Shown here in pieces: positions 1 through 52,664 of a stretch of 52,664 nucleotides of DNA. The stretch is from Prevotellaceae bacterium. Its GTDB lineage: Bacteria > Bacteroidota > Bacteroidia > Bacteroidales > Bacteroidaceae. The notes under the pieces are model-generated. The model made no database searches. It was given only the letters and a program-made list of their open reading frames with translations, and had not been told where the DNA came from. Where the stretch lies: assembly GCA_031262085.1 (NCBI GenBank), contig JAISIN010000101.1, positions 1 to 52,664 of the forward strand. Direction: 5' to 3'. The position numbers and the translations under genes are program-made. Every line of letters begins with the position of its first letter. The first letter of the stretch is position 1.

Positions 1-2
1 GC

Positions 3-212
3 GCCCGCGGCAGAGCCGATGCGGTGGTGAAGACCGACAAGTATATCTACGTGTTTGAGTTCAAACTCAACGACACCGCCGAAGCTGCCCTCCAACAGAT
101 AGAGAGTAAAGAGTATCTCCTGCCCTACTCCATCGACGGACGTCAACTCATCAAAGTGGGTGTGAGCTTCGATAAAGAGAAGCGCAACATCGGGCGCTAT
201 CTGATAGGATGA
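3..212 (+). CDS. C-terminus of PD-(D/E)XK nuclease-domain / AAA-ATPase-like protein (partial)
   Basis: Only the last 69 codons are present; the reading frame is open to the window's left edge. The text GRADAVVKTDKYIYVFEFKL, followed by the QIESKEY and LPY segments and a terminal KVGVSFDKEKRNI, matches the C-terminal PD-(D/E)XK domain of the AAA-ATPase-like/DUF1703 proteins that occur in many copies in Bacteroidales. The Asp of GRADAVV and the Glu and Lys of EFKL fit the nuclease core. The biological role of these proteins is not established. A GTG inside the frame at 24 is not the true start. The gene faces susD tail to tail, with a shared hairpin between them. Confidence 0.8.
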   Translation, partial: ARGRADAVVKTDKYIYVFEFKLNDTAEAALQQIESKEYLLPYSIDGRQLIKVGVSFDKEKRNIGRYLIG

Positions 213-224
213 TGCAAAAGCGAC

Positions 225-256
225 CCGCGCGTGCCAAGTACATTTGACACGCGCGG
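225..256. terminator. Hairpin terminator between convergent genes
   Basis: Nine-bp perfect arms (CCGCGCGTG at 225-233, CACGCGCGG at 248-256) enclose a 14-nt loop. A T-rich stretch follows on the plus side and TTTT on the minus side, so it could end transcription of both the nuclease-domain gene and susD. Confidence 0.75.
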
Positions 257-298
257 ATTTCTTTATATGCAGGAAGAGGCTCTGATTGCCTTCCTACC

Positions 299-1924
299 TT
301 ACATCTCGTTCTGCTCGACGAACGGGTTGACATCAATTTCGTCGTCGGGGAAGACAAACTGCCAACGTTTGTCGCCTGCGGGGATGAGACGGGTTTCTTC
401 GTCGCCCACTGTACCCGATTCGTACATGTTCCAATTGGTAGCCAATGGATCGACGTTGGTCGGCATGGTGCTCTTGGCACCGGGGGTGAGCGCCTTCCAC
501 GGGGCGGTGCTGTAGCCTTCGCGCGGTTTGTCGCCGCGGTTGAGTGGCATGTTCAGGCGCTTCAGATCGAGGAAGCGGAATCCTTCGCCCCACAGCTCGA
601 TACGACGCTGGAACAGCACCTCTTCGATGAGCGTGGCACCCGTCGAGGTACTCTTGACATAAGCCGGGTCGCGGTGGTGAGCCAATTGGTAGAGTATGTC
701 GGCAGCCAAACCGGTGTCGCCGGCGCGTGCATACCCTTCTGCCATGATGAGCATCATCTCGGGCAAACGCATGTAGGGCACGTCGGCACATACGATGGCA
801 GGATCGGTCACGAGGAACTTGTTCGCCATGTAATTGACGCGACGCTTACCGCCGTAGGTAGAATAGACGGGGGCGGGCACGAAGTCGGGGTCTTGCGCAT
901 TGGGGAACCAGAGCGTCTTGCGGATGTCGGTATCGGGTATGCGGTTGTAGAGCTGGTTATAGATGGCACGCGGGGTGTTACCGTTGAAGCTGGCGTTGGC
1001 ATTGGTCATGAAGCTCTCAAAGTTCTTGAGCGTTCCTGCCTGGTCGGCTTGTCCGATCTTGCACCAAATGAATTCAGTGTTGTTGCGGTCCATCATGCGG
1101 TTATTGGTGGTGGTGTAGGTGTCGTCTTGCAGGCTGGCACCGGCTCCTTCGACTACGGTCTTTGCCATTTCGGCAGCTTCGCGCCACTTACCTTGTGCCA
1201 GCAGCACACGGGCTTTGAGACCACGGGCTACGTAGGAGTTGATGTGCGACTTGTTGTTACGCGTAATGCTTCCCTTCACACCGTCGAGCAGGCGAACGGC
1301 TTCGTCGAGGTCTTCGTTGATTACGGCATAAACCTCTTCGACTGTGTTGCGCGGACGCAGGTCGGTTTCCTGATCGTTGCGAATCACCACACCCAATTGC
1401 GTATTGTTACCGCCGGCATCGTAGCGTCCGCCCCAAGTCTGTACCAAGTTGAAGTAGGCAAAGGCACGATATGCCAGCGCCTGTCCTTTAATATACTCCT
1501 TCTCATTGTCGGGACCTGTGGCAGCGTCGATGTTCGCAACGATCAGGTTGGCATTGGTGATGAAGTAATAGAACAAACGATAGTGATACACCAAGCCGGT
1601 ATAGGTAATGACGCGGTGCATACGCCAGTTGGCGTGCGTTTGGAACTGCGCGTTAGAGTAGGTGTACACCAAGTCTTCGCCCAGCATGTCCATCCAGATC
1701 ATCCACGATTCGTATCCTCCCTGCGCATAAGTTCCGGTCAGCGAGGGATGGTGCATCAGTTTGTGCAAACCATTGATAGCCAGCATGGCTGTTTCGGTGG
1801 TTTGGAATATTTGCGATTGGTCGACATCGGAGGTCGATTTCGTATCGAAGAAATCTTCGCTACATCCATTGAAGGCAAGACTTACGCAAGCCATCAGCAG
1901 GAAGGTTATGATTTTATTTCTCAT
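299..1924 (-). CDS. SusD/RagB-family outer-membrane lipoprotein
   Basis: This is a 541-aa SusD/RagB-type nutrient-binding lipoprotein that caps its SusC partner on the outer face of the outer membrane. The N-terminus has a lipoprotein signal with a lipobox ending at Cys21 (SLAFNGC), followed by the acidic SEDFF typical of surface-exposed Bacteroidota lipoproteins. The TPR-like helical core and the C-terminal SusD segment (YMRLPEMMLIMAEGYARAGD, LWGEGFRFLDLKR) are clear. It starts 12 nt after the susC stop, so the two are co-transcribed. The ligand cannot be read from the sequence. Because the upstream genes are peptidases, I infer peptides (RagB-like) rather than glycans. The family call is secure; the substrate is not. 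Confidence 0.95.
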   Translation of the reverse strand: MRNKIITFLLMACVSLAFNGCSEDFFDTKSTSDVDQSQIFQTTETAMLAINGLHKLMHHPSLTGTYAQGGYESWMIWMDMLGEDLVYTYSNAQFQTHANWRMHRVITYTGLVYHYRLFYYFITNANLIVANIDAATGPDNEKEYIKGQALAYRAFAYFNLVQTWGGRYDAGGNNTQLGVVIRNDQETDLRPRNTVEEVYAVINEDLDEAVRLLDGVKGSITRNNKSHINSYVARGLKARVLLAQGKWREAAEMAKTVVEGAGASLQDDTYTTTNNRMMDRNNTEFIWCKIGQADQAGTLKNFESFMTNANASFNGNTPRAIYNQLYNRIPDTDIRKTLWFPNAQDPDFVPAPVYSTYGGKRRVNYMANKFLVTDPAIVCADVPYMRLPEMMLIMAEGYARAGDTGLAADILYQLAHHRDPAYVKSTSTGATLIEEVLFQRRIELWGEGFRFLDLKRLNMPLNRGDKPREGYSTAPWKALTPGAKSTMPTNVDPLATNWNMYESGTVGDEETRLIPAGDKRWQFVFPDDEIDVNPFVEQNEM

Positions 1925-1936
1925 GACAGATTGTTT

Positions 1937-4900
1937 TTAGAAAGAGAGATTTAAACCTAAAGTGAAGACACGCGAAGGCAGATAGACGTCAGGGTTGCTG
2001 GCGTAGCCCGAGAAGATGTTCTTGCGCGGGTACATGCCTTGGCGGGCAGAAATGACGAATACATTTTCGGCAGCAAAGTAGAGACGAAGCGCCTGTACGT
2101 TCATCTTGGTAACGATCGACTTGGGGATGTCGTAGCTCAGGTTGATGTTCGACAGCTCGAGCATGTTGGAGCTGACGAGCCAGCGTGTAGAGGTGCTTGC
2201 AGCGAGGCTGGTGGCGGCAGCGCCGGTGGCGAGCACAAAGCGCGGCACATCGGTGATGTCGCCCGGCTTCTGCCAGCGATTGAGCAGGTCGACGTGCATG
2301 GTCGAACCCGAAAGTGAGGCGCTGCTCGGTGTCATGAGGCTTGCATATCCTTCGTCGTACATCTTTCCACCCAACTGATAGTAGAAAGTGAGCGCCAAGT
2401 TGAAGTTCTTCCACGACAGGTTGGTGTTGAAACCGCCAATCACCTTGGGTGTAGGCGTGCCGGAGAAGTCGCGCAGGGCGTAGTCGCGGTTGGTAGAATA
2501 GGTTACCCCTTTATACTCGACCAATCCGGCTGCTTCGACCGGTGCGCCTGTTTCGTCATAAGCATTCTCGGCAGGCACGTAGAGGCAATCGCCTGTTTCG
2601 GGATATACGCCACGCCACTGATAGAGGTAGAAGTTATAGCGGGGGTGTCCGGCTTCGACGCGGTGCGTACCGCTGGTATAAGGATCGATAGGCAATGAGG
2701 TCAGCTCGTTCTTCAGATACATGCCGTTGACGCCTACGTTCCACTTCCACTCTTTGGTTTGGATGGGGGTGTAGTTCAGTTCAAACTCAATACCGCGGTT
2801 ATACATGGAACCGGCGTTTTGGTCGATCTGGTCGACACCGATGGTGGGCGATTGCGGGATGGCAAACAGCAGGCGGTCGACGTTGCGGTTGAAGAACTCT
2901 ATCGAACCGTTCAGTTTGCTGTTCCACAAGCTGAATTCGAGTGCTATGTCGAAGCTGCGCGATACTTCCCACGTCAGTTCGCGGTTGCCCGAACCTTCCC
3001 AGTCTTGGATGTAACCGGCCTCGAGGGCATTGGGTGAGGTCACATACACGGCCCGCCACGGATAGTAACCCGACAGTCCGTCGTTACCGGTTTCGCCATA
3101 AGCGGTACGCAACTTGAGCATGTCGATGAAGTCGAACTCTTCCATGAAAGCCTCGCGGTCAATGCGCCAGCCCAATCCGAAAGAGTAGAAGTTACCCCAG
3201 CGCGATTCGGGTGCGAAGCGCGAAGAGGCATCGCGACGGAACGACCCCGATGCGAAGTAACGGTCGTCGTAGTTGTAGCTTACGCGCGACAGGTAGCCTT
3301 CGCTCGTCAGCTTGTTGGTGTACGAGTAGGGCACGCTGGAGGTTTCGCCGTAGTTGCGCAACTCGAAGTTATCGCCTATGATGGTTTGGTTCTGCATGGA
3401 GGCTGTGAGATAGTTGTACTCATAGTCGTAGCTTTCGTGTCCCACCAGCGCTTCGACATGGTGCTTTCCGAATTGCTTGGAGTACTCCAGCAGTTGGTTC
3501 CATGTCCATGTCGTGGTGAACGACGAGGTGCCGGTGGCTGTTCCCGAGTTGCCTTTTTCGGCATATACGTATGCGCCCGACGAACCGCGATAGGAGTTGG
3601 CTCCCACGGCACCGTTCAGCGTCAGCTTGAAGCCGTCGAGGAACGATATTTCGGCATACGCCTTGGCATTGAGGGTGTTGCGGCGATACTCATCGTGGTT
3701 GTTCTGAAGTTCGATTGCCGGATTGACACCCGAGTTGTATTCACGTCCGGAAGCTCCGAAGTCGTACATGGGCTTACCGTCGGCTCCGAGCAGCAATCCC
3801 TTGTCGGGGCTTGACATGTCGTGCAGGTGAATGGGGTAGATCGGCCCTACGTAGCGCATGAAGCGGAAGGGGTTGATCAGGTTGCCCGACGATTCGTTCT
3901 GGTTGCCGCGCGAGTAGCTGATGTTACCCGACAGTTGGCTGCCGACCTTCAGGAACTTGGTGATTTGGGAGTTGACGTTGGCACTCATGGTGTAGCGTTC
4001 GAATCCCGATTTAATGATGTAACCACTCTCATTGAGGTAGCCCAGCGAGGCGTAGTAGTTCGACTTTTCGGTTCCTCCCGAAAGGCTCAGACCGGCATCG
4101 GTGCGTGCGCCTAATTGCGTCAGGGCATCTTCCCAGTCGGTATCGTCTGCCCACAAGAATTTGGCGTTGGGGTTGAACACTCCGGAGGTGTTGACCACTT
4201 CGTTGTCTGCCACATTGAACGGATTCAGTCTTACCGTAGTGATGAGGTTCTCCGTAGCGCGGGCAGCGGCATCGGCAGCTTCGGCTCCATTGTCCATATA
4301 GCCGTTGCGTAGGTTCTCCCACGACAACACCATATAGTCTTCGACACCTACCCGCTTGTAATCGGACTGCTGGCGGGAGACAAAGCCTTGGTTGAAGCGG
4401 AAGTTGACGCTCATCTTGTCTGCCTTACCGGTTTTGGTGGTAATGAGTACCACACCGTTGGCAGCACGCGACCCATACAATGCCGTCGACGAGGCATCTT
4501 TGAGCACCGTCATGCTTTCGATGTCGCTCGGGTTGATACTGCTGATGGAGTTGTCGTAGGGCATGCCGTTCAAGATAATGAGCGGGGTACTACCGGCAGA
4601 TATCGATCCCAAGCCGCGGATGTAGATGGTGGGTTCGGAACCCGGCTGTCCGTTGGCAGTAGAGACCACCACGCCGGGAGCCGTACCCAGCAGACCGCTG
4701 GTAACGTTGGTCATGGGGCGTTGCTCTAACTTATCTGCCTTCACCATACTGGCAGAACCGGTGAAGGAACCCTTCGTAGTAGTACCATAAGCCACCACAA
4801 TCACTTCGTCGAGCAGTTCGGCATCCGGACGGAGCACGATGCTGAAGAGCGACTTGCCGGTAATGGTCTCTTCGTGTGTTTTCATGCCGACGCAAGATAC

Positions 4901-5125
4901 CAGCAGATGGGTAGCGCTCGCAGGTACATCAAGGCGGAATACACCATCCACGTTGGTGATGGTGCCGATAGTAGTGTCTTTCACACGTACAGTGGCTCCA
5001 ATGACGGGTTCACCGTCTTCGGACGAGGTCACGGTACCTGTGATGTTACGCGTCTGCGACCAGGCGACGGTCACAAACAGAAAGCAGCATAATGCGGAGA
5101 TAAATCTCCTCCATGTAGTTTTCAT
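1937..5125 (-). CDS. SusC/RagA-family TonB-dependent outer-membrane transporter
   Basis: This 1062-aa protein is a SusC-type TonB-dependent importer. In order it shows a signal peptide (about residues 1-23), a carboxypeptidase-regulatory-like domain (ITGTVTSSEDGEPVIGATV to about 90), a TonB-box-like segment (DEVIVVAYGTTTKGSFTGSA), a plug with the SusC signature (LYGSRAANGVVLITTK), and a long beta-barrel ending in Phe (LGLNLSF). Length and order are normal for the family. It precedes susD by 12 nt and follows the M14 peptidase gene by 92 nt. With SusD it would form the hinged pedal-bin importer. A peptide cargo, as for RagAB, is inferred from the neighbouring peptidases. No extracytoplasmic sigma or hybrid sensor gene lies nearby. 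Confidence 0.96.
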   Translation of the reverse strand: MKTTWRRFISALCCFLFVTVAWSQTRNITGTVTSSEDGEPVIGATVRVKDTTIGTITNVDGVFRLDVPASATHLLVSCVGMKTHEETITGKSLFSIVLRPDAELLDEVIVVAYGTTTKGSFTGSASMVKADKLEQRPMTNVTSGLLGTAPGVVVSTANGQPGSEPTIYIRGLGSISAGSTPLIILNGMPYDNSISSINPSDIESMTVLKDASSTALYGSRAANGVVLITTKTGKADKMSVNFRFNQGFVSRQQSDYKRVGVEDYMVLSWENLRNGYMDNGAEAADAAARATENLITTVRLNPFNVADNEVVNTSGVFNPNAKFLWADDTDWEDALTQLGARTDAGLSLSGGTEKSNYYASLGYLNESGYIIKSGFERYTMSANVNSQITKFLKVGSQLSGNISYSRGNQNESSGNLINPFRFMRYVGPIYPIHLHDMSSPDKGLLLGADGKPMYDFGASGREYNSGVNPAIELQNNHDEYRRNTLNAKAYAEISFLDGFKLTLNGAVGANSYRGSSGAYVYAEKGNSGTATGTSSFTTTWTWNQLLEYSKQFGKHHVEALVGHESYDYEYNYLTASMQNQTIIGDNFELRNYGETSSVPYSYTNKLTSEGYLSRVSYNYDDRYFASGSFRRDASSRFAPESRWGNFYSFGLGWRIDREAFMEEFDFIDMLKLRTAYGETGNDGLSGYYPWRAVYVTSPNALEAGYIQDWEGSGNRELTWEVSRSFDIALEFSLWNSKLNGSIEFFNRNVDRLLFAIPQSPTIGVDQIDQNAGSMYNRGIEFELNYTPIQTKEWKWNVGVNGMYLKNELTSLPIDPYTSGTHRVEAGHPRYNFYLYQWRGVYPETGDCLYVPAENAYDETGAPVEAAGLVEYKGVTYSTNRDYALRDFSGTPTPKVIGGFNTNLSWKNFNLALTFYYQLGGKMYDEGYASLMTPSSASLSGSTMHVDLLNRWQKPGDITDVPRFVLATGAAATSLAASTSTRWLVSSNMLELSNINLSYDIPKSIVTKMNVQALRLYFAAENVFVISARQGMYPRKNIFSGYASNPDVYLPSRVFTLGLNLSF

Positions 5126-5217
5126 CAGGATTTGGGGTATTAGTTATAAATTTGGAAAGAGAGATTTGTGGGTAAACGTTTGTCGGCACTTCCTACCAAG
5201 CTGTAGGGACAACTGCG

Positions 5218-7824
5218 TTACAGCAGTTGCCCGAATAAGATAGCGTTCATAAAGAGTCGGGTACCGCCATACCAATACATGCGGAAGTTGGGATCGTCAA
5301 CCAGCAGTATCACCCGTCCTTTTCCGGCACTCTCGATCATGGCAGCAGGCGTACCTGCCATGCGCGACAGGTTTTTGTTCGAGATAAAACCGGAGAGATA
5401 GGGTTTGTCGAGATAGGACAACGGGGTGGAGTATGCCCCTTCCGGACGGTGGAAAGCAGTAGCGGCATTGCGGATAACAGGTAGCGTCTCTTGGTTATAC
5501 CCCCATCCCAGCGGATGCGTGGGGTCGAGGCGGCAATTCAGTATGACACCGTCGACAGCGTTGCCGGTTGCTTCCGACCGCGAAGCATACGAACGGTAAG
5601 GGGCAGGCGCTTTCTTCTTGGCATCGCTGTCGGTCTTGTCGGCAGTAACCGAAGGTATCGTTTTGAAATCGGTAATCTTTGCCGAGTTAGTCCAACGATA
5701 GGCACTGCCGATGGCTATCAGCGTACCTCCATCTTCTGTCCATGCCTTCAGCTTGTCGTTGACGCGAGCCGACACGGCAGTCGTAGGAATACCGTCGGAC
5801 ATGATGAGGACGTTATAGCTATTCAGGTCGACGCTGTTCAACTTGCTGTATTCTATCAACGTAGGTGGCAGTTGGAAGCGTTTGTCGAGCAACATCCATG
5901 CTTCGCCCGATGAGGGAATGCCCATACCGCGCCCGACGATGAGTGCCACGCGGGGCATATCGAGCGGTTTGGTGGCAGTAGACCCCAAGTCGTAATCGGA
6001 CATCAGACCGCTGGAGGCGGCGTAGGTGGTGATACCGCACTCGCGCGAGAGGCGACCGACGAGCGCGTAAACTTCGTCGGGTGTGATGGGTTGCCCTTGT
6101 GCGGGAACGATAAAGGTACCGTAAGTCAGGGTGATGGGTTTACCTTCGGTCGGCGAGTAGGTGAAGGGGCGACCCGACACTTTTACTATCAGTCCGCGCC
6201 GCAACAGCTCCGTAGCCATGCGGGGGGCATAATACTGCGTGTTTTCAAAGAGGTATGCTACGCTGCTCTTGACACCGACCACTTCGCCCGTGGGGAAGGT
6301 GAGCTGCCCTACTCTTTCGCCGAGCAAACCGGAGACGGACGACAGCTCGTCGTACTGCAAATTGTAGGCGTAGGGGAAGGTCCACGTAGAGATGTCGTAG
6401 AAGGTGCTGTCTTCGAAGTGTGTGGCATCTTCCATCAGGGTGCGTACCATGGCGTAGTATTTCTGTCCGGTGGGGATGATGTACGAATCGTCGGTTTGGT
6501 AACTATGCCCCCCTACGGTTCGGGAAGCTGCCAGACGGTAAACATCGAGGCGATGGCGGCGCAGGTTGTCGAGGAAGTGATAGGTAACGGCACGGTCGCC
6601 GCGGGCATTGAAGATGTAGCCTTTGACGGGGTCTTTGGCAGCATCCTTGCGGCTGTTCTTGTAGTAGTCGCGTTGGTAGTTCATCAGCTCGGTCTTCATG
6701 CCGAGTGCGCCTTTCAGCAATCCTACTGCCGAGAAGGCTTGGTTGCGAACGGTCGACGCAAACGACATGATGCCGTAGTTTTTGGTGGGACGCAGGTGTC
6801 CGCGCGAGGCCAATTGTTCGTACAGGATGCAGACCGATCCGTGTATGTCGCCGTAGGCAGCGCCCTTGCCGATATAGTAGTCGTCGTAGCCCTCTTTGGA
6901 GAAGTACAGAGTACCTATTTGATCCAGCTCGCGGGCGCTGGATGAGGTCAGCTTGGCAGTCAGCGTCTGGTTGAGCGGCGATGTCAGGTGGTGGGTGCGC
7001 TTGGGATGTCCCGGACTGAAATAGTAGGAACGGTCGCCTCCCTGTTCGTGGAAGTCGCACACTACGTTGGGCATCCATTGGTAATACATCTCGAGTGCGT
7101 TCTGTCCTTCGGGGTGTTGCGCCATGAGCCAGTCGCGGTTGGTATCTGCCCAATAGTGGTTGGTGCGGCTACTGGGCCACGGCTCGGTAAACTCGCGCGA
7201 GTTGAGGTCTGCCACATCGGGGAAGCTGCGCGACGAGTTGACCCACGAGGCGAAGCGGTTGATGCCGTCGGGGTTCTGTCCCGGGGTGAGTATTACCACC
7301 ATGTCGTTGCGCAGGCGGTCGGCATCGGCACCCTGCAAGGCGGTGAGATAGTAGGCAAGCACAAGCGACGAGTTAACACCCGAGGGTTCGTTGCCATGGA
7401 TGGAGTACATCAGGTTGGCGATTAAGGGCATACGGTCAATGTTGAGCTTGTCGGACTGTTCGGTGTCGGTGAGTTGCAGGTGTTCGCGACGGATATCTTC
7501 CAAACGTTTCTGATTGTCGGCAGAGGTGATGGTAACCTGTATGAAGGGGCGGAACTGGTTGGTCTGTCCGAAGCGGTAGATAGAGACTCTGTCGGAGGCT
7601 CTGTCGAGCGCTTCCATGTACATCAGCACGTTGTTCCAGTCGGCATGCTGTTCACCTATCTCGAAGCCCAGAACATCCTTGGGCTGCGGAATGTTGGGGT
7701 CGAAGGTGTAGTTACCCTCGGGCAGATAGTACAGTATGTCGTGCGGAAAAGCAGCCGGTCCGGGCTGGGCTATGGCGCCGAAAGAACATAGTAGCACCGA
7801 TAGCAATAAGGAAACTCGTTTCAT
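5218..7824 (-). CDS. Exported M14-family zinc carboxypeptidase
   Basis: This 868-aa protein has a cleavable signal peptide (about residues 1-19) and an N-terminal M14 metallocarboxypeptidase domain. The zinc ligands are visible as HGNEPSG (His143, Glu146) and the later DFHEQGG (His259). The C-terminal half (about 450-868) is a long beta/Rossmann-like extension with a glutamine-amidotransferase-like feel (ALIVGRGMGI, NVLIMSDGIP), as in many Bacteroidota M14 proteins. It should trim C-terminal residues from peptides outside the cytoplasm. It lies 92 nt upstream of susC and 68 nt after the C69-like gene, all on one strand, which suggests co-transcription. The gene runs intact from ATG at 7824. 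Confidence 0.9.
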   Translation of the reverse strand: MKRVSLLLSVLLCSFGAIAQPGPAAFPHDILYYLPEGNYTFDPNIPQPKDVLGFEIGEQHADWNNVLMYMEALDRASDRVSIYRFGQTNQFRPFIQVTITSADNQKRLEDIRREHLQLTDTEQSDKLNIDRMPLIANLMYSIHGNEPSGVNSSLVLAYYLTALQGADADRLRNDMVVILTPGQNPDGINRFASWVNSSRSFPDVADLNSREFTEPWPSSRTNHYWADTNRDWLMAQHPEGQNALEMYYQWMPNVVCDFHEQGGDRSYYFSPGHPKRTHHLTSPLNQTLTAKLTSSSARELDQIGTLYFSKEGYDDYYIGKGAAYGDIHGSVCILYEQLASRGHLRPTKNYGIMSFASTVRNQAFSAVGLLKGALGMKTELMNYQRDYYKNSRKDAAKDPVKGYIFNARGDRAVTYHFLDNLRRHRLDVYRLAASRTVGGHSYQTDDSYIIPTGQKYYAMVRTLMEDATHFEDSTFYDISTWTFPYAYNLQYDELSSVSGLLGERVGQLTFPTGEVVGVKSSVAYLFENTQYYAPRMATELLRRGLIVKVSGRPFTYSPTEGKPITLTYGTFIVPAQGQPITPDEVYALVGRLSRECGITTYAASSGLMSDYDLGSTATKPLDMPRVALIVGRGMGIPSSGEAWMLLDKRFQLPPTLIEYSKLNSVDLNSYNVLIMSDGIPTTAVSARVNDKLKAWTEDGGTLIAIGSAYRWTNSAKITDFKTIPSVTADKTDSDAKKKAPAPYRSYASRSEATGNAVDGVILNCRLDPTHPLGWGYNQETLPVIRNAATAFHRPEGAYSTPLSYLDKPYLSGFISNKNLSRMAGTPAAMIESAGKGRVILLVDDPNFRMYWYGGTRLFMNAILFGQLL

Positions 7825-7884
7825 TGTAGCAGTAGGTTATTATGATATTGTATATTATATTCTTGTGGCATAGACTTTGGAGCT

Positions 7885-7902
7885 TATACGATTCATCGTA
7901 TA
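7885..7902. other. Small inverted repeat over the C69-like stop codon
   Basis: TATACGAT and ATCGTATA flank a 2-nt centre that overlaps the stop codon of the hydrolase gene. It could be a weak processing or attenuation hairpin between the two peptidase genes. There is no U-run, so it is not a clear terminator. Confidence 0.35.
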
Positions 7903-9116
7903 GGTGGCAAATGCTCTTCCACATAACTGCTGTTGTCCTCTCCCAACTGTTTCACTTCGGCAAGGTTCAGCTTGCCTGCGGCACGCCATTTGGCTAAGTA
8001 GCTCTCCGTCTCGGCAAACACATAATCTTCGATGGGGCTAAGCACCTGCATGTAACCGGTACCTTCACTATTGTAGACTTTCGAGAAGTGGAGGTATGCT
8101 TGTCCGTGTCCGCGCTCAATGTCATAGAGGGTAGTTTGCACGCTGTCTGTCCATTGTGTCATTCGGGAGGTGCGGGTTTCGGGGTCGCGCATGATCAGCG
8201 GCGTGTTGTTGCGTCCTGCCTTCACCCACGCCGGCATGGCTACCGCACAGGGTGGATAACCCAAAGCAGCCCACATCGTGGTGAGTTCGGGGTTTTCGTC
8301 TTTGCGTACGCCTTGAATGATGGTGGCGCTGGCAGTAGAGAAGCGCGGTATCAGGTCTTGATCGGGGATATATCCGCTTTTGAAGAGCTGCAAGGCTTCG
8401 GGGCTGGTGAAGTCCAGATCAAGTTGCGAGTGGTAATAGCTACGCGACAGGTTGTTGAGTATCCAGCGAGGTGTGAATTCTTTGGATTGTACGACACGCG
8501 CCACCTGATGCTGTACGGAGAGATAGCGGATGTAGCCTTGTCCCTTGTCGTAGAAGCCGGTGTAGGAGAAGTTGGTGTAAACCAAGTAACCGTTGGGGGC
8601 GACAGTGGGGTCGTTGACATCAAGCTTGCGATAGCCGTTGCTGTTCGTCTCGAAGTAGGCGGCTCCACCTGCGGCATCCATCACACCATAGTTGGTTTCA
8701 ACCTTCATCGGACGGGGAAGGGTGTCAAGATAGTGTTGGAACTCATCGACGGTGGCACACACTTCGAGTGCACGCCGCATGACGGCACCGTTGCGCGAGT
8801 AGACTGCCGAATCGGTAAGGTTGTACGACATGGTGTTCATGATCGAAAAGCCCTTCGAATTGGTGCCTGCCCAGATGCTACCGGTTGCCTCACTCTTCGT
8901 CGACCGGCGTATGATGCCCAAAAAGGGGTATCCGCGGTGGTCGGCATAGAACACGCTATGGTGAGGGGAATCGGTATCGGAGTTTTTCCACATCAAGGGT
9001 CGACCGTCTTTGGTTGCTTTGCCGGAGACGATGATGGTAGTACATGCAGATGCCGGAATAGAGGAAAATGCTGTAATACAAAGAAGTAGCGTAAAAATAG
9101 AAAAGTATCTCATCAT
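7893..9116 (-). CDS. Exported Ntn hydrolase (peptidase C69 / linear amide hydrolase-like)
   Basis: The 407-aa product has a signal peptide followed at once by CTTIIVSGKATKDGRP. Cys25 would become the N-terminal nucleophile after cleavage, as in the C69 dipeptidase and choloylglycine-hydrolase groups of Ntn hydrolases. WKNSDTD and the later GYLVYTNFSY fit this fold. Predicted action is hydrolysis of a linear amide bond (dipeptide, acyl-amino acid or bile-salt type) in the periplasm or outside the cell. It is the first gene of the minus-strand block that continues with M14, SusC and SusD, so dipeptide release is the simplest reading; bile-salt hydrolase cannot be ruled out. Two ATGs at the start (9116, 9113) are equivalent. 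Confidence 0.82.
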   Translation of the reverse strand: MMRYFSIFTLLLCITAFSSIPASACTTIIVSGKATKDGRPLMWKNSDTDSPHHSVFYADHRGYPFLGIIRRSTKSEATGSIWAGTNSKGFSIMNTMSYNLTDSAVYSRNGAVMRRALEVCATVDEFQHYLDTLPRPMKVETNYGVMDAAGGAAYFETNSNGYRKLDVNDPTVAPNGYLVYTNFSYTGFYDKGQGYIRYLSVQHQVARVVQSKEFTPRWILNNLSRSYYHSQLDLDFTSPEALQLFKSGYIPDQDLIPRFSTASATIIQGVRKDENPELTTMWAALGYPPCAVAMPAWVKAGRNNTPLIMRDPETRTSRMTQWTDSVQTTLYDIERGHGQAYLHFSKVYNSEGTGYMQVLSPIEDYVFAETESYLAKWRAAGKLNLAEVKQLGEDNSSYVEEHLPPIR

Positions 9117-9189
9117 TTAAGATTAACGGATAATAAATTTTGTGCTGCAATATTAACGAAACATTGTATACACACAACTAATCATTGCA

Positions 9190-9299
9190 TTGTTTTACGT
9201 TTGTTTAACGCAGTAGAACGAGATTGTTTATACATCCCTGTGTCATCATCAGATGAAAGGGAGATATTGTGATACCATTAGTTTTACCATTGTTTAACG
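9190..9299. repeat. Three near-identical 10-mers in a divergent promoter region
   Basis: TTGTTTTACG at 9190 and TTGTTTAACG at 9201 and 9290 lie between the divergent C69-like and DUF4143 ATPase genes. The first two are 11 bp apart, about one helical turn, which suggests a regulator site. The segment 9249-9263 (TCAGATGAAAGGGAG) also matches one unit of the tandem array at 23879 over 15 bp. Confidence 0.4.
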
Positions 9300-9318
9300 T
9301 TACAGCAGACGAAGAAGA

Positions 9319-9349
9319 TTCAGTTATAACTGAAAATGTTCTATCTTTG
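9319..9349 (+). promoter_or_regulatory. 16-bp palindrome and -7 box before the DUF4143 ATPase gene
   Basis: TTCAGTTATAACTGAA (9319-9334) is a perfect palindrome placed just upstream of TATCTTTG (9342-9349), a match to the Bacteroidota -7 element TAnnTTTG. The ten bases ATTCAGTTAT recur at 9358-9367 across the start codon. This looks like an operator, possibly for autoregulation. The -7 box falls after an upstream in-frame ATG at 9336, which is why the start is placed at 9366. Confidence 0.6.
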
Positions 9350-9365
9350 CGGAAAACATTCAGTT

Positions 9366-10679
9366 ATGGACGAAAGAACGGCAATTCTCCGGAAGTATAA
9401 CTTCTGGGGTTCGGCGATCCGGCAAGCGGGTTATCGACGAAACGAATACACCGACAAATTAGTGGAGTACACAGGTAACAGGCTCATTAAAGTATTGGTG
9501 GGACAACGACGCGCAGGAAAGAGTTACATCCTGCGACAAATAGCCCTCCAACTAATAACCGACGGTGTAAAGCCCGAAAATACGCTGATAATCAACCGCG
9601 AATTTGCCGACTTTGACTTTCTGCACAGTTATCGCGACCTGAATGAATTGATAAAGTTCTATCGGCGCGAGCTAAATCCCGCAGGCAGAGTATACCTCTT
9701 CATTGACGAAGTGCAGAACATAGTCGGTTGGGAACATGTGATCAATTCCCTATCGCAAGACTATACCGATGAGTACGAGGTGTTTATAAGCGGATCTAAC
9801 TCGAACATGCTATCGGGCGAACTGGCAACGCTATTGTCGGGGCGCTACATTCAGGTTGAGGTGTTTCCGTTCAGCTATTCGGAATATTTGGGTATCACGC
9901 AACAGACAGAAGGCTATCAAAGCTATGCCAACTATGTAGGTAGTGGCGGATTGCCCGAGCTGTTCGCTCTGAAAACCGAGGAACTGAAGTACAACTACCT
10001 CTCTGCTCTGCAGGATACCATATTGATGCGCGACATCATACAGCGTCACAACATCCGAGATACCCAATTGCTCCAAGATATCTTCGCATATCTGGTTAAC
10101 AATGCAGCAAATTTGTTGTCAGTCAACAATATAGTGAAGTATTTCAAGGGAATAGGTCGCAGGACGAGTTATGAGATTGTGGCTACCTATATCGGCTATC
10201 TCGAAGATACGTTCGTTGTACATCGTTGCGACCGATATAACATCAAAGGCAAAGAGATACTGTCGGGCAATGCCAAATACTATACTAACGATTTGGCTTA
10301 CAAGAATTATATCTATCCCGGCTATGGCTACGGCATGGGCTATCTTGCCGAAAATCTAATTTACTTGGAGCTACGCCGAGCAGGCTTCAACGTATATGTG
10401 GGCAGCATACAACATAAAGAGGTGGACTTTGTAGCTATTAAAGGCGACCGCACTCTTTACGTACAGAGCGCCTACCTGCTTGCCGACCTTACAACGGTCG
10501 AGCGCGAATATGCGGCGTTAGAGATTATCGGCGACAACTATGAGAAATACGTCGTATCGCTCGACCCCATTGCTTTCCCGTCGAAGGGAGGAATCAAACA
10601 CATACAGGCGTGGCGATTGAATGAAATGCTCCGTTATCCTCCTTTCCCCGCCTCCAGCAGCGCCTTACTGCTCACATAA
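9366..10679 (+). CDS. AAA-type ATPase with C-terminal DUF4143
   Basis: The 437-aa protein has Walker A VGQRRAGKS (residues 45-53), Walker B VYLFIDEVQ (D114, E115) and a sensor ISGSNSNML. A C-terminal DUF4143 region contains EVDFVAIKGD, a PD-(D/E)XK-like signature. Members of this family are abundant in Bacteroidales and archaea, and their function is not established. ATG 9366 is preferred to ATG 9336 because the -7 promoter element lies between them. The last 46 bp overlap the 3' end of the convergent MFS gene. The protein is soluble, with no signal peptide. The family call is firm. Confidence 0.88.
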   Translation: MDERTAILRKYNFWGSAIRQAGYRRNEYTDKLVEYTGNRLIKVLVGQRRAGKSYILRQIALQLITDGVKPENTLIINREFADFDFLHSYRDLNELIKFYRRELNPAGRVYLFIDEVQNIVGWEHVINSLSQDYTDEYEVFISGSNSNMLSGELATLLSGRYIQVEVFPFSYSEYLGITQQTEGYQSYANYVGSGGLPELFALKTEELKYNYLSALQDTILMRDIIQRHNIRDTQLLQDIFAYLVNNAANLLSVNNIVKYFKGIGRRTSYEIVATYIGYLEDTFVVHRCDRYNIKGKEILSGNAKYYTNDLAYKNYIYPGYGYGMGYLAENLIYLELRRAGFNVYVGSIQHKEVDFVAIKGDRTLYVQSAYLLADLTTVEREYAALEIIGDNYEKYVVSLDPIAFPSKGGIKHIQAWRLNEMLRYPPFPASSSALLLT

Positions 10680-11878
10680 GGTATACCCAGCAGTATAATC
10701 GCCGCACCGCTCCCTGCCATCAGCCAATCGATCGATACCACATCGGCAAGCGGACCGAATATCAACATACCGGCAGGCGCCATCAGCGAGCCAACCATCG
10801 TGAAAACGCCGAACACACGTCCCATGTAGGCGGGGTCTATCTTTGTTTGGGCAAGCACCGTCCAAGGAATATTGAACAAGGGCATCACCAACCCCATCAG
10901 GGTCATAGCTACCACATAAACAGGAAACGAAGAGACAACCCCCAGCACTATGGCACCTGTTCCGAACAGCAGGTTGCTTAGCCCCATAGAGTATGTTTTA
11001 TGCTTAAAGCCGCCCCAAAAACCGACGATCAATCCGCCTGTCATCATGCCGCCGGAAAAAACGGCTTCAATAATAGACAACCGCCACACCTCATCGCCAA
11101 AATTGCGCACCACCTGCAATGGCGAAAGAAACGACGCCGGAGCAATGGCAATATTGAACAGCGCGCAGAGAATGGTCATCTGCAAAATGAACGGGCGACG
11201 GCGTATGTATTGCCATCCGTTGCGCATATCGTGCAGGTACGAGCGCGTAGCCGGCACATCGAGGTGATGCAGGAAAGCCTCTTTCGGCAATTTGACCAGG
11301 AAACAGACAATCGAGATACCTATCGCAGCAGTAACGACGTCAATGAAGAAAATGTGTGCCAGCGGCATGAAGCTCATCAGCGCCGCACTTGCCATGGGCG
11401 ATGCGATGTAGGCAAGCGACTGTATACTGCTGTTGATGCCATTGATCTTACTGAGGTGTTCGGGTGGGGTAATCTGCGGAATGAAGGCGCTGATCGCAGG
11501 CGAGTGTACCCCTTGCCCCAACGCACGTATGCCGGCACAGGCAAACAGTAACCACACCTCTTCGTAACCGCTCATAAAAACGATTGCCACGGCAAGGGTT
11601 ACCAAAGCAATGCCGCCGTCGGCTACATTGATGAGGTTCTTACGATTGAACCGATCTGCCCACACACCTCCCAACGGCGACATCAGAAAGGTGGGCAACA
11701 ATCCGAGAATGGCATAGAGGGTCATGGCTGCGCCGCTCTGCATGCGTAGCGTGATCTCCCACATGATGGCGTACTGGGTGAGCATCGAACCGAAAAGCGA
11801 TACCGCCTGTCCGGCAAGAAACAGACCGGTATTCTTTTTCCAGTTGAGTGTGGTTGCCGTATCGTTGTTATGTTGCAT
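10634..11878 (-). CDS. MFS transporter (EntS/MFS_3-like exporter)
   Basis: This 414-aa integral membrane protein has about 12 hydrophobic segments and the MFS motif A variant GGVWADRFNRKN between helices 2 and 3. The overall pattern (LFLAGQAVSLFGSMLTQYAI at the N-terminus) is that of MFS_3/EntS-like permeases, which usually export siderophores, drugs or other small molecules. The cargo is unknown. ATG 11878 is chosen over an ATG at 11926 because the latter lies inside the promoter palindrome. It shares strand with the GH43 gene behind it but has its own promoter, so co-transcription is uncertain. Its 3' end overlaps the ATPase gene tail to tail. Confidence 0.88.
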   Translation of the reverse strand: MQHNNDTATTLNWKKNTGLFLAGQAVSLFGSMLTQYAIMWEITLRMQSGAAMTLYAILGLLPTFLMSPLGGVWADRFNRKNLINVADGGIALVTLAVAIVFMSGYEEVWLLFACAGIRALGQGVHSPAISAFIPQITPPEHLSKINGINSSIQSLAYIASPMASAALMSFMPLAHIFFIDVVTAAIGISIVCFLVKLPKEAFLHHLDVPATRSYLHDMRNGWQYIRRRPFILQMTILCALFNIAIAPASFLSPLQVVRNFGDEVWRLSIIEAVFSGGMMTGGLIVGFWGGFKHKTYSMGLSNLLFGTGAIVLGVVSSFPVYVVAMTLMGLVMPLFNIPWTVLAQTKIDPAYMGRVFGVFTMVGSLMAPAGMLIFGPLADVVSIDWLMAGSGAAIILLGIPYVSSKALLEAGKGG

Positions 11879-11902
11879 AAACTTTGGTATTAAAAAACTG
11901 AT

Positions 11903-11924
11903 GCCGCAAAGGTATCTTTGCGGC
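11903..11924 (-). promoter_or_regulatory. Palindromic promoter region of the MFS gene
   Basis: GCCGCAAAG and CTTTGCGGC form perfect 9-bp arms around GTAT. Read on the minus strand the repeat contains TACCTTTG (plus 11907-11914), a -7 element for the MFS gene. The plus strand reads TATCTTTG, a mirror-image -7 box with no gene to serve. Either the promoter overlaps an operator, or it is intrinsically bidirectional. Confidence 0.55.
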
Positions 11925-11979
11925 AATCAGTATAGAAAGGAGTTATCGACGAAGTGCGACAGACAGTCGATGAAAAAGC

Positions 11980-13530
11980 TTATATCTTGAAGTAATCGAA
12001 ATCTGCGTATCCGCCGGTTTGCTGCGTGGCATAGTTGAACAGTCCGAAACGATAGCCCATGAAGTGCGGCATGGAGTACTCCATGTGCAACTGATTGCCT
12101 ATCTTCTTCCATTGCTTGCCGTCGAGGCTGTAATAGAAGTCGGCTACGTCGTGGCGATCGGTAAAGTCGCAGGTAGCTTTCAGGTAAACCACCTTTCCGG
12201 TAAGGGGAAGCGTCTCGATCACTTCGGGCTTGTTGGTCTGTGCGCTTACCATGACAATACGCTTAACGCCGTTTTCGTACTTCACTCCTACCAAGCCATA
12301 CTTACGTTGTACCAGCGCCAGTCCGGCAAAGTCGCCCTCTTTCATGCCCGACACATCGAGGCTCGTTTCGCCGGCGCAGGTCGGACCGATGGTGCGTTGC
12401 GTCAACGTGTTGCGTGCCTGCGTAAATTCGGTGTCGAGGCGTCCGGTTTTCAGACGGAGGTAGCCTTTGCGCTCGCGTACCGACCAGAGGGCATTGTCGG
12501 GCTGATGGTTCCACTGCCACACCAGCGGCAGGTCGCGCGAATTCTTCTTGCGGGTGAAGTCGTCGGATGCCACGATGCCGGGCTTCAAACCTTTACTTGC
12601 GGGCAGGTCGAGTGTGTCGGGTATCTTGCCGTTGACGCCGATAACCGGCCATCCGTCTTCCCACGTCACAGGCGCCAGATAGGGGATGCGTCCCACGGAG
12701 CCGTAGTCGCGGAAGAGGTACGAGAACCAGCGTCCGTCGGGCGTCCCTATCAGTCCGCCTTGTGCGATACCCCGATCTTGCAGGGCAACGCGTCCTTCCC
12801 ACGGACCATTGATGTTGTCGGCCCGATGTATGATTACCGTGCGCATACCTCCTCTGGGCCAGGTGATATTAAAGAGATAATACTTGCCGTTCACTTTGAA
12901 GAGTTGCGAACCTTCGGCAGGCAGCATCAGATTCTTGCCGGCAGGAGCGCCGGCGTTTTCTATGAATACCCGTTCTGTTCCGGGCTTGATGCCCGACAGG
13001 TCTTCTTTCAGTTCGACGATGTTCAGCTTTCCGCCTCCCCATATCAGGTAGATGCGTCCGTCGTCGTCAAAAAAGAGAGAGTGGTCGTGGTATGACGGAG
13101 CAAACTCTTGCCGTTTCCATTCTCCTTTTTCAATGTTGTCGGTGCTGAAAATGTAAGTCTTGCCGGTGGTTTGGGCAAAGGTCGATACATAGTAGCGGTT
13201 GTTGTGATAGCGGATGCAGCTTGCCCACGTGCCTCGTCCGTAGGTATTCTTGCCGTTGTTGAGATTCATCTCGTCCATCTCAGCCAGCCGGTCGTAGCAG
13301 TAGCTCACAATCTCCCAGTTCGACAAGTCTTTCGAGCGCATAATGGGTACGCCCGGCGTTTCGTGCATGGTGGTGCTGCTCATGTAGTACGTATCGCCTA
13401 CGCGTACCATCGACATGTCGGGTACATCGGCAAAAATTAGTGGATTGGTAGCCTGCTGGGCATACCCGGGTGTCATTAGTGCTGCCATACAAGCAGCCCA
13501 TACCCAACAAAGTGTATTCTTTCTCATCAT
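11980..13530 (-). CDS. Exported GH43-family glycoside hydrolase
   Basis: This 516-aa exported enzyme has a signal peptide ending near PGYAQQ. The five-bladed GH43 propeller is marked by FADVPDMSMVRVGDTYYMSS, which holds the N-terminal catalytic Asp (D35 or D38), and by MLPAEGSQLFKVNGKYYLF, which holds the general-acid Glu. A C-terminal beta-sandwich (about 325-516; FAGLALVQRKYGLVGVKYEN) resembles the GH43 C-terminal domain. Likely activity is beta-xylosidase or alpha-L-arabinofuranosidase on plant or host oligosaccharides. The start is ATG 13530 (or 13527), because upstream codons in this frame do not encode a signal peptide. It lies 67 nt after guaA on the same strand, with no polysaccharide-utilisation genes around it. 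Confidence 0.9.
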   Translation of the reverse strand: MMRKNTLCWVWAACMAALMTPGYAQQATNPLIFADVPDMSMVRVGDTYYMSSTTMHETPGVPIMRSKDLSNWEIVSYCYDRLAEMDEMNLNNGKNTYGRGTWASCIRYHNNRYYVSTFAQTTGKTYIFSTDNIEKGEWKRQEFAPSYHDHSLFFDDDGRIYLIWGGGKLNIVELKEDLSGIKPGTERVFIENAGAPAGKNLMLPAEGSQLFKVNGKYYLFNITWPRGGMRTVIIHRADNINGPWEGRVALQDRGIAQGGLIGTPDGRWFSYLFRDYGSVGRIPYLAPVTWEDGWPVIGVNGKIPDTLDLPASKGLKPGIVASDDFTRKKNSRDLPLVWQWNHQPDNALWSVRERKGYLRLKTGRLDTEFTQARNTLTQRTIGPTCAGETSLDVSGMKEGDFAGLALVQRKYGLVGVKYENGVKRIVMVSAQTNKPEVIETLPLTGKVVYLKATCDFTDRHDVADFYYSLDGKQWKKIGNQLHMEYSMPHFMGYRFGLFNYATQQTGGYADFDYFKI

Positions 13531-13597
13531 ATATAAAGGTGTTAGTTGGTATTCTGTGAAAATATGCTGTTTATGGATTGGGTTGCACAGTAAGCCG

Positions 13598-15121
13598 TCA
13601 TTCCCACTCAATGGTGGCGGGTGGTTTAGACGAGATGTCGTAAGTAACGCGGTTTACTCCTTTCACCTTATTGATAATATCGTTCGATACCTTGGCGAGG
13701 AAGTCGTAAGGCAAGCGCGCCCAGTCGGCCGTCATGGCATCGGTAGACGTGACGGCACGCAAGGCAACGGCACGTTCGTAAGTTCGTTCGTCACCCATGA
13801 CACCTACCGACTGCACGGGCAGCAGAATGACGCCCGCCTGCCACACCTGATTGTAAAGGTCGTTGTCGCGCAAAGCCTGAATGAGGATGTCGTCGGCATC
13901 CTGCACAATGCGCACTTTCTCGGGTGTGATGTCGCCCAGAATACGTACAGCCAGTCCCGGACCGGGAAAGGGGTGACGGGTAATCAAGTGTTCGGGCATG
14001 CCTAATTCACGACCTGCGCGGCGTACTTCGTCCTTAAAAAGCAGACGGAGCGGTTCGCACAGTTTCAAATTCATCTTCTCGGGCAGACCGCCCACGTTGT
14101 GATGGCTCTTGATGACAGTTCCGGTAATCGAGAGCGATTCGATGCAATCGGGATAGATGGTACCCTGTGCCAGCCATCTTACATCCTTGAGCTTGCGTGC
14201 CTCCTCGTCGAACACGTCAATGAATCCTTTGCCTATAATCTTGCGCTTCCGCTCGGGGTCGGTAACGCCGGCAAGTTCGGCGAAGAACTTGGCAGAAGCA
14301 TCTACGCCGATCACGTTCAGTCCCAAGCACTCATAATCGTGTAGTACATTGCGAAATTCGTTTTTGCGCAACATGCCGTGGTCTACGAAGATGCAGGTCA
14401 GGTTTTTGCCGATGGCACGGTTCAGCAATACGGCAGCTACCGATGAGTCGACGCCGCCACTCAACCCGAGCACCACTTTATCGTTGCCTAATTGTGCCTT
14501 TAGGGCAGCGACGGTGGTTTCGATAAACGATGCCGTGCTCCACGCTTGCCTACATCCGCACACCTCCGTCACAAAGTTCTTCAACATCTGCGTACCGTCT
14601 TCGGTATGAAACACTTCGGGGTGAAACTGCACACCCCATACCTGCTCGTCGGCAACCTGATAGGCAGCAATGGCAACCTTGTCGGTCGAGGCAATGACCC
14701 GGAACCCCGCAGGGATAGATGTGATGGTATCGCCATGGCTCATCCACACTTGGGTGTGAGGGCGTACAGCCTTGAAGAGCACATTGTCGGCATCGAACGC
14801 ATCAAGATGCGCCCGTCCGTACTCACGCGTACCGGCAGGTTCGACGGTTCCACCATAATTATATGCCATCAGTTGGGCGCCGTAACAAATACCCAAGATG
14901 GGATATTTACCCCATATACGCATCAAGTCGAGTTTGAACGCCTGCTCATCGTATACTGAGAACGGGCTTCCCGAGAGGATAACACCTTTGATACGCTCGT
15001 CGTTTTCGGGGAACTTGTTATAAGGAACAATTTCGCAATACACATTCAGTTCGCGCACACGTCGTCCGATGAGTTGCGTGGTTTGCGAACCGAAATCTAA
15101 AATAAGAATCTTTTCTTGCAT
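13598..15121 (-). CDS. guaA: GMP synthase (glutamine-hydrolysing)
   Basis: The 507-aa enzyme makes GMP from XMP, ATP and glutamine in purine biosynthesis. The N-terminal class I glutamine amidotransferase has its nucleophile in LGICYGAQ (Cys79) and the His/Glu pair in FHPEVFHTE. The ATP-pyrophosphatase P-loop is LSGGVDSS, and the dimerisation domain ends with [17 protein letters not shown]. All expected residues and the usual length are present. ATG 15121 ([11 protein letters not shown]) is the start, because a -7 box lies upstream at 15145-15152. Confidence 0.98.
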
Positions 15122-15144
15122 GTGATGTTTGTCTAATAAAGGCA

Positions 15145-15152
15145 CAAAAGTA
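15145..15152 (-). promoter_or_regulatory. -7 box of guaA
   Basis: TACTTTTG on the minus strand matches the Bacteroidota TAnnTTTG element and lies 24-31 nt upstream of the guaA ATG. No TTG is seen at the ideal 20-nt spacing. Confidence 0.55.
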
Positions 15153-15200
15153 AAAAAAGCAATGGAATAAATAGATATGTTATACAACATGTTCTATAAG

Positions 15201-15230
15201 TTGGTGCTTTTTTAATAAATGTCTAATTTG
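15201..15230 (+). promoter_or_regulatory. Promoter of the EF-G2-like gene
   Basis: TTG (15201-15203), a 20-nt spacer and TAATTTG (15224-15230) fit the Bacteroidota TTG/-7 arrangement with one base missing in the -7 box. The leader to the ATG at 15295 would be about 55 nt. Confidence 0.5.
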
Positions 15231-15294
15231 CGCCCCATTTAATTAACGGTATGCGTTAGCATGCTAATTTATTCATTTTAAATCTTATACGAAC

Positions 15295-17451
15295 ATGAAA
15301 GTATATCAGACGAATGAAATTAAAAACATTGCCCTGCTTGGCAATGACGGCTCGGGAAAAACCACTCTCACAGAAGCGCTGCTCTATGAGGGTGGTGTTA
15401 TAAAACGTCGTGGCAGAATTACGATGAAAAACACGGTCAGCGATTACTTTCCGGTGGAGCAGGAATATGGTTATTCTGTGTTTTCCACCGTTTTCCATGT
15501 AGAATGGAACGGTAAGAAGCTCAATATTATCGACTGTCCGGGCAGCGATGACTTTGTAGGGGCAGCTATTACGGCGCTTAACGTAACAGATACGGCTATC
15601 TTGTTACTCAATGGGCAGTATGGTCCCGAAGTAGGTACACAAAATCACTTCCGCTACACCGAAAAATTGGGTAAGCCGGTGATTTTCTTAGTGAATCAAC
15701 TCGACAACGAGAAGTGCGATTACGACATGGTGCTCGAACAACTTCGTGCATCCTACGGATCGAAGGTAGTGCCGGTACAGTACCCGCTGGCTACCGGTCC
15801 GAACTTTAACTCGCTCATCGACGTACTGGTGATGAAGAAGTACTCGTGGGGACCGGAAGGCGGAGCGCCGACCATCGAAGAGATCCCCGACGAGGAGATG
15901 GACAAAGCGACCGAACTCAACAAAGCTTTGATTGAAGCTGCTGCCGAACACGACGAGCAACTGATGGAGAAGTTCTTCGAACAGGAATCTCTTTCGGAAG
16001 ACGAAATGCGCGAAGGTATTCGTAAAGGGTTGGCATCGCGCGGCATGTTTCCGGTGTTCTGTGTATGCGCCGGCAAAGATATGGGTGTGAGGCGCCTGAT
16101 GGAGTTTTTGGGCAATGTGGTGCCCTTTGTCGACGAAATGCCGCCCGTAGCAGATACCAACGGCGAAATCGTAAAACCCGAAGTAAACGCCCCAACATCG
16201 CTCTACTTCTTCAAAACGTCGGTAGAACCGCACATTGGCGATGTGCAATATTTTAAAGTGATGAGCGGAAAGATACACGAAGGCGACGACATGACCAATG
16301 CCGACCGTGGATCGAAAGAGCGCATCGCACAGCTCTATGTCTGCGCCGGAGCCAATCGCATCAAGGTAGAAGAGCTGGTAGCCGGCGACATCGGCTGCAC
16401 CGTGAAACTGAAAGATGTACACACCGGAAACACCCTGAACGGCAAAGGCGTGGATCACAAATTCAATTTCATCAAATACCCCAATTCCAAATATTCGCGT
16501 GCAATCAAGCCGGTGAACGAGTCGGATGTAGAGAAGATGATGAGCATCCTCAACCGCATGCGCGAAGAAGACCCAACGTGGGTAGTAGAGCAGTCGAAAG
16601 AGCTGCGACAGACCATTGTGCACGGACAGGGTGAGTTCCATCTGCGCACCTTGAAGTGGCGCATGGAAAACAACGATAAAATGATGGTGAAGTTTGAAGA
16701 ACCGCGCATCCCGTATCGCGAAACCATCACCAAGGCATCCCGTGCCGACTATCGACACAAAAAGCAGTCGGGCGGCGCCGGACAGTTTGGTGAGGTACAT
16801 CTCATCGTCGAACCCTATATTGAAGGCGTATCCGTACCCGAGACGTACAAGTTCGGCAATCAGGAGTTCAAAATCAGCGTGAAGAATACCGAAGAGATTT
16901 CGCTCGAATGGGGAGGCAAACTGGTATTTATCAACAGTATCGTAGGCGGATCGATCGATGCTCGTTTCATGCCTGCCATCCTGAAAGGTATCATGTCGCG
17001 TATGGAGCAAGGACCGCTGACCGGTTCGTATGCCCGCGATGTACGCGTCATTGTTTACGACGGCAAGATGCACCCGGTAGATTCTAACGAAATATCGTTC
17101 ATGCTGGCAGGTCGAAACGCCTTCAGCGAAGCTTTCCGCAATGCCGGTCCGAAGATTCTCGAACCTATCTACGACGTTGAAGTGTTTGTGCCGTCGGATA
17201 AAATGGGCGATGTGATGAGCGATTTCCAAGGACGACGTGCCATTATCATGGGCATGAGCAGCGAATCGGGTTATGAAAAGCTGAGCGCCAAAGTGCCGCT
17301 GAAGGAGATGTCGTCGTACTCTACCGCATTGAGTTCGCTCACCGGCGGACGTGCATCGTTCGTCATGACCTTCTCCAGTTACGAATTAGTGCCTGCCGAT
17401 GTACAAGACAAGTTAGTGAAGGAATTTGAAGCCAAGCAGGCAGAGGAGTAA
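15295..17451 (+). CDS. fusA2: EF-G paralogue of the EF-G2 type (translocase lacking canonical GTPase residues)
   Basis: The 718-aa protein has the full five-domain EF-G layout, including the domain IV segment KQSGGAGQFGEVHL and the domain V end. The G domain deviates from canonical EF-G. G1 is GNDGSGKT (residues 16-23). G3 is DCPGSDDF, where Ser84 replaces the catalytic switch-II His. G4 is NQLD (134-137) instead of NKxD. This matches what I recall of Bacteroides EF-G2, described as supporting translation without GTPase activity under carbon limitation; that link is from memory. It is not a TetQ-type resistance protein, since the sequence follows the EF-G2 line from MKVYQTNEIKNIALLG on. A strong bidirectional terminator follows. 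Confidence 0.88.
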   Translation: MKVYQTNEIKNIALLGNDGSGKTTLTEALLYEGGVIKRRGRITMKNTVSDYFPVEQEYGYSVFSTVFHVEWNGKKLNIIDCPGSDDFVGAAITALNVTDTAILLLNGQYGPEVGTQNHFRYTEKLGKPVIFLVNQLDNEKCDYDMVLEQLRASYGSKVVPVQYPLATGPNFNSLIDVLVMKKYSWGPEGGAPTIEEIPDEEMDKATELNKALIEAAAEHDEQLMEKFFEQESLSEDEMREGIRKGLASRGMFPVFCVCAGKDMGVRRLMEFLGNVVPFVDEMPPVADTNGEIVKPEVNAPTSLYFFKTSVEPHIGDVQYFKVMSGKIHEGDDMTNADRGSKERIAQLYVCAGANRIKVEELVAGDIGCTVKLKDVHTGNTLNGKGVDHKFNFIKYPNSKYSRAIKPVNESDVEKMMSILNRMREEDPTWVVEQSKELRQTIVHGQGEFHLRTLKWRMENNDKMMVKFEEPRIPYRETITKASRADYRHKKQSGGAGQFGEVHLIVEPYIEGVSVPETYKFGNQEFKISVKNTEEISLEWGGKLVFINSIVGGSIDARFMPAILKGIMSRMEQGPLTGSYARDVRVIVYDGKMHPVDSNEISFMLAGRNAFSEAFRNAGPKILEPIYDVEVFVPSDKMGDVMSDFQGRRAIIMGMSSESGYEKLSAKVPLKEMSSYSTALSSLTGGRASFVMTFSSYELVPADVQDKLVKEFEAKQAEE

Positions 17452-17475
17452 AGAATTACAGAAGTTATAGAAACT

Positions 17476-17543
17476 AAAAGAGTTAGAGCCGATCGTTCCG
17501 AAAGCTATGTATAGCAAAAAGAACGATTGGCTCTAACTCTTTT
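17476..17543. terminator. Bidirectional terminator between fusA2 and nqrF
   Basis: Two 23-bp arms (17476-17498 and 17521-17543) pair with a single G-U-type mismatch around a 22-nt loop. The stem ends in A4/T4 on both sides, so it can stop transcription from either direction between these convergent genes. Confidence 0.9.
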
Positions 17544-17576
17544 AACTGCTTACTCCGTTAATTCCTTCTTTATTGT

Positions 17577-18848
17577 TTATCCGAAGTTATCAAACATCAG
17601 GTTGGAGGAGGGCACGCCCAAGCTATCGAGCATATTCTCGACCGCTTTCGACATGGGACCCGGTCCACACATGTAGTATTCGATGTCTTCGGGCGCCTCG
17701 TGATTTTTGAGGTAGGTGTCGTAAATCACCTGTCCCACATATCCGGGGGTGTACTTCACGCCGGCTGCATCGGCAGCGGGGTCGGGACGGTCAAGGGCAA
17801 GGTGGAACGAGAAGTTGGGGAAATCTTTCTCTATCTGCAGGAAGTCTTCCAGATAGAACACCTCGTTGAGTGCGCGTGCGCCGTAGAAGTACGACATTTT
17901 GCGGTCGGTGGTGTGGAGCGTCTTGGTCATGTGCATGATTTGTGCACGCAACGGCGCCATACCGGCACCGCCTCCGATCCACATCATCTCGCGTTTGGAG
18001 TCGAAGATGGGATGGAAATCTCCGTAAGGTCCACTCATGATCACCTTGTCGCCCGGTTTCAGTGTGAAGATATACGACGAGGCAATACCCGGCATCACAT
18101 CCATGAACCCTTTGCCTTGCTCTTTGGGTTTGAACGGCGGCGTAGCAATACGCACGTTGAGCGTGATACGGTCGCCCTCGGCAGGGTAGTTCGCCATGGA
18201 GTAGGCGCGGATGGTCTCTTCGTCGTTGCGACATTTCAAACTGAAGAGGTCAAAGTTCTGCCACGCCTTGACATACTCTTCGCCGATGAGGGCTTTGTCG
18301 ATGTCTTTGTCGTAGTCCATGCCGAACTTGGGTATCTTGATCTGCGCATACGAGCCGGGGATGAAATCCATGTGTTCGCCGGCGGGCAGTTTGACGATAA
18401 ACTCCTTGATGAAGGTAGCCACGTTGGTGTTGGAGATCACTTCGCACTCCCACTCCTTGACGCCGAGTATGGCTTCGTCGATTTTAATCGTCATATCATC
18501 CTTTACCTTTACTTGGCATCCCAACCGCCAATGGTCTTGCTGTTGTTTGCGGCTGAAATGCGGTGTTTCGGTGGGCGATATTTGTCCGCCTCCTTCCAGC
18601 ACCTGACACTTGCATTGTCCGCACGACCCCTTGCCTCCACAGGCAGACGAGAGGAAGATACCGTTGGTGGAGAGGGTACCGAGCAGTGTCGACCCCGAAT
18701 CAACCTCCATTACATTCTCGCCGTTGATGGTGAGTTTTACCTTTCCCGATGGTACAAGGAAGTTCTTGGCAATCAGCAAAATTACCACCAGCAACACAAT
18801 CACCACAAGGAACACTCCGATACTCGCTAAAATTAAATTTATATCCAT
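17577..18848 (-). CDS. nqrF: Na+-translocating NADH:quinone reductase subunit F
   Basis: NqrF takes electrons from NADH and passes them through FAD and a 2Fe-2S centre into the Na+ pump. The 423-aa protein has one N-terminal membrane helix (about 5-27) and ferredoxin cysteines at 70, 76, 79 (CGGKGSCGQCKC) and 111, the same numbering as I recall for Vibrio NqrF. It also has an FAD-binding region with RAYSMANYP and an NAD-binding end (GGGAGMAPLR, YYMCGPGPM). ATG 18848 gives the membrane helix directly; an in-frame ATG at 18890 would overlap nqrE. It is the last gene of the nqrABCDEF operon. Confidence 0.97.
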   Translation of the reverse strand: MDINLILASIGVFLVVIVLLVVILLIAKNFLVPSGKVKLTINGENVMEVDSGSTLLGTLSTNGIFLSSACGGKGSCGQCKCQVLEGGGQISPTETPHFSRKQQQDHWRLGCQVKVKDDMTIKIDEAILGVKEWECEVISNTNVATFIKEFIVKLPAGEHMDFIPGSYAQIKIPKFGMDYDKDIDKALIGEEYVKAWQNFDLFSLKCRNDEETIRAYSMANYPAEGDRITLNVRIATPPFKPKEQGKGFMDVMPGIASSYIFTLKPGDKVIMSGPYGDFHPIFDSKREMMWIGGGAGMAPLRAQIMHMTKTLHTTDRKMSYFYGARALNEVFYLEDFLQIEKDFPNFSFHLALDRPDPAADAAGVKYTPGYVGQVIYDTYLKNHEAPEDIEYYMCGPGPMSKAVENMLDSLGVPSSNLMFDNFG

Positions 18849-18865
18849 TGTTCTTCTTCCTTTCC

Positions 18866-19492
18866 TTAAATTTTCAACCCCGAGAAACACATAAATGCGA
18901 TAGCCATCAGCCCTACGGTAATGAAGGTGATGCCCAGTCCGCGCAACGGAGCCGGTACGTCAGAGAATGCCATCTTTTCGCGAATGGCAGCCAATCCAAC
19001 GATGGCAAGCAGCCAGCCGATGCCCGAGCCAAGTGCGTAGACAATCGAATCCCATACGTCGCCGATATATTTCGGGTCGCTTGGGGCGAGGTTGATGCGC
19101 TGTTGCATAAAGAGCGAAGCGCCCATAATGGCGCAATTCACTGCGATGAGCGGCAGAAAGATGCCCAGCGAAGCATAGAGCGACGGGCTGAAGCGCTCCA
19201 CCACCATCTCGACCAACTGCACGATACCGGCAATCACGGCAATGAAAAGAATGAAACTAAGAAAGCTCAGGTCGACGCCGTCGATAATGGCGTTGGCAGC
19301 CAGCACTTTGGTTTGAAGCAGATAGTTCACCGGCAGTGTTACGAGCAGCACAAACGTTACGGCAATGCCCAGTCCGACGGCAGTTTTCACATTCTTCGAC
19401 ACGGCGAGATACGAACACATGCCGAGGAAGAAAGCAAATATCATATTGTCCACAAAGATGGAGCGGACGAATAAACTTAATATATGTTCCAT
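18866..19492 (-). CDS. nqrE: Na+-NQR subunit E
   Basis: This 208-aa hydrophobic subunit has about six membrane helices. It begins [20 protein letters not shown], a hallmark of NqrE, and carries the [11 protein letters not shown] segment with one of the conserved cysteines that, with NqrD, hold the intramembrane iron centre. It starts one base after the nqrD stop and is followed by nqrF 17 nt later, so translation is probably coupled within the operon. Confidence 0.96.
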
Positions 19493-19493
19493 A

Positions 19494-20129
19494 TCAATTT
19501 TCTATTAACTCTTTGTGTTTAGCACGTTGATACCAGATGATGCAGGCTACCAGAATGAGCGCCATCGGCGGCATCAACATCAAGCCGTTGTTTGAATAAC
19601 CCAACTTTTGCAGCGGCTCGTAGTTCAGGATGTTGAATCCGAGCAGCGTGCCCGAACCCAGCAGTTCGCGGAAGAAAGCCACGATAATCAGAATCTTGGC
19701 ATATCCTAATCCGTTGCCTATACCATCGAGGAACGACGGCCACGGGGCTGCCTGCATGGCAAATGCTTCGAGGCGTCCCATCAGGATGCAGTTGGTGATA
19801 ATCAGTCCCACATATACCGACAGCTGTACGCTCACATCGTAGGCGAAGGCTTTGAGAATCTCGCTCACGATGGTTACCAAGGCAGCCACCACCACCAATT
19901 GTACGATAATGCGGATGCGGTTGGGAATGGTCTTTCGCAACAAGGAGATAACGACGTTTGAGAAAGCGGTGATGATAGTCACCGACAGTCCCATGACAAT
20001 GGCAGGTTCGAGCTTGGCTGTGACAGCCAATGCCGAGCAGATGCCCAGTACTTGTACCGTAACGGGGTTGTTCATGCCCAGCGGGGTGAACAGCGCTTCG
20101 CGGTTTTGCTTTGAAAATAGTTGTGACAT
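19494..20129 (-). CDS. nqrD: Na+-NQR subunit D
   Basis: This 211-aa integral membrane subunit is homologous to NqrE in inverted topology. GICSALAVT near residue 30 carries a conserved Cys, and the [17 protein letters not shown] segment holds a second one; these fit the membrane iron centre shared with NqrE. Six hydrophobic stretches are visible. The gene lies 15 nt after nqrC and 1 nt before nqrE. Confidence 0.96.
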
Positions 20130-20144
20130 TATTGTTGTTCCTCC

Positions 20145-20822
20145 TTATTTAGCGGTTAAAAACGGAATATAACTTGTCAGGCAATCTTTGAGCATGGCAT
20201 CTACACCGTTGGAAGTGATGGTGCCGCCCGATATGCCGTCGACCTGATGGACGGGGTCTGCCACTTTGCCGTGCTTCATCACGCTGAGCGCTACTTGGTT
20301 GCCGTTCATGGCTTTCTTGTCTTTAAACTCGGCTTGGAAGTGCTCGGTGGCAATCTCGGCGCCCAGTCCGGGGGTCTCCCCTGCGTGCGAAAAGTAGGTG
20401 CCGTACACCGTATCTTTGTCGTCGTTGAGCGCTACATAGCCCCAGATAGCTCCCCACAGACCTACGCCGTATACGGGAAATACGTATTTGGTCTGTCCGT
20501 CCACCTCGCATACAAAGACGTGTAGTCGTTTCAGCTCTTTGGCTTCTTTCTCGTATCCGGTGGCAAAGGCGCCGTCGTTTTTCGACAGGGTGCCGTCGGC
20601 TGCCATCAGCATGTCGCTCTTTACGTATTTATTATATTCGCTTTCCGCATCTTTCACGTTGCGGATGTTGAGGGCAGAGAGAATCTGCTTTTTCGTGTCA
20701 AGCTCAATGTTCTTATCCTGTTTGCTGCGCAGCGACGAACTGACAAATGCCAGCAGGAATGCCACGATAACAACCATTACCGAAGCATACACGATTGTAT
20801 AACTGTTACTATTGGTATTCAT
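20145..20822 (-). CDS. nqrC: Na+-NQR subunit C (covalent FMN)
   Basis: The 225-aa subunit has one N-terminal membrane anchor (about 10-30) and a periplasmic FMN-binding domain. The flavinylation motif reads DGISGGTITS, in which Thr201 would carry FMN through a phosphoester bond. An ApbE-type flavin transferase is needed for this and is not in the window. Length is slightly below the gammaproteobacterial subunit. It sits 15 nt after nqrB. Confidence 0.95.
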   Translation of the reverse strand: MNTNSNSYTIVYASVMVVIVAFLLAFVSSSLRSKQDKNIELDTKKQILSALNIRNVKDAESEYNKYVKSDMLMAADGTLSKNDGAFATGYEKEAKELKRLHVFVCEVDGQTKYVFPVYGVGLWGAIWGYVALNDDKDTVYGTYFSHAGETPGLGAEIATEHFQAEFKDKKAMNGNQVALSVMKHGKVADPVHQVDGISGGTITSNGVDAMLKDCLTSYIPFLTAK

Positions 20823-20837
20823 TGTCGTATTACAGGA

Positions 20838-22031
20838 TTAAGCGTTCGACGTTTTAAGTGCGCGTTTGGCGCGTCGGTTGATATTGCTCTGCACCACATA
20901 GTAGTCAATGAGCGGAGCGAAGATGTTCATCAGCAGGATGGCGAGCATCATACCTTCGGGATAGCCCGGGTTGAGCACGCGAATCACGATAGCCATCACG
21001 CCGATGAGGAATCCGTAGATGTACTTGCCTGTTTCGGTACGTGCCGAGGTAACGGGGTCTGTTGCCATGAATACGGCGCCGAAGCAAAAGCCGCCCAACA
21101 CGAGGTGTTCATACCAAGGCATGTGTGCCATGGCGGTGTCGGGACCGATGGCATTGAATATCCATGCCATGAATGCGCCGCCCACGAAGACGGAGAACAT
21201 GGTCTTCCAGCTGGCAATGCCTGTCCAGAGCAGCAAGATGGCGCCCAATGCGATGGCTATCACGCTGGTTTCACCGATGGAGCCGGGAATCAATCCGGTT
21301 ATCATGTCCCAATTGAAGGCTTGGAAGCCGTCGGGAGCGGAGGCAGTGGAGGCTACACCCAGCGCAGTGGCGCCGGAGAATCCGTCGACCACTTGTCCGT
21401 TGCCCAGCCCGAAGAGGCTGTCAGTGGGAATCCATACCGAATCGCCCGACATCTTCGAAGGGTAGGCGAAGAAGAGAAAGGCGCGGGTGATGAGCGCCAC
21501 GTTGAAGATGTTCATGCCCGTGCCGCCGAACACCTCTTTGGCAAAGATCACGGCAAAGGCAGTGGCTATTGCCAGCATCCACAGCGGACAATCTACCGGC
21601 ACAATCATCGGTATCAGGATGCCCGTTACGAGGAAGCCTTCCTGAATCTCCTCTTTCTTCCATTGTGCTACGACAAACTCAATGCCCAGACCTACCACGT
21701 AGGATACGATAATCTTGGGCAATACAGCCAGCAGTCCGTAGGCAAACAGCTCTATGAAGCCGGTGTCGGCAAGTGTACCGATGGCTTTGTAGTGTTGATA
21801 CCCCACGTTGTACATGCCGAACAGCAGCGCCGGCATCAATGCAATGACTACTATCGACATAATGCGTTTACTGTCGATAGCATCGTGTATATGCGTTCCC
21901 GTTTTCGCAGTGGCATTAGGCACGAACAAGAATGTTTCTATCCCTTCGAATACCGACTGGAATGCGTGGAATTTGCCGCCCTCTTCAAAGTTCGGCTTTA
22001 TCTTATTGAGATAATTTCTAAACGCTTTCAT
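20838..22031 (-). CDS. nqrB: Na+-NQR subunit B (covalent FMN, Na+ channel)
   Basis: This 397-aa membrane subunit has about ten helices and the FMN attachment motif DGFSGATALG, with Thr222 as the likely flavinylation site. It should carry the central Na+ pathway and, with NqrA, reduce the quinone. FAKEVFGGTGMNIFNVALITR is characteristic of the NqrB/RnfD family. The start follows the nqrA stop by 28 nt. Confidence 0.97.
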   Translation of the reverse strand: MKAFRNYLNKIKPNFEEGGKFHAFQSVFEGIETFLFVPNATAKTGTHIHDAIDSKRIMSIVVIALMPALLFGMYNVGYQHYKAIGTLADTGFIELFAYGLLAVLPKIIVSYVVGLGIEFVVAQWKKEEIQEGFLVTGILIPMIVPVDCPLWMLAIATAFAVIFAKEVFGGTGMNIFNVALITRAFLFFAYPSKMSGDSVWIPTDSLFGLGNGQVVDGFSGATALGVASTASAPDGFQAFNWDMITGLIPGSIGETSVIAIALGAILLLWTGIASWKTMFSVFVGGAFMAWIFNAIGPDTAMAHMPWYEHLVLGGFCFGAVFMATDPVTSARTETGKYIYGFLIGVMAIVIRVLNPGYPEGMMLAILLMNIFAPLIDYYVVQSNINRRAKRALKTSNA

Positions 22032-22059
22032 TTAACAATTAAGAATTAAAAATTTCCAC

Positions 22060-23412
22060 TCAGCTCATTTCTGCCCGTAGCATATCCAATCCTTCACGTA
22101 CGATGCGTTGCACCTCTACTTTCGAGGAGCACACAAATTCGCAGAGTGCAAAATCTTCGGGAGCCACTTCGTAGATGCCGAGAGCCTCCATGCGGTCAAT
22201 GTCGCCGGCAATGATGGCTTTCACCAAGTATTCGGGATAGATGTCCATGGGGAATACGCGGTCGTACTCGCCCGACATGATGAGGTGTCGTTCGCCGCCC
22301 TTGATGCGTGCATCGGGGGTGTACTCTTTCTTCTTGCCCATGAGCCAGCTGAAGTACGAGTGGCTGGTGCTGAACTGGTTCAGGCGTGGCATGATCCAGC
22401 CGAACATCTCGTTTACTTCGTCGCCTTCGGGAATCACCGTGAGTTGATTGTGAAACGCTCCGAGGTAGCTGTTGGGAGCAATCTGCTTGCCTGTGAGCAC
22501 GTTCCCGCTGATGTAGCGCAGGTCTTTGTCGGTGTTTACGTTGCCTTTGAAGATGTTGGTGAGCAGAGCGCCCACTTTGAGCTTGCAATATGCCGGTTGC
22601 AGCACTTCCGAACCGGTGATAGCTACGGTGCGGGTGAGGTTGACGCGTCCGGTGTTCATCAGTCGCCCGATGAAGAGCACGGTTTCGGCACTGAGTGTCC
22701 ATACGGTCTCTCCTTTGACTACCGGTGCGATGTAATTGATTTGCACGCCTGCATTGCCTGCCGGATGCGGACCGTCGAAGGCGGTGATGGTGACGTTTTT
22801 CGCTGCGGTGAGTGCGGCAGCTGTCTGTGTTGCTCGTGTGTTGAGGTAGACCTTTCCCATTTTGGCAAGAGCATCCAGACCGGTTTGGAAATTCTGCTCT
22901 TCGCCCTTGAGCACAAATTCAAAGTGGGGCGCCAGCGGACTGCTGTCGAAAGCGGTAACGAAGATAGCCCGTGGGGTTGCCGTGGGGTCGGCAATCACAT
23001 CGTAGGGACGTTGACGGATGAAGGCAAACAGCCCTGCTTGGAGCAGTAACGCTTTTACCGCTTCGCCGTTCATACGACCGACGTCTTGCTTGCCAAATTC
23101 TTCGTAGTCTTGTTCGCCGGCGGCTTCCACCACGATGTTGAGCACTTTGCGTCGGGCGCCGCGCTCTACACAGGTTACTACACCGCTCACGGGCGAAACG
23201 AATTGCATCTCGGGGTGATTCTTGTCTATAAACAAGGGACCACCCGCCATCACATACTCTTGCTCTTTGACGACAACCTTGGGAGTGATGCCTGTAAAAT
23301 CATCGGGTACTAAGGCATAAAACCCCGGCTCTTTCACAGACACAAGCTTCTCGGCAGCTTTACCTTTGAGGTTGATGTCAAGACCTTTACGTAACTTAAT
23401 TACATTTGCCAT
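22060..23412 (-). CDS. nqrA: Na+-NQR subunit A
   Basis: The 450-aa soluble subunit binds quinone on the cytoplasmic side of the complex. It starts MANVIKLRKGLDINLKGKA, diagnostic of NqrA, and contains FDGPHPAGNAGVQINYIAP. ATG 23412 is used because the -7 promoter box at 23450-23457 lies within codons of a longer in-frame start at 23460. It is the first gene of nqrABCDEF and should drive respiratory Na+ export from NADH. Confidence 0.97.
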   Translation of the reverse strand: MANVIKLRKGLDINLKGKAAEKLVSVKEPGFYALVPDDFTGITPKVVVKEQEYVMAGGPLFIDKNHPEMQFVSPVSGVVTCVERGARRKVLNIVVEAAGEQDYEEFGKQDVGRMNGEAVKALLLQAGLFAFIRQRPYDVIADPTATPRAIFVTAFDSSPLAPHFEFVLKGEEQNFQTGLDALAKMGKVYLNTRATQTAAALTAAKNVTITAFDGPHPAGNAGVQINYIAPVVKGETVWTLSAETVLFIGRLMNTGRVNLTRTVAITGSEVLQPAYCKLKVGALLTNIFKGNVNTDKDLRYISGNVLTGKQIAPNSYLGAFHNQLTVIPEGDEVNEMFGWIMPRLNQFSTSHSYFSWLMGKKKEYTPDARIKGGERHLIMSGEYDRVFPMDIYPEYLVKAIIAGDIDRMEALGIYEVAPEDFALCEFVCSSKVEVQRIVREGLDMLRAEMS

Positions 23413-23449
23413 GTGTATACTTAAAAAGTGGTTTTCTGTTAATTTGCCG

Positions 23450-23457
23450 CAAAAGTA
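23450..23457 (-). promoter_or_regulatory. -7 box of the nqr operon
   Basis: TACTTTTG on the minus strand, followed by the GCGGC often seen near start sites in this genome, lies 38 nt upstream of nqrA. No other -7 match is obvious before the next five genes, so one transcript is likely. Confidence 0.55.
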
Positions 23458-23539
23458 CATAAAAGAATTAGCAATGAAATAGAAAGCAGAAAGTAATTAC
23501 GGATAAATTTCCATAATTGACGAAGTGAAGCAGTTTTAG

Positions 23540-23698
23540 GGGTTCGTCTACCGGCTCACACCCGAACAAGCCGAGCAGATGAGCCGGCACAACCGCAAGC
23601 CACAGCCGCAAGAATCGGGGATGTTCGTCACGGCAACCGACATTCCGGAGCGAATCAAGGTGGGGGTGAAGATGGTGCTGATGGATCTCTTAGGGTAG
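23540..23698 (+). pseudogene. 3' remnant of an unrecognised gene
   Basis: The frame is open from 23540, just after a stop, to TAG 23696-23698, without a start codon. It encodes about 52 residues of ordinary-looking protein (VYRLTPEQAEQMSRHNRK, then a segment ending VLMDLLG). The polar, helical text suggests the C-terminus of a deleted mobile-element gene, but I do not recognise the family. Its stop codon lies inside the left arm of the long inverted repeat that follows. Confidence 0.4.
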
Positions 23699-23840
23699 AC
23701 GAAGTAGACGAAGTGGACGGAGTGTTTTCTAACTTTATATATTTTCGCGTGAGAACATATTATGTATAGTACATATATGCATATACGTATATATTAATAA
23801 AGTTGAAAAACACTTCGTCCACTTCGTCTACTTCGTCTAC
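23695..23840. repeat. Long inverted repeat with 43-bp arms built from 9-bp repeats
   Basis: Arms at 23695-23737 and 23798-23840 match at 40 of 43 positions and enclose a 60-nt very AT-rich loop. Each arm is made of tandem 9-mers of the type GACGAAGTG/GACGAAGTA. Only 60 bp separate the arms, so it is not an insertion sequence. It could be a fold-back element, a structured RNA or a protein-binding site. Confidence 0.75.
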
Positions 23841-23878
23841 CCTGTCGCTTTGCGTCATGATAAAACAGGTTAGATATC

Positions 23879-23984
23879 AAAGGGAAATCCGGCTCACTTC
23901 AAAGGGAGATCTGCCTCAGATGAAAGGGAGTTTTGCATCACATGAAAGGGAGTTTTGCCCCACTTCAAAGGGAGATAATTTCGT
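23879..23984. repeat. Tandem array, five units, period 22 bp
   Basis: AAAGGG recurs at 23879, 23901, 23923, 23945 and 23967, exactly 22 bp apart, inside units such as AAAGGGAGTTTTGCATCACA. A single unit-like match of 15 bp occurs at 9249-9263. The units are not palindromic. The array abuts copy 1 of the three-copy repeat. Confidence 0.85.
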
Positions 23985-23991
23985 CGCCGCA

Positions 23992-24134
23992 TCATACTCC
24001 ACCACTTCGTGCAGGTTCGACGGGGTCTTGAGCGTGACTTGCGCGAAGAGGGGGGCGGCGCTGCCCGTAAGGAGGATGGTCAGGAGGAATCGGAGCAGCG
24101 CGCGGCGGGCAATATGTGGGAAACAGTGTGGCAT
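23992..24134 (-). repeat. Three-copy repeat, copy 1 (143 bp)
   Basis: This segment is collinear with 24733-24875 at a constant offset of 741 bp and has few substitutions. On the minus strand it encodes the first ~48 residues of an exported protein, starting MPHCFPHIARRALLR and including a signal peptide (SAAPLFAQ) and then LKTPSNLHEVVEY. After that the frame runs into the 22-bp array. It is a truncated gene start rather than a working gene. Confidence 0.8.
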
Positions 24135-24149
24135 CCGTGTACCATTTTC

Positions 24150-24241
24150 TCTCTCTGTTCCGGTGTTCTCGTCATGGTTGGTTGCATTAGTTAATCTGCG
24201 TAATTTGTGTGGTCATCATAGCAGAACATGGAACAGAGAGA
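24150..24241. repeat. 12-bp inverted repeat around 68 nt
   Basis: TCTCTCTGTTCC (24150-24161) and GGAACAGAGAGA (24230-24241) are exact reverse complements. They bracket the spacer between repeat copy 1 and the Abi_2 remnant. Significance is unknown. Confidence 0.4.
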
Positions 24242-24477
24242 TGCCACTTGTACCCGCTCCTCTTAAGTCTCCGGTTCATCCTTGGATAAATGCCTCGAAC
24301 GTCAATGACAAGCGTATCTACTACCGCATTTGCATCATCAAATATCTGCTGTTCACCGTCTCGCCCAACAATACGTTCACAGAGAAGCTGAAAGCGTTGT
24401 TAGCGGAATATCCGACGGTTGATATTCATGCAATGGGGTTTCCTGATGGGTGGGATAAAGAGGAGTTATGGCAATAA
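24241..24477 (+). pseudogene. C-terminal remnant of an Abi_2-family protein
   Basis: The last ~78 codons of this frame encode YYRICIIKYLLFTVSPNN and then LLAEYPTVDIHAMGFPDGW. This is the C-terminal signature of Abi_2/AbiD-AbiF proteins, which are linked to abortive infection. The N-terminal two thirds are missing. The longer open frame to the left (from 23803) runs through the 22-bp array and the antisense of repeat copy 1, so it is not coding. I treat this as a decayed defence gene. Confidence 0.7.
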
Positions 24478-24510
24478 AAGCCCAAAAGTGCCTGACTTTT
24501 TTCCTTTTGC

Positions 24511-24537
24511 AATTGGTCAGGCAGTGCCTGGCCAATT
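24511..24537. repeat. 27-bp near-perfect palindrome
   Basis: AATTGGTCAGGCA and TGCCTGGCCAATT pair with one mismatch around a single central base. It lies between two gene remnants. A shorter GTCAAG/CTTGAC inverted repeat follows around 24574-24589. It could be a regulatory or recombination site, or a terminator without a U-run. Confidence 0.55.
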
Positions 24538-24627
24538 TGATAGTCGCTAAATGTGACTCGAGGAAAATTCAACCGTCAAGGAATACTTGACAGTTCGGCA
24601 AGAGGGGTTACGTGCAGTTCAGCGTAC

Positions 24628-24915
24628 TGTATCACATCGGTGCCTCACTGAAAGACGTGGGAAAGAAATGGTTTGCATTTTCGCATCTCAAAATCAGCGC
24701 GACAGATTTGCTGGGGATGATGTAGCACAAATTCATACTCCACCACTTCGTGCAGGTTCGACGGGGTCTTGAGCGTGACTTGCGCGAAGAGGGGGGCGGC
24801 GCTGCCCGTAAGGAGGATGGTCAGGAGCAGTCGGAGTAGCGCGCGGCGGGCAATATGTGGGAAACAGTGGGGCATGCCGTTATATAAACGGCGGGGGAGG
24901 GGGAAAATTGTGTGG
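24628..24915. repeat. 288-bp direct repeat, copy A (rhuM 3' end plus flank)
   Basis: The segment matches 25859-26146 at a constant offset of 1231 bp, without indels and with few substitutions. It begins with the last ~33 codons of the rhuM gene (YHIGASLKDVGKKWFAFSHL to GMM and TAG 24724-24726). It continues through the second copy of the exported-protein gene start on the minus strand (ATG near 24875). The rest of this rhuM copy is gone. It shows that rhuM and its flank were duplicated together. Confidence 0.85.
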
Positions 24916-24987
24916 AAATGGACAGAAGAGTTTGCATTTCGCCTCAGAATAGGCGTGCATAGTGCAGGGAATCTCAAAAGAATCGTT

Positions 24988-24995
24988 TACTTTTG
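24988..24995 (+). promoter_or_regulatory. -7 box of rhuM
   Basis: TACTTTTG followed by CGCCC fits the Bacteroidota -7 element. The leader to the rhuM ATG would be about 115 nt. Confidence 0.45.
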
Positions 24996-25116
24996 CGCCC
25001 GATTAGAAGTTAAGCCTCCCATCTAAATTCACAGGAGGGGCAGGGAGGCATCCTGTCATAAGGAGTAACAATCCCCGACTATTTTTATTCATAGCTCTTC
25101 AAAACAGCAGATAAAA

Positions 25117-25956
25117 ATGAAAGATAGAAAAGAATCGGGAGAGATAATCTTATATCAGCCTGATGGTTCCGTACAAGTGGAAGTGAGGCTGGACGATGAA
25201 ACGGTGTGGTTAACACAAGCACAGATTGCATCTCTATTTGGCGTGAAGCAACCGGCAATATCCAAGCACTTGAACAATATTTATGCGACGGGGGAGTTGG
25301 ATGAAGAAGGCACATATTCCATTTTGGAATATATGGGTAACGATGGTAAGCAAAAATACACTGCCAAATTTTACAATTTAGATGCGATTCTTTCTGTTGG
25401 TTATCGTGTAAACAGTAGAAATGCGACGTTATTTCGTCGTTGGGCAACCCAAGTGCTCAAAGAGCATTTACTGCGTGGGTACACCGTCAATCAGCGCCTT
25501 ACCCATCTCGAAGAGCAGGTTTCTCGTCATGAAGAGAAAATCGAGTTCTTCATCCGCACAGCCTTACCTCCTTCCGAAGGAATTTTCTTCGATGGGCAAA
25601 TCTTCGATGCCTATCACTTTGTTGCCGACCTTATCCGACGGGCAGAGCAATCCATTGTTTTGATGGATAACTATGTGGATGAAAGCGTACTACTTCTGCT
25701 CTCCAAACGGAAATCCGGAGTGAGTGCTACCATATATACTTCGCACCCCACTCCGCAACTGCAAAATGACTTACGAATGCACAATATGCAGTATCCGCCC
25801 ATTACCATTGCTTCGTTCAATCGTTCACACGACCGTTTTCTGTTGATTGACGATGATGTGTATCACATCGGTGCCTCACTGAAAGACGTGGGGAAAAAAT
25901 GGTTTGCTTTTTCGCATCTCAAAATCAGCGCGACGGAATTGCTGGGGATGATGTAG
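25117..25956 (+). CDS. RhuM-family protein with PLD-like C-terminus
   Basis: The 279-aa protein has an N-terminal RhuM-type DNA-binding domain (VWLTQAQIASLFGVKQPAIS, then YNLDAILSVGYRVNS and FRRWATQVLKEHLLRGY). A C-terminal domain contains HDRFLLIDDDVYHIGASLKD, which resembles a phospholipase D HxD/HxK half-site. RhuM proteins are common in genomic islands and have been called virulence proteins, but their molecular role is unclear. The gene is intact, and its 3' end is duplicated at 24628. It stands alone between two copies of the repeat, like a cassette. Naming to family is safe; the nuclease-like role is inference. Confidence 0.85.
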   Translation: MKDRKESGEIILYQPDGSVQVEVRLDDETVWLTQAQIASLFGVKQPAISKHLNNIYATGELDEEGTYSILEYMGNDGKQKYTAKFYNLDAILSVGYRVNSRNATLFRRWATQVLKEHLLRGYTVNQRLTHLEEQVSRHEEKIEFFIRTALPPSEGIFFDGQIFDAYHFVADLIRRAEQSIVLMDNYVDESVLLLLSKRKSGVSATIYTSHPTPQLQNDLRMHNMQYPPITIASFNRSHDRFLLIDDDVYHIGASLKDVGKKWFAFSHLKISATELLGMM

Positions 25957-26146
25957 CACAAATTCATACTCCACCACTTCGTGCAGGTTCGACGGGGTCT
26001 TGAGCGTGACTTGCGCGAAGAGGGGGGCGGCGCTGCTCGTAAGGATTACAGTTAGAAGTAGTCGGAGCAGCGCGCGGCGGGCAATATGTGGGGAACAGTG
26101 GGGCATGCCGTTATATAAACGGCGGGGGAGGGGGAAAATTGTGTGG
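25859..26146. repeat. 288-bp direct repeat, copy B
   Basis: This is the partner of 24628-24915. It contains the real rhuM 3' end and, on the minus strand, a third exported-protein gene start (MPHCSPHIARRALLR, ATG near 26106) that runs into rhuM and stops. The GCCGTT/AACGGC inverted repeat just upstream of each minus-strand ATG is present in copies A and B but not in copy 1. Confidence 0.85.
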
Positions 26147-26208
26147 CTTTGCCCCTTTATCCTTAATCTATCTCATTCGCTAATTCCTCACTGATTAATT
26201 CGCAATAT

Positions 26209-26454
26209 TTATGTAGGGGAATTCTTTGAACCCCCTTTACTGTATCGAAATATCATAAAGATAAGCACTCCTCCATAAATGATTTGCCGCATATTTGCAG
26301 CAAGGGCATTGGGCATACCAATAAATCGCAAGATTTCAGGAAGAAAAACCAGAAAGGCTGCCGCAATAGCACCACCCCACAAATTTTGCATGTCATCTAT
26401 AATCACAATTTTATGTGTTTGTCGGGAATAACTACTTATGATTTTAGTTTTCAT
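26209..26454 (-). pseudogene. C-terminal remnant of a LivM-like branched-chain amino-acid ABC permease
   Basis: The 81-codon frame begins with an ATG that overlaps the end of the large KAP-like gene by 11 bp. From residue ~23 it reads NLWGGAIAAAFLVFLPEILR and then ANMRQIIYGGVLIFMIFRYS. This is the last two helices of LivM-type permeases, which normally run on to a FRPxGL ending. The first ~250 residues are absent, so it cannot be a transporter. LivM is not a usual Bacteroidales gene, which suggests transfer or a relic of an inserted element. It might still be translated by coupling to the gene upstream. Confidence 0.6.
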
Positions 26455-29400
26455 CTTCGTCATCCACATCCGCATAATACATTTGCTCCTCAAATTTATC
26501 TTTTAAGGTTTGTATTTGAAGGGTGTATTTTTCATTACGCTCGATAATTAAGGTAATCACAACATCTAAATATTTTTCGGCTTTTGCATTGCATTCATTT
26601 ATCAGTGATTCGTACTTCACTATGCTATCATATTCTTTTTGATTGTATAAAAATTGTATAAGTTCATTCACTAAAAGATATTCAGCATTGGGATATAAAT
26701 TGCCATCACTATCTCTTACAAACACCTTCGGAGCGTGTTTGTATGTATCTAAGAATTTATTTCTATTAGCAAAATCAGAATGCGAAACTTCTTTATATCT
26801 TTCTCGAGATACCTTATCATCATATTGAATCAAATAATTCAACCAGATATTACAAAGATGACACAAGAAATCGGCGTAAGAGGTTTTTCGTTGGATATCA
26901 AATAGATTATAACTTTCTTTTAACTGGATTTCAAATAAGGCATCTGTGTATTTTGTTTCTCCTGTACACGTTTCCAGTACTTCATATACAGATTTCATAA
27001 GAGTCAGAGAGTTCTTGTATGTGGTTGTTTTTTCTTGTTGCTTGACAATCTCCAATATCGCATTATAGTGGTTATCCTTATTATCCTGAGAACGCAAGAG
27101 GTAAGACACCGCTAATTCCAAATGCCCAGAGTAATTATAACCCAAATCTTCTTGAATAAGAAATTGATAAATCTTATCCTTTAGGATTTCATTTGGGGAA
27201 CTTTCCAACAAAAGCAAATTCCATAAGGCTGACGAATAGGGAAACAACGCTTCCTTACCGAGCCAGAAATTTTCATAGGCTTGTTTATTTTGCAGTTGCT
27301 CATCTTTTGTCAATTGTATAAACTCAAAATTTTCCCATAGGGCTTCTGCTTCTTCTATATGCGGTGTGTTTTGTGCTTTTAACTTCTCTAAAACAGAAGT
27401 AAAGAATGGGATGGCTTCACGATTTTGATTTTCTCGTAATGTGTTAATCAAATGGCAATAACTTGTACCCGCATCGTTTGCTATATAAAACAAAATATCA
27501 TCTTCATATTGCTCTTGGCACTGTGTAAAGCAAGTCATCATTTTTGTCAAGAGAGAACTGTTATTACGCCAGTAAGCCACTAAACACATAAACATATACT
27601 CCAACTCACTTTTTGTAAAGTTTGTATTTGCTGTAAAGTTACAAGCCTTTTGGAAATAGCCGGAAGCTATGCTCTTGCTATATCCGTAATACAAATTGCA
27701 TAAAGTAAAATTAGCCGGATTATTCAAGCGATTATGTTCCTTGATATTCTCCAGACTCTCTTTGAATTTGTATGCCTGTTCATCTTCTAGGGTGTAGTTT
27801 ACTCTGTGTGAACGCTTCCCATTCGGAATGTATTTGTACCAGCAACAATAAAGTTGTATTCTTACAATGTTCAGTATATAATAACGCATATCGTATTTGC
27901 TTTGCCGCCACACGATGGAATGCAATTCAAGTAATTTCATAATTTCCTCAAATGTCATATTACCTTTTAGCCCATACAAATCAATGATTTGTTGCAGATA
28001 CTCGTCCAGTTTTTCAAACTTTAAACTCTTATGGGTGTTTTTTATGGTCAGTATTGAAGCAATGATGATATAGGCACTTTCCTGCATTGTTGTGTAAAGC
28101 ATTGTTTGCTCTATATCATTATGGCTATCAATATGTTGTTTGCTAAATGCAACAAACATATCTATAAGGCGCGCAAACTTATCTGTTTTCTGTCGTATTT
28201 GCTCTATATTCAAACTTTCATGCGAAAGAGAAAAAGAGTTTACCCACATCCAAAGTGCAATATTTCGAGTAGATTGTTCTATATTATTGCTATTTTGCAA
28301 GGTGTTTTTTGCAATAAAAGTTCCTATGATTGATTTCATTTTTTCGACTTCTTGGTTGGCATTACGCATAACAAATCGCGTATCCGAGACATGCAAAAAG
28401 AGTATCTTTTCCCAATAACGCTCCATAAGCACACAAATAATCTCGTTGGAAAGAAATTCGTATTTTCTCAACAGATTTTCTATACCATCCGTATCATCGC
28501 TTCTTAGAAAATCATAAATTTCTTCATATCCAATATCTTTTAGTTGGTGTCGCTCGGGTAAATATCCAAAATTTAAATAGGCGGATACGATATGTTTCAT
28601 CAACAATTGACGGTTTGCTTCCGAGTTTTCTTGTAATCGTTTTATTGACAATGCACTTTCTATTATCTCTATCTGTTCCTTCTTCAAAAAATACCGGTTA
28701 CATTTTTCTAATACAAATAAGTGTGCCTCAAACATGTTTTTACAAAGTTCCTCATCATCCAAGCAAATAGAATTTTTTAAGTGGTGAGCCAATTTCGGCA
28801 GCCAATTAATTTTCAACATTTTATTTCTATAAACAAAATACCAGCAAATAGCCCAATAGCCATTACAATAGCAGTACAAATCTTTGTGACGTTTATCATA
28901 GGCGGACTCTATGTATCTAACAATATTATTTCTTACTCGGAATCTATTATCTTTTTCAAGATAAAGCAAACAATTTTTGATACTGTCAAAATAATTTTTT
29001 AGTTCTTTTTCCCAAATCATTCCGGTTGGCTGTAAAATAATAGGTATATATTTATCCCGCTCTCTTTGTTTTTTGGAAAAACTAATTTTTTCAATTAGTG
29101 CATTTTGTGCAAATTCCATATCAGATGGGAAAGCATTAGCTGCGATTAAGTAGAGAAATCTATCCGCATCCGCGTCATTTTTTTCTATATGCATCATTAA
29201 TTGTGCTGTTTCTTCTTTTGATTCATAAAATATGCTTCCTCTGCACACATCCTTGATGACCTCATAAGTTGAATTTTCAGCAGGTAAATCATGCTCTTTT
29301 ATCAACTGCTTTTTTTCTGTTTTAGTTAGGGGGAGTAATTCGAAATATTTAATACTATTGTTTTTCCAACCTTTACTTTGTACCGAAATAGCCATATTGG

Positions 29401-30232
29401 TATTGAGAATTATCCACATTTCTCTGTTGTTTCTTGCGTCTGTTCGTGTTTCGTAGTATTGTTGAATAACGCGCTGTGATAACTCGTCTAACGATGAAAA
29501 ATCATCAACGATAATAATTCTTGGCGATTCCAATGCGGACATCCGATCGGCAAGTAACCCTTTTAATTTTTCGTAGCGGTTACCATATTTTATTTCATTA
29601 TTGTTAATTTTATCAATAAAGGCATTGATTCGCTTTTCTTTATGTTGCTTAGATTGACTAACGACGATTCCAATGATACCTAAAATAAATAGTACAAGTG
29701 TTATTATCTGTATATAATAAATAGATATGGACATTATTAGCGGGAGAAGTCCGGCAATACTTCCCATAGCAAGTAAAATTTTAGACCATAAAGACCATAC
29801 AGAGATTTTCATTAACCCACTCTTGATTGCCTGCTTACAGAATTTTCTTTTGCCCAATAAATGTGATATACCCGGTAATTTGTTAGGTTCACAGTCATTG
29901 TCTTTGCATAAAATATATAAATGGGGAGTTAGAATGTCCGAATACTCTTTAACTAATAAGGTGCGTATCTTTTCTGCTAACCAAGAAATGCCATCGCCCC
30001 TTTGTCCATCTATCCACAAGCCATAAAAAGAATCGGAAGTACTTGTTATAAAGTATTTATACGAGTTTACACTCACTCCATTAGGTTTTTTTACAGTCAA
30101 AAAATCTTCCAGAGATTGACTTCCATCGAACCCTATCTCTTTCAATTTTCTGTTAAAAAAAGATTTATCGAATCGTGTGCTGTCTTCGCTTTGCAAAAAG
30201 GACATTGCATTTTTATGTTCTTTATTATTCAT
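26444..30232 (-). CDS. Large KAP-like P-loop NTPase with membrane insert and long helical C-terminus
   Basis: I do not recognise a named family for this 1262-aa protein. The N-terminal part has a Walker-A-like IDGQRGDGIS (residues 75-83, with Ile82 where Lys is expected) and a Walker B RIIIVDDFSSLD (D243, D244). A sensor-like EMWIILNTN follows. Two hydrophobic segments (about 146-194) lie between the Walker motifs. A membrane insert in that position is the hallmark of KAP NTPases. Residues ~320-1262 are almost all alpha-helical repeats with an acidic tail (DVDDEDEN). The gene is much richer in AT than its neighbours, a sign of transfer. ATG 30232 is chosen because a -7 box at 30278-30285 overlaps a longer start. 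A role in phage defence is plausible but unproven. Confidence 0.7.
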   Translation of the reverse strand: MNNKEHKNAMSFLQSEDSTRFDKSFFNRKLKEIGFDGSQSLEDFLTVKKPNGVSVNSYKYFITSTSDSFYGLWIDGQRGDGISWLAEKIRTLLVKEYSDILTPHLYILCKDNDCEPNKLPGISHLLGKRKFCKQAIKSGLMKISVWSLWSKILLAMGSIAGLLPLIMSISIYYIQIITLVLFILGIIGIVVSQSKQHKEKRINAFIDKINNNEIKYGNRYEKLKGLLADRMSALESPRIIIVDDFSSLDELSQRVIQQYYETRTDARNNREMWIILNTNMAISVQSKGWKNNSIKYFELLPLTKTEKKQLIKEHDLPAENSTYEVIKDVCRGSIFYESKEETAQLMMHIEKNDADADRFLYLIAANAFPSDMEFAQNALIEKISFSKKQRERDKYIPIILQPTGMIWEKELKNYFDSIKNCLLYLEKDNRFRVRNNIVRYIESAYDKRHKDLYCYCNGYWAICWYFVYRNKMLKINWLPKLAHHLKNSICLDDEELCKNMFEAHLFVLEKCNRYFLKKEQIEIIESALSIKRLQENSEANRQLLMKHIVSAYLNFGYLPERHQLKDIGYEEIYDFLRSDDTDGIENLLRKYEFLSNEIICVLMERYWEKILFLHVSDTRFVMRNANQEVEKMKSIIGTFIAKNTLQNSNNIEQSTRNIALWMWVNSFSLSHESLNIEQIRQKTDKFARLIDMFVAFSKQHIDSHNDIEQTMLYTTMQESAYIIIASILTIKNTHKSLKFEKLDEYLQQIIDLYGLKGNMTFEEIMKLLELHSIVWRQSKYDMRYYILNIVRIQLYCCWYKYIPNGKRSHRVNYTLEDEQAYKFKESLENIKEHNRLNNPANFTLCNLYYGYSKSIASGYFQKACNFTANTNFTKSELEYMFMCLVAYWRNNSSLLTKMMTCFTQCQEQYEDDILFYIANDAGTSYCHLINTLRENQNREAIPFFTSVLEKLKAQNTPHIEEAEALWENFEFIQLTKDEQLQNKQAYENFWLGKEALFPYSSALWNLLLLESSPNEILKDKIYQFLIQEDLGYNYSGHLELAVSYLLRSQDNKDNHYNAILEIVKQQEKTTTYKNSLTLMKSVYEVLETCTGETKYTDALFEIQLKESYNLFDIQRKTSYADFLCHLCNIWLNYLIQYDDKVSRERYKEVSHSDFANRNKFLDTYKHAPKVFVRDSDGNLYPNAEYLLVNELIQFLYNQKEYDSIVKYESLINECNAKAEKYLDVVITLIIERNEKYTLQIQTLKDKFEEQMYYADVDDEDEN

Positions 30233-30277
30233 TCTGATATGGTTTTTTGATTGATGAGTCCACTTTAAAAGTTGTCG

Positions 30278-30285
30278 CAAATATA
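30278..30285 (-). promoter_or_regulatory. -7 box of the KAP-like gene
   Basis: TATATTTG followed by CGAC on the minus strand matches TAnnTTTG. The start site would be near 30271, some 40 nt before the ATG at 30232. Confidence 0.6.
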
Positions 30286-30685
30286 CAACTAAATTTTATC
30301 CCATATCATTAAGAAGCAACTTTTTTCGATGGAATATTCAGATTTTCAACTAACTGCCGGTAATCGGAGACTTTTCAGCCAATTTTCCTCCATCAAGAGG
30401 TCATGATAGGAAGCGTAGGTAAGGCAATAAAGAAGCCCCAAAACGGTTCGTTTGCTGCGGATTTTCTACCGAAAGTGTGCTAATAAGCTGTAACAATTCC
30501 CCCGTTTTCCGCTAACGACGTATAAAAAACGCCCATGTTCGCAAGAAAATTAGGCGAGATATTTGCATATCTCCGCTGCTTTTTGAAGTTTTGCGCCCGC
30601 TAAAGAGACGATTCACGATGCATCAGTAACCTGTCTGTTTTTAAAGCAAACTAATAAAAAACTAATAATTAACTAATTAAAGCCT
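30286..30685. other. 400-bp intergenic region
   Basis: I find no coding frame. It holds the upstream flank of the KAP-like promoter and, at 30556-30573, a small hairpin (GAGATAT, TTGC loop, ATATCTC). A GAAGTTTTGCGCCC stretch near 30586 resembles a degenerate -7 box for the HU-Ig gene. The last 45 nt before its ATG are AT-rich with TAACTAAT-like repeats. Confidence 0.4.
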
Positions 30686-31471
30686 ATGGCTAAGAACGTT
30701 TTAAAAGGTCGGTTGATGGACAACACCGTCACCGTAGACGACAAGACCGACAAAATCCTCAAACTCGACATTACCCGCAGCGTGGACGAAGAGTATCTGC
30801 TCGACGTAATGGTGAAGAAGAACCCCGGCATCCGCCGCGAGATTATGCAAACCAGTATTTCACTTTTTCAGGAGGCGATTGCCGAAGAGGTGTGCAATGG
30901 TAACAGTGTAAACATCGGTCTGTGCCGCTTCGTGGCGCAGTTCACCGGTGTGATTCGCAACAATGCGTGGAACAAGAACAAGAACTCGATCTATGTGTCG
31001 ATTCAGCAAGGCAAACGCTTGGCACAAGAGATTGCCGACACCACGGTGAAAATTATGCCCGAGACCGCCAGCGCCTACATTGCAGCCGGTGAGGACGCTT
31101 CGACCCGCGCGCAAGACTTCAGCGCGACCGCCGGACGCAACTACATGCTCACCGGAAAGAACATCAAAGTAACGGGCGACGACCCCTCGGTAGGCATCAC
31201 CCTCACCGACAGCAAGGGCAAGACCACACGCCTCACGCCCGACATGATTGCCGTCAACGATCCCTCGAAATTGATCATCCTGCTCCCTGCCGAACTCGCG
31301 GACGACGAGTACACGCTGACGATCACGACGCAGTATAGCGTAGGGCAGAAGTTGGTTAAGCCCCGTGCCATTACACAAACGCTCTATGTGGGCAAAGCCC
31401 CGTCGGGCGGAGGCGGCAATGACGACGGAGGCGGTGGCAATGACGACGGAGAAGATGACCCGTATCAATAA
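30686..31471 (+). CDS. HU-Ig DNA-binding protein (DUF4469-like)
   Basis: The 261-aa protein has an N-terminal HU/IHF-like domain (about 1-125: ILKLDITRSVDEEYLLDVMV, NSVNIGLCRFVAQFTGVIR). A C-terminal Ig-like domain follows (about 135-235: VGITLTDSKGK, DDEYTLTITTQYSVG). The tail is Gly/Asp-rich (GGGGNDDGG) and ends DDPYQ. This HU-plus-Ig (DUF4469-like) architecture is a Bacteroidota specialty. The HU part should bind DNA; the target and role are unknown. A truncated paralogue at the right edge of the window ends with the same DDPYQ. A five-unit 23-bp palindromic array and a hairpin terminator follow in the 3' untranslated region. Confidence 0.82.
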   Translation: MAKNVLKGRLMDNTVTVDDKTDKILKLDITRSVDEEYLLDVMVKKNPGIRREIMQTSISLFQEAIAEEVCNGNSVNIGLCRFVAQFTGVIRNNAWNKNKNSIYVSIQQGKRLAQEIADTTVKIMPETASAYIAAGEDASTRAQDFSATAGRNYMLTGKNIKVTGDDPSVGITLTDSKGKTTRLTPDMIAVNDPSKLIILLPAELADDEYTLTITTQYSVGQKLVKPRAITQTLYVGKAPSGGGGNDDGGGGNDDGEDDPYQ

Positions 31472-31502
31472 TGTTGCCTATGGGCGAAACTTTGCATTGC
31501 AT

Positions 31503-31615
31503 GACAAAGGGGCTTTGTCAGGTAAGACAAAAGGGTTTTGTCAGGTAAGACAAAGGAGCTTTGTTAGATAAGACAAAGAGGCTTTGTTAGGTAAGACAAA
31601 GAGGCTCTCACGGAT
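31503..31615. repeat. Palindromic tandem array, five units, period 23 bp
   Basis: GACAAAG starts at 31503, 31526, 31549, 31572 and 31595, exactly 23 bp apart. The first four units have the form GACAAAG-(G/A)GG-CTTTGTC with a 6-nt GGTAA-type linker, so each can fold into a 6-7 bp hairpin; the fifth is degenerate. The array begins 31 nt after the HU-Ig stop and should be transcribed with it. Confidence 0.9.
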
Positions 31616-31624
31616 AAACAAACG

Positions 31625-31660
31625 ACAAACGGCGCAGCCTGCAAAGGCAGCGCCGTTTGT
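31625..31660 (+). terminator. Hairpin terminator of the HU-Ig gene
   Basis: ACAAACGGCGC and GCGCCGTTTGT form 11-bp arms, extended inward by GCC/GGC past one mismatch, with a short loop. It lies about 10 nt after the tandem array. A U-run is weak. Confidence 0.7.
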
Positions 31661-31717
31661 GTATTGCTATCTTCCCGACAAAGATTTTATTGGCAAGAGT
31701 TTCGTCTCCTTTCTAAT

Positions 31718-32326
31718 CTATTCCGATGTAGAATTGAACGTTAGAATACGATATTCACTGATTTTATGCGCATTACGACTAGCCTGTACCCGACCTTCGG
31801 TAATAAGCACATTCATCTGTTCCCAAATCTTTTTGGAAACTATCTCGCTGCCTATGCGCGACTGTATTTCATTGAGCGTACTTTCGTGGTATATCTTTAA
31901 GTCTTCGACTATCAATTCTTTCAGTCGATAGCTTTCAATCCGTTTCAGAGAAGTACGTCCCTTGTATTGACTGTTTTTTAGCAATTGAGTATTTACGCGA
32001 TACTCTTTTGCTTTGGTTCGGGCATCTGTTGCTACAATAAGCCCTTTGTCGATAAGTGGATGAAGCCACGGGCGCAAGGCATCGGCATCTTTTAAGTGTA
32101 ACAAACGTACCAGTTGTATCGCTGATAAACTTTCGTGTAGCGCAATAAAGCCTAAGCAGATGAGTTGTGTCATATCCGGAACCTTCACGTTCCATGGGCG
32201 TTTTCTTATACGCTTATATCTTGCGCCAATGCGGATAAAAAACGTTTGAACGTCATATCGCTTGCCTCCTTGCCGGTAGCTTGCTGCCAAAACGATAATT
32301 ATCTGATATAAACTAATTATGTACAT
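31718..32326 (-). pseudogene. Winged-helix tail of an AlbA_2/RecG-like regulator, N-terminus missing
   Basis: The 202-codon frame encodes two winged-helix-like segments (LICLGFIALHESLSAIQLVR and LKELIVEDLKIYHESTLNEI). These resemble the C-termini of AlbA_2/RecG-like ATP-binding regulators. The first ~40 residues contain FFIRIGARYKR, like the YxRxG motif that precedes the tail in full-length proteins. The AlbA_2 domain itself is absent. It may be a decayed gene or a stand-alone DNA-binding protein; the lack of a clear promoter favours decay. Confidence 0.45.
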
Positions 32327-32379
32327 CTACTTAATATAAAACTTTTCAGCAAGAAGATATTAACAACAAAATATTAATG

Positions 32380-32387
32380 TATCTTTG
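32380..32387 (+). promoter_or_regulatory. -7 box of paaK
   Basis: TATCTTTG followed by CC lies about 70 nt before the paaK ATG. No TTG is present at the 20-nt spacing. Confidence 0.5.
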
Positions 32388-32457
32388 CCACCGAAACTGC
32401 ATATCTGAAGAACTATATGCCATAAGAACATTTCACCCCCCTATTTAAAATACAACT

Positions 32458-33756
32458 ATGATTTGGAACGAAAACATCGAATGTATGGAGCGCGACAACC
32501 TGCGCAAGATACAAAGCATCCGTCTGAAGAAGGTCGTAGAACACGTGTATCACAACACACCCTTCTATCGGAAGAAGATGCAGGAATTGGGCATCACTCC
32601 TGACGACATCAACTCTATCGACGACATCGTCAAGTTGCCATTTACCACTAAATACGACTTGCGCGACAACTATCCGTTCGGATTGTGCGCCGTACCTATG
32701 AGTCAGATTGTGCGTATCCACGCCTCATCGGGTACTACCGGCAAACCCACCGTGGTGGGCTACACCCGCAAAGATTTGGCAGCATGGACGGAGTGTGTGG
32801 CACGCGCGTTTACTGCGTATGGAGCCGACAGTTCCGACTTCTTTCAAGTATCTTACGGATACGGACTCTTCACCGGCGGACTGGGAGCACACGATGGCGC
32901 CGCACATATCGGAGCATCGGTTATACCCATGTCGTCGGGCAATACAGAAAAGCAGATTACGCTGATGCACGACTTCGGGTCGACAGTGCTCTGCTGCACC
33001 CCGTCGTATGCACTCTATTTAGCCGACGCCATCAAGGATTCGGGCTTGCCGCGCGAAGAATTCAAACTGCGTGTCGGCGCGTTCGGAGCCGAGCCGTGGA
33101 CAGAAAACATGCGCCACGAGATAGAAGAGAAGCTGGGCATTAAAGCCTACGACATCTACGGTCTCAGCGAGATTGCCGGTCCCGGAATAGGCTATGAATG
33201 TGAATGTCAGCGCGGCACACACCTGAACGAAGATCACTATTTCCCCGAAATAGTCGACCCGCAAACACTCGAACCCCTTCCCGAAGGAACTACCGGAGAG
33301 CTGGTATTCACCCATCTCACCAAAGAGGGCATGCCGCTACTGCGCTATCGCACCAAAGACCTTACCGCCTTGCACTACGACACTTGCCCGTGCGGACGAA
33401 CACTGGTACGCATGGACCGCATACTCGGTCGTAGCGACGATATGCTGATCATAAGAGGCGTCAACGTCTTCCCTACGCAAATAGAATCGGTTATTCTCGA
33501 AATGGCAGAGTTCGAACCGCACTATCTACTCATCGTAGACCGCGTCAACAACACCGACACGATGGAGTTGCAAGTCGAAGTGCGCGAAGACCACTACTCC
33601 GACGAAATCAACAAGATGCTGGAGCTGAAGAAAAAACTCGTGGCACGTCTGCAGAGTGTGCTCGGACTGTCGGTCAATGTGCGGCTGGTAGAACCGCGCA
33701 GCATAGAACGCAGTATCGGCAAAGCCAAGCGTGTAATAGATAATAGAAAGCTTTGA
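32458..33756 (+). CDS. paaK: Phenylacetate-CoA ligase-family enzyme
   Basis: This 432-aa adenylate-forming ligase has the AMP-binding loop HASSGTTGKP (residues 88-97), a downstream YDIYGLSEIAGPG motif and a C-terminal lid with RSDDMLIIRGVNVFP. The family activates phenylacetate and related aryl acids with CoA and ATP. In anaerobic Bacteroidales these genes accompany aromatic amino-acid fermentation, so an aryl-acetate substrate (phenyl- or indoleacetate) is likely. The ACT-domain gene follows 26 nt later, a standard pairing. Indolepyruvate oxidoreductase genes are not in the window. Confidence 0.93.
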   Translation: MIWNENIECMERDNLRKIQSIRLKKVVEHVYHNTPFYRKKMQELGITPDDINSIDDIVKLPFTTKYDLRDNYPFGLCAVPMSQIVRIHASSGTTGKPTVVGYTRKDLAAWTECVARAFTAYGADSSDFFQVSYGYGLFTGGLGAHDGAAHIGASVIPMSSGNTEKQITLMHDFGSTVLCCTPSYALYLADAIKDSGLPREEFKLRVGAFGAEPWTENMRHEIEEKLGIKAYDIYGLSEIAGPGIGYECECQRGTHLNEDHYFPEIVDPQTLEPLPEGTTGELVFTHLTKEGMPLLRYRTKDLTALHYDTCPCGRTLVRMDRILGRSDDMLIIRGVNVFPTQIESVILEMAEFEPHYLLIVDRVNNTDTMELQVEVREDHYSDEINKMLELKKKLVARLQSVLGLSVNVRLVEPRSIERSIGKAKRVIDNRKL

Positions 33757-33782
33757 AAAATAATATCAAATAATGAAGTAGT

Positions 33783-34208
33783 ATGGTAGCTAAACAACTT
33801 TCCATCTTCCTCGAGAACAAATCAGGTCGACTGACCGAAGTCACCGAAGTTCTCGCCCGCGAAGGGGTGAACCTGTCAGCCCTTTGCATTGCCGAAAATG
33901 CCGACTTCGGCATCTTGCGCGGCATCGTGTCCGAACCCGAAAAAGCATATAAAGCGCTCAAGGAAAACCACTTCGCAGTGAATGTCACCGACGTGGTAGG
34001 CATCAATTGCCCCAACATACCCGGTTCGCTCGCCAGAGTGCTGCGATACCTCTCCGACGAAGGGGTATTCATCGAATACATGTACTCTTTCGCCAACGGC
34101 GACACTGCCAACGTCATCATCCGACCCAACAATATGGAGAACTGCATCCGTATTCTGACCGAGAAGAAAGTAGACTTACTGGCAGCCAGCGACCTCTACA
34201 AACTGTGA
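33783..34208 (+). CDS. Tandem ACT-domain protein
   Basis: The 141-aa protein consists of two ACT domains (KQLSIFLENKSGRLTEVTEV, about 4-65, and NCPNIPGSLARVLRYLSDEG, about 74-140). Such proteins bind amino acids and are encoded next to paaK in many anaerobes. It probably senses an aromatic amino acid and modulates the pathway. It is co-transcribed with paaK and has no catalytic domain. Confidence 0.9.
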   Translation: MVAKQLSIFLENKSGRLTEVTEVLAREGVNLSALCIAENADFGILRGIVSEPEKAYKALKENHFAVNVTDVVGINCPNIPGSLARVLRYLSDEGVFIEYMYSFANGDTANVIIRPNNMENCIRILTEKKVDLLAASDLYKL

Positions 34209-34230
34209 CGTAAACCATAATGAATGTAAA

Positions 34231-34277
34231 ATATAGGTTCGTATCGTTGCGCAATTCGATACGAACCTATATCTTTG
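34231..34277 (+). promoter_or_regulatory. 16-bp-arm inverted repeat spanning the bamD promoter
   Basis: Arms at 34231-34246 and 34257-34272 are perfect reverse complements around a 10-nt loop. The loop carries the TTG (34247-34249). The right arm runs into TATCTTTG (34270-34277), with exactly 20 nt between the two elements. The promoter of bamD-rpoZ is thus built into a large palindrome. The palindrome could be an operator, and could also act as a terminator for the paaK-ACT transcript. Confidence 0.7.
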
Positions 34278-34299
34278 CGCATTATTTTAAAAGCTTGGC

Positions 34300-35130
34300 A
34301 TGAAGAAGAATATCCTGATAATGCTGCTCGCAGCCATAGTACTCGCCTCGTGCGGAGAATACAATAAATTATTAAAAAGTACCGATTACGAGTATAAGTA
34401 CGAAGCAGCCAAAACCTATTTCGCCAAAGGGCAATACAACCGGGCGGCAACCCTGCTCAACGAGCTGATTGCCATACTCAAAGGTACCGACAAGGCAGAA
34501 GAATCGCTCTATATGCTGGGGATGTGCTACTACAATCAGCAAGATTACCAAACGGCAGCGCAGACATTTGTACAATATTATAATGTCTATCCGCGCGGCA
34601 CCTTCACCGAGCTTGCCCGATTCCATACCGGAAAGGCGCTTTTCCTTGATACGCCCGAACCGCGCCTCGACCAGTCGGGGACGTATGCCGCCATCCAGCA
34701 ACTGCAAACCTTTCTGGAGTATTACCCGCAAAGCAGCAAGAAAGAAGAAGCGCAGGACATGATATTCAAGCTTCAAGACAAGTTAGTGCTGAAAGAGTTC
34801 TACTCGGCAAGGCTCTATTACAACTTGGGCAACTATATGGGAAACAACTATCTGGCATGCGTAATCACCGCTCAAAACGCATTGAAAGATTACCCGTACA
34901 CCAACCTTCGCGAAGACTTGTCGATTCTCATCTTGCGCGCCAAGTATGAAATGGCATACTACAGCGTAGAAGAGAAACGCATAGACCGATACCGCGAAAC
35001 AGTCGACGAATACTACGCTTTCAAAAATGAGTTCCCCAACAGTAAGTATCTCAAAGAAGCCGATAAGCTATTCAAGGAATCGGAGAAAATGCTCAAATCA
35101 GTGAATGAGCAAGAAGGTATTAGCGAATAA
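34300..35130 (+). CDS. bamD: Outer-membrane assembly lipoprotein BamD
   Basis: The 276-aa lipoprotein has a signal ending in the lipobox LASC (Cys18), followed by TPR repeats (YEAAKTYFAKGQYNRAATLL, ESLYMLGMCYYNQQDYQTAA). This is the layout of BamD/ComL, an essential partner of BamA in beta-barrel insertion. The following genes are rpoZ and a DUF4293 membrane protein, the usual Bacteroidales order. The first codon lies about 20 nt after the -7 box. Confidence 0.93.
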   Translation: MKKNILIMLLAAIVLASCGEYNKLLKSTDYEYKYEAAKTYFAKGQYNRAATLLNELIAILKGTDKAEESLYMLGMCYYNQQDYQTAAQTFVQYYNVYPRGTFTELARFHTGKALFLDTPEPRLDQSGTYAAIQQLQTFLEYYPQSSKKEEAQDMIFKLQDKLVLKEFYSARLYYNLGNYMGNNYLACVITAQNALKDYPYTNLREDLSILILRAKYEMAYYSVEEKRIDRYRETVDEYYAFKNEFPNSKYLKEADKLFKESEKMLKSVNEQEGISE

Positions 35131-35165
35131 GACAAAGGTTATAACAGATTTAAAACAATAGATAA

Positions 35166-35501
35166 ATGGATTACAAAAAAACCAATGCGCCCACTACCAC
35201 TGTTACACGCGACATGATGGAGTTGTGTGCAGATACGGGCAACGTGTACGAAACCGTTGCCATTATAGGCAAACGTGCCAATCAGATTAGCGCAGAAATA
35301 AAGGGCGACCTCTCCAAAAAACTGGCAGAATTTGCCAGCTACAACGACAATCTGGAGGAAGTATTCGAAAACCGTGAACAGATAGAAATTTCACGCTACT
35401 ACGAGAAGCTACCCAAACCCACCCTGATTGCAACGCAGGAATACATCGAAGGTAAGATATACCATCGCAATCCTACCAAAGAAAAAGACAAATTACAATA
35501 A
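35166..35501 (+). CDS. rpoZ: RNA polymerase omega subunit (Bacteroidota type)
   Basis: The 111-aa protein carries the omega-like core NVYETVAIIGKRANQISAEI followed by KKLAEFA. It fits the Bacteroidota version of RpoZ, which is longer and more divergent than the proteobacterial one. It would stabilise the beta' subunit. The stop codon overlaps the start of the next gene by one base (TAATG), which couples translation. Confidence 0.88.
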   Translation: MDYKKTNAPTTTVTRDMMELCADTGNVYETVAIIGKRANQISAEIKGDLSKKLAEFASYNDNLEEVFENREQIEISRYYEKLPKPTLIATQEYIEGKIYHRNPTKEKDKLQ

Positions 35502-35956
35502 TGATACAACGGATACAATCGGTTTACCTGTTGCTGGTAACCGGTCTGCTGATTACAGCGCTGTGCTTACCTGTCGGTAACTTTCTCAGCAGTGACTCGG
35601 TCACTGCTGCTGTGTTTAAGCCCATAGGAGTAACGATGCCCGACGGCGCCTTTCACTCTACGTGGGCATTGTTCTGCCTGCTACTGCTGAGCGTTATCAT
35701 TGCGTTTGCCACCATCTTCCTGTTTCGCAATCGCATGCTACAAATACGCATGACCATCTTCAACTCCATCTTGTTAATAGGCTACTACATTGCTTTCATC
35801 GTCTTCCTGTGGATGTTGAAAGGGAGCCTGAATACCACCTTCCGGTTGGGATGGGCGCTTTGCCTGCCGGCCATTTCACTGATACTGAATTATCTTACGT
35901 TTCGTGCCATCTACCGCGACGAAGTCATGGTACGGGCAGCCGACAGGCTGAGATAA
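35501..35956 (+). CDS. DUF4293-family membrane protein
   Basis: This 151-aa protein starts MIQRIQSVYLLLVTGLLITA and has four predicted membrane helices. It belongs to DUF4293, a Bacteroidota family of unknown function nearly always found after rpoZ. It overlaps rpoZ by one nucleotide, so it is in the bamD operon. Confidence 0.85.
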   Translation: MIQRIQSVYLLLVTGLLITALCLPVGNFLSSDSVTAAVFKPIGVTMPDGAFHSTWALFCLLLLSVIIAFATIFLFRNRMLQIRMTIFNSILLIGYYIAFIVFLWMLKGSLNTTFRLGWALCLPAISLILNYLTFRAIYRDEVMVRAADRLR

Positions 35957-35986
35957 GCCGTTTCTCAAAATACCTAAAATTAGGGA

Positions 35987-36017
35987 TTGTCGCATCGGAG
36001 CTTTTGCTGTTACTTTG
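35987..36017 (+). promoter_or_regulatory. Promoter of the TonB-dependent receptor gene
   Basis: TTG (35987-35989), a 20-nt spacer and TTACTTTG (36010-36017) agree with the Bacteroidota consensus except for one base in the -7 element. Confidence 0.6.
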
Positions 36018-36052
36018 CCCCGCAATTTTAACAGTTAAGGTATCTATCGTAA

Positions 36053-38371
36053 ATGAGAAACTTTTGGTTTATGGCAATGCTCGCAACATCGGGCATTAGC
36101 GTGTCTGCAAACAATCCTATCCGGGAAGGGAACATGATTTCCGGTCATGTCATCGAAAAGGAGAACGAAGAAAACATTCCTTATGCAACCATCTACATCA
36201 AGGAGAACGGAGAAGGAACCGTATCCAACGAACAGGGACAATTTCAGTTCACCAAACTACCTGAAGGCAGGTACACCTTGCGTGTATCTGCCGTAGGCTA
36301 CCGCGCACAAGAAAAAGAAGTGGTAGTGAGTCGCGAATTTACTGCCGTCATACACTTCAAAATGGAAGAGGAGAACTTCCTGACCGACGAGGTCGTGGTT
36401 TCTGCCAACCGCAACGAAGTGAGTCGCCGCCATGCGCCGGTGGTAGTCAACGTAATGAGCGCCAAGCTATTCGAGATGGTAAACTCTACCGATCTTGCCA
36501 AATCACTCAACTATCAGTCGGGGCTGCGCGTCGAGAACAACTGCCAGAACTGCGGATTTCCGCAAGTGCGCATCAACGGGCTGGAAGGTCCTTACTCGCA
36601 GATTCTTATCAACAGCCGACCCATCATCAGCGCATTGTCGGGAGTGTACGGATTGGAGCAAATTCCGGTCAACATGATCGAACGGGTTGAAGTGGTACGC
36701 GGAGGCGGATCGGCGCTCTTCGGAGCCAATGCGGTGGGAGGAACCATCAACATCATTACCAAAGATCCCATCAATAACTCTTTTCAGGTATCGAGCACCC
36801 TGTCGGCTACCGATAAAAATAGCTGGGAACAGTACATGGGCGGCAATGTATCGCTCGTTGCTTCCGACAACTCCTACGGCATAGCGCTCTACGAGAGCTA
36901 TCGCAACCGGAACCCTTACGACCGCGACGGCGACGGATTCTCCGAACTGGGCAGGCTCAACATGAACACCTTCGGATTTCGCTCTTACTACCGCCCTACC
37001 CCGATGAGCCGCATCAATCTGGAGTATCACACCACCCATGAGTTTCGTCGAGGCGGCAATAAGTTCGACCTGCAACCGCACGAATCAGACATTACCGAAC
37101 AGACCCGACACATTATTAATAGTGGAGGAGCCGGATACGACATCTTTTGGAAAGAGTACAAGCATAAAATCTCGCTCTTCGGATCGATACAACACACCGA
37201 CCGAAACAGCTATTACGGCGCCCAACAAAACCCGAATGCGTATGGCAAAACCAACGACCTGACATGGGTGGCAGGAGGTATGTACACCGGCAACTTCAAC
37301 AAGGTATGGTTTGCACCTGCCACCTTCACTGCCGGCATGGAGTATCAAGAAAATGCCATGCACGACGTGATGACCGGCTACGACCGCAACATGCGGCAAG
37401 ACATACAGATTGCCGGCCTCTTTGCCCAAAACGAATGGAAGATGAACCGGGTCTCGCTGTTGGCAGGATTTCGCTTCGACAAGCACAACCTGATAGAGAA
37501 TCTGATCTTTAGTCCACGCATCAACCTGCTCTACAAACCGACAGAGACGTTTCAGGCGCGTCTCACCTACTCCACCGGATTCCGTGCACCGCAAGCCTAC
37601 GACGAAGATCTGCATGTCACTGCCGTAGGGGGCGAAGGCGTACAGATTCAATTGGCAGACCATCTGAAAGAGGAGCGCTCGAATAGCTTCAGCGGCTCGG
37701 TCGACTGGACAACCCATATTGGACACTGGCAAGCCAACTTGCTGCTCGAAGGGTTTTACACCGGACTGAATCATGTGTTCGTACTCGACGACTTGGGCAT
37801 GAACGACGAGGGATTTATGATAAAAGAACGCCGCAATGGCAACGGTGCCCGCGTATATGGCGTCAACCTCGATGCCAAGATTGCGCACGGCACCGACGCA
37901 CAGTTCCAACTCGGATTCACCGCTCAACGCAGCCGCTACACGACCGATGAAGAGTGGGTACAAACCGACGAAGGCATCTCGCTCACCACCCGCCGAATGA
38001 CACGTACACCCGATTACTATGGTTATTTCACCTTTACTTCGGCGCCCTTTACCCGTTTCGACTTTTCGCTGTCGGGCATCTATACCGGAAAGATGATTGT
38101 GCCGCATACCATCACCACCCTGCAAACCGACGGGAACACCGTCAACCGGTATCGCATGGAGCACACTCCGCAGTTCGTCGACCTCAATCTGAAGCTGAAC
38201 TATACGTTTGTTTTGCACGACCACATCAAGTTACAACTCAATGCAGGTGTGCAAAACATATTTAATAGCTTTCAAAAAGATCTGGATAAAGGAGAATTTC
38301 GCGATTCGGGATACTTCTACGGTCCTACGCAACCGCGCACCTTCTTTGCGGGGATTAAGATTTCAGGATAA
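36053..38371 (+). CDS. TonB-dependent outer-membrane receptor
   Basis: The 772-aa receptor has a short signal peptide, a carboxypeptidase-regulatory-like domain (ISGHVIEKENEENIPYATIY, about 29-105), a TonB-box region (TDEVVVSANRNEVSRRHAPV) and a plug with a distinctive CxxC (NNCQNCGFPQVRINGLEG). A 22-strand barrel follows. It is shorter than SusC proteins and has no SusD partner. It therefore belongs with small-ligand receptors (iron, heme, cobalamin or ferrichrome type). The substrate cannot be read from the sequence, and the CxxC in the plug might bind a metal or form a disulfide. Confidence 0.9.
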   Translation: MRNFWFMAMLATSGISVSANNPIREGNMISGHVIEKENEENIPYATIYIKENGEGTVSNEQGQFQFTKLPEGRYTLRVSAVGYRAQEKEVVVSREFTAVIHFKMEEENFLTDEVVVSANRNEVSRRHAPVVVNVMSAKLFEMVNSTDLAKSLNYQSGLRVENNCQNCGFPQVRINGLEGPYSQILINSRPIISALSGVYGLEQIPVNMIERVEVVRGGGSALFGANAVGGTINIITKDPINNSFQVSSTLSATDKNSWEQYMGGNVSLVASDNSYGIALYESYRNRNPYDRDGDGFSELGRLNMNTFGFRSYYRPTPMSRINLEYHTTHEFRRGGNKFDLQPHESDITEQTRHIINSGGAGYDIFWKEYKHKISLFGSIQHTDRNSYYGAQQNPNAYGKTNDLTWVAGGMYTGNFNKVWFAPATFTAGMEYQENAMHDVMTGYDRNMRQDIQIAGLFAQNEWKMNRVSLLAGFRFDKHNLIENLIFSPRINLLYKPTETFQARLTYSTGFRAPQAYDEDLHVTAVGGEGVQIQLADHLKEERSNSFSGSVDWTTHIGHWQANLLLEGFYTGLNHVFVLDDLGMNDEGFMIKERRNGNGARVYGVNLDAKIAHGTDAQFQLGFTAQRSRYTTDEEWVQTDEGISLTTRRMTRTPDYYGYFTFTSAPFTRFDFSLSGIYTGKMIVPHTITTLQTDGNTVNRYRMEHTPQFVDLNLKLNYTFVLHDHIKLQLNAGVQNIFNSFQKDLDKGEFRDSGYFYGPTQPRTFFAGIKISG

Positions 38372-38403
38372 CCCCGACACAGGCGGTCGAGAGTCATACG
38401 AAT

Positions 38404-39048
38404 TTATTGGAACCATGAGCGATCCGTTGCGCTGCCCGACGGTGGTGTTACCACACTGTCGGCAGCCAGCGAATCGGGATGTTGCGCCACCTCTCCGCCA
38501 TCGCCTACAACCAGCGTAAGAGTAGCGCCCATGGGTACCTCCTCATTGTCGAGCAACAGGCGTCCCTTGTATTTCACGCCATATACCCAATCCTTCTCGC
38601 CGGCTATCAGTTCGATCTCCTCTAATCGGAAACCGGAAGCGAGTAAACGCGCCTGCGCCTGACGCACGGAGCTATTGTCGGCAAGCTTGGGAACAAGTAC
38701 GGTAGGAATGCTCAAGTTATTAATGGTCAGATAAATCACGCGCCCCTCTTTCACCCGCTCACCGGCAGCAGGTTGCGAATCGAGCACTACTCCGGCAGGC
38801 ATGGTTTTCACATAGTTCGAATCGGAGACTTCGTACACAAAGCGCTTATTGTGCAACAGTCGTCCGGCGTTTTCAAGGCTCATACCTTTCACGTCGGGCA
38901 CCACCACAGCTTCGCCATGATGCGTATAGATGTCCAATCCTTTGAGGACTCCGACAAATATCAGCGCCACCACCACCAGCATCCCCAACAAGTTGATCCA
39001 GAAAAACTTGTTTTCCCGAAAAGAGAAAAACTCTTTGACTGTTGTCAT
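38404..39048 (-). CDS. PASTA-domain membrane protein
   Basis: The 214-aa protein begins with a cytoplasmic tail (VKEFFSFRENKFFWINLL) and one membrane helix (about 18-38). Two to three PASTA domains follow (VVVPDVKGMSLENAGRLL; VPKLADNSSVRQAQARLL). There is no kinase domain. PASTA domains bind peptidoglycan or muropeptides, so a cell-wall-linked role is likely. Its ATG overlaps the argF' stop (ATGA), so the two are translationally coupled. Function is unknown beyond this. Confidence 0.88.
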   Translation of the reverse strand: MTTVKEFFSFRENKFFWINLLGMLVVVALIFVGVLKGLDIYTHHGEAVVVPDVKGMSLENAGRLLHNKRFVYEVSDSNYVKTMPAGVVLDSQPAAGERVKEGRVIYLTINNLSIPTVLVPKLADNSSVRQAQARLLASGFRLEEIELIAGEKDWVYGVKYKGRLLLDNEEVPMGATLTLVVGDGGEVAQHPDSLAADSVVTPPSGSATDRSWFQ

Positions 39049-39998
39049 AACGCTTCAAGCATTCGTTTCAATACCACAGTCGCAGATATTTCCCGGTTGG
39101 CAGCTTCGGGTATCACAATAGATTGCCGGCTCTCAATCACGTCGTCGGTCACAATCATATTTCTACGCACCGGCAGACAGTGCATGAAGTAGGCATGGTT
39201 GGTTACAGCCATTTGTCGGTCGCTCACCGTCCACGTGCGATCCTTACTCAACACCTCGCCATAGTGGTCGCCGGCATAAGCCGACCAGTTTTTGGCATAC
39301 ACAAAATCGGCGCCCTCGAATGCTTTCATCTGGTCGTACTCCACCCGCGCCTTGCCCACAAATTGCGGAGCGAGTTCGTAACCCTCGGGGTGTGTGATCA
39401 CAAAGTCGTAATCGGTAGCATTCATCCATTCGGCAAACGAGTTGGGTACGGCTTGCGGCAGCGGACGCGGATGAGGTGCCCAAGTCATTACAATCTTGGG
39501 GCGCGGCGTCTTCTTATAGGTCTCGATGGTGATCAAGTCGGCAAAGCTCTGTAACGGATGGCGGGTAGCTGCTTCCATAGAGAATACCGGTCGTCCTGAG
39601 TATTTTATGAATTGATTCAGAATAAGCTCGTTATAATCGTCGTCCTTGCTTTCGAAGCGGGCAAAAGAGCGCACCCCAATCATGTCGCAATAGCATCCCA
39701 TCACCGGGATTGCCTCCAGCAAATGTTCGGGTTTATCGCCATCCATTACTACGCCCCGTTCGGTTTCAAGTTTCCATGCTCCTTGATTGATGTCAAGAAC
39801 CATCACGTTCATCCCCAGATTCATTGCAGCTTTTTGCGTGCTCAGACGAGTGCGCAGACTGGAATTAAAGAATATCATCATCAGGGTTTTGTTTCGCCCC
39901 AGCTCCACATATTTGAAGCGGTTCTTCTGAATATCCAATGCTTCGTCGACAGCAGCTTTCAGATTACCGATGTCCTGTACGCAAGTAAAATACTTCAT
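39045..39998 (-). CDS. argF': N-succinylornithine carbamoyltransferase
   Basis: The 317-aa enzyme transfers carbamoyl phosphate to N-succinylornithine in the Bacteroides-type arginine pathway. The carbamoyl-phosphate loop reads SSLRTR (46-51) and the catalytic HCLP is at 273-276. Position 90 is Pro (GDKPEH). In B. fragilis this residue sets succinyl over acetyl specificity, so the succinyl form is preferred here. The protein is full length. It has its own -7 box inside the end of the upstream glycosyltransferase gene and couples to the PASTA gene behind. Confidence 0.93.
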   Translation of the reverse strand: MKYFTCVQDIGNLKAAVDEALDIQKNRFKYVELGRNKTLMMIFFNSSLRTRLSTQKAAMNLGMNVMVLDINQGAWKLETERGVVMDGDKPEHLLEAIPVMGCYCDMIGVRSFARFESKDDDYNELILNQFIKYSGRPVFSMEAATRHPLQSFADLITIETYKKTPRPKIVMTWAPHPRPLPQAVPNSFAEWMNATDYDFVITHPEGYELAPQFVGKARVEYDQMKAFEGADFVYAKNWSAYAGDHYGEVLSKDRTWTVSDRQMAVTNHAYFMHCLPVRRNMIVTDDVIESRQSIVIPEAANREISATVVLKRMLEAL

Positions 39999-40029
39999 TA
40001 ATTTACTGATTTTATGATTCGTTGGTAGT

Positions 40030-40962
40030 TTATAGAGTCTCCTGCTTTGCAGGTGCGCGCAAAGGTAATGATTCTTCTTTTATCAAGCAGCAAAATACGC
40101 CTAATTTATAAAAAGCAAATACAATCAACCGGGGATTGGTGCCAAGCAGATGGCGAATGATGCGTGTTTCTAATTGCCGGTACAGCCATGCCGTAGCACG
40201 TACAGCGCCGCATCGCTTCAAGAACCGATACGCAGCCAACAACCGCACATACGATTGCAACTCGGTTTCGTGACCTATCAGATTTCGCACTGCCCGTGCT
40301 GTCTTGGCAAGGAATTGCGTCGTATCTTCTATGATGAGATGCCACACGTCATTGTCGATGTGAAGTATCGAAATACCTGCATCCGCTAATTGTTTGCCGA
40401 ATGCAGTATCTTCATACCCAAGGTGAAAGGTCTCATCGAAAGGGATACGCAACATCACTTCCCGCGGAACGAAGAAGTTCATACTGATAAAGTGTTGGTA
40501 AGGGCGACGTTTACGCACGGAAGCCGGTTCTGATTCCACCTTTACACCATATTTATATCGCAGTGCGGTGTGGTGTCGCTCACGATACTCTTTCGTCATT
40601 GGAACATAACGAAAACCGCCACATACTACCCTACCCTGCTGTGCCAGACGGAGGTATTGCGACAAAAAGTCATCGGCTATCGGGCGTGTATCGGCATCCA
40701 AAAAAAGCAGGTACGGATAGTGCGCCAACTTTACCAAGCAGTTGCGTACAAAAGCCGGACCGTGATTTTCTCTCAATTCGAAGAGACGGCATTGAAATTG
40801 GTCGACACAAAACTGCCGGTTTACCTTTCGCACGGCATCGGTCGACGCATCGTCGACCAGCACGATTTCACAGGGAACGTCCAATCGTCCGGCTTGTGTG
40901 TGCAACTGATCGACCAGCGATACAACAAATCTATTATATATAGGTATCAGGATGGATAGCAT
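40030..40962 (-). CDS. Family 2 glycosyltransferase
   Basis: The 310-aa protein shows the GT-A fold: LSILIPIYNR at the start, VLVDDASTD for nucleotide binding, and LLFLDADTRP with the metal-binding DxD. A late GYEDTAFGKQLADAG fits the acceptor side. No membrane segments are obvious. It probably adds sugars to a surface polysaccharide or glycoprotein. It stands alone rather than in a glycan cluster, so the acceptor is unknown. Confidence 0.88.
   Translation of the reverse strand: MLSILIPIYNRFVVSLVDQLHTQAGRLDVPCEIVLVDDASTDAVRKVNRQFCVDQFQCRLFELRENHGPAFVRNCLVKLAHYPYLLFLDADTRPIADDFLSQYLRLAQQGRVVCGGFRYVPMTKEYRERHHTALRYKYGVKVESEPASVRKRRPYQHFISMNFFVPREVMLRIPFDETFHLGYEDTAFGKQLADAGISILHIDNDVWHLIIEDTTQFLAKTARAVRNLIGHETELQSYVRLLAAYRFLKRCGAVRATAWLYRQLETRIIRHLLGTNPRLIVFAFYKLGVFCCLIKEESLPLRAPAKQETL
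40060..40067 (-). promoter_or_regulatory. Internal -7 box for argF'
   Basis: TACCTTTG followed by CGCG on the minus strand lies inside the last codons of the glycosyltransferase gene, about 62 nt before the argF' ATG. It suggests argF' can be transcribed separately. Confidence 0.5.
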
Positions 40963-41010
40963 AATGAAAATCTCCGGGGTTAGGGGGTTACATCTTTATC
41001 GTATGGGCGA

Positions 41011-41041
41011 CAAAGGTAAGGTATGAAGAATACTATTGCAA
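41011..41041 (-). promoter_or_regulatory. Promoter of the glycosyltransferase gene
   Basis: On the minus strand TTG (plus 41039-41041), a 20-nt spacer and TACCTTTG (plus 41011-41018) give a full consensus match. Confidence 0.7.
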
Positions 41042-41094
41042 CTTTTCGTTGCTATTTTGAATGCACCATCGCAAAGATTGTTTGCTAAAAAGTG

Positions 41095-41102
41095 TATCTT
41101 TG
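41095..41102 (+). promoter_or_regulatory. -7 box of the cupin gene
   Basis: TATCTTTG followed by CTGCC lies 27 nt upstream of the chosen ATG (41129). It falls inside a longer in-frame ORF, which excludes the earlier start. Confidence 0.6.
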
Positions 41103-41128
41103 CTGCCGATAAACAATCAGTCAACGCA

Positions 41129-41473
41129 ATGTCAAAAACAAGAAGTAAAACCTTTCTCATGGAGAAAGAAATCGCCTGGCAACCCGCAGGTGAAGGGCAA
41201 GAACGCCAGATTATGGGTTACGACGGTCAGATCATGCTCGTTAAAGTGAAGTTTGAACAAGGCGCTGTGGGCGCCACGCACCATCACTATCACTCGCAAA
41301 GCTCCTATGTGGTAAGCGGCAAGTTCGAGTTTACCGTTGCCGGCGAGAAGAAAATCGTTGCTCCCGGCGACGGTATCTATTTCGAACCCGACATAGAACA
41401 TGGTTTGGTATGCTTGGAAGCCGGTATACTCATCGACTGTTTCAGCCCGATGCGCGCCGACTTTCTGAAGTAA
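41129..41473 (+). CDS. Small cupin-domain protein
   Basis: The 114-aa single-domain cupin has motif 1 with metal-binding histidines (THHHYHSQSSYVVSGKFEFT) and motif 2 (APGDGIYFEPDIEHGLVCLE). Similar proteins are often labelled as pectin-degradation (KdgF-like) or sugar-binding cupins, but no such pathway is nearby. ATG 41129 follows the -7 box; ATG 41159 (MEKEIAW) is a second choice. Function is open. Confidence 0.88.
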   Translation: MSKTRSKTFLMEKEIAWQPAGEGQERQIMGYDGQIMLVKVKFEQGAVGATHHHYHSQSSYVVSGKFEFTVAGEKKIVAPGDGIYFEPDIEHGLVCLEAGILIDCFSPMRADFLK

Positions 41474-41530
41474 ACACTCCTTCGCCCGTATTGCCGGATC
41501 GGCATAGCGGGTGTTAAGTTCGGAAAAAAT

Positions 41531-42964
41531 ATGAAGCAAATATATTTATCCTTTCTGCTACTTGCTGTGAGTGTGGTCGGTCTGTCGGCACAGACCTTAG
41601 AACAAGCCCGAAAATACTATAACAGCGGAGAGTACGCCAAGGCAAAACCTGTGTTTATGAAATATGTCAAGGCACAGCCGGCCAACGGGAACTACAACTT
41701 GTGGTATGGCGTATGCTGCCTGAAAACCAACGAAGCCGACATAGCCGTGAAGCATCTGGAAATTGCCGTCAAGAAACGGGTTACCGGCGGACAACTCTAT
41801 TTGGCGCAAGCTTACGACCAAGTCTACCGTTTCGAAGATGCCGTCAATACCTACGAAGCATATATTACCGACCTCATAAGGCTTAAACGCTCCACCACGC
41901 AGGCAGAACAGTTGCTGGAACAAACCAAAGCACACCTGCGCATGCTCAGGGGGGTGGAAAAGGTGACCATTGTCGACAGCATCGTGGTCGACAAAGAGCG
42001 TTTTCTCGATGCCTACCAAATAAGTCACGAATCGGGTTCGCTATTTCTATACAACGACTTCTTCGAAGATAAAAAAGAGGAAGATGCTACTGTGTACGAA
42101 ACCGAGCTAAAGAACAGAATTTATTACAGCGAGAGACAGCGCGACGGCAAACTGAGCATCTTTGTCCGCAACAAGATGCAAGGAGAATGGGGAAAAGGCA
42201 TTTTGTTGCCGGGAAGCATCAACGATAGCATCAATGCCAACTACCCCTACCAACAAACCGACGGTGTGACCATCTACTATGCTGCCGACGGAGCCGAATC
42301 AATGGGAGGCTACGACATCTTCGTGACCCGCTACAACATCAACAACGATACCTACCTGATGCCTGAGAATGTAGGTATGCCCTTCAACTCCCCCTACAAT
42401 GATTACATGTATGTGATTGATGAGTTCAACCATCTGGGTTGGTTTGCTTCCGACCGTTACCAGCCCGAAGGGAAGGTGTGCGTTTATGTCTTTATCCCCA
42501 ATGAATCCAAGCAAGTCTTCAATTACGAGAATATGGATCGGGCACAACTGATTCGCCTGGCGCGCATACACGCCATATCCGAGACCTGGAGCAACCAACA
42601 GGCTGTTGCCAACGCCATCCGGCGACTTCAAGACGCCCGCAACAGCGAACCCTCTGCCACGCCACGCGCCTACGACTTTGCCTTCGTGATTAACGATGCG
42701 CATACCTACCACCAGCTAAGCGACTTCCGCTCGCCACAAGCCCAAACGCAGTTTGCCAACTATCGGGAGCTGAATAAAACGCTGCATACGCAACAGGAGG
42801 AGCTTACCCGGCTGCGCCAACAGTATGCCGCAGGCAAGGCTGCCGAAAAGAAGCGCCTCGCACCCGATATTCTCCATCTCGAAAAGCAGGTAAACGAGCT
42901 AAGCCAAACAATAGAGCGTATCGCTAAAGAGGTACGCAATACCGAAATACAAACTTTTAATTAA
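41531..42964 (+). CDS. Exported TPR/PD40 protein with C-terminal coiled coil
   Basis: The 477-aa protein has a signal peptide (about 1-20) and TPR repeats (LEQARKYYNSGEYAKAKPVF, about 23-130). A PD40/WD40-like propeller segment follows (ADGAESMGGYDIFVTRYN, about 240-335), and the charged coiled coil covers about 400-470. The order TPR-PD40 recalls PorE-like proteins but there is no OmpA domain. It is the first gene of a likely operon with NfeD, FloA and the phosphorylase, with a gap of only 6 nt to NfeD. A scaffold in the envelope is a fair guess. Confidence 0.8.
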   Translation: MKQIYLSFLLLAVSVVGLSAQTLEQARKYYNSGEYAKAKPVFMKYVKAQPANGNYNLWYGVCCLKTNEADIAVKHLEIAVKKRVTGGQLYLAQAYDQVYRFEDAVNTYEAYITDLIRLKRSTTQAEQLLEQTKAHLRMLRGVEKVTIVDSIVVDKERFLDAYQISHESGSLFLYNDFFEDKKEEDATVYETELKNRIYYSERQRDGKLSIFVRNKMQGEWGKGILLPGSINDSINANYPYQQTDGVTIYYAADGAESMGGYDIFVTRYNINNDTYLMPENVGMPFNSPYNDYMYVIDEFNHLGWFASDRYQPEGKVCVYVFIPNESKQVFNYENMDRAQLIRLARIHAISETWSNQQAVANAIRRLQDARNSEPSATPRAYDFAFVINDAHTYHQLSDFRSPQAQTQFANYRELNKTLHTQQEELTRLRQQYAAGKAAEKKRLAPDILHLEKQVNELSQTIERIAKEVRNTEIQTFN

Positions 42965-42970
42965 TTCACT

Positions 42971-43435
42971 ATGGAGATACTTATCATCGCCGTTCTCATC
43001 GTAGCGGCAGTCGTTCTACTGCTGGTAGAGCTGTTCTTACTACCGGGCATCAGTGTGGCAGGATTTTTGGCAGCAGCGGCATTCGTCTTTGCCAACTATT
43101 ACGCCTTCGCCTATATAGGCACAGCGGCAGGCTTCGTCACGCTAACCATTTCGTCCGTGCTGTGCGTCGGTTCGCTCATCTGGTTCATGCGCTCCAAAAC
43201 GCTGGATAAAATTTCGCTCAAGAAGAGCATCACCTCCAAGGTCGACCGCACAGCTGCCGCACAGGTGAAGGTGGGCGATACCGGCATAGCTATCACCCGA
43301 CTGGCACTTATCGGCAATGCCGAAATCGACGGAAACATTGTCGAAGTGAAGTCGTCAGACGGTTTTCTGAACGAAAAGACACCCATTGTTGTCACCCGCA
43401 TCATGGACGGTGTCATCATGGTAGATAAAGCATAA
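42971..43435 (+). CDS. NfeD-family membrane protein
   Basis: The 154-aa protein has two or three membrane helices in the first ~75 residues and a C-terminal OB-fold NfeD domain ([20 protein letters not shown]). Short NfeD proteins work with flotillin-like SPFH proteins, and the floA gene follows 38 nt later, so the pair is typical. The protease domain of long NfeD proteins is absent. Confidence 0.88.
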
Positions 43436-43473
43436 CTGGTTTTTATTGTTTAATAACTAATAATCAATTGTAT

Positions 43474-44472
43474 ATGGATCCTTCTTTCTTTCTGCCTGCC
43501 GCACTTGTTGTCGGAGGTATCATTTTGTTGGTACTGTTCTTCCATTACGTACCATTCTTTTTGTGGCTATCTGCCAAAGTATCGGGAGTCAACATCTCGC
43601 TGGTGCAGCTTTTCTTAATGCGCATCCGTAACGTTCCTCCGTATATCATTGTTCCCGGACTGATTGAGGCACACAAAGCCGGCGTAACCACTGTTTCGCG
43701 CGACGGTCTGGAAGCACACTATCTGGCTAAAGGCAATGTGCTGAACGTGGTACACGCCTTGGTTTCCGCATCGAAAGCCAATATTGAGTTGCCGTTTCAG
43801 GCAGCTACTGCCATCGACCTCGCCGGACGTAACGTTCTGGAAGCCGTACAAATGTCGGTCAACCCGAAAGTGATAGACACACCGCCTGTTACTGCCATGG
43901 CAAAAGATGGCATTCAGCTCATTGCCAAAGCACGCGTGACGGTACGCGCCAACATCCGCCAGTTGGTGGGAGGAGCCGGCGAAGAGACGATTCTGGCACG
44001 TGTAGGCGAAGGCATCGTTTCGTCGATCGGTTCTGCCGAAAGCCACAAAACGGTACTCGAAAACCCCGATTCCATCTCCAAGTTGGTGCTCCGCAAAGGA
44101 TTGGATGCCGGCACAGCTTTCGAGATTCTCTCGATCGACATTGCCGACATCGACATCGGTAAGAACATCGGCGCCGTGCTGCAGATGGACCAAGCCAATG
44201 CCGACAAAAACATCGCACAAGCCAAAGCCGAAGAGCGACGCGCCATGGCTGTGGCGCTGGAGCAAGAGATGAAAGCCAAAGCACAGGAAGCCCGCGCCAA
44301 GGTTATCGAAGCCGAAGCCGAAGTGCCCAAAGCGATGGCCGAAGCCTTCAGAAGCGGAAACTTGGGCATCATGGACTACTATCGCATGAAGAACATCGAG
44401 GCTGATACCTCTATGCGTGAAACCATAGCAAAGCCACTGACTTCACCTTCCGAGCAATCCTTAACGAAATAA
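43474..44472 (+). CDS. floA: Flotillin-like protein FloA
   Basis: The 332-aa protein has an N-terminal membrane hairpin (about 5-45), an SPFH domain ([15 protein letters not shown] text, then [20 protein letters not shown]) and a C-terminal Ala/Glu-rich coiled coil ([20 protein letters not shown]). It matches the FloA/YqfA group that organises membrane microdomains. ATG 43474 is preferred to a TTG two codons earlier. Confidence 0.93.
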
Positions 44473-44486
44473 TTGATTCCTGATAT

Positions 44487-45362
44487 ATGAAGTATTTTGC
44501 CCCCTCCGAGCTGCTCATCAATGAAGACGGCTCGGTGTTTCACTTGCATGTGAAACCCGAATGGCTGGCAGATAAAGTCATCCTCGTGGGCGACCCCGGA
44601 CGCGTGCCGCTGGTAGGCGCACACTTCGACAGTCGGGAATGTGACGTTGAAAGTCGGGAATTTCGCACCATCACCGGCAGCTACCAAGGCAAACGAATCA
44701 CCGTAGTCTCTACCGGCATCGGTTGCGACAATATCGACATCGTGGTCAACGAGTTGGATGCGCTGGCAAACATCGACTTTGTCACCCGACGGGAGAAGCC
44801 CGCCTTTCGCCAATTAGAAATGGTACGCATCGGCACCTGCGGCGGTCTGCAACCCAACACGCCCGTAGGTACCTTTGTCTGCTCGCAGAAGTCTATCGGG
44901 TTCGACGGTCTGCTCAACTTCTATGCCGGACGCAATGCCGTGTGCGACCTGCCTTTCGAGCGTGCCTTCATCCATCACATGGGATGGACCGGCAATATGT
45001 GCGCCCCCGCTCCTTATGTGATCGATGCCGACAGCGAACTGATAGAGCGAATCGCTGCCGACGATATGGTACGCGGTGTAACCATTGCTGCCGGAGGATT
45101 CTTCGGTCCGCAGGGACGCGAGTTGCGCATCCCGCTTGCCGATCCTCATCAAAACGAAAAGATAGAAAGCTTTGAATATCGGGGGTATCGCATCACCAAC
45201 TTCGAGATGGAGAGTTCTGCCCTCGCCGGTTTAAGCCGCCTGATGGGACACAAAGCCACGACCGTGTGCATGGTGATAGCCAACCGCCTGATTAAAGAGG
45301 CAAACACCGCTTACAAAAATACCATCGACACCCTGATAGAGACAGTACTGGAACGGTTGTAA
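44487..45362 (+). CDS. Nucleoside phosphorylase (uridine phosphorylase-like)
   Basis: The 291-aa enzyme belongs to the PNP/UDP phosphorylase superfamily: VILVGDPGRVPLVGAHFD binds phosphate, VRIGTCGGLQPNTPVGTFV forms the central loop, and ITNFEMESSALAGL binds ribose. It cleaves a nucleoside with phosphate to base and ribose-1-phosphate, most likely uridine. It is the last gene of the TPR-NfeD-FloA set, 14 nt after floA. Confidence 0.9.
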   Translation: MKYFAPSELLINEDGSVFHLHVKPEWLADKVILVGDPGRVPLVGAHFDSRECDVESREFRTITGSYQGKRITVVSTGIGCDNIDIVVNELDALANIDFVTRREKPAFRQLEMVRIGTCGGLQPNTPVGTFVCSQKSIGFDGLLNFYAGRNAVCDLPFERAFIHHMGWTGNMCAPAPYVIDADSELIERIAADDMVRGVTIAAGGFFGPQGRELRIPLADPHQNEKIESFEYRGYRITNFEMESSALAGLSRLMGHKATTVCMVIANRLIKEANTAYKNTIDTLIETVLERL

Positions 45363-45390
45363 CGGCAATGGCAACCGGCAAGCAGGAATC

Positions 45391-45421
45391 AGGCACAGAT
45401 TACGCGTAGTAGTTTGTGCCT
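45391..45421. terminator. Weak hairpin between convergent genes
   Basis: AGGCACA (45391-45397) and TGTGCCT (45415-45421) form a 7-bp stem between the phosphorylase and the MacB-like permease, overlapping the permease stop codon. No U-run is present. Confidence 0.4.
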
Positions 45422-47747
45422 ATTCGCTTTTGATACTCTTCACCGGATTCTCGTTAGCTATTTTCCAAGCACGCAACAGCACACAAGCTACAATAACAGC
45501 CAATACTCCCAGCGCCACCGGCGCATAGAGCGCCCAACCCGCTGCCACCTGTTCTGTAAACAGCTCCATCCACAGCGTATTGACGTACCACGAAGCCACC
45601 ACGCCGATCAACACTGCCGGAACAGCGATGTAGAGCACGTCGCGACTAAGCAGGTTCAGGATGCCCGATGCTTCGGCTCCGTTCACCTTGCGGATGGCAA
45701 TCTCCTTACTGCGACGGCGCACTTCGTCACTAACATAGCCCACCAATCCCATCATCATGATAAAGAAGAGCGTGATGCCTGCCAGTATGGTGGCATTGCG
45801 AAATACCCGCACGGAGTTATAGCGCGACGTAATCTCGCTTTGCAACGACTTGAATTCTACGGATTTGGTGGTGAAGGATTGGGATACGTCATGGTTCAGC
45901 TTCTTCAGATTGTCGGCAAAAGGCTCTTTGAGCCGGACATGATAGCAACGGTCTATGCCTTGATTGACATACTTCATATCGTAGGCAAGCATAGGCATCG
46001 GAGCGCTGAAGAAGTCGCCTATCTTGAACTCTTTCATCACGCCCGACACGGTGGCACGTATCCCTTCGGTGTTGAACTGCCGCCCTACAATCTCTGTTCC
46101 CCAGTGCATGCGCTCGGCAAAGCTTTCGTTGACCATCACTTCGGAGCCGACTTGCGGCATCCGTCCCTCTTTGATAACCATCTGCATCATTGCCGGATAG
46201 TTGTCCGACCACGCCATGAGGCGCGACGAGAAGAGCGACTTGCCTGCATCGTCCTGAATCAGACTGCCCGAGGGACCGTTGACCGGTATGTCGATGGCAA
46301 CGCTGACCTCTTCGACGTAGGGCAACCCTTTCAAATAGTCGGCTACATGGTCGTTTTGCTCGCTACTGCCGAAATTGAGATAGCCATAGACTACCCGTTC
46401 GGGATTGTAGCCTAAATCTTTGTTCAGCACATACCGATATTGCATCATGACAAGCGTTATCAGTCCGCTGATAAGCGCCACGCCGACAAACTGCGCAAAG
46501 AGCAGCGGACGCTTCCACCCTTTCTTACTGTCGGTATAGCGGTGAAACACCTGCGTGACGGGGATGCGGGCAAAGATTCGCGCGGGCAGTACACCACCTA
46601 TCAAAAAGAAGAACACGATGATAACCCCTGTCACCCACATCCGGTCGGGAGCAAAAAGCGCTTCGAGGTGTGCCGAGGCGGTATCTTCGACAAAGTCGCG
46701 GAAGTTGAACAACAGGAAAAGCATCACAGCCAATGCCGCAACAACGATGATAGCTGTCTCGCTCATGAACATACCGAATATGGTACCCCCCGAGGCTCCG
46801 CTGCATTTGTGTACGCCGATGGCCTTAGCTCGGTAGGTCAGCGAGGAGATAGAGATAAGCACATAGTTAAGCGCCGTGATGAAGAGGATGGCAAATCCCA
46901 GCAAGCTCATGATGACAATCATCGATTTTACCTCAGAGCTGGTACGGTAAACGCTGCGGATGGGACGAAGCTGCGTAGTGTAGGCAATCTTCATCTTTTC
47001 CTTCAGCTCGGAAGGCAGATATTTTGCCATCAAGTCGTCCATACGGGCAATGACAGCGCCCTTATCGGCGCCCTGACGGAAACGGATAAACTCGGGGTAA
47101 CTGTCGCCGCCATACCACGAATAATTGGTCAGTTCGCGTGTCCATGCCGTGGGCATCGATAGAACGGCTTCGTAGGGGAATCGGGTGTTTTCGGGCAGGG
47201 CGCGGTAGATGCCGCGTACAGTCATCTCAATCTCCTTGCCATAGCTGACGACCTTACCTATCGGGTCGTCATCGCCAAAGATGCGTGCTGCCAGACGGTC
47301 GCTCAGGAAGAGCACATCGCGGTTGGTCAAATCGCGTGTGTTACCGCGCAACACTTCAATGCCCATGGTCTGGAAGTAGAGCGAATCTGCCATCACCTTT
47401 CGTTCGTCGAATTGCATGCTGCCATAGAACAGTGGTTTAGAGGCGGTGTAGAGACAAGTGCTGGTGGCTGCCTCTATGGCTTCGGGAAAGTTTTCGAGAA
47501 TGGCGCCGGCTATGGGTCCCATGTTCATCTCACTCGGCGGAAAGGTTTCGCCATTTTGTGTCCACACGGCAAAAAGCTGATAAAGGTTATCCGCATCGCG
47601 AAAACAGTTATCATAACTCCATTCAAACGCCACACGTGCAAAGAGCAGGATGCTCAGCGTAAGTCCCAGTCCGAGTGAGACTATCTTGATCAGGTTCGTG
47701 CTTCGTCCCCGCAACAGCGTACGGAGGGTGTAATAAAGTGACTTCAT
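45420..47747 (-). CDS. MacB/FtsX-type ABC transporter permease
   Basis: The 775-aa protein has an N-terminal helix (about 20-40), a MacB-type periplasmic domain (about 45-240), three or four helices (about 280-430), a second periplasmic domain and a second FtsX domain with four helices. It ends AWKIANENPVKSIKSE, the standard end of this Bacteroidota permease family. No ATPase subunit lies in the window. A sigma54-type promoter stands 43-70 nt upstream. A remnant of a paralogue's C-terminus lies at 51836. Substrate unknown; peptide, lipoprotein or antimicrobial export is typical. Confidence 0.9.
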   Translation of the reverse strand: MKSLYYTLRTLLRGRSTNLIKIVSLGLGLTLSILLFARVAFEWSYDNCFRDADNLYQLFAVWTQNGETFPPSEMNMGPIAGAILENFPEAIEAATSTCLYTASKPLFYGSMQFDERKVMADSLYFQTMGIEVLRGNTRDLTNRDVLFLSDRLAARIFGDDDPIGKVVSYGKEIEMTVRGIYRALPENTRFPYEAVLSMPTAWTRELTNYSWYGGDSYPEFIRFRQGADKGAVIARMDDLMAKYLPSELKEKMKIAYTTQLRPIRSVYRTSSEVKSMIVIMSLLGFAILFITALNYVLISISSLTYRAKAIGVHKCSGASGGTIFGMFMSETAIIVVAALAVMLFLLFNFRDFVEDTASAHLEALFAPDRMWVTGVIIVFFFLIGGVLPARIFARIPVTQVFHRYTDSKKGWKRPLLFAQFVGVALISGLITLVMMQYRYVLNKDLGYNPERVVYGYLNFGSSEQNDHVADYLKGLPYVEEVSVAIDIPVNGPSGSLIQDDAGKSLFSSRLMAWSDNYPAMMQMVIKEGRMPQVGSEVMVNESFAERMHWGTEIVGRQFNTEGIRATVSGVMKEFKIGDFFSAPMPMLAYDMKYVNQGIDRCYHVRLKEPFADNLKKLNHDVSQSFTTKSVEFKSLQSEITSRYNSVRVFRNATILAGITLFFIMMMGLVGYVSDEVRRRSKEIAIRKVNGAEASGILNLLSRDVLYIAVPAVLIGVVASWYVNTLWMELFTEQVAAGWALYAPVALGVLAVIVACVLLRAWKIANENPVKSIKSE

Positions 47748-47798
47748 AAAAGTGTATCGGTATATTTCTATTAAACATTACTATTGTCGAACTGATAC

Positions 47799-47816
47799 AA
47801 GCATAAGACGTGCCAA
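47799..47816 (-). promoter_or_regulatory. Sigma54-type promoter of the MacB-like permease gene
   Basis: The minus strand reads TTGGCACGTCTTATGCTT. This matches TTGGCACG-N4-TTGCT with one mismatch in the -12 box, and GG and GC are exactly 10 nt apart. The start site would be near 47790, leaving a ~43-nt leader. It would need an NtrC-type activator, which is not in the window. Confidence 0.75.
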
Positions 47817-47863
47817 ATATGTAATGCGCTTGAAAATAGATATATAAATAGAACAGGGGGTGT

Positions 47864-47896
47864 TCAATATCGGACGGGGGCGTGCGATATCGGACG
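47864..47896. repeat. Two-unit 20-bp repeat at the 3' end of the UDG-family gene
   Basis: ATATCGGACGG occurs at 47867 and 47887, 20 bp apart, within GGGGG-containing units. The second unit encodes the end of the glycosylase-family protein and the first contains its stop codon. A GAACA/TGTTC hairpin with a G5 loop sits just beyond (47851-47865). Confidence 0.6.
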
Positions 47897-48475
47897 GAAC
47901 ATCCCCCTATATATCTCCGCTTTCTTCTCTATCTTGAGCGGATAAGCCCGTGACGACGACGGCATCCTATAGAGCCGCATCCCTCGCCCCTCGAATTCAA
48001 ACTCGGTATAGCTGCCGACTTTGGGTTCGACGACGTTGAAACGGGCACACAGCGTGTCACATGCTTTTTGTCCCGTAACGGCTATGATACAACACTCCGG
48101 CAGTTGGCGAAGCAGTGCAGCCACATCGGTAGCTTCCACAATCTCCAAAAACATATCCGAAGCATTGTTATTCAGTCGGCGAACGGCAGTGGCAGTATCG
48201 AACAGGGCTATACCTTGTTCCGTAAGGAAGTCGACTATGCGCGGGCGGCAGAATGCTTTCCCGCCCTCATCGATAAAATGCTCTTTGTCTTGAAAGAAGA
48301 TAAGTCCCATAATCCGCCACATATCATTGTTGAAGTTGGGGTAATAGAAATCCATCGACCACCGCTTGCGCTGGGGCGGAAAGCTGCCCAGCATGAGCAG
48401 TTTCGCATGGGGCGGAAGAAACGGGGTGAGCGGGTGGCGTTCAATGTTACACTGTTGATTATCCGATTGTTTCAT
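47864..48475 (-). CDS. Uracil-DNA glycosylase-family protein
   Basis: The 203-aa protein has the UDG-superfamily motif 1 LGSFPPQRKRWSMDFYYPN, a CIIAVTGQKA strand, and the C-terminal RMPSSSRAYPL that replaces the usual PSPSP motif. It resembles the Mug/TDG-like group and would excise mispaired or damaged bases. ATG 48475 is chosen because the promoter lies upstream of it and inside a longer in-frame ORF. Its last codons are built from a 20-bp repeat (GTCCGATATYG units), so the end FRPISHAPVRY may be repeat-derived. Confidence 0.82.
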   Translation of the reverse strand: MKQSDNQQCNIERHPLTPFLPPHAKLLMLGSFPPQRKRWSMDFYYPNFNNDMWRIMGLIFFQDKEHFIDEGGKAFCRPRIVDFLTEQGIALFDTATAVRRLNNNASDMFLEIVEATDVAALLRQLPECCIIAVTGQKACDTLCARFNVVEPKVGSYTEFEFEGRGMRLYRMPSSSRAYPLKIEKKAEIYRGMFRPISHAPVRY

Positions 48476-48524
48476 ATATTGCAGATGATGATATTTTGTT
48501 TTTTTATATCCTTGATTATGAGTT

Positions 48525-48555
48525 GCAAAGATAGTGTTACTTTCAGAAATGGCAA
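48525..48555 (-). promoter_or_regulatory. Promoter of the UDG-family gene
   Basis: On the minus strand TTG (plus 48553-48555), a 20-nt spacer and TATCTTTG (plus 48525-48532) match the full consensus. The TTG lies in the first unit of the tandem array at 48541, so array and promoter overlap. Confidence 0.7.
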
Positions 48556-48630
48556 GATTCACTTTCAGTTTTGGCGTCTTTTCATTTTCGGTTTTGACGC
48601 TTTTCTATTTTCAGTTTTGGCGCTTTTCTA
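48541..48630. repeat. Tandem array, four units, period 22-23 bp
   Basis: TTTC starts units at 48541, 48563, 48586 and 48609 with the consensus TTTCAGTTTTGGCGCTTTTC; the first is degenerate. On the minus strand the array directly follows a TAG (48628-48630) ending a short open text, SVSEVLAKAQ, possibly a gene remnant. The same unit and the leading TTTCAGAAATGGCAAG recur at 51771. Confidence 0.8.
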
Positions 48631-48703
48631 CTGAGCTTTCGCAAGTACCTCCGAGACGCTCTCTCTGGGAGGGGTGTGTCAAAATGCAGATTGCTTTCCG
48701 GTT

Positions 48704-48740
48704 CCCCTCCTCCACCGGAGGAGGGGTGCCCGCAGGGCGG
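48704..48740. repeat. REP-like palindrome
   Basis: CCCCTCCTCC (48704-48713) and GGAGGAGGGG (48717-48726) form 10-bp perfect arms with a 3-nt loop, followed by a small GCCC/GGGC hairpin. Similar GC-rich palindromes are scattered between genes in Bacteroidales, so this may be one of a dispersed family. Confidence 0.6.
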
Positions 48741-48811
48741 GTATGTTCTATTTATGAAATTATGAAAGGAATAAAATTGTTCTTTATTAGATTATCGTCA
48801 GGATTAAGTAT

Positions 48812-48819
48812 TAACTTTG
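48812..48819 (+). promoter_or_regulatory. -7 box of the VapBC-like pair
   Basis: TAACTTTG followed by CCGC is a -7 match 19 nt before the antitoxin ATG. Confidence 0.55.
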
Positions 48820-48837
48820 CCGCATCAGATAAACAAA

Positions 48838-48993
48838 ATGAGAATGGAAACAAAAAACGCAGTTAACCCAACCAAGCATTTGCCGCGACCTGCGCGTCCC
48901 AACAAACCCCGTAAAACCATCGGTGACATCTACGGGAAACTGAAGCGTGGTTTAGACGGAATGAAGTATCAAAGCGCGGAGAGAAATGGATAA
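48838..48993 (+). CDS. Small VapB-like antitoxin (51 codons)
   Basis: This short frame starts ATG at 48838 (alternatively 48844) and encodes a very basic 51-aa protein (KHLPRPARPNKPRKTIGDIY, then KLKRGLDGMKYQSAE). I do not recognise a named antitoxin family. Its stop overlaps the PIN-domain toxin start by 8 bp (ATGGATAA), the usual layout of a type II antitoxin-toxin pair, and a -7 box sits just upstream. The C-terminus would wrap the toxin. The antitoxin role is inferred from position and size. Confidence 0.65.
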   Translation: MRMETKNAVNPTKHLPRPARPNKPRKTIGDIYGKLKRGLDGMKYQSAERNG

Positions 48994-49354
48994 AGTCGAC
49001 TTCGTAGCAGATACAAATGCCATTATATATGCAATAGAGGGAAATCCGTCTATGCGGGGATTTATTCAATGCACACCGGCAGTATCCGTTATTACCGAGA
49101 TAGAATTACTTGGAAAGAGAGGTATCTTGCCGCATGAGGCTGATGAAATCCGAATGCTCCTTAGCGGTCTTCCTATCATTAGATTGACCGAATCAATAAA
49201 AGAAGCTGCCATATCGCTAAAGCAGAGATATAGCGTAAAACTACCTGATGCCGTTATCGCAGCCACAGCGTTATGCTTGAAGCTACCCCTTTGTACTGCC
49301 GACTTAGGGTTCGATAAAATCCAAGAAATCGAGACTATTCTGATTACGCCATAA
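48986..49354 (+). CDS. PIN-domain toxin (VapC-like)
   Basis: The 122-aa protein is a PIN-domain RNase. The acidic residues are visible in DFVADTNAIIYA (first Asp), ITEIELLG (Glu), KLPDAVIAATAL (Asp) and TADLGFDKI (Asp). VapC toxins cleave tRNA or rRNA to slow growth until bound by the antitoxin. It overlaps the small basic ORF upstream, and a bidirectional hairpin terminator begins at its stop codon. Confidence 0.88.
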   Translation: MDKVDFVADTNAIIYAIEGNPSMRGFIQCTPAVSVITEIELLGKRGILPHEADEIRMLLSGLPIIRLTESIKEAAISLKQRYSVKLPDAVIAATALCLKLPLCTADLGFDKIQEIETILITP

Positions 49355-49397
49355 ATAGTCAGCCCGTTCAAAGCATGCTTTGGACGGGCTGACTATT
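49354..49397. terminator. Bidirectional terminator after vapC
   Basis: Twenty-one-bp arms (49354-49374, 49377-49397) pair with a single mismatch around a 2-nt loop. The stem starts in the vapC stop codon. The hydrolase gene ends 27 nt beyond on the other strand. Confidence 0.85.
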
Positions 49398-49423
49398 AAA
49401 ATCGCAGCATAAGTCCTGCCTTT

Positions 49424-51238
49424 CTACCTCTTGATCGCCGGATAGATATTCTCCCACACCAGATTCAGCTCCGCCTGCATGTCCCGCACGTTCGAGGTGA
49501 GGACGATCACGGCCTCTTTCTCCGGCAGGATGATGATAAACTGTCCGTTGGCGCCGTCGGCGCGGTAGCCGTTGTAGGGGCAGCGCCACATCTGGTAGCC
49601 GTAACCACGGGTGTAGTCGCCCTTCTTCTGCTCGGGGGTGAGCGTCTCTTTCTTGCTTCCGGCAGGTAGGGACGCCACTTGGCGGGCGGAGGCTTCCGCA
49701 ATCCACGATTCGGGCAGGAGCTGCTTGCCGTTCCACATCCCTTTTTGGAGGAAGAGCTGACCGAGCTTTGCCATGTCCTCGGTGCGGACGTAAAGTCCCC
49801 ATCCGCCGGTGTTGATGCCTTGCGGACTCTCTTGCCACCGCGGTTTGATGATGCCTAACGGACGGAAGAGTCGCGGGGTGAGGTAGTCGACGATTTTCTC
49901 TCCCGTCAGCTTCTGCACGATGGCGGAAAGCATGTAGGTAGAGAGGCTGCTGTAGTCGTAGAACGTGCCGGGGCGGTGTATCACGGGCACTGCCAGGAAC
50001 GCCTCTACCCAGTCTTTCCCCTGCTGCCGCATAATCTTTCCCACCTCCGCTTCGTCGCTGCCGGCGTTCATGGTGAGCAGGTCTTTGACGGTCATGGCGC
50101 GCAGGTTGTCACTCACCTGTGCGGGCAGTTTGTCGGGGAAGAACGAGATAACCTTGTCGGTCACCTTGAGCAGCCCCTCGCTCACGGCAAAGCCCACCGC
50201 CGTGGCGGTAAACGTTTTGCTGACCGAGTGCATGACGTGCGCCTCCGTCGCGCTGTGTCCTTCGTTCCACCGCTCGAAGACCACCTTGCCGTGGCGCACC
50301 ACCATCAGGCTGTGTACCTCCAGATTGGCTGCCTTTGCCTTGTCGAGGAAACGCTCCAAGCCTGCCGCGTCGACCCGCTCGCTCTGCGGCGTAGCGCGGG
50401 GCAGCGCCAACTTGGCTGCCGCTTGTTCTTCCCGTTCACGCAGGATGGTTCGCAGGTGGTTGAGCAGGATGTGGAACGCCGGATCCGCCATCGCGCCGTG
50501 GTCGTAGCCGCCCAGCTCGTAGAGCGAGGTCTCGGGGTGACCGGCAAGCTGCATCATCCGCCACAGATAGGCGTTCTCTTCGTAGCGCCCGTAAAGTTCG
50601 AGGTTGCGGTCGCCCGTGATGAGCACGAGCGGCGGGGCATCCTTGCGGACGTGGAAGAGCGGGGCGTAGCGGTCGATGGTGGGTTGGAGGGCGCCGATGT
50701 CGTGCATCTGACGGTAGGCATAGTGGCTGACCACCTGCCCGCTGAACGGGATCAGTCCGGCGATGCTGTCGGCATCAATGTCGTACTTGCGCAGCCACTG
50801 TTTGTCCAATCCGATCATCGCCGTGAGGTAGCCGCCGGCGGAGTGCCCCGAGACGAAGATTTTCTGCGGGTCGCCGCCATATTTGCGCACGTTGCGAAAC
50901 GCCCATGCCACGGCAGCGGCAGCGTCGTCAATGCAGCTGTCGACCGGCACCTTGGGCAGCAGGCGATAGTTGACGCCGACGACAATCATGCCGCGCTTCT
51001 TCAGCTGCTCGGGGATGAATTTACTGCCGCTTGTCAGCCCGCCGCCGTGGAACCAGACCACCGTGGGGGCGTCGGTCAATCCAGCCGGATAGTAGACATC
51101 CAGCTTGCAGCGCGCCTGCGCATAGTCGTCGTGCGACGTGGTGTAGGAAATGTCTTGAATCGTTGTCTCCACCGCCGTCTCTTGTGCCGAGAGGCAGGTG
51201 CAGAGGAACATCGTGAGTAGCAAACCATACTTTTTCAT
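49424..51238 (-). CDS. Exported alpha/beta-hydrolase plus beta-lactamase-family fusion
   Basis: The 604-aa exported protein joins two serine hydrolases. After a signal peptide (about 1-18), an esterase domain (about 30-270) shows the oxyanion hole FHGGG, the nucleophile elbow GHSAGG and a late YDHG histidine. The C-terminal half (about 290-604) is a class C/DD-peptidase-like domain with SVSK (SxxK), a Tyr motif DYSSLS and a GANGQF strand in the third-motif position. Such fusions occur in Bacteroidota and probably act as esterases rather than as antibiotic resistance enzymes. It stands alone. Substrate unknown. Confidence 0.88.
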   Translation of the reverse strand: MKKYGLLLTMFLCTCLSAQETAVETTIQDISYTTSHDDYAQARCKLDVYYPAGLTDAPTVVWFHGGGLTSGSKFIPEQLKKRGMIVVGVNYRLLPKVPVDSCIDDAAAAVAWAFRNVRKYGGDPQKIFVSGHSAGGYLTAMIGLDKQWLRKYDIDADSIAGLIPFSGQVVSHYAYRQMHDIGALQPTIDRYAPLFHVRKDAPPLVLITGDRNLELYGRYEENAYLWRMMQLAGHPETSLYELGGYDHGAMADPAFHILLNHLRTILREREEQAAAKLALPRATPQSERVDAAGLERFLDKAKAANLEVHSLMVVRHGKVVFERWNEGHSATEAHVMHSVSKTFTATAVGFAVSEGLLKVTDKVISFFPDKLPAQVSDNLRAMTVKDLLTMNAGSDEAEVGKIMRQQGKDWVEAFLAVPVIHRPGTFYDYSSLSTYMLSAIVQKLTGEKIVDYLTPRLFRPLGIIKPRWQESPQGINTGGWGLYVRTEDMAKLGQLFLQKGMWNGKQLLPESWIAEASARQVASLPAGSKKETLTPEQKKGDYTRGYGYQMWRCPYNGYRADGANGQFIIILPEKEAVIVLTSNVRDMQAELNLVWENIYPAIKR

Positions 51239-51252
51239 ACTGATATTGATAT

Positions 51253-51564
51253 TTAAATTGTTGAACGTTCGATGTGCTCGATCTCTACTTTCATTCCGAG
51301 GGCATGGATGATCCGATAAAACGTACTCAAACTGGGACTTAACAATCCGTTTTCGATACGCGAGATATAAGATTTAGTCGAATCTATCCGCTTCGCGAGT
51401 TCGGCTTGTATTATCTTAGCTTCTTTCCGCGCTTCGTGCAATACACTCCCGGTATAAAAAGCATAAGCCTCTTCTTCCGCAGCTTTACGCTCAGGCGTTC
51501 CGGGCAGACCAAATTCTTTATCAAGGTCTGCGCTTACATCAAAAATTTTGTTCTTTACAGGCAT
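51253..51564 (-). CDS. XRE-family HTH protein (antitoxin-like)
   Basis: The 103-aa protein has a C-terminal XRE helix-turn-helix (QAELAKRIDSTKSYISRIEN) and a final strand KVEIEHIE, the layout of HigA-type antitoxins. The HigB-type toxin that should lie upstream is absent; only repeats and a permease remnant are there. It may be an orphan. ATG 51564 follows a full promoter. The family call is firm. Confidence 0.85.
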   Translation of the reverse strand: MPVKNKIFDVSADLDKEFGLPGTPERKAAEEEAYAFYTGSVLHEARKEAKIIQAELAKRIDSTKSYISRIENGLLSPSLSTFYRIIHALGMKVEIEHIERSTI

Positions 51565-51594
51565 AGTATTCCTCCTTTTATTTTCCTCATGACG

Positions 51595-51625
51595 CAAAGG
51601 TATGCCGTGTTTAATGATTGTGCAA
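51595..51625 (-). promoter_or_regulatory. Promoter of the XRE gene
   Basis: On the minus strand TTG (plus 51623-51625), a 20-nt spacer and TACCTTTG (plus 51595-51602) match the full consensus. Confidence 0.7.
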
Positions 51626-51687
51626 CTCTTTGGCGATTATTTTTGGTTATGTTATCGGATATTATATCCCGCGCAAAGTTTAATCTC

Positions 51688-51695
51688 TACTTTTG
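51688..51695 (+). promoter_or_regulatory. Orphan -7 box
   Basis: TACTTTTG followed by CGGCG on the plus strand matches the -7 consensus, but no gene follows on that strand before the array and the permease remnant. It may be a relic. Confidence 0.35.
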
Positions 51696-51770
51696 CGGCG
51701 AAGTTTGTTTCCATCGTTGGCTTGGGCATAGATTCGCATGTCGCGGGTGCAAAGCGATTCGAAAAGTTAC

Positions 51771-51832
51771 TTTCAGAAATGGCAAGGATTTACTTTCAGT
51801 TTTGGCGCTTTTCTGTTTTCAGTTTTGGCAAA
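51771..51832. repeat. Tandem array, three units, period 23 bp
   Basis: TTTCAG starts at 51771, 51794 and 51817. It shares the unit TTTCAGTTTTGGCGCTTTTC and the degenerate first unit TTTCAGAAATGGCAAG with the array at 48541. Read on the minus strand it begins 3 nt after the stop codon of the permease remnant. Confidence 0.8.
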
Positions 51833-51835
51833 TGG

Positions 51836-51900
51836 TTATTCGCTCTTGAGGCTCTTGACCGGGGATTCGTTGGCGATGCCCTTTTTGTCTTGCGTGTAGT
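51836..51900 (-). pseudogene. C-terminal remnant of a MacB/FtsX-type permease
   Basis: The minus strand encodes YYTQDKKGIANESPVKSLKS, one Glu, then TAA at 51838-51836. It matches the end of the intact permease at 45420 (IANENPVKSIKSE). Only the last ~21 codons remain; the rest of this paralogue has been lost, replaced on its upstream side by the HU-Ig gene's terminator. Confidence 0.75.
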
Positions 51901-51933
51901 AAGGTTGTCTCATGGGAATTTTGGCATAAAAAA

Positions 51934-51963
51934 GCGGCAGTGTCCGATATTGCACACTGCCGC
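51934..51963 (-). terminator. Rho-independent terminator of the right-hand HU-Ig gene
   Basis: GCGGCAGTGT and ACACTGCCGC are perfect 10-bp arms around a 10-nt loop. On the minus strand the stem is followed by TTTTTTAT. It ends the transcript that carries the HU-Ig coding region and the palindromic array. Confidence 0.85.
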
Positions 51964-52020
51964 ATCTCTTCTCACACTCCGCGTCCGTTGGTTTTGTTTG
52001 TTGGGATAGAGGATAATTCT

Positions 52021-52129
52021 ATCCCCGAACCGGGGATACCTATATCCCCGAGGTGGGGATATCTCTATCCCCGAAGTGGGGATACCTATATCCCCGAAGT
52101 GGGGATACCCCTATCCCCGAAGTGGGGAT
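52021..52129. repeat. Palindromic tandem array, five units, period 23 bp
   Basis: ATCCCCG starts at 52021, 52044, 52067, 52090 and 52113, exactly 23 bp apart. Each unit is a TATCCCC/GGGGATA palindrome with a ~5-nt centre, so the transcript would form five tandem hairpins. It begins 7 nt after the stop of the minus-strand HU-Ig gene. It parallels the array at 31503 in period, number and position but not in sequence. Confidence 0.92.
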
Positions 52130-52136
52130 GAATCAC

Positions 52137-52664
52137 CTATTGGTAGGGATCATCGGGATCGACCGGATCGACCGGTTTGCTTGCTCCGATATAAACGGTC
52201 TGCACGGCACTGCGGGGACTTTTCAAATCATTGCCTCCGCCGCCATACTGCGTCGTCACTTTCAGCTCATACTCTCCGTCGGGCAGTCCGGCGGGGATGA
52301 CGAATGAGAGCTTCGACTTGGTGTTTTGCGAGAACATGTCGGGGTCGACTTTGGTCACCGCACCCGTCTGCACGTTGCGCAGCGTGACGCCCACCGACGG
52401 GTCGGTGCCTGCGAGTTGGATGTTCTTACCGGTGAACACGGCGGGTTTGCCTGCTGCTACGGTGTTGCGCGCTTCGCTGCCGCGGGTGGCGGCGGCGCTG
52501 ACGCTGTTGATGTAGATGGGCTGGCTCTGCTCGGAGGTGATGTTAACGTGCACGTCGTTGTTGCAGGCATCGGCAAGGTCGCGGCTCTGGCTGAAGTTGA
52601 TATGCACCTTGTTGCGTTCGTAGTCCCACACGCCCTTTTCGACGGTGCCCGTGAAGCCAACGCC
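52137..52664 (-). CDS. HU-Ig DNA-binding protein (DUF4469-like), 5'-truncated by the window edge
   Basis: The visible 175 codons include the end of the HU-like domain (GVGFTGTVEKGVWDYERNKV, VHINFSQSRDLADACN) and the Ig-like domain (PSVGVTLRNVQTG, DGEYELKVTTQYGGG). The tail is Pro/Asp-rich and ends DDPYQ, as in the paralogue at 30686. The frame continues beyond the right edge; an in-frame GTG near 52631 is not the start. The five-unit array and the terminator follow on the same strand. Confidence 0.82.
   Translation of the reverse strand, partial: GVGFTGTVEKGVWDYERNKVHINFSQSRDLADACNNDVHVNITSEQSQPIYINSVSAAATRGSEARNTVAAGKPAVFTGKNIQLAGTDPSVGVTLRNVQTGAVTKVDPDMFSQNTKSKLSFVIPAGLPDGEYELKVTTQYGGGGNDLKSPRSAVQTVYIGASKPVDPVDPDDPYQ

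Follow-up and report, generated by a model that had tools for sequence, protein, structure and literature searches.

The right end of the analyzed window raises the question of what a short tandem array of palindromes does beside the gene of a HU-Ig protein, and why another locus of the same window has this layout with an array of entirely different letters. The window is a stretch of 52,664 nucleotides, the whole contig C38 of a 3.18-Mb assembly (134 contigs, 90.6% complete). On its minus strand, an open frame at 52137..52664 encodes the C-terminal 175 aa of a HU-Ig protein with the DUF4469 domain (PF14734, 6.1e-24); the 5' part of the gene lies past the contig end, and the product ends with DDPYQ (codons at 52140..52154) before the stop codon at 52137-52139. 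The HU domain, most of which would fall past the contig end, is not called by Pfam in the 175 visible residues. This DUF4469 gene directly adjoins the array, five tandem palindromes TATCCCC-N5-GGGGATA at 52020..52130 (minus strand) with 4 nt between them. In plus-strand coordinates the copies start at 52020, 52043, 52066, 52089, and 52112, all steps being 23 bp, and the last A of the fifth copy is replaced by G. TRF scores the array at 171 for period 23 and at 189 for period 46, the latter row beginning at 52011, in a degenerate half unit GGGATAGAGGATA (about 52003..52015, minus strand). Seven bases separate the last exact stem base (52129) from the stop codon. On the other side, a hairpin GCGGCAGTGT..ACACTGCCGC followed by T6 (51928..51963, minus strand; stem 51934-51963, A6 at 51928-51933 on the plus strand) resembles an intrinsic terminator, and the range 51934-52139 comprises the terminator, the array, and the stop codon. 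The initial annotation, which described a second HU-Ig-type gene with five 23-bp TATCCCC/GGGGATA units 7 nt past the stop and then a T6 hairpin, is thus borne out by the sequence, TRF, and the Pfam match to DUF4469. The Rfam 15 covariance models gave no match at gathering score within the window. Among other repeats of this region, GTGCAATATCGGAC of the terminator-like stem reappears in a 20-bp tandem at 47856-47897, and TTTCAGTTTTGGC-rich repeats occur at 48563-48630 (period 23, not palindromic) and at about 51790-51833.

The first locus lies on the plus strand. Its gene (30686..31471) encodes 261 aa ending with EDDPYQ and has the full two-domain architecture, HU-DNA_bdg (PF14848, E-value 1.9e-31) and DUF4469 (PF14734, 3.4e-27). 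In the AlphaFold2 model (19 sequences, pLDDT 83.8, pTM 0.51), strands and helices form two domains, one of HU type and one of Ig type, and the tail is of low confidence. Its best Foldseek match is PDB 4fmr, the "putative bacterial DNA binding protein" BVU_2165 (E 4.6e-32), followed at a distance by weak matches to single bacterial HU chains (E 0.006-0.01). HU-Ig is an HU-type DNA-binding fold joined to an Ig-like domain, and the first gene belongs to the HU/IHF superfamily and carries DUF4469. Four HU-Ig proteins received no defence-gene family from PADLOC and no NCBIfam name. As to a type III toxin-antitoxin system, in which RNA repeats accompany a ToxN-like endoribonuclease, the comparison covered these PADLOC results and the gene side of the right-end array, where the neighbour is the DUF4469 gene. 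The array of the first locus (31503..31622, plus strand; TRF period 23) consists of GACAAAG-N3-CTTTGTC plus 6 nt, with a degenerate last unit, and is followed by a terminator-like inverted repeat CAAACGGCGC..GCGCCGTTTG (31626..31659, plus strand). The unit, GACAAAGGGGCTTTGTCAGGTAA, is unrelated to that of the right end; the likeness of the two loci in period and layout and the unlikeness of their units, both noted previously, hold. Motifs resembling the inverted repeat at 31626-31659 (GGCGCAGCC then GCGCCGTTTG) are also seen 3' of several HU-type or DPYQ-tailed genes here (L245, L246, L249, and L252).

Arrays of this kind accompany the protein family well beyond the window. DUF4469 is patchily distributed, in 20/60 genomes of the genus and in 23/249 of the family, where 17 of the 23 belong to the same genus and the other six include only one match above 30 bits; up to 12 matches occur in a single genome. 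A scan of genome contigs yielded 77 loci, from records named Bacteroides, Parabacteroides, Mediterranea, Odoribacter, Phocaeicola, Tannerella, Paludibacter, a Prevotellaceae bacterium, and a Bacteroidales bacterium. Arrays were called by an open search for periods of 15-40 within 320 nt downstream of the stop codon, with the threshold at the 99th percentile of shuffles, for 122 distinct full-length HU-Ig profile hits (including L002, an HU-HIG gene without DUF4469). The best period was 22-24 directly 3' of 95 of the 122 genes, and exactly 23 for 73 of them. Among the 27 remaining genes, 14 have such a period 5' and 13, L002 among them, on neither side. Control 3' flanks were taken from loci L049-L125 only, 83 of 572 being dropped as they lie less than 500 bp from a HU-Ig gene; a 22-24 period was found in 27/489 of them, eight at period 23 (43/572 before the near flanks were dropped), whereas 45/55 HU-Ig genes of the same loci have an array. 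The contrast of 95/122 versus 27/489 is 14-fold and plain, although counting related strains as independent has made its Fisher p, about 1e-60, smaller than it should be. Other measures agree in direction. TRF finds 33 period-23 arrays at HU-Ig 3' ends versus six elsewhere in the 1.27 Mb of the 77 loci; at least three stems in a row at 21-25 bp occur in 74/139 HU-Ig 3' flanks versus 3/417 shuffles, none of which has four; and a stricter stem score selects 42/98 HU-Ig-profile flanks versus 29/572 controls. The linkage of gene and array is very strong, and the possibility that arrays are equally common beside unrelated genes, raised in the initial annotation as a refutation, is answered in the negative. 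Searches of the open-licence PMC literature yielded no paper that treats these arrays or DUF4469; in the excerpted text of the RepRanger paper (PMC12306157), "bacteroid" occurs once, in a table. The phenomenon is real and widespread, and we found no description of it in the open-licence literature.

The genome that contains the window has five DUF4469 matches, those at the ends of C38 and C90 being near-identical, and all five genes have a period-23 array directly past the stop codon. The units fall into four families, GACAAAG..CTTTGTC, TATCCCC..GGGGATA (twice), a GGTAAT..ATAACC type, and a GCAGCAG..CTGTGGC type. The palindromes are not confined to these genes. The pattern ATCCCC-N5-GGGGAT has 13 exact sites in the genome versus none for the reversed control: five in the right-end array, four in its copy on C90, and the remaining four spread over three other period-23 arrays (C55, C64, and C112). 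Profile search and ORF lists gave no DUF4469 match on these three contigs, the C64 array standing at a contig start with one side outside the contig. Judging by eye, the C64 array is upstream of a leuD-like gene, and the C112 array is between SusD-like and nuclease-family genes. Most C64 units have the stem CTCAC..GTGAG and the loop GAAGT; one unit with the same loop has TATCCCC..GGGGATA instead, three paired changes away. Given these three additional loci of the right-end unit, whose contigs lack a DUF4469 match, the arrays are not exclusive to HU-Ig genes. Four units were searched genome-wide. The stem pattern of the first array, GACAAAGNNNCTTTGT, is absent from the rest of the genome, and the G057 stem is likewise restricted to its own array; the G002 stem has one additional site, 9.2 kb from its own array on the same contig, and the right-end unit has the three additional loci.

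A 560-kb sample of the genome (40 stretches) contains 28 non-coding arrays of period 22, six of period 23, and three of period 24, and several of these short arrays belong to dispersed families. With 28 period-22 arrays beside other genes, the array class is therefore wider than HU-Ig, and the HU-Ig arrays are an enriched 23-bp subset of it. On contigs without DUF4469, 22-bp arrays lie within the 2.0-3.4-kb loci of 4/8 PF18291 HU-HIG matches; this is no more than suggestive, because one or two would be expected from the background density of 22-24-bp arrays, roughly one in 15 kb. Two families of 22-bp arrays were observed in the sampled part of the genome: an array in the window at 23893-23974 (CTCACATCAAAGGGAGTTTTGC) clusters with six more, and a second family, with units like CGTCCAACGG..CCGTTAGACG, has seven arrays, one of them adjoining an HU-HIG gene.

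What the arrays have in common is their geometry. In stem chains with 21-25 bp allowed, the spacing between centres is 23.0 in 169/227 steps. When period labels of 22, 23, and 24 are placed on the protein tree, 14 changes are required versus a shuffled mean of 21, and none of 1000 shuffles is as low. Array similarity, on the other hand, is near background below 60% protein identity, with 1-5% of pairs above the 99% null. Because the period tracks the tree while array similarity stays near background, the pitch is a property of the protein clade and the letters mostly are not; dyad symmetry is retained while the letters change. Of the two explanations first offered for unrelated units in identical layouts, selection on geometry is thus supported by the 73/122 genes with best period 23, by units that are mostly unrelated, and by the periods following the tree.

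Our preferred reading, to which we assign a probability of about 0.45, is that the array is a DNA element of the HU-Ig gene, that is, a series of dyad sites at a fixed 23-bp pitch, most likely docking HU-Ig dimers encoded by the neighbouring gene. The pitch corresponds to about two helical turns, and dimers of the product of the adjoining gene could assemble side by side along the array. Such dimers would read the dyad structure and the spacing more than the sequence, in the manner of HU with cruciform or kinked DNA, for which E. coli HU has a preference according to the excerpted text of PMC6907758. The resulting nucleoprotein ladder would probably act in cis at the 3' border of its own locus, in autoregulation or as a boundary or insulator, and stray copies of the unit elsewhere in the genome may be further docking sites.

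A palindrome can act in DNA or, once transcribed, as a hairpin, and the layout itself fits the latter. At both loci of the window the array sits between the stop codon and the terminator-like hairpin, and 90% of the 95 arrays begin no more than 66 nt from the stop. The five palindromes could fold as hairpins in the 3' UTR of the transcript, where HU-Ig would bind them or they would protect the mRNA, and their sequence would be free to vary since only folding matters; in the excerpted text of PMC6907758, a hairpin RNA, naRNA4 from REP325, is a ligand of E. coli HU. An RNA stem would be expected to show G.T in preference to A.C on the transcript strand. In the 1937 stem cells of the 95 arrays, read on the coding strand, there are 1729 Watson-Crick pairs, 46 G.T, 54 A.C, and 108 others (95% CI for the G.T share of G.T plus A.C, 0.36-0.55); the counts on 74 chains are 81:87, and those of events on 42 arrays are 30:20 (p=0.20). 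In 15 tRNAs from the same sequences the ratio is 20:0, and the strand-symmetric mismatches of the arrays, set against it, point to a DNA dyad over an RNA hairpin. The 151 loosely detected terminator candidates, however, gave only 91:73; therefore this count would not tell terminator-like stems apart, and the strand-symmetry test carries less weight than it seems to. Further observations also speak against a transcribed element. Some clades have the array upstream of the gene, which in two loci places it just past the preceding gene; at C55 and C64 the right-end unit is inverted with respect to the adjacent plus-strand genes, as compared with the HU-Ig locus (by eye); and a terminator within 450 nt was detected for only 10/95 arrays, in five of them after the array, by a scan that is likely of low sensitivity. 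The mismatch pattern and the 5' arrays favour what would be a DNA-level dyad, and we regard the RNA explanation as unlikely.

Returning to docking on DNA, one may ask whether the letters nevertheless matter, each array being a sequence-specific site of its own protein. Strict co-diversification of each protein with its array, the second explanation first offered, is rejected. When the 30 pairs of proteins with 85-100% identity are compared, the arrays of 12 pairs resemble each other no more than shuffled sequences do, although one of the 12 (L069/L074) has a second array in common. The loci L032 and L046, which belong to a single genome, are identical at 788/789 compared coding bases and have the same spacer AAGTATT, but their stems are GGCTAA/TTAGCC and GGCCAG/CTGGCC, respectively. 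Arrays are clearly alike in 14 of the 30 pairs, so that the refuting observation proposed at the outset, units varying freely among identical proteins, was made in part only. The spacer GACACCC is likewise common to L029, L097, and L094, whose stems differ. As a general rule, stems that change while spacers stay is weakened by a modest contrast: in comparable pairs with arm identity below 0.7 versus unrelated pairs, the values are 0.53 vs 0.39 for spacers, 0.39 vs 0.33 for arms, and 0.41 vs 0.41 for loops, and the pattern is clear only in L032/L046, L181/L168, and L169/L168.

A weaker form of co-diversification partly stands. We compared 11 pairs, nine with differing and two with similar arrays, along the gene. 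In five of the nine, an Ig loop at residues of about 217-232 (31334-31381 in the first gene of the window) diverges abruptly together with the array; from about residue 217, nucleotide identity falls from 0.87 to 0.39 in L065/L062, from 0.99 to 0.63 in L028/L053, from 0.86 to 0.52 in L029/L097, from 0.96 to 0.67 in L045/L098, and from 0.89 to 0.58 in L034/L157. In L065/L062 the HU domain is 100% and the Ig domain (124-216) 93-96% identical, the loop is 41% identical, and the arrays are unrelated. Synonymous sites of the loop have mostly diverged in the five pairs (3/3, 4/6, 3/4, 2/3, and 1/4). There seems to have been gene conversion across the body of the gene, with the last Ig loop and the array left locus-specific, because the loop identity falls abruptly and its few synonymous sites have mostly diverged too. 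The array may be a private site read by the loop, which AlphaFold2 places between the last two Ig strands, 207-215 and 227-235, the two being inherited as a module while conversion homogenises the rest. Neither array-similar pair (L080/L033 and L166/L183) has a loop drop, and of all windows the loop gives the highest partial correlation with the similarity of the arrays (r 0.12, 0/300 permutations). Against such a module, the drop is weaker in L181/L168 and L131/L148 and absent from L040/L041 and L069/L074, although arrays differ in all four; L032 and L046 have identical loops with different stems; the window of residues 85-100 is close behind (0.11); and when similarity is measured on the stems, the loop scores no higher than two other windows and stays below the family-wise threshold (0.109 vs 0.116). 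Across all pairs the coupling of loop and array is weak, and linkage by itself would also make the array covary with the 3' end of the gene. Thus a private, sequence-specific site seems to us improbable, about on a par with the RNA hairpins.

The C-terminal tail is another part of the protein with a distribution of its own. A tail motif is often common to the paralogues of one genome even when they are less than 30% identical, and the last five residues are alike at four or more positions in 58/128 within-genome versus 117/3619 between-genome pairs. The tail seems to be kept at the protein level, because synonymous codons differ. In the genome of the window, DDPYQ ends 3/5 DUF4469 genes (52140-52154 and 31454-31468 in the window) and two HU-HIG proteins, and it is not universal. 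Five of the eight sites with DPYQ before a stop are HU-like, namely the two genes of the window, the C90 copy, and the two HU-HIG genes; the other three are two unclassified 68-aa fragments at contig starts and one 14-aa frame. Elsewhere the tails are GQGTFG (9/12 in G237 and 8/11 in G046), HQLG (7/8 in G016), EENPLG (5/5 in G056), and RPVIE in 4/4 HU-Ig paralogues of BH.2_3 (Parabacteroides). These genome-specific tails point to a possible common partner. Loop and tail could be united in a doubtful extension of the docking model, in which HU-Ig proteins would be locus-addressed chromatin proteins: HU would read the 23-bp dyad ladder, the Ig loop, placed like CDR3 of an antibody, would read the private stem, and the genome-specific tail would dock divergent paralogues to one common partner, each locus having its own DNA address.

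Less likely still is a non-adaptive origin, with palindromic repeats expanded by slippage, kept symmetric by template-switch repair of imperfect palindromes, and persisting where HU-Ig genes tolerate or attract them. The very fast turnover of units, the strand-symmetric stem mismatches, and the many 22-bp arrays adjoining other genes are what it would predict, but it leaves unexplained the 14-fold enrichment at a single gene family (95/122 vs 27/489), period 23 at HU-Ig versus mostly 22 in the sampled genome, and a period that follows the protein clade. Three further candidates were discarded: a CRISPR array at the right-end locus, where the palindromes are 4 nt apart at period 23 and there are no CRISPR-length unique spacers; a viral origin, as no relative was confirmed among 71 pattern matches in viral contigs; and REP/RAYT elements, as the Y1 transposase (PF01797) had no match in the 90.6%-complete assembly, whereas the same search matched 5/14 control genomes. 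REP elements are short intergenic palindromes in clusters, and to that extent they resemble the arrays. As regards dispersal, two of the four units searched genome-wide are confined to their own array and two have further sites.

Among known systems, close counterparts of the docking reading are iterons and centromere arrays, such as the plasmid Rep iterons of about 20 bp and the clusters of parS/parC-type sites, with generally one site sequence per protein family. The HU-Ig arrays are similar in having tandem sites about two helical turns apart that adjoin the gene of a DNA-binding protein (95/122, by adjacency only). They differ in that the site sequence is not conserved with the protein family (12/30 close pairs dissimilar), that the sites are usually 3' of the gene, that the protein is of the HU/Ig type, and that a genome may have up to 12 DUF4469 matches. 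HU-HIG expansions in Bacteroidetes were reportedly described by Burroughs and colleagues in 2017; the proteins considered here, like PDB 4fmr, are of the same family, and to our knowledge 3' arrays, shared tails, and loop divergence were not described in that work. E. coli HU with REP325/naRNA4 also pairs an HU-fold protein with a palindromic repeat element, but there, in the excerpted text of PMC6907758, HU is a general nucleoid protein acting with RNA, whereas each HU-Ig array adjoins its own paralogue and has no RNA-type mismatch bias. If the docking reading is true, recognition would be of an unusual kind, with one protein family coupled throughout Bacteroidales to a DNA element set by spacing and symmetry rather than by sequence. 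The expanded set of HU-Ig paralogues in gut bacteria would thereby gain a first function open to testing, and with the structure 4fmr already solved, binding can be assayed directly.

Finally, in three loci (L094, L097, and L099) the HU-Ig gene stands among lipoprotein-like, possibly fimbrial genes, as judged by eye, two of which neighbours have no Pfam family. A second palindromic array was observed near the distal end of these loci, and in L099 it has a hairpin in common with the HU-Ig array.
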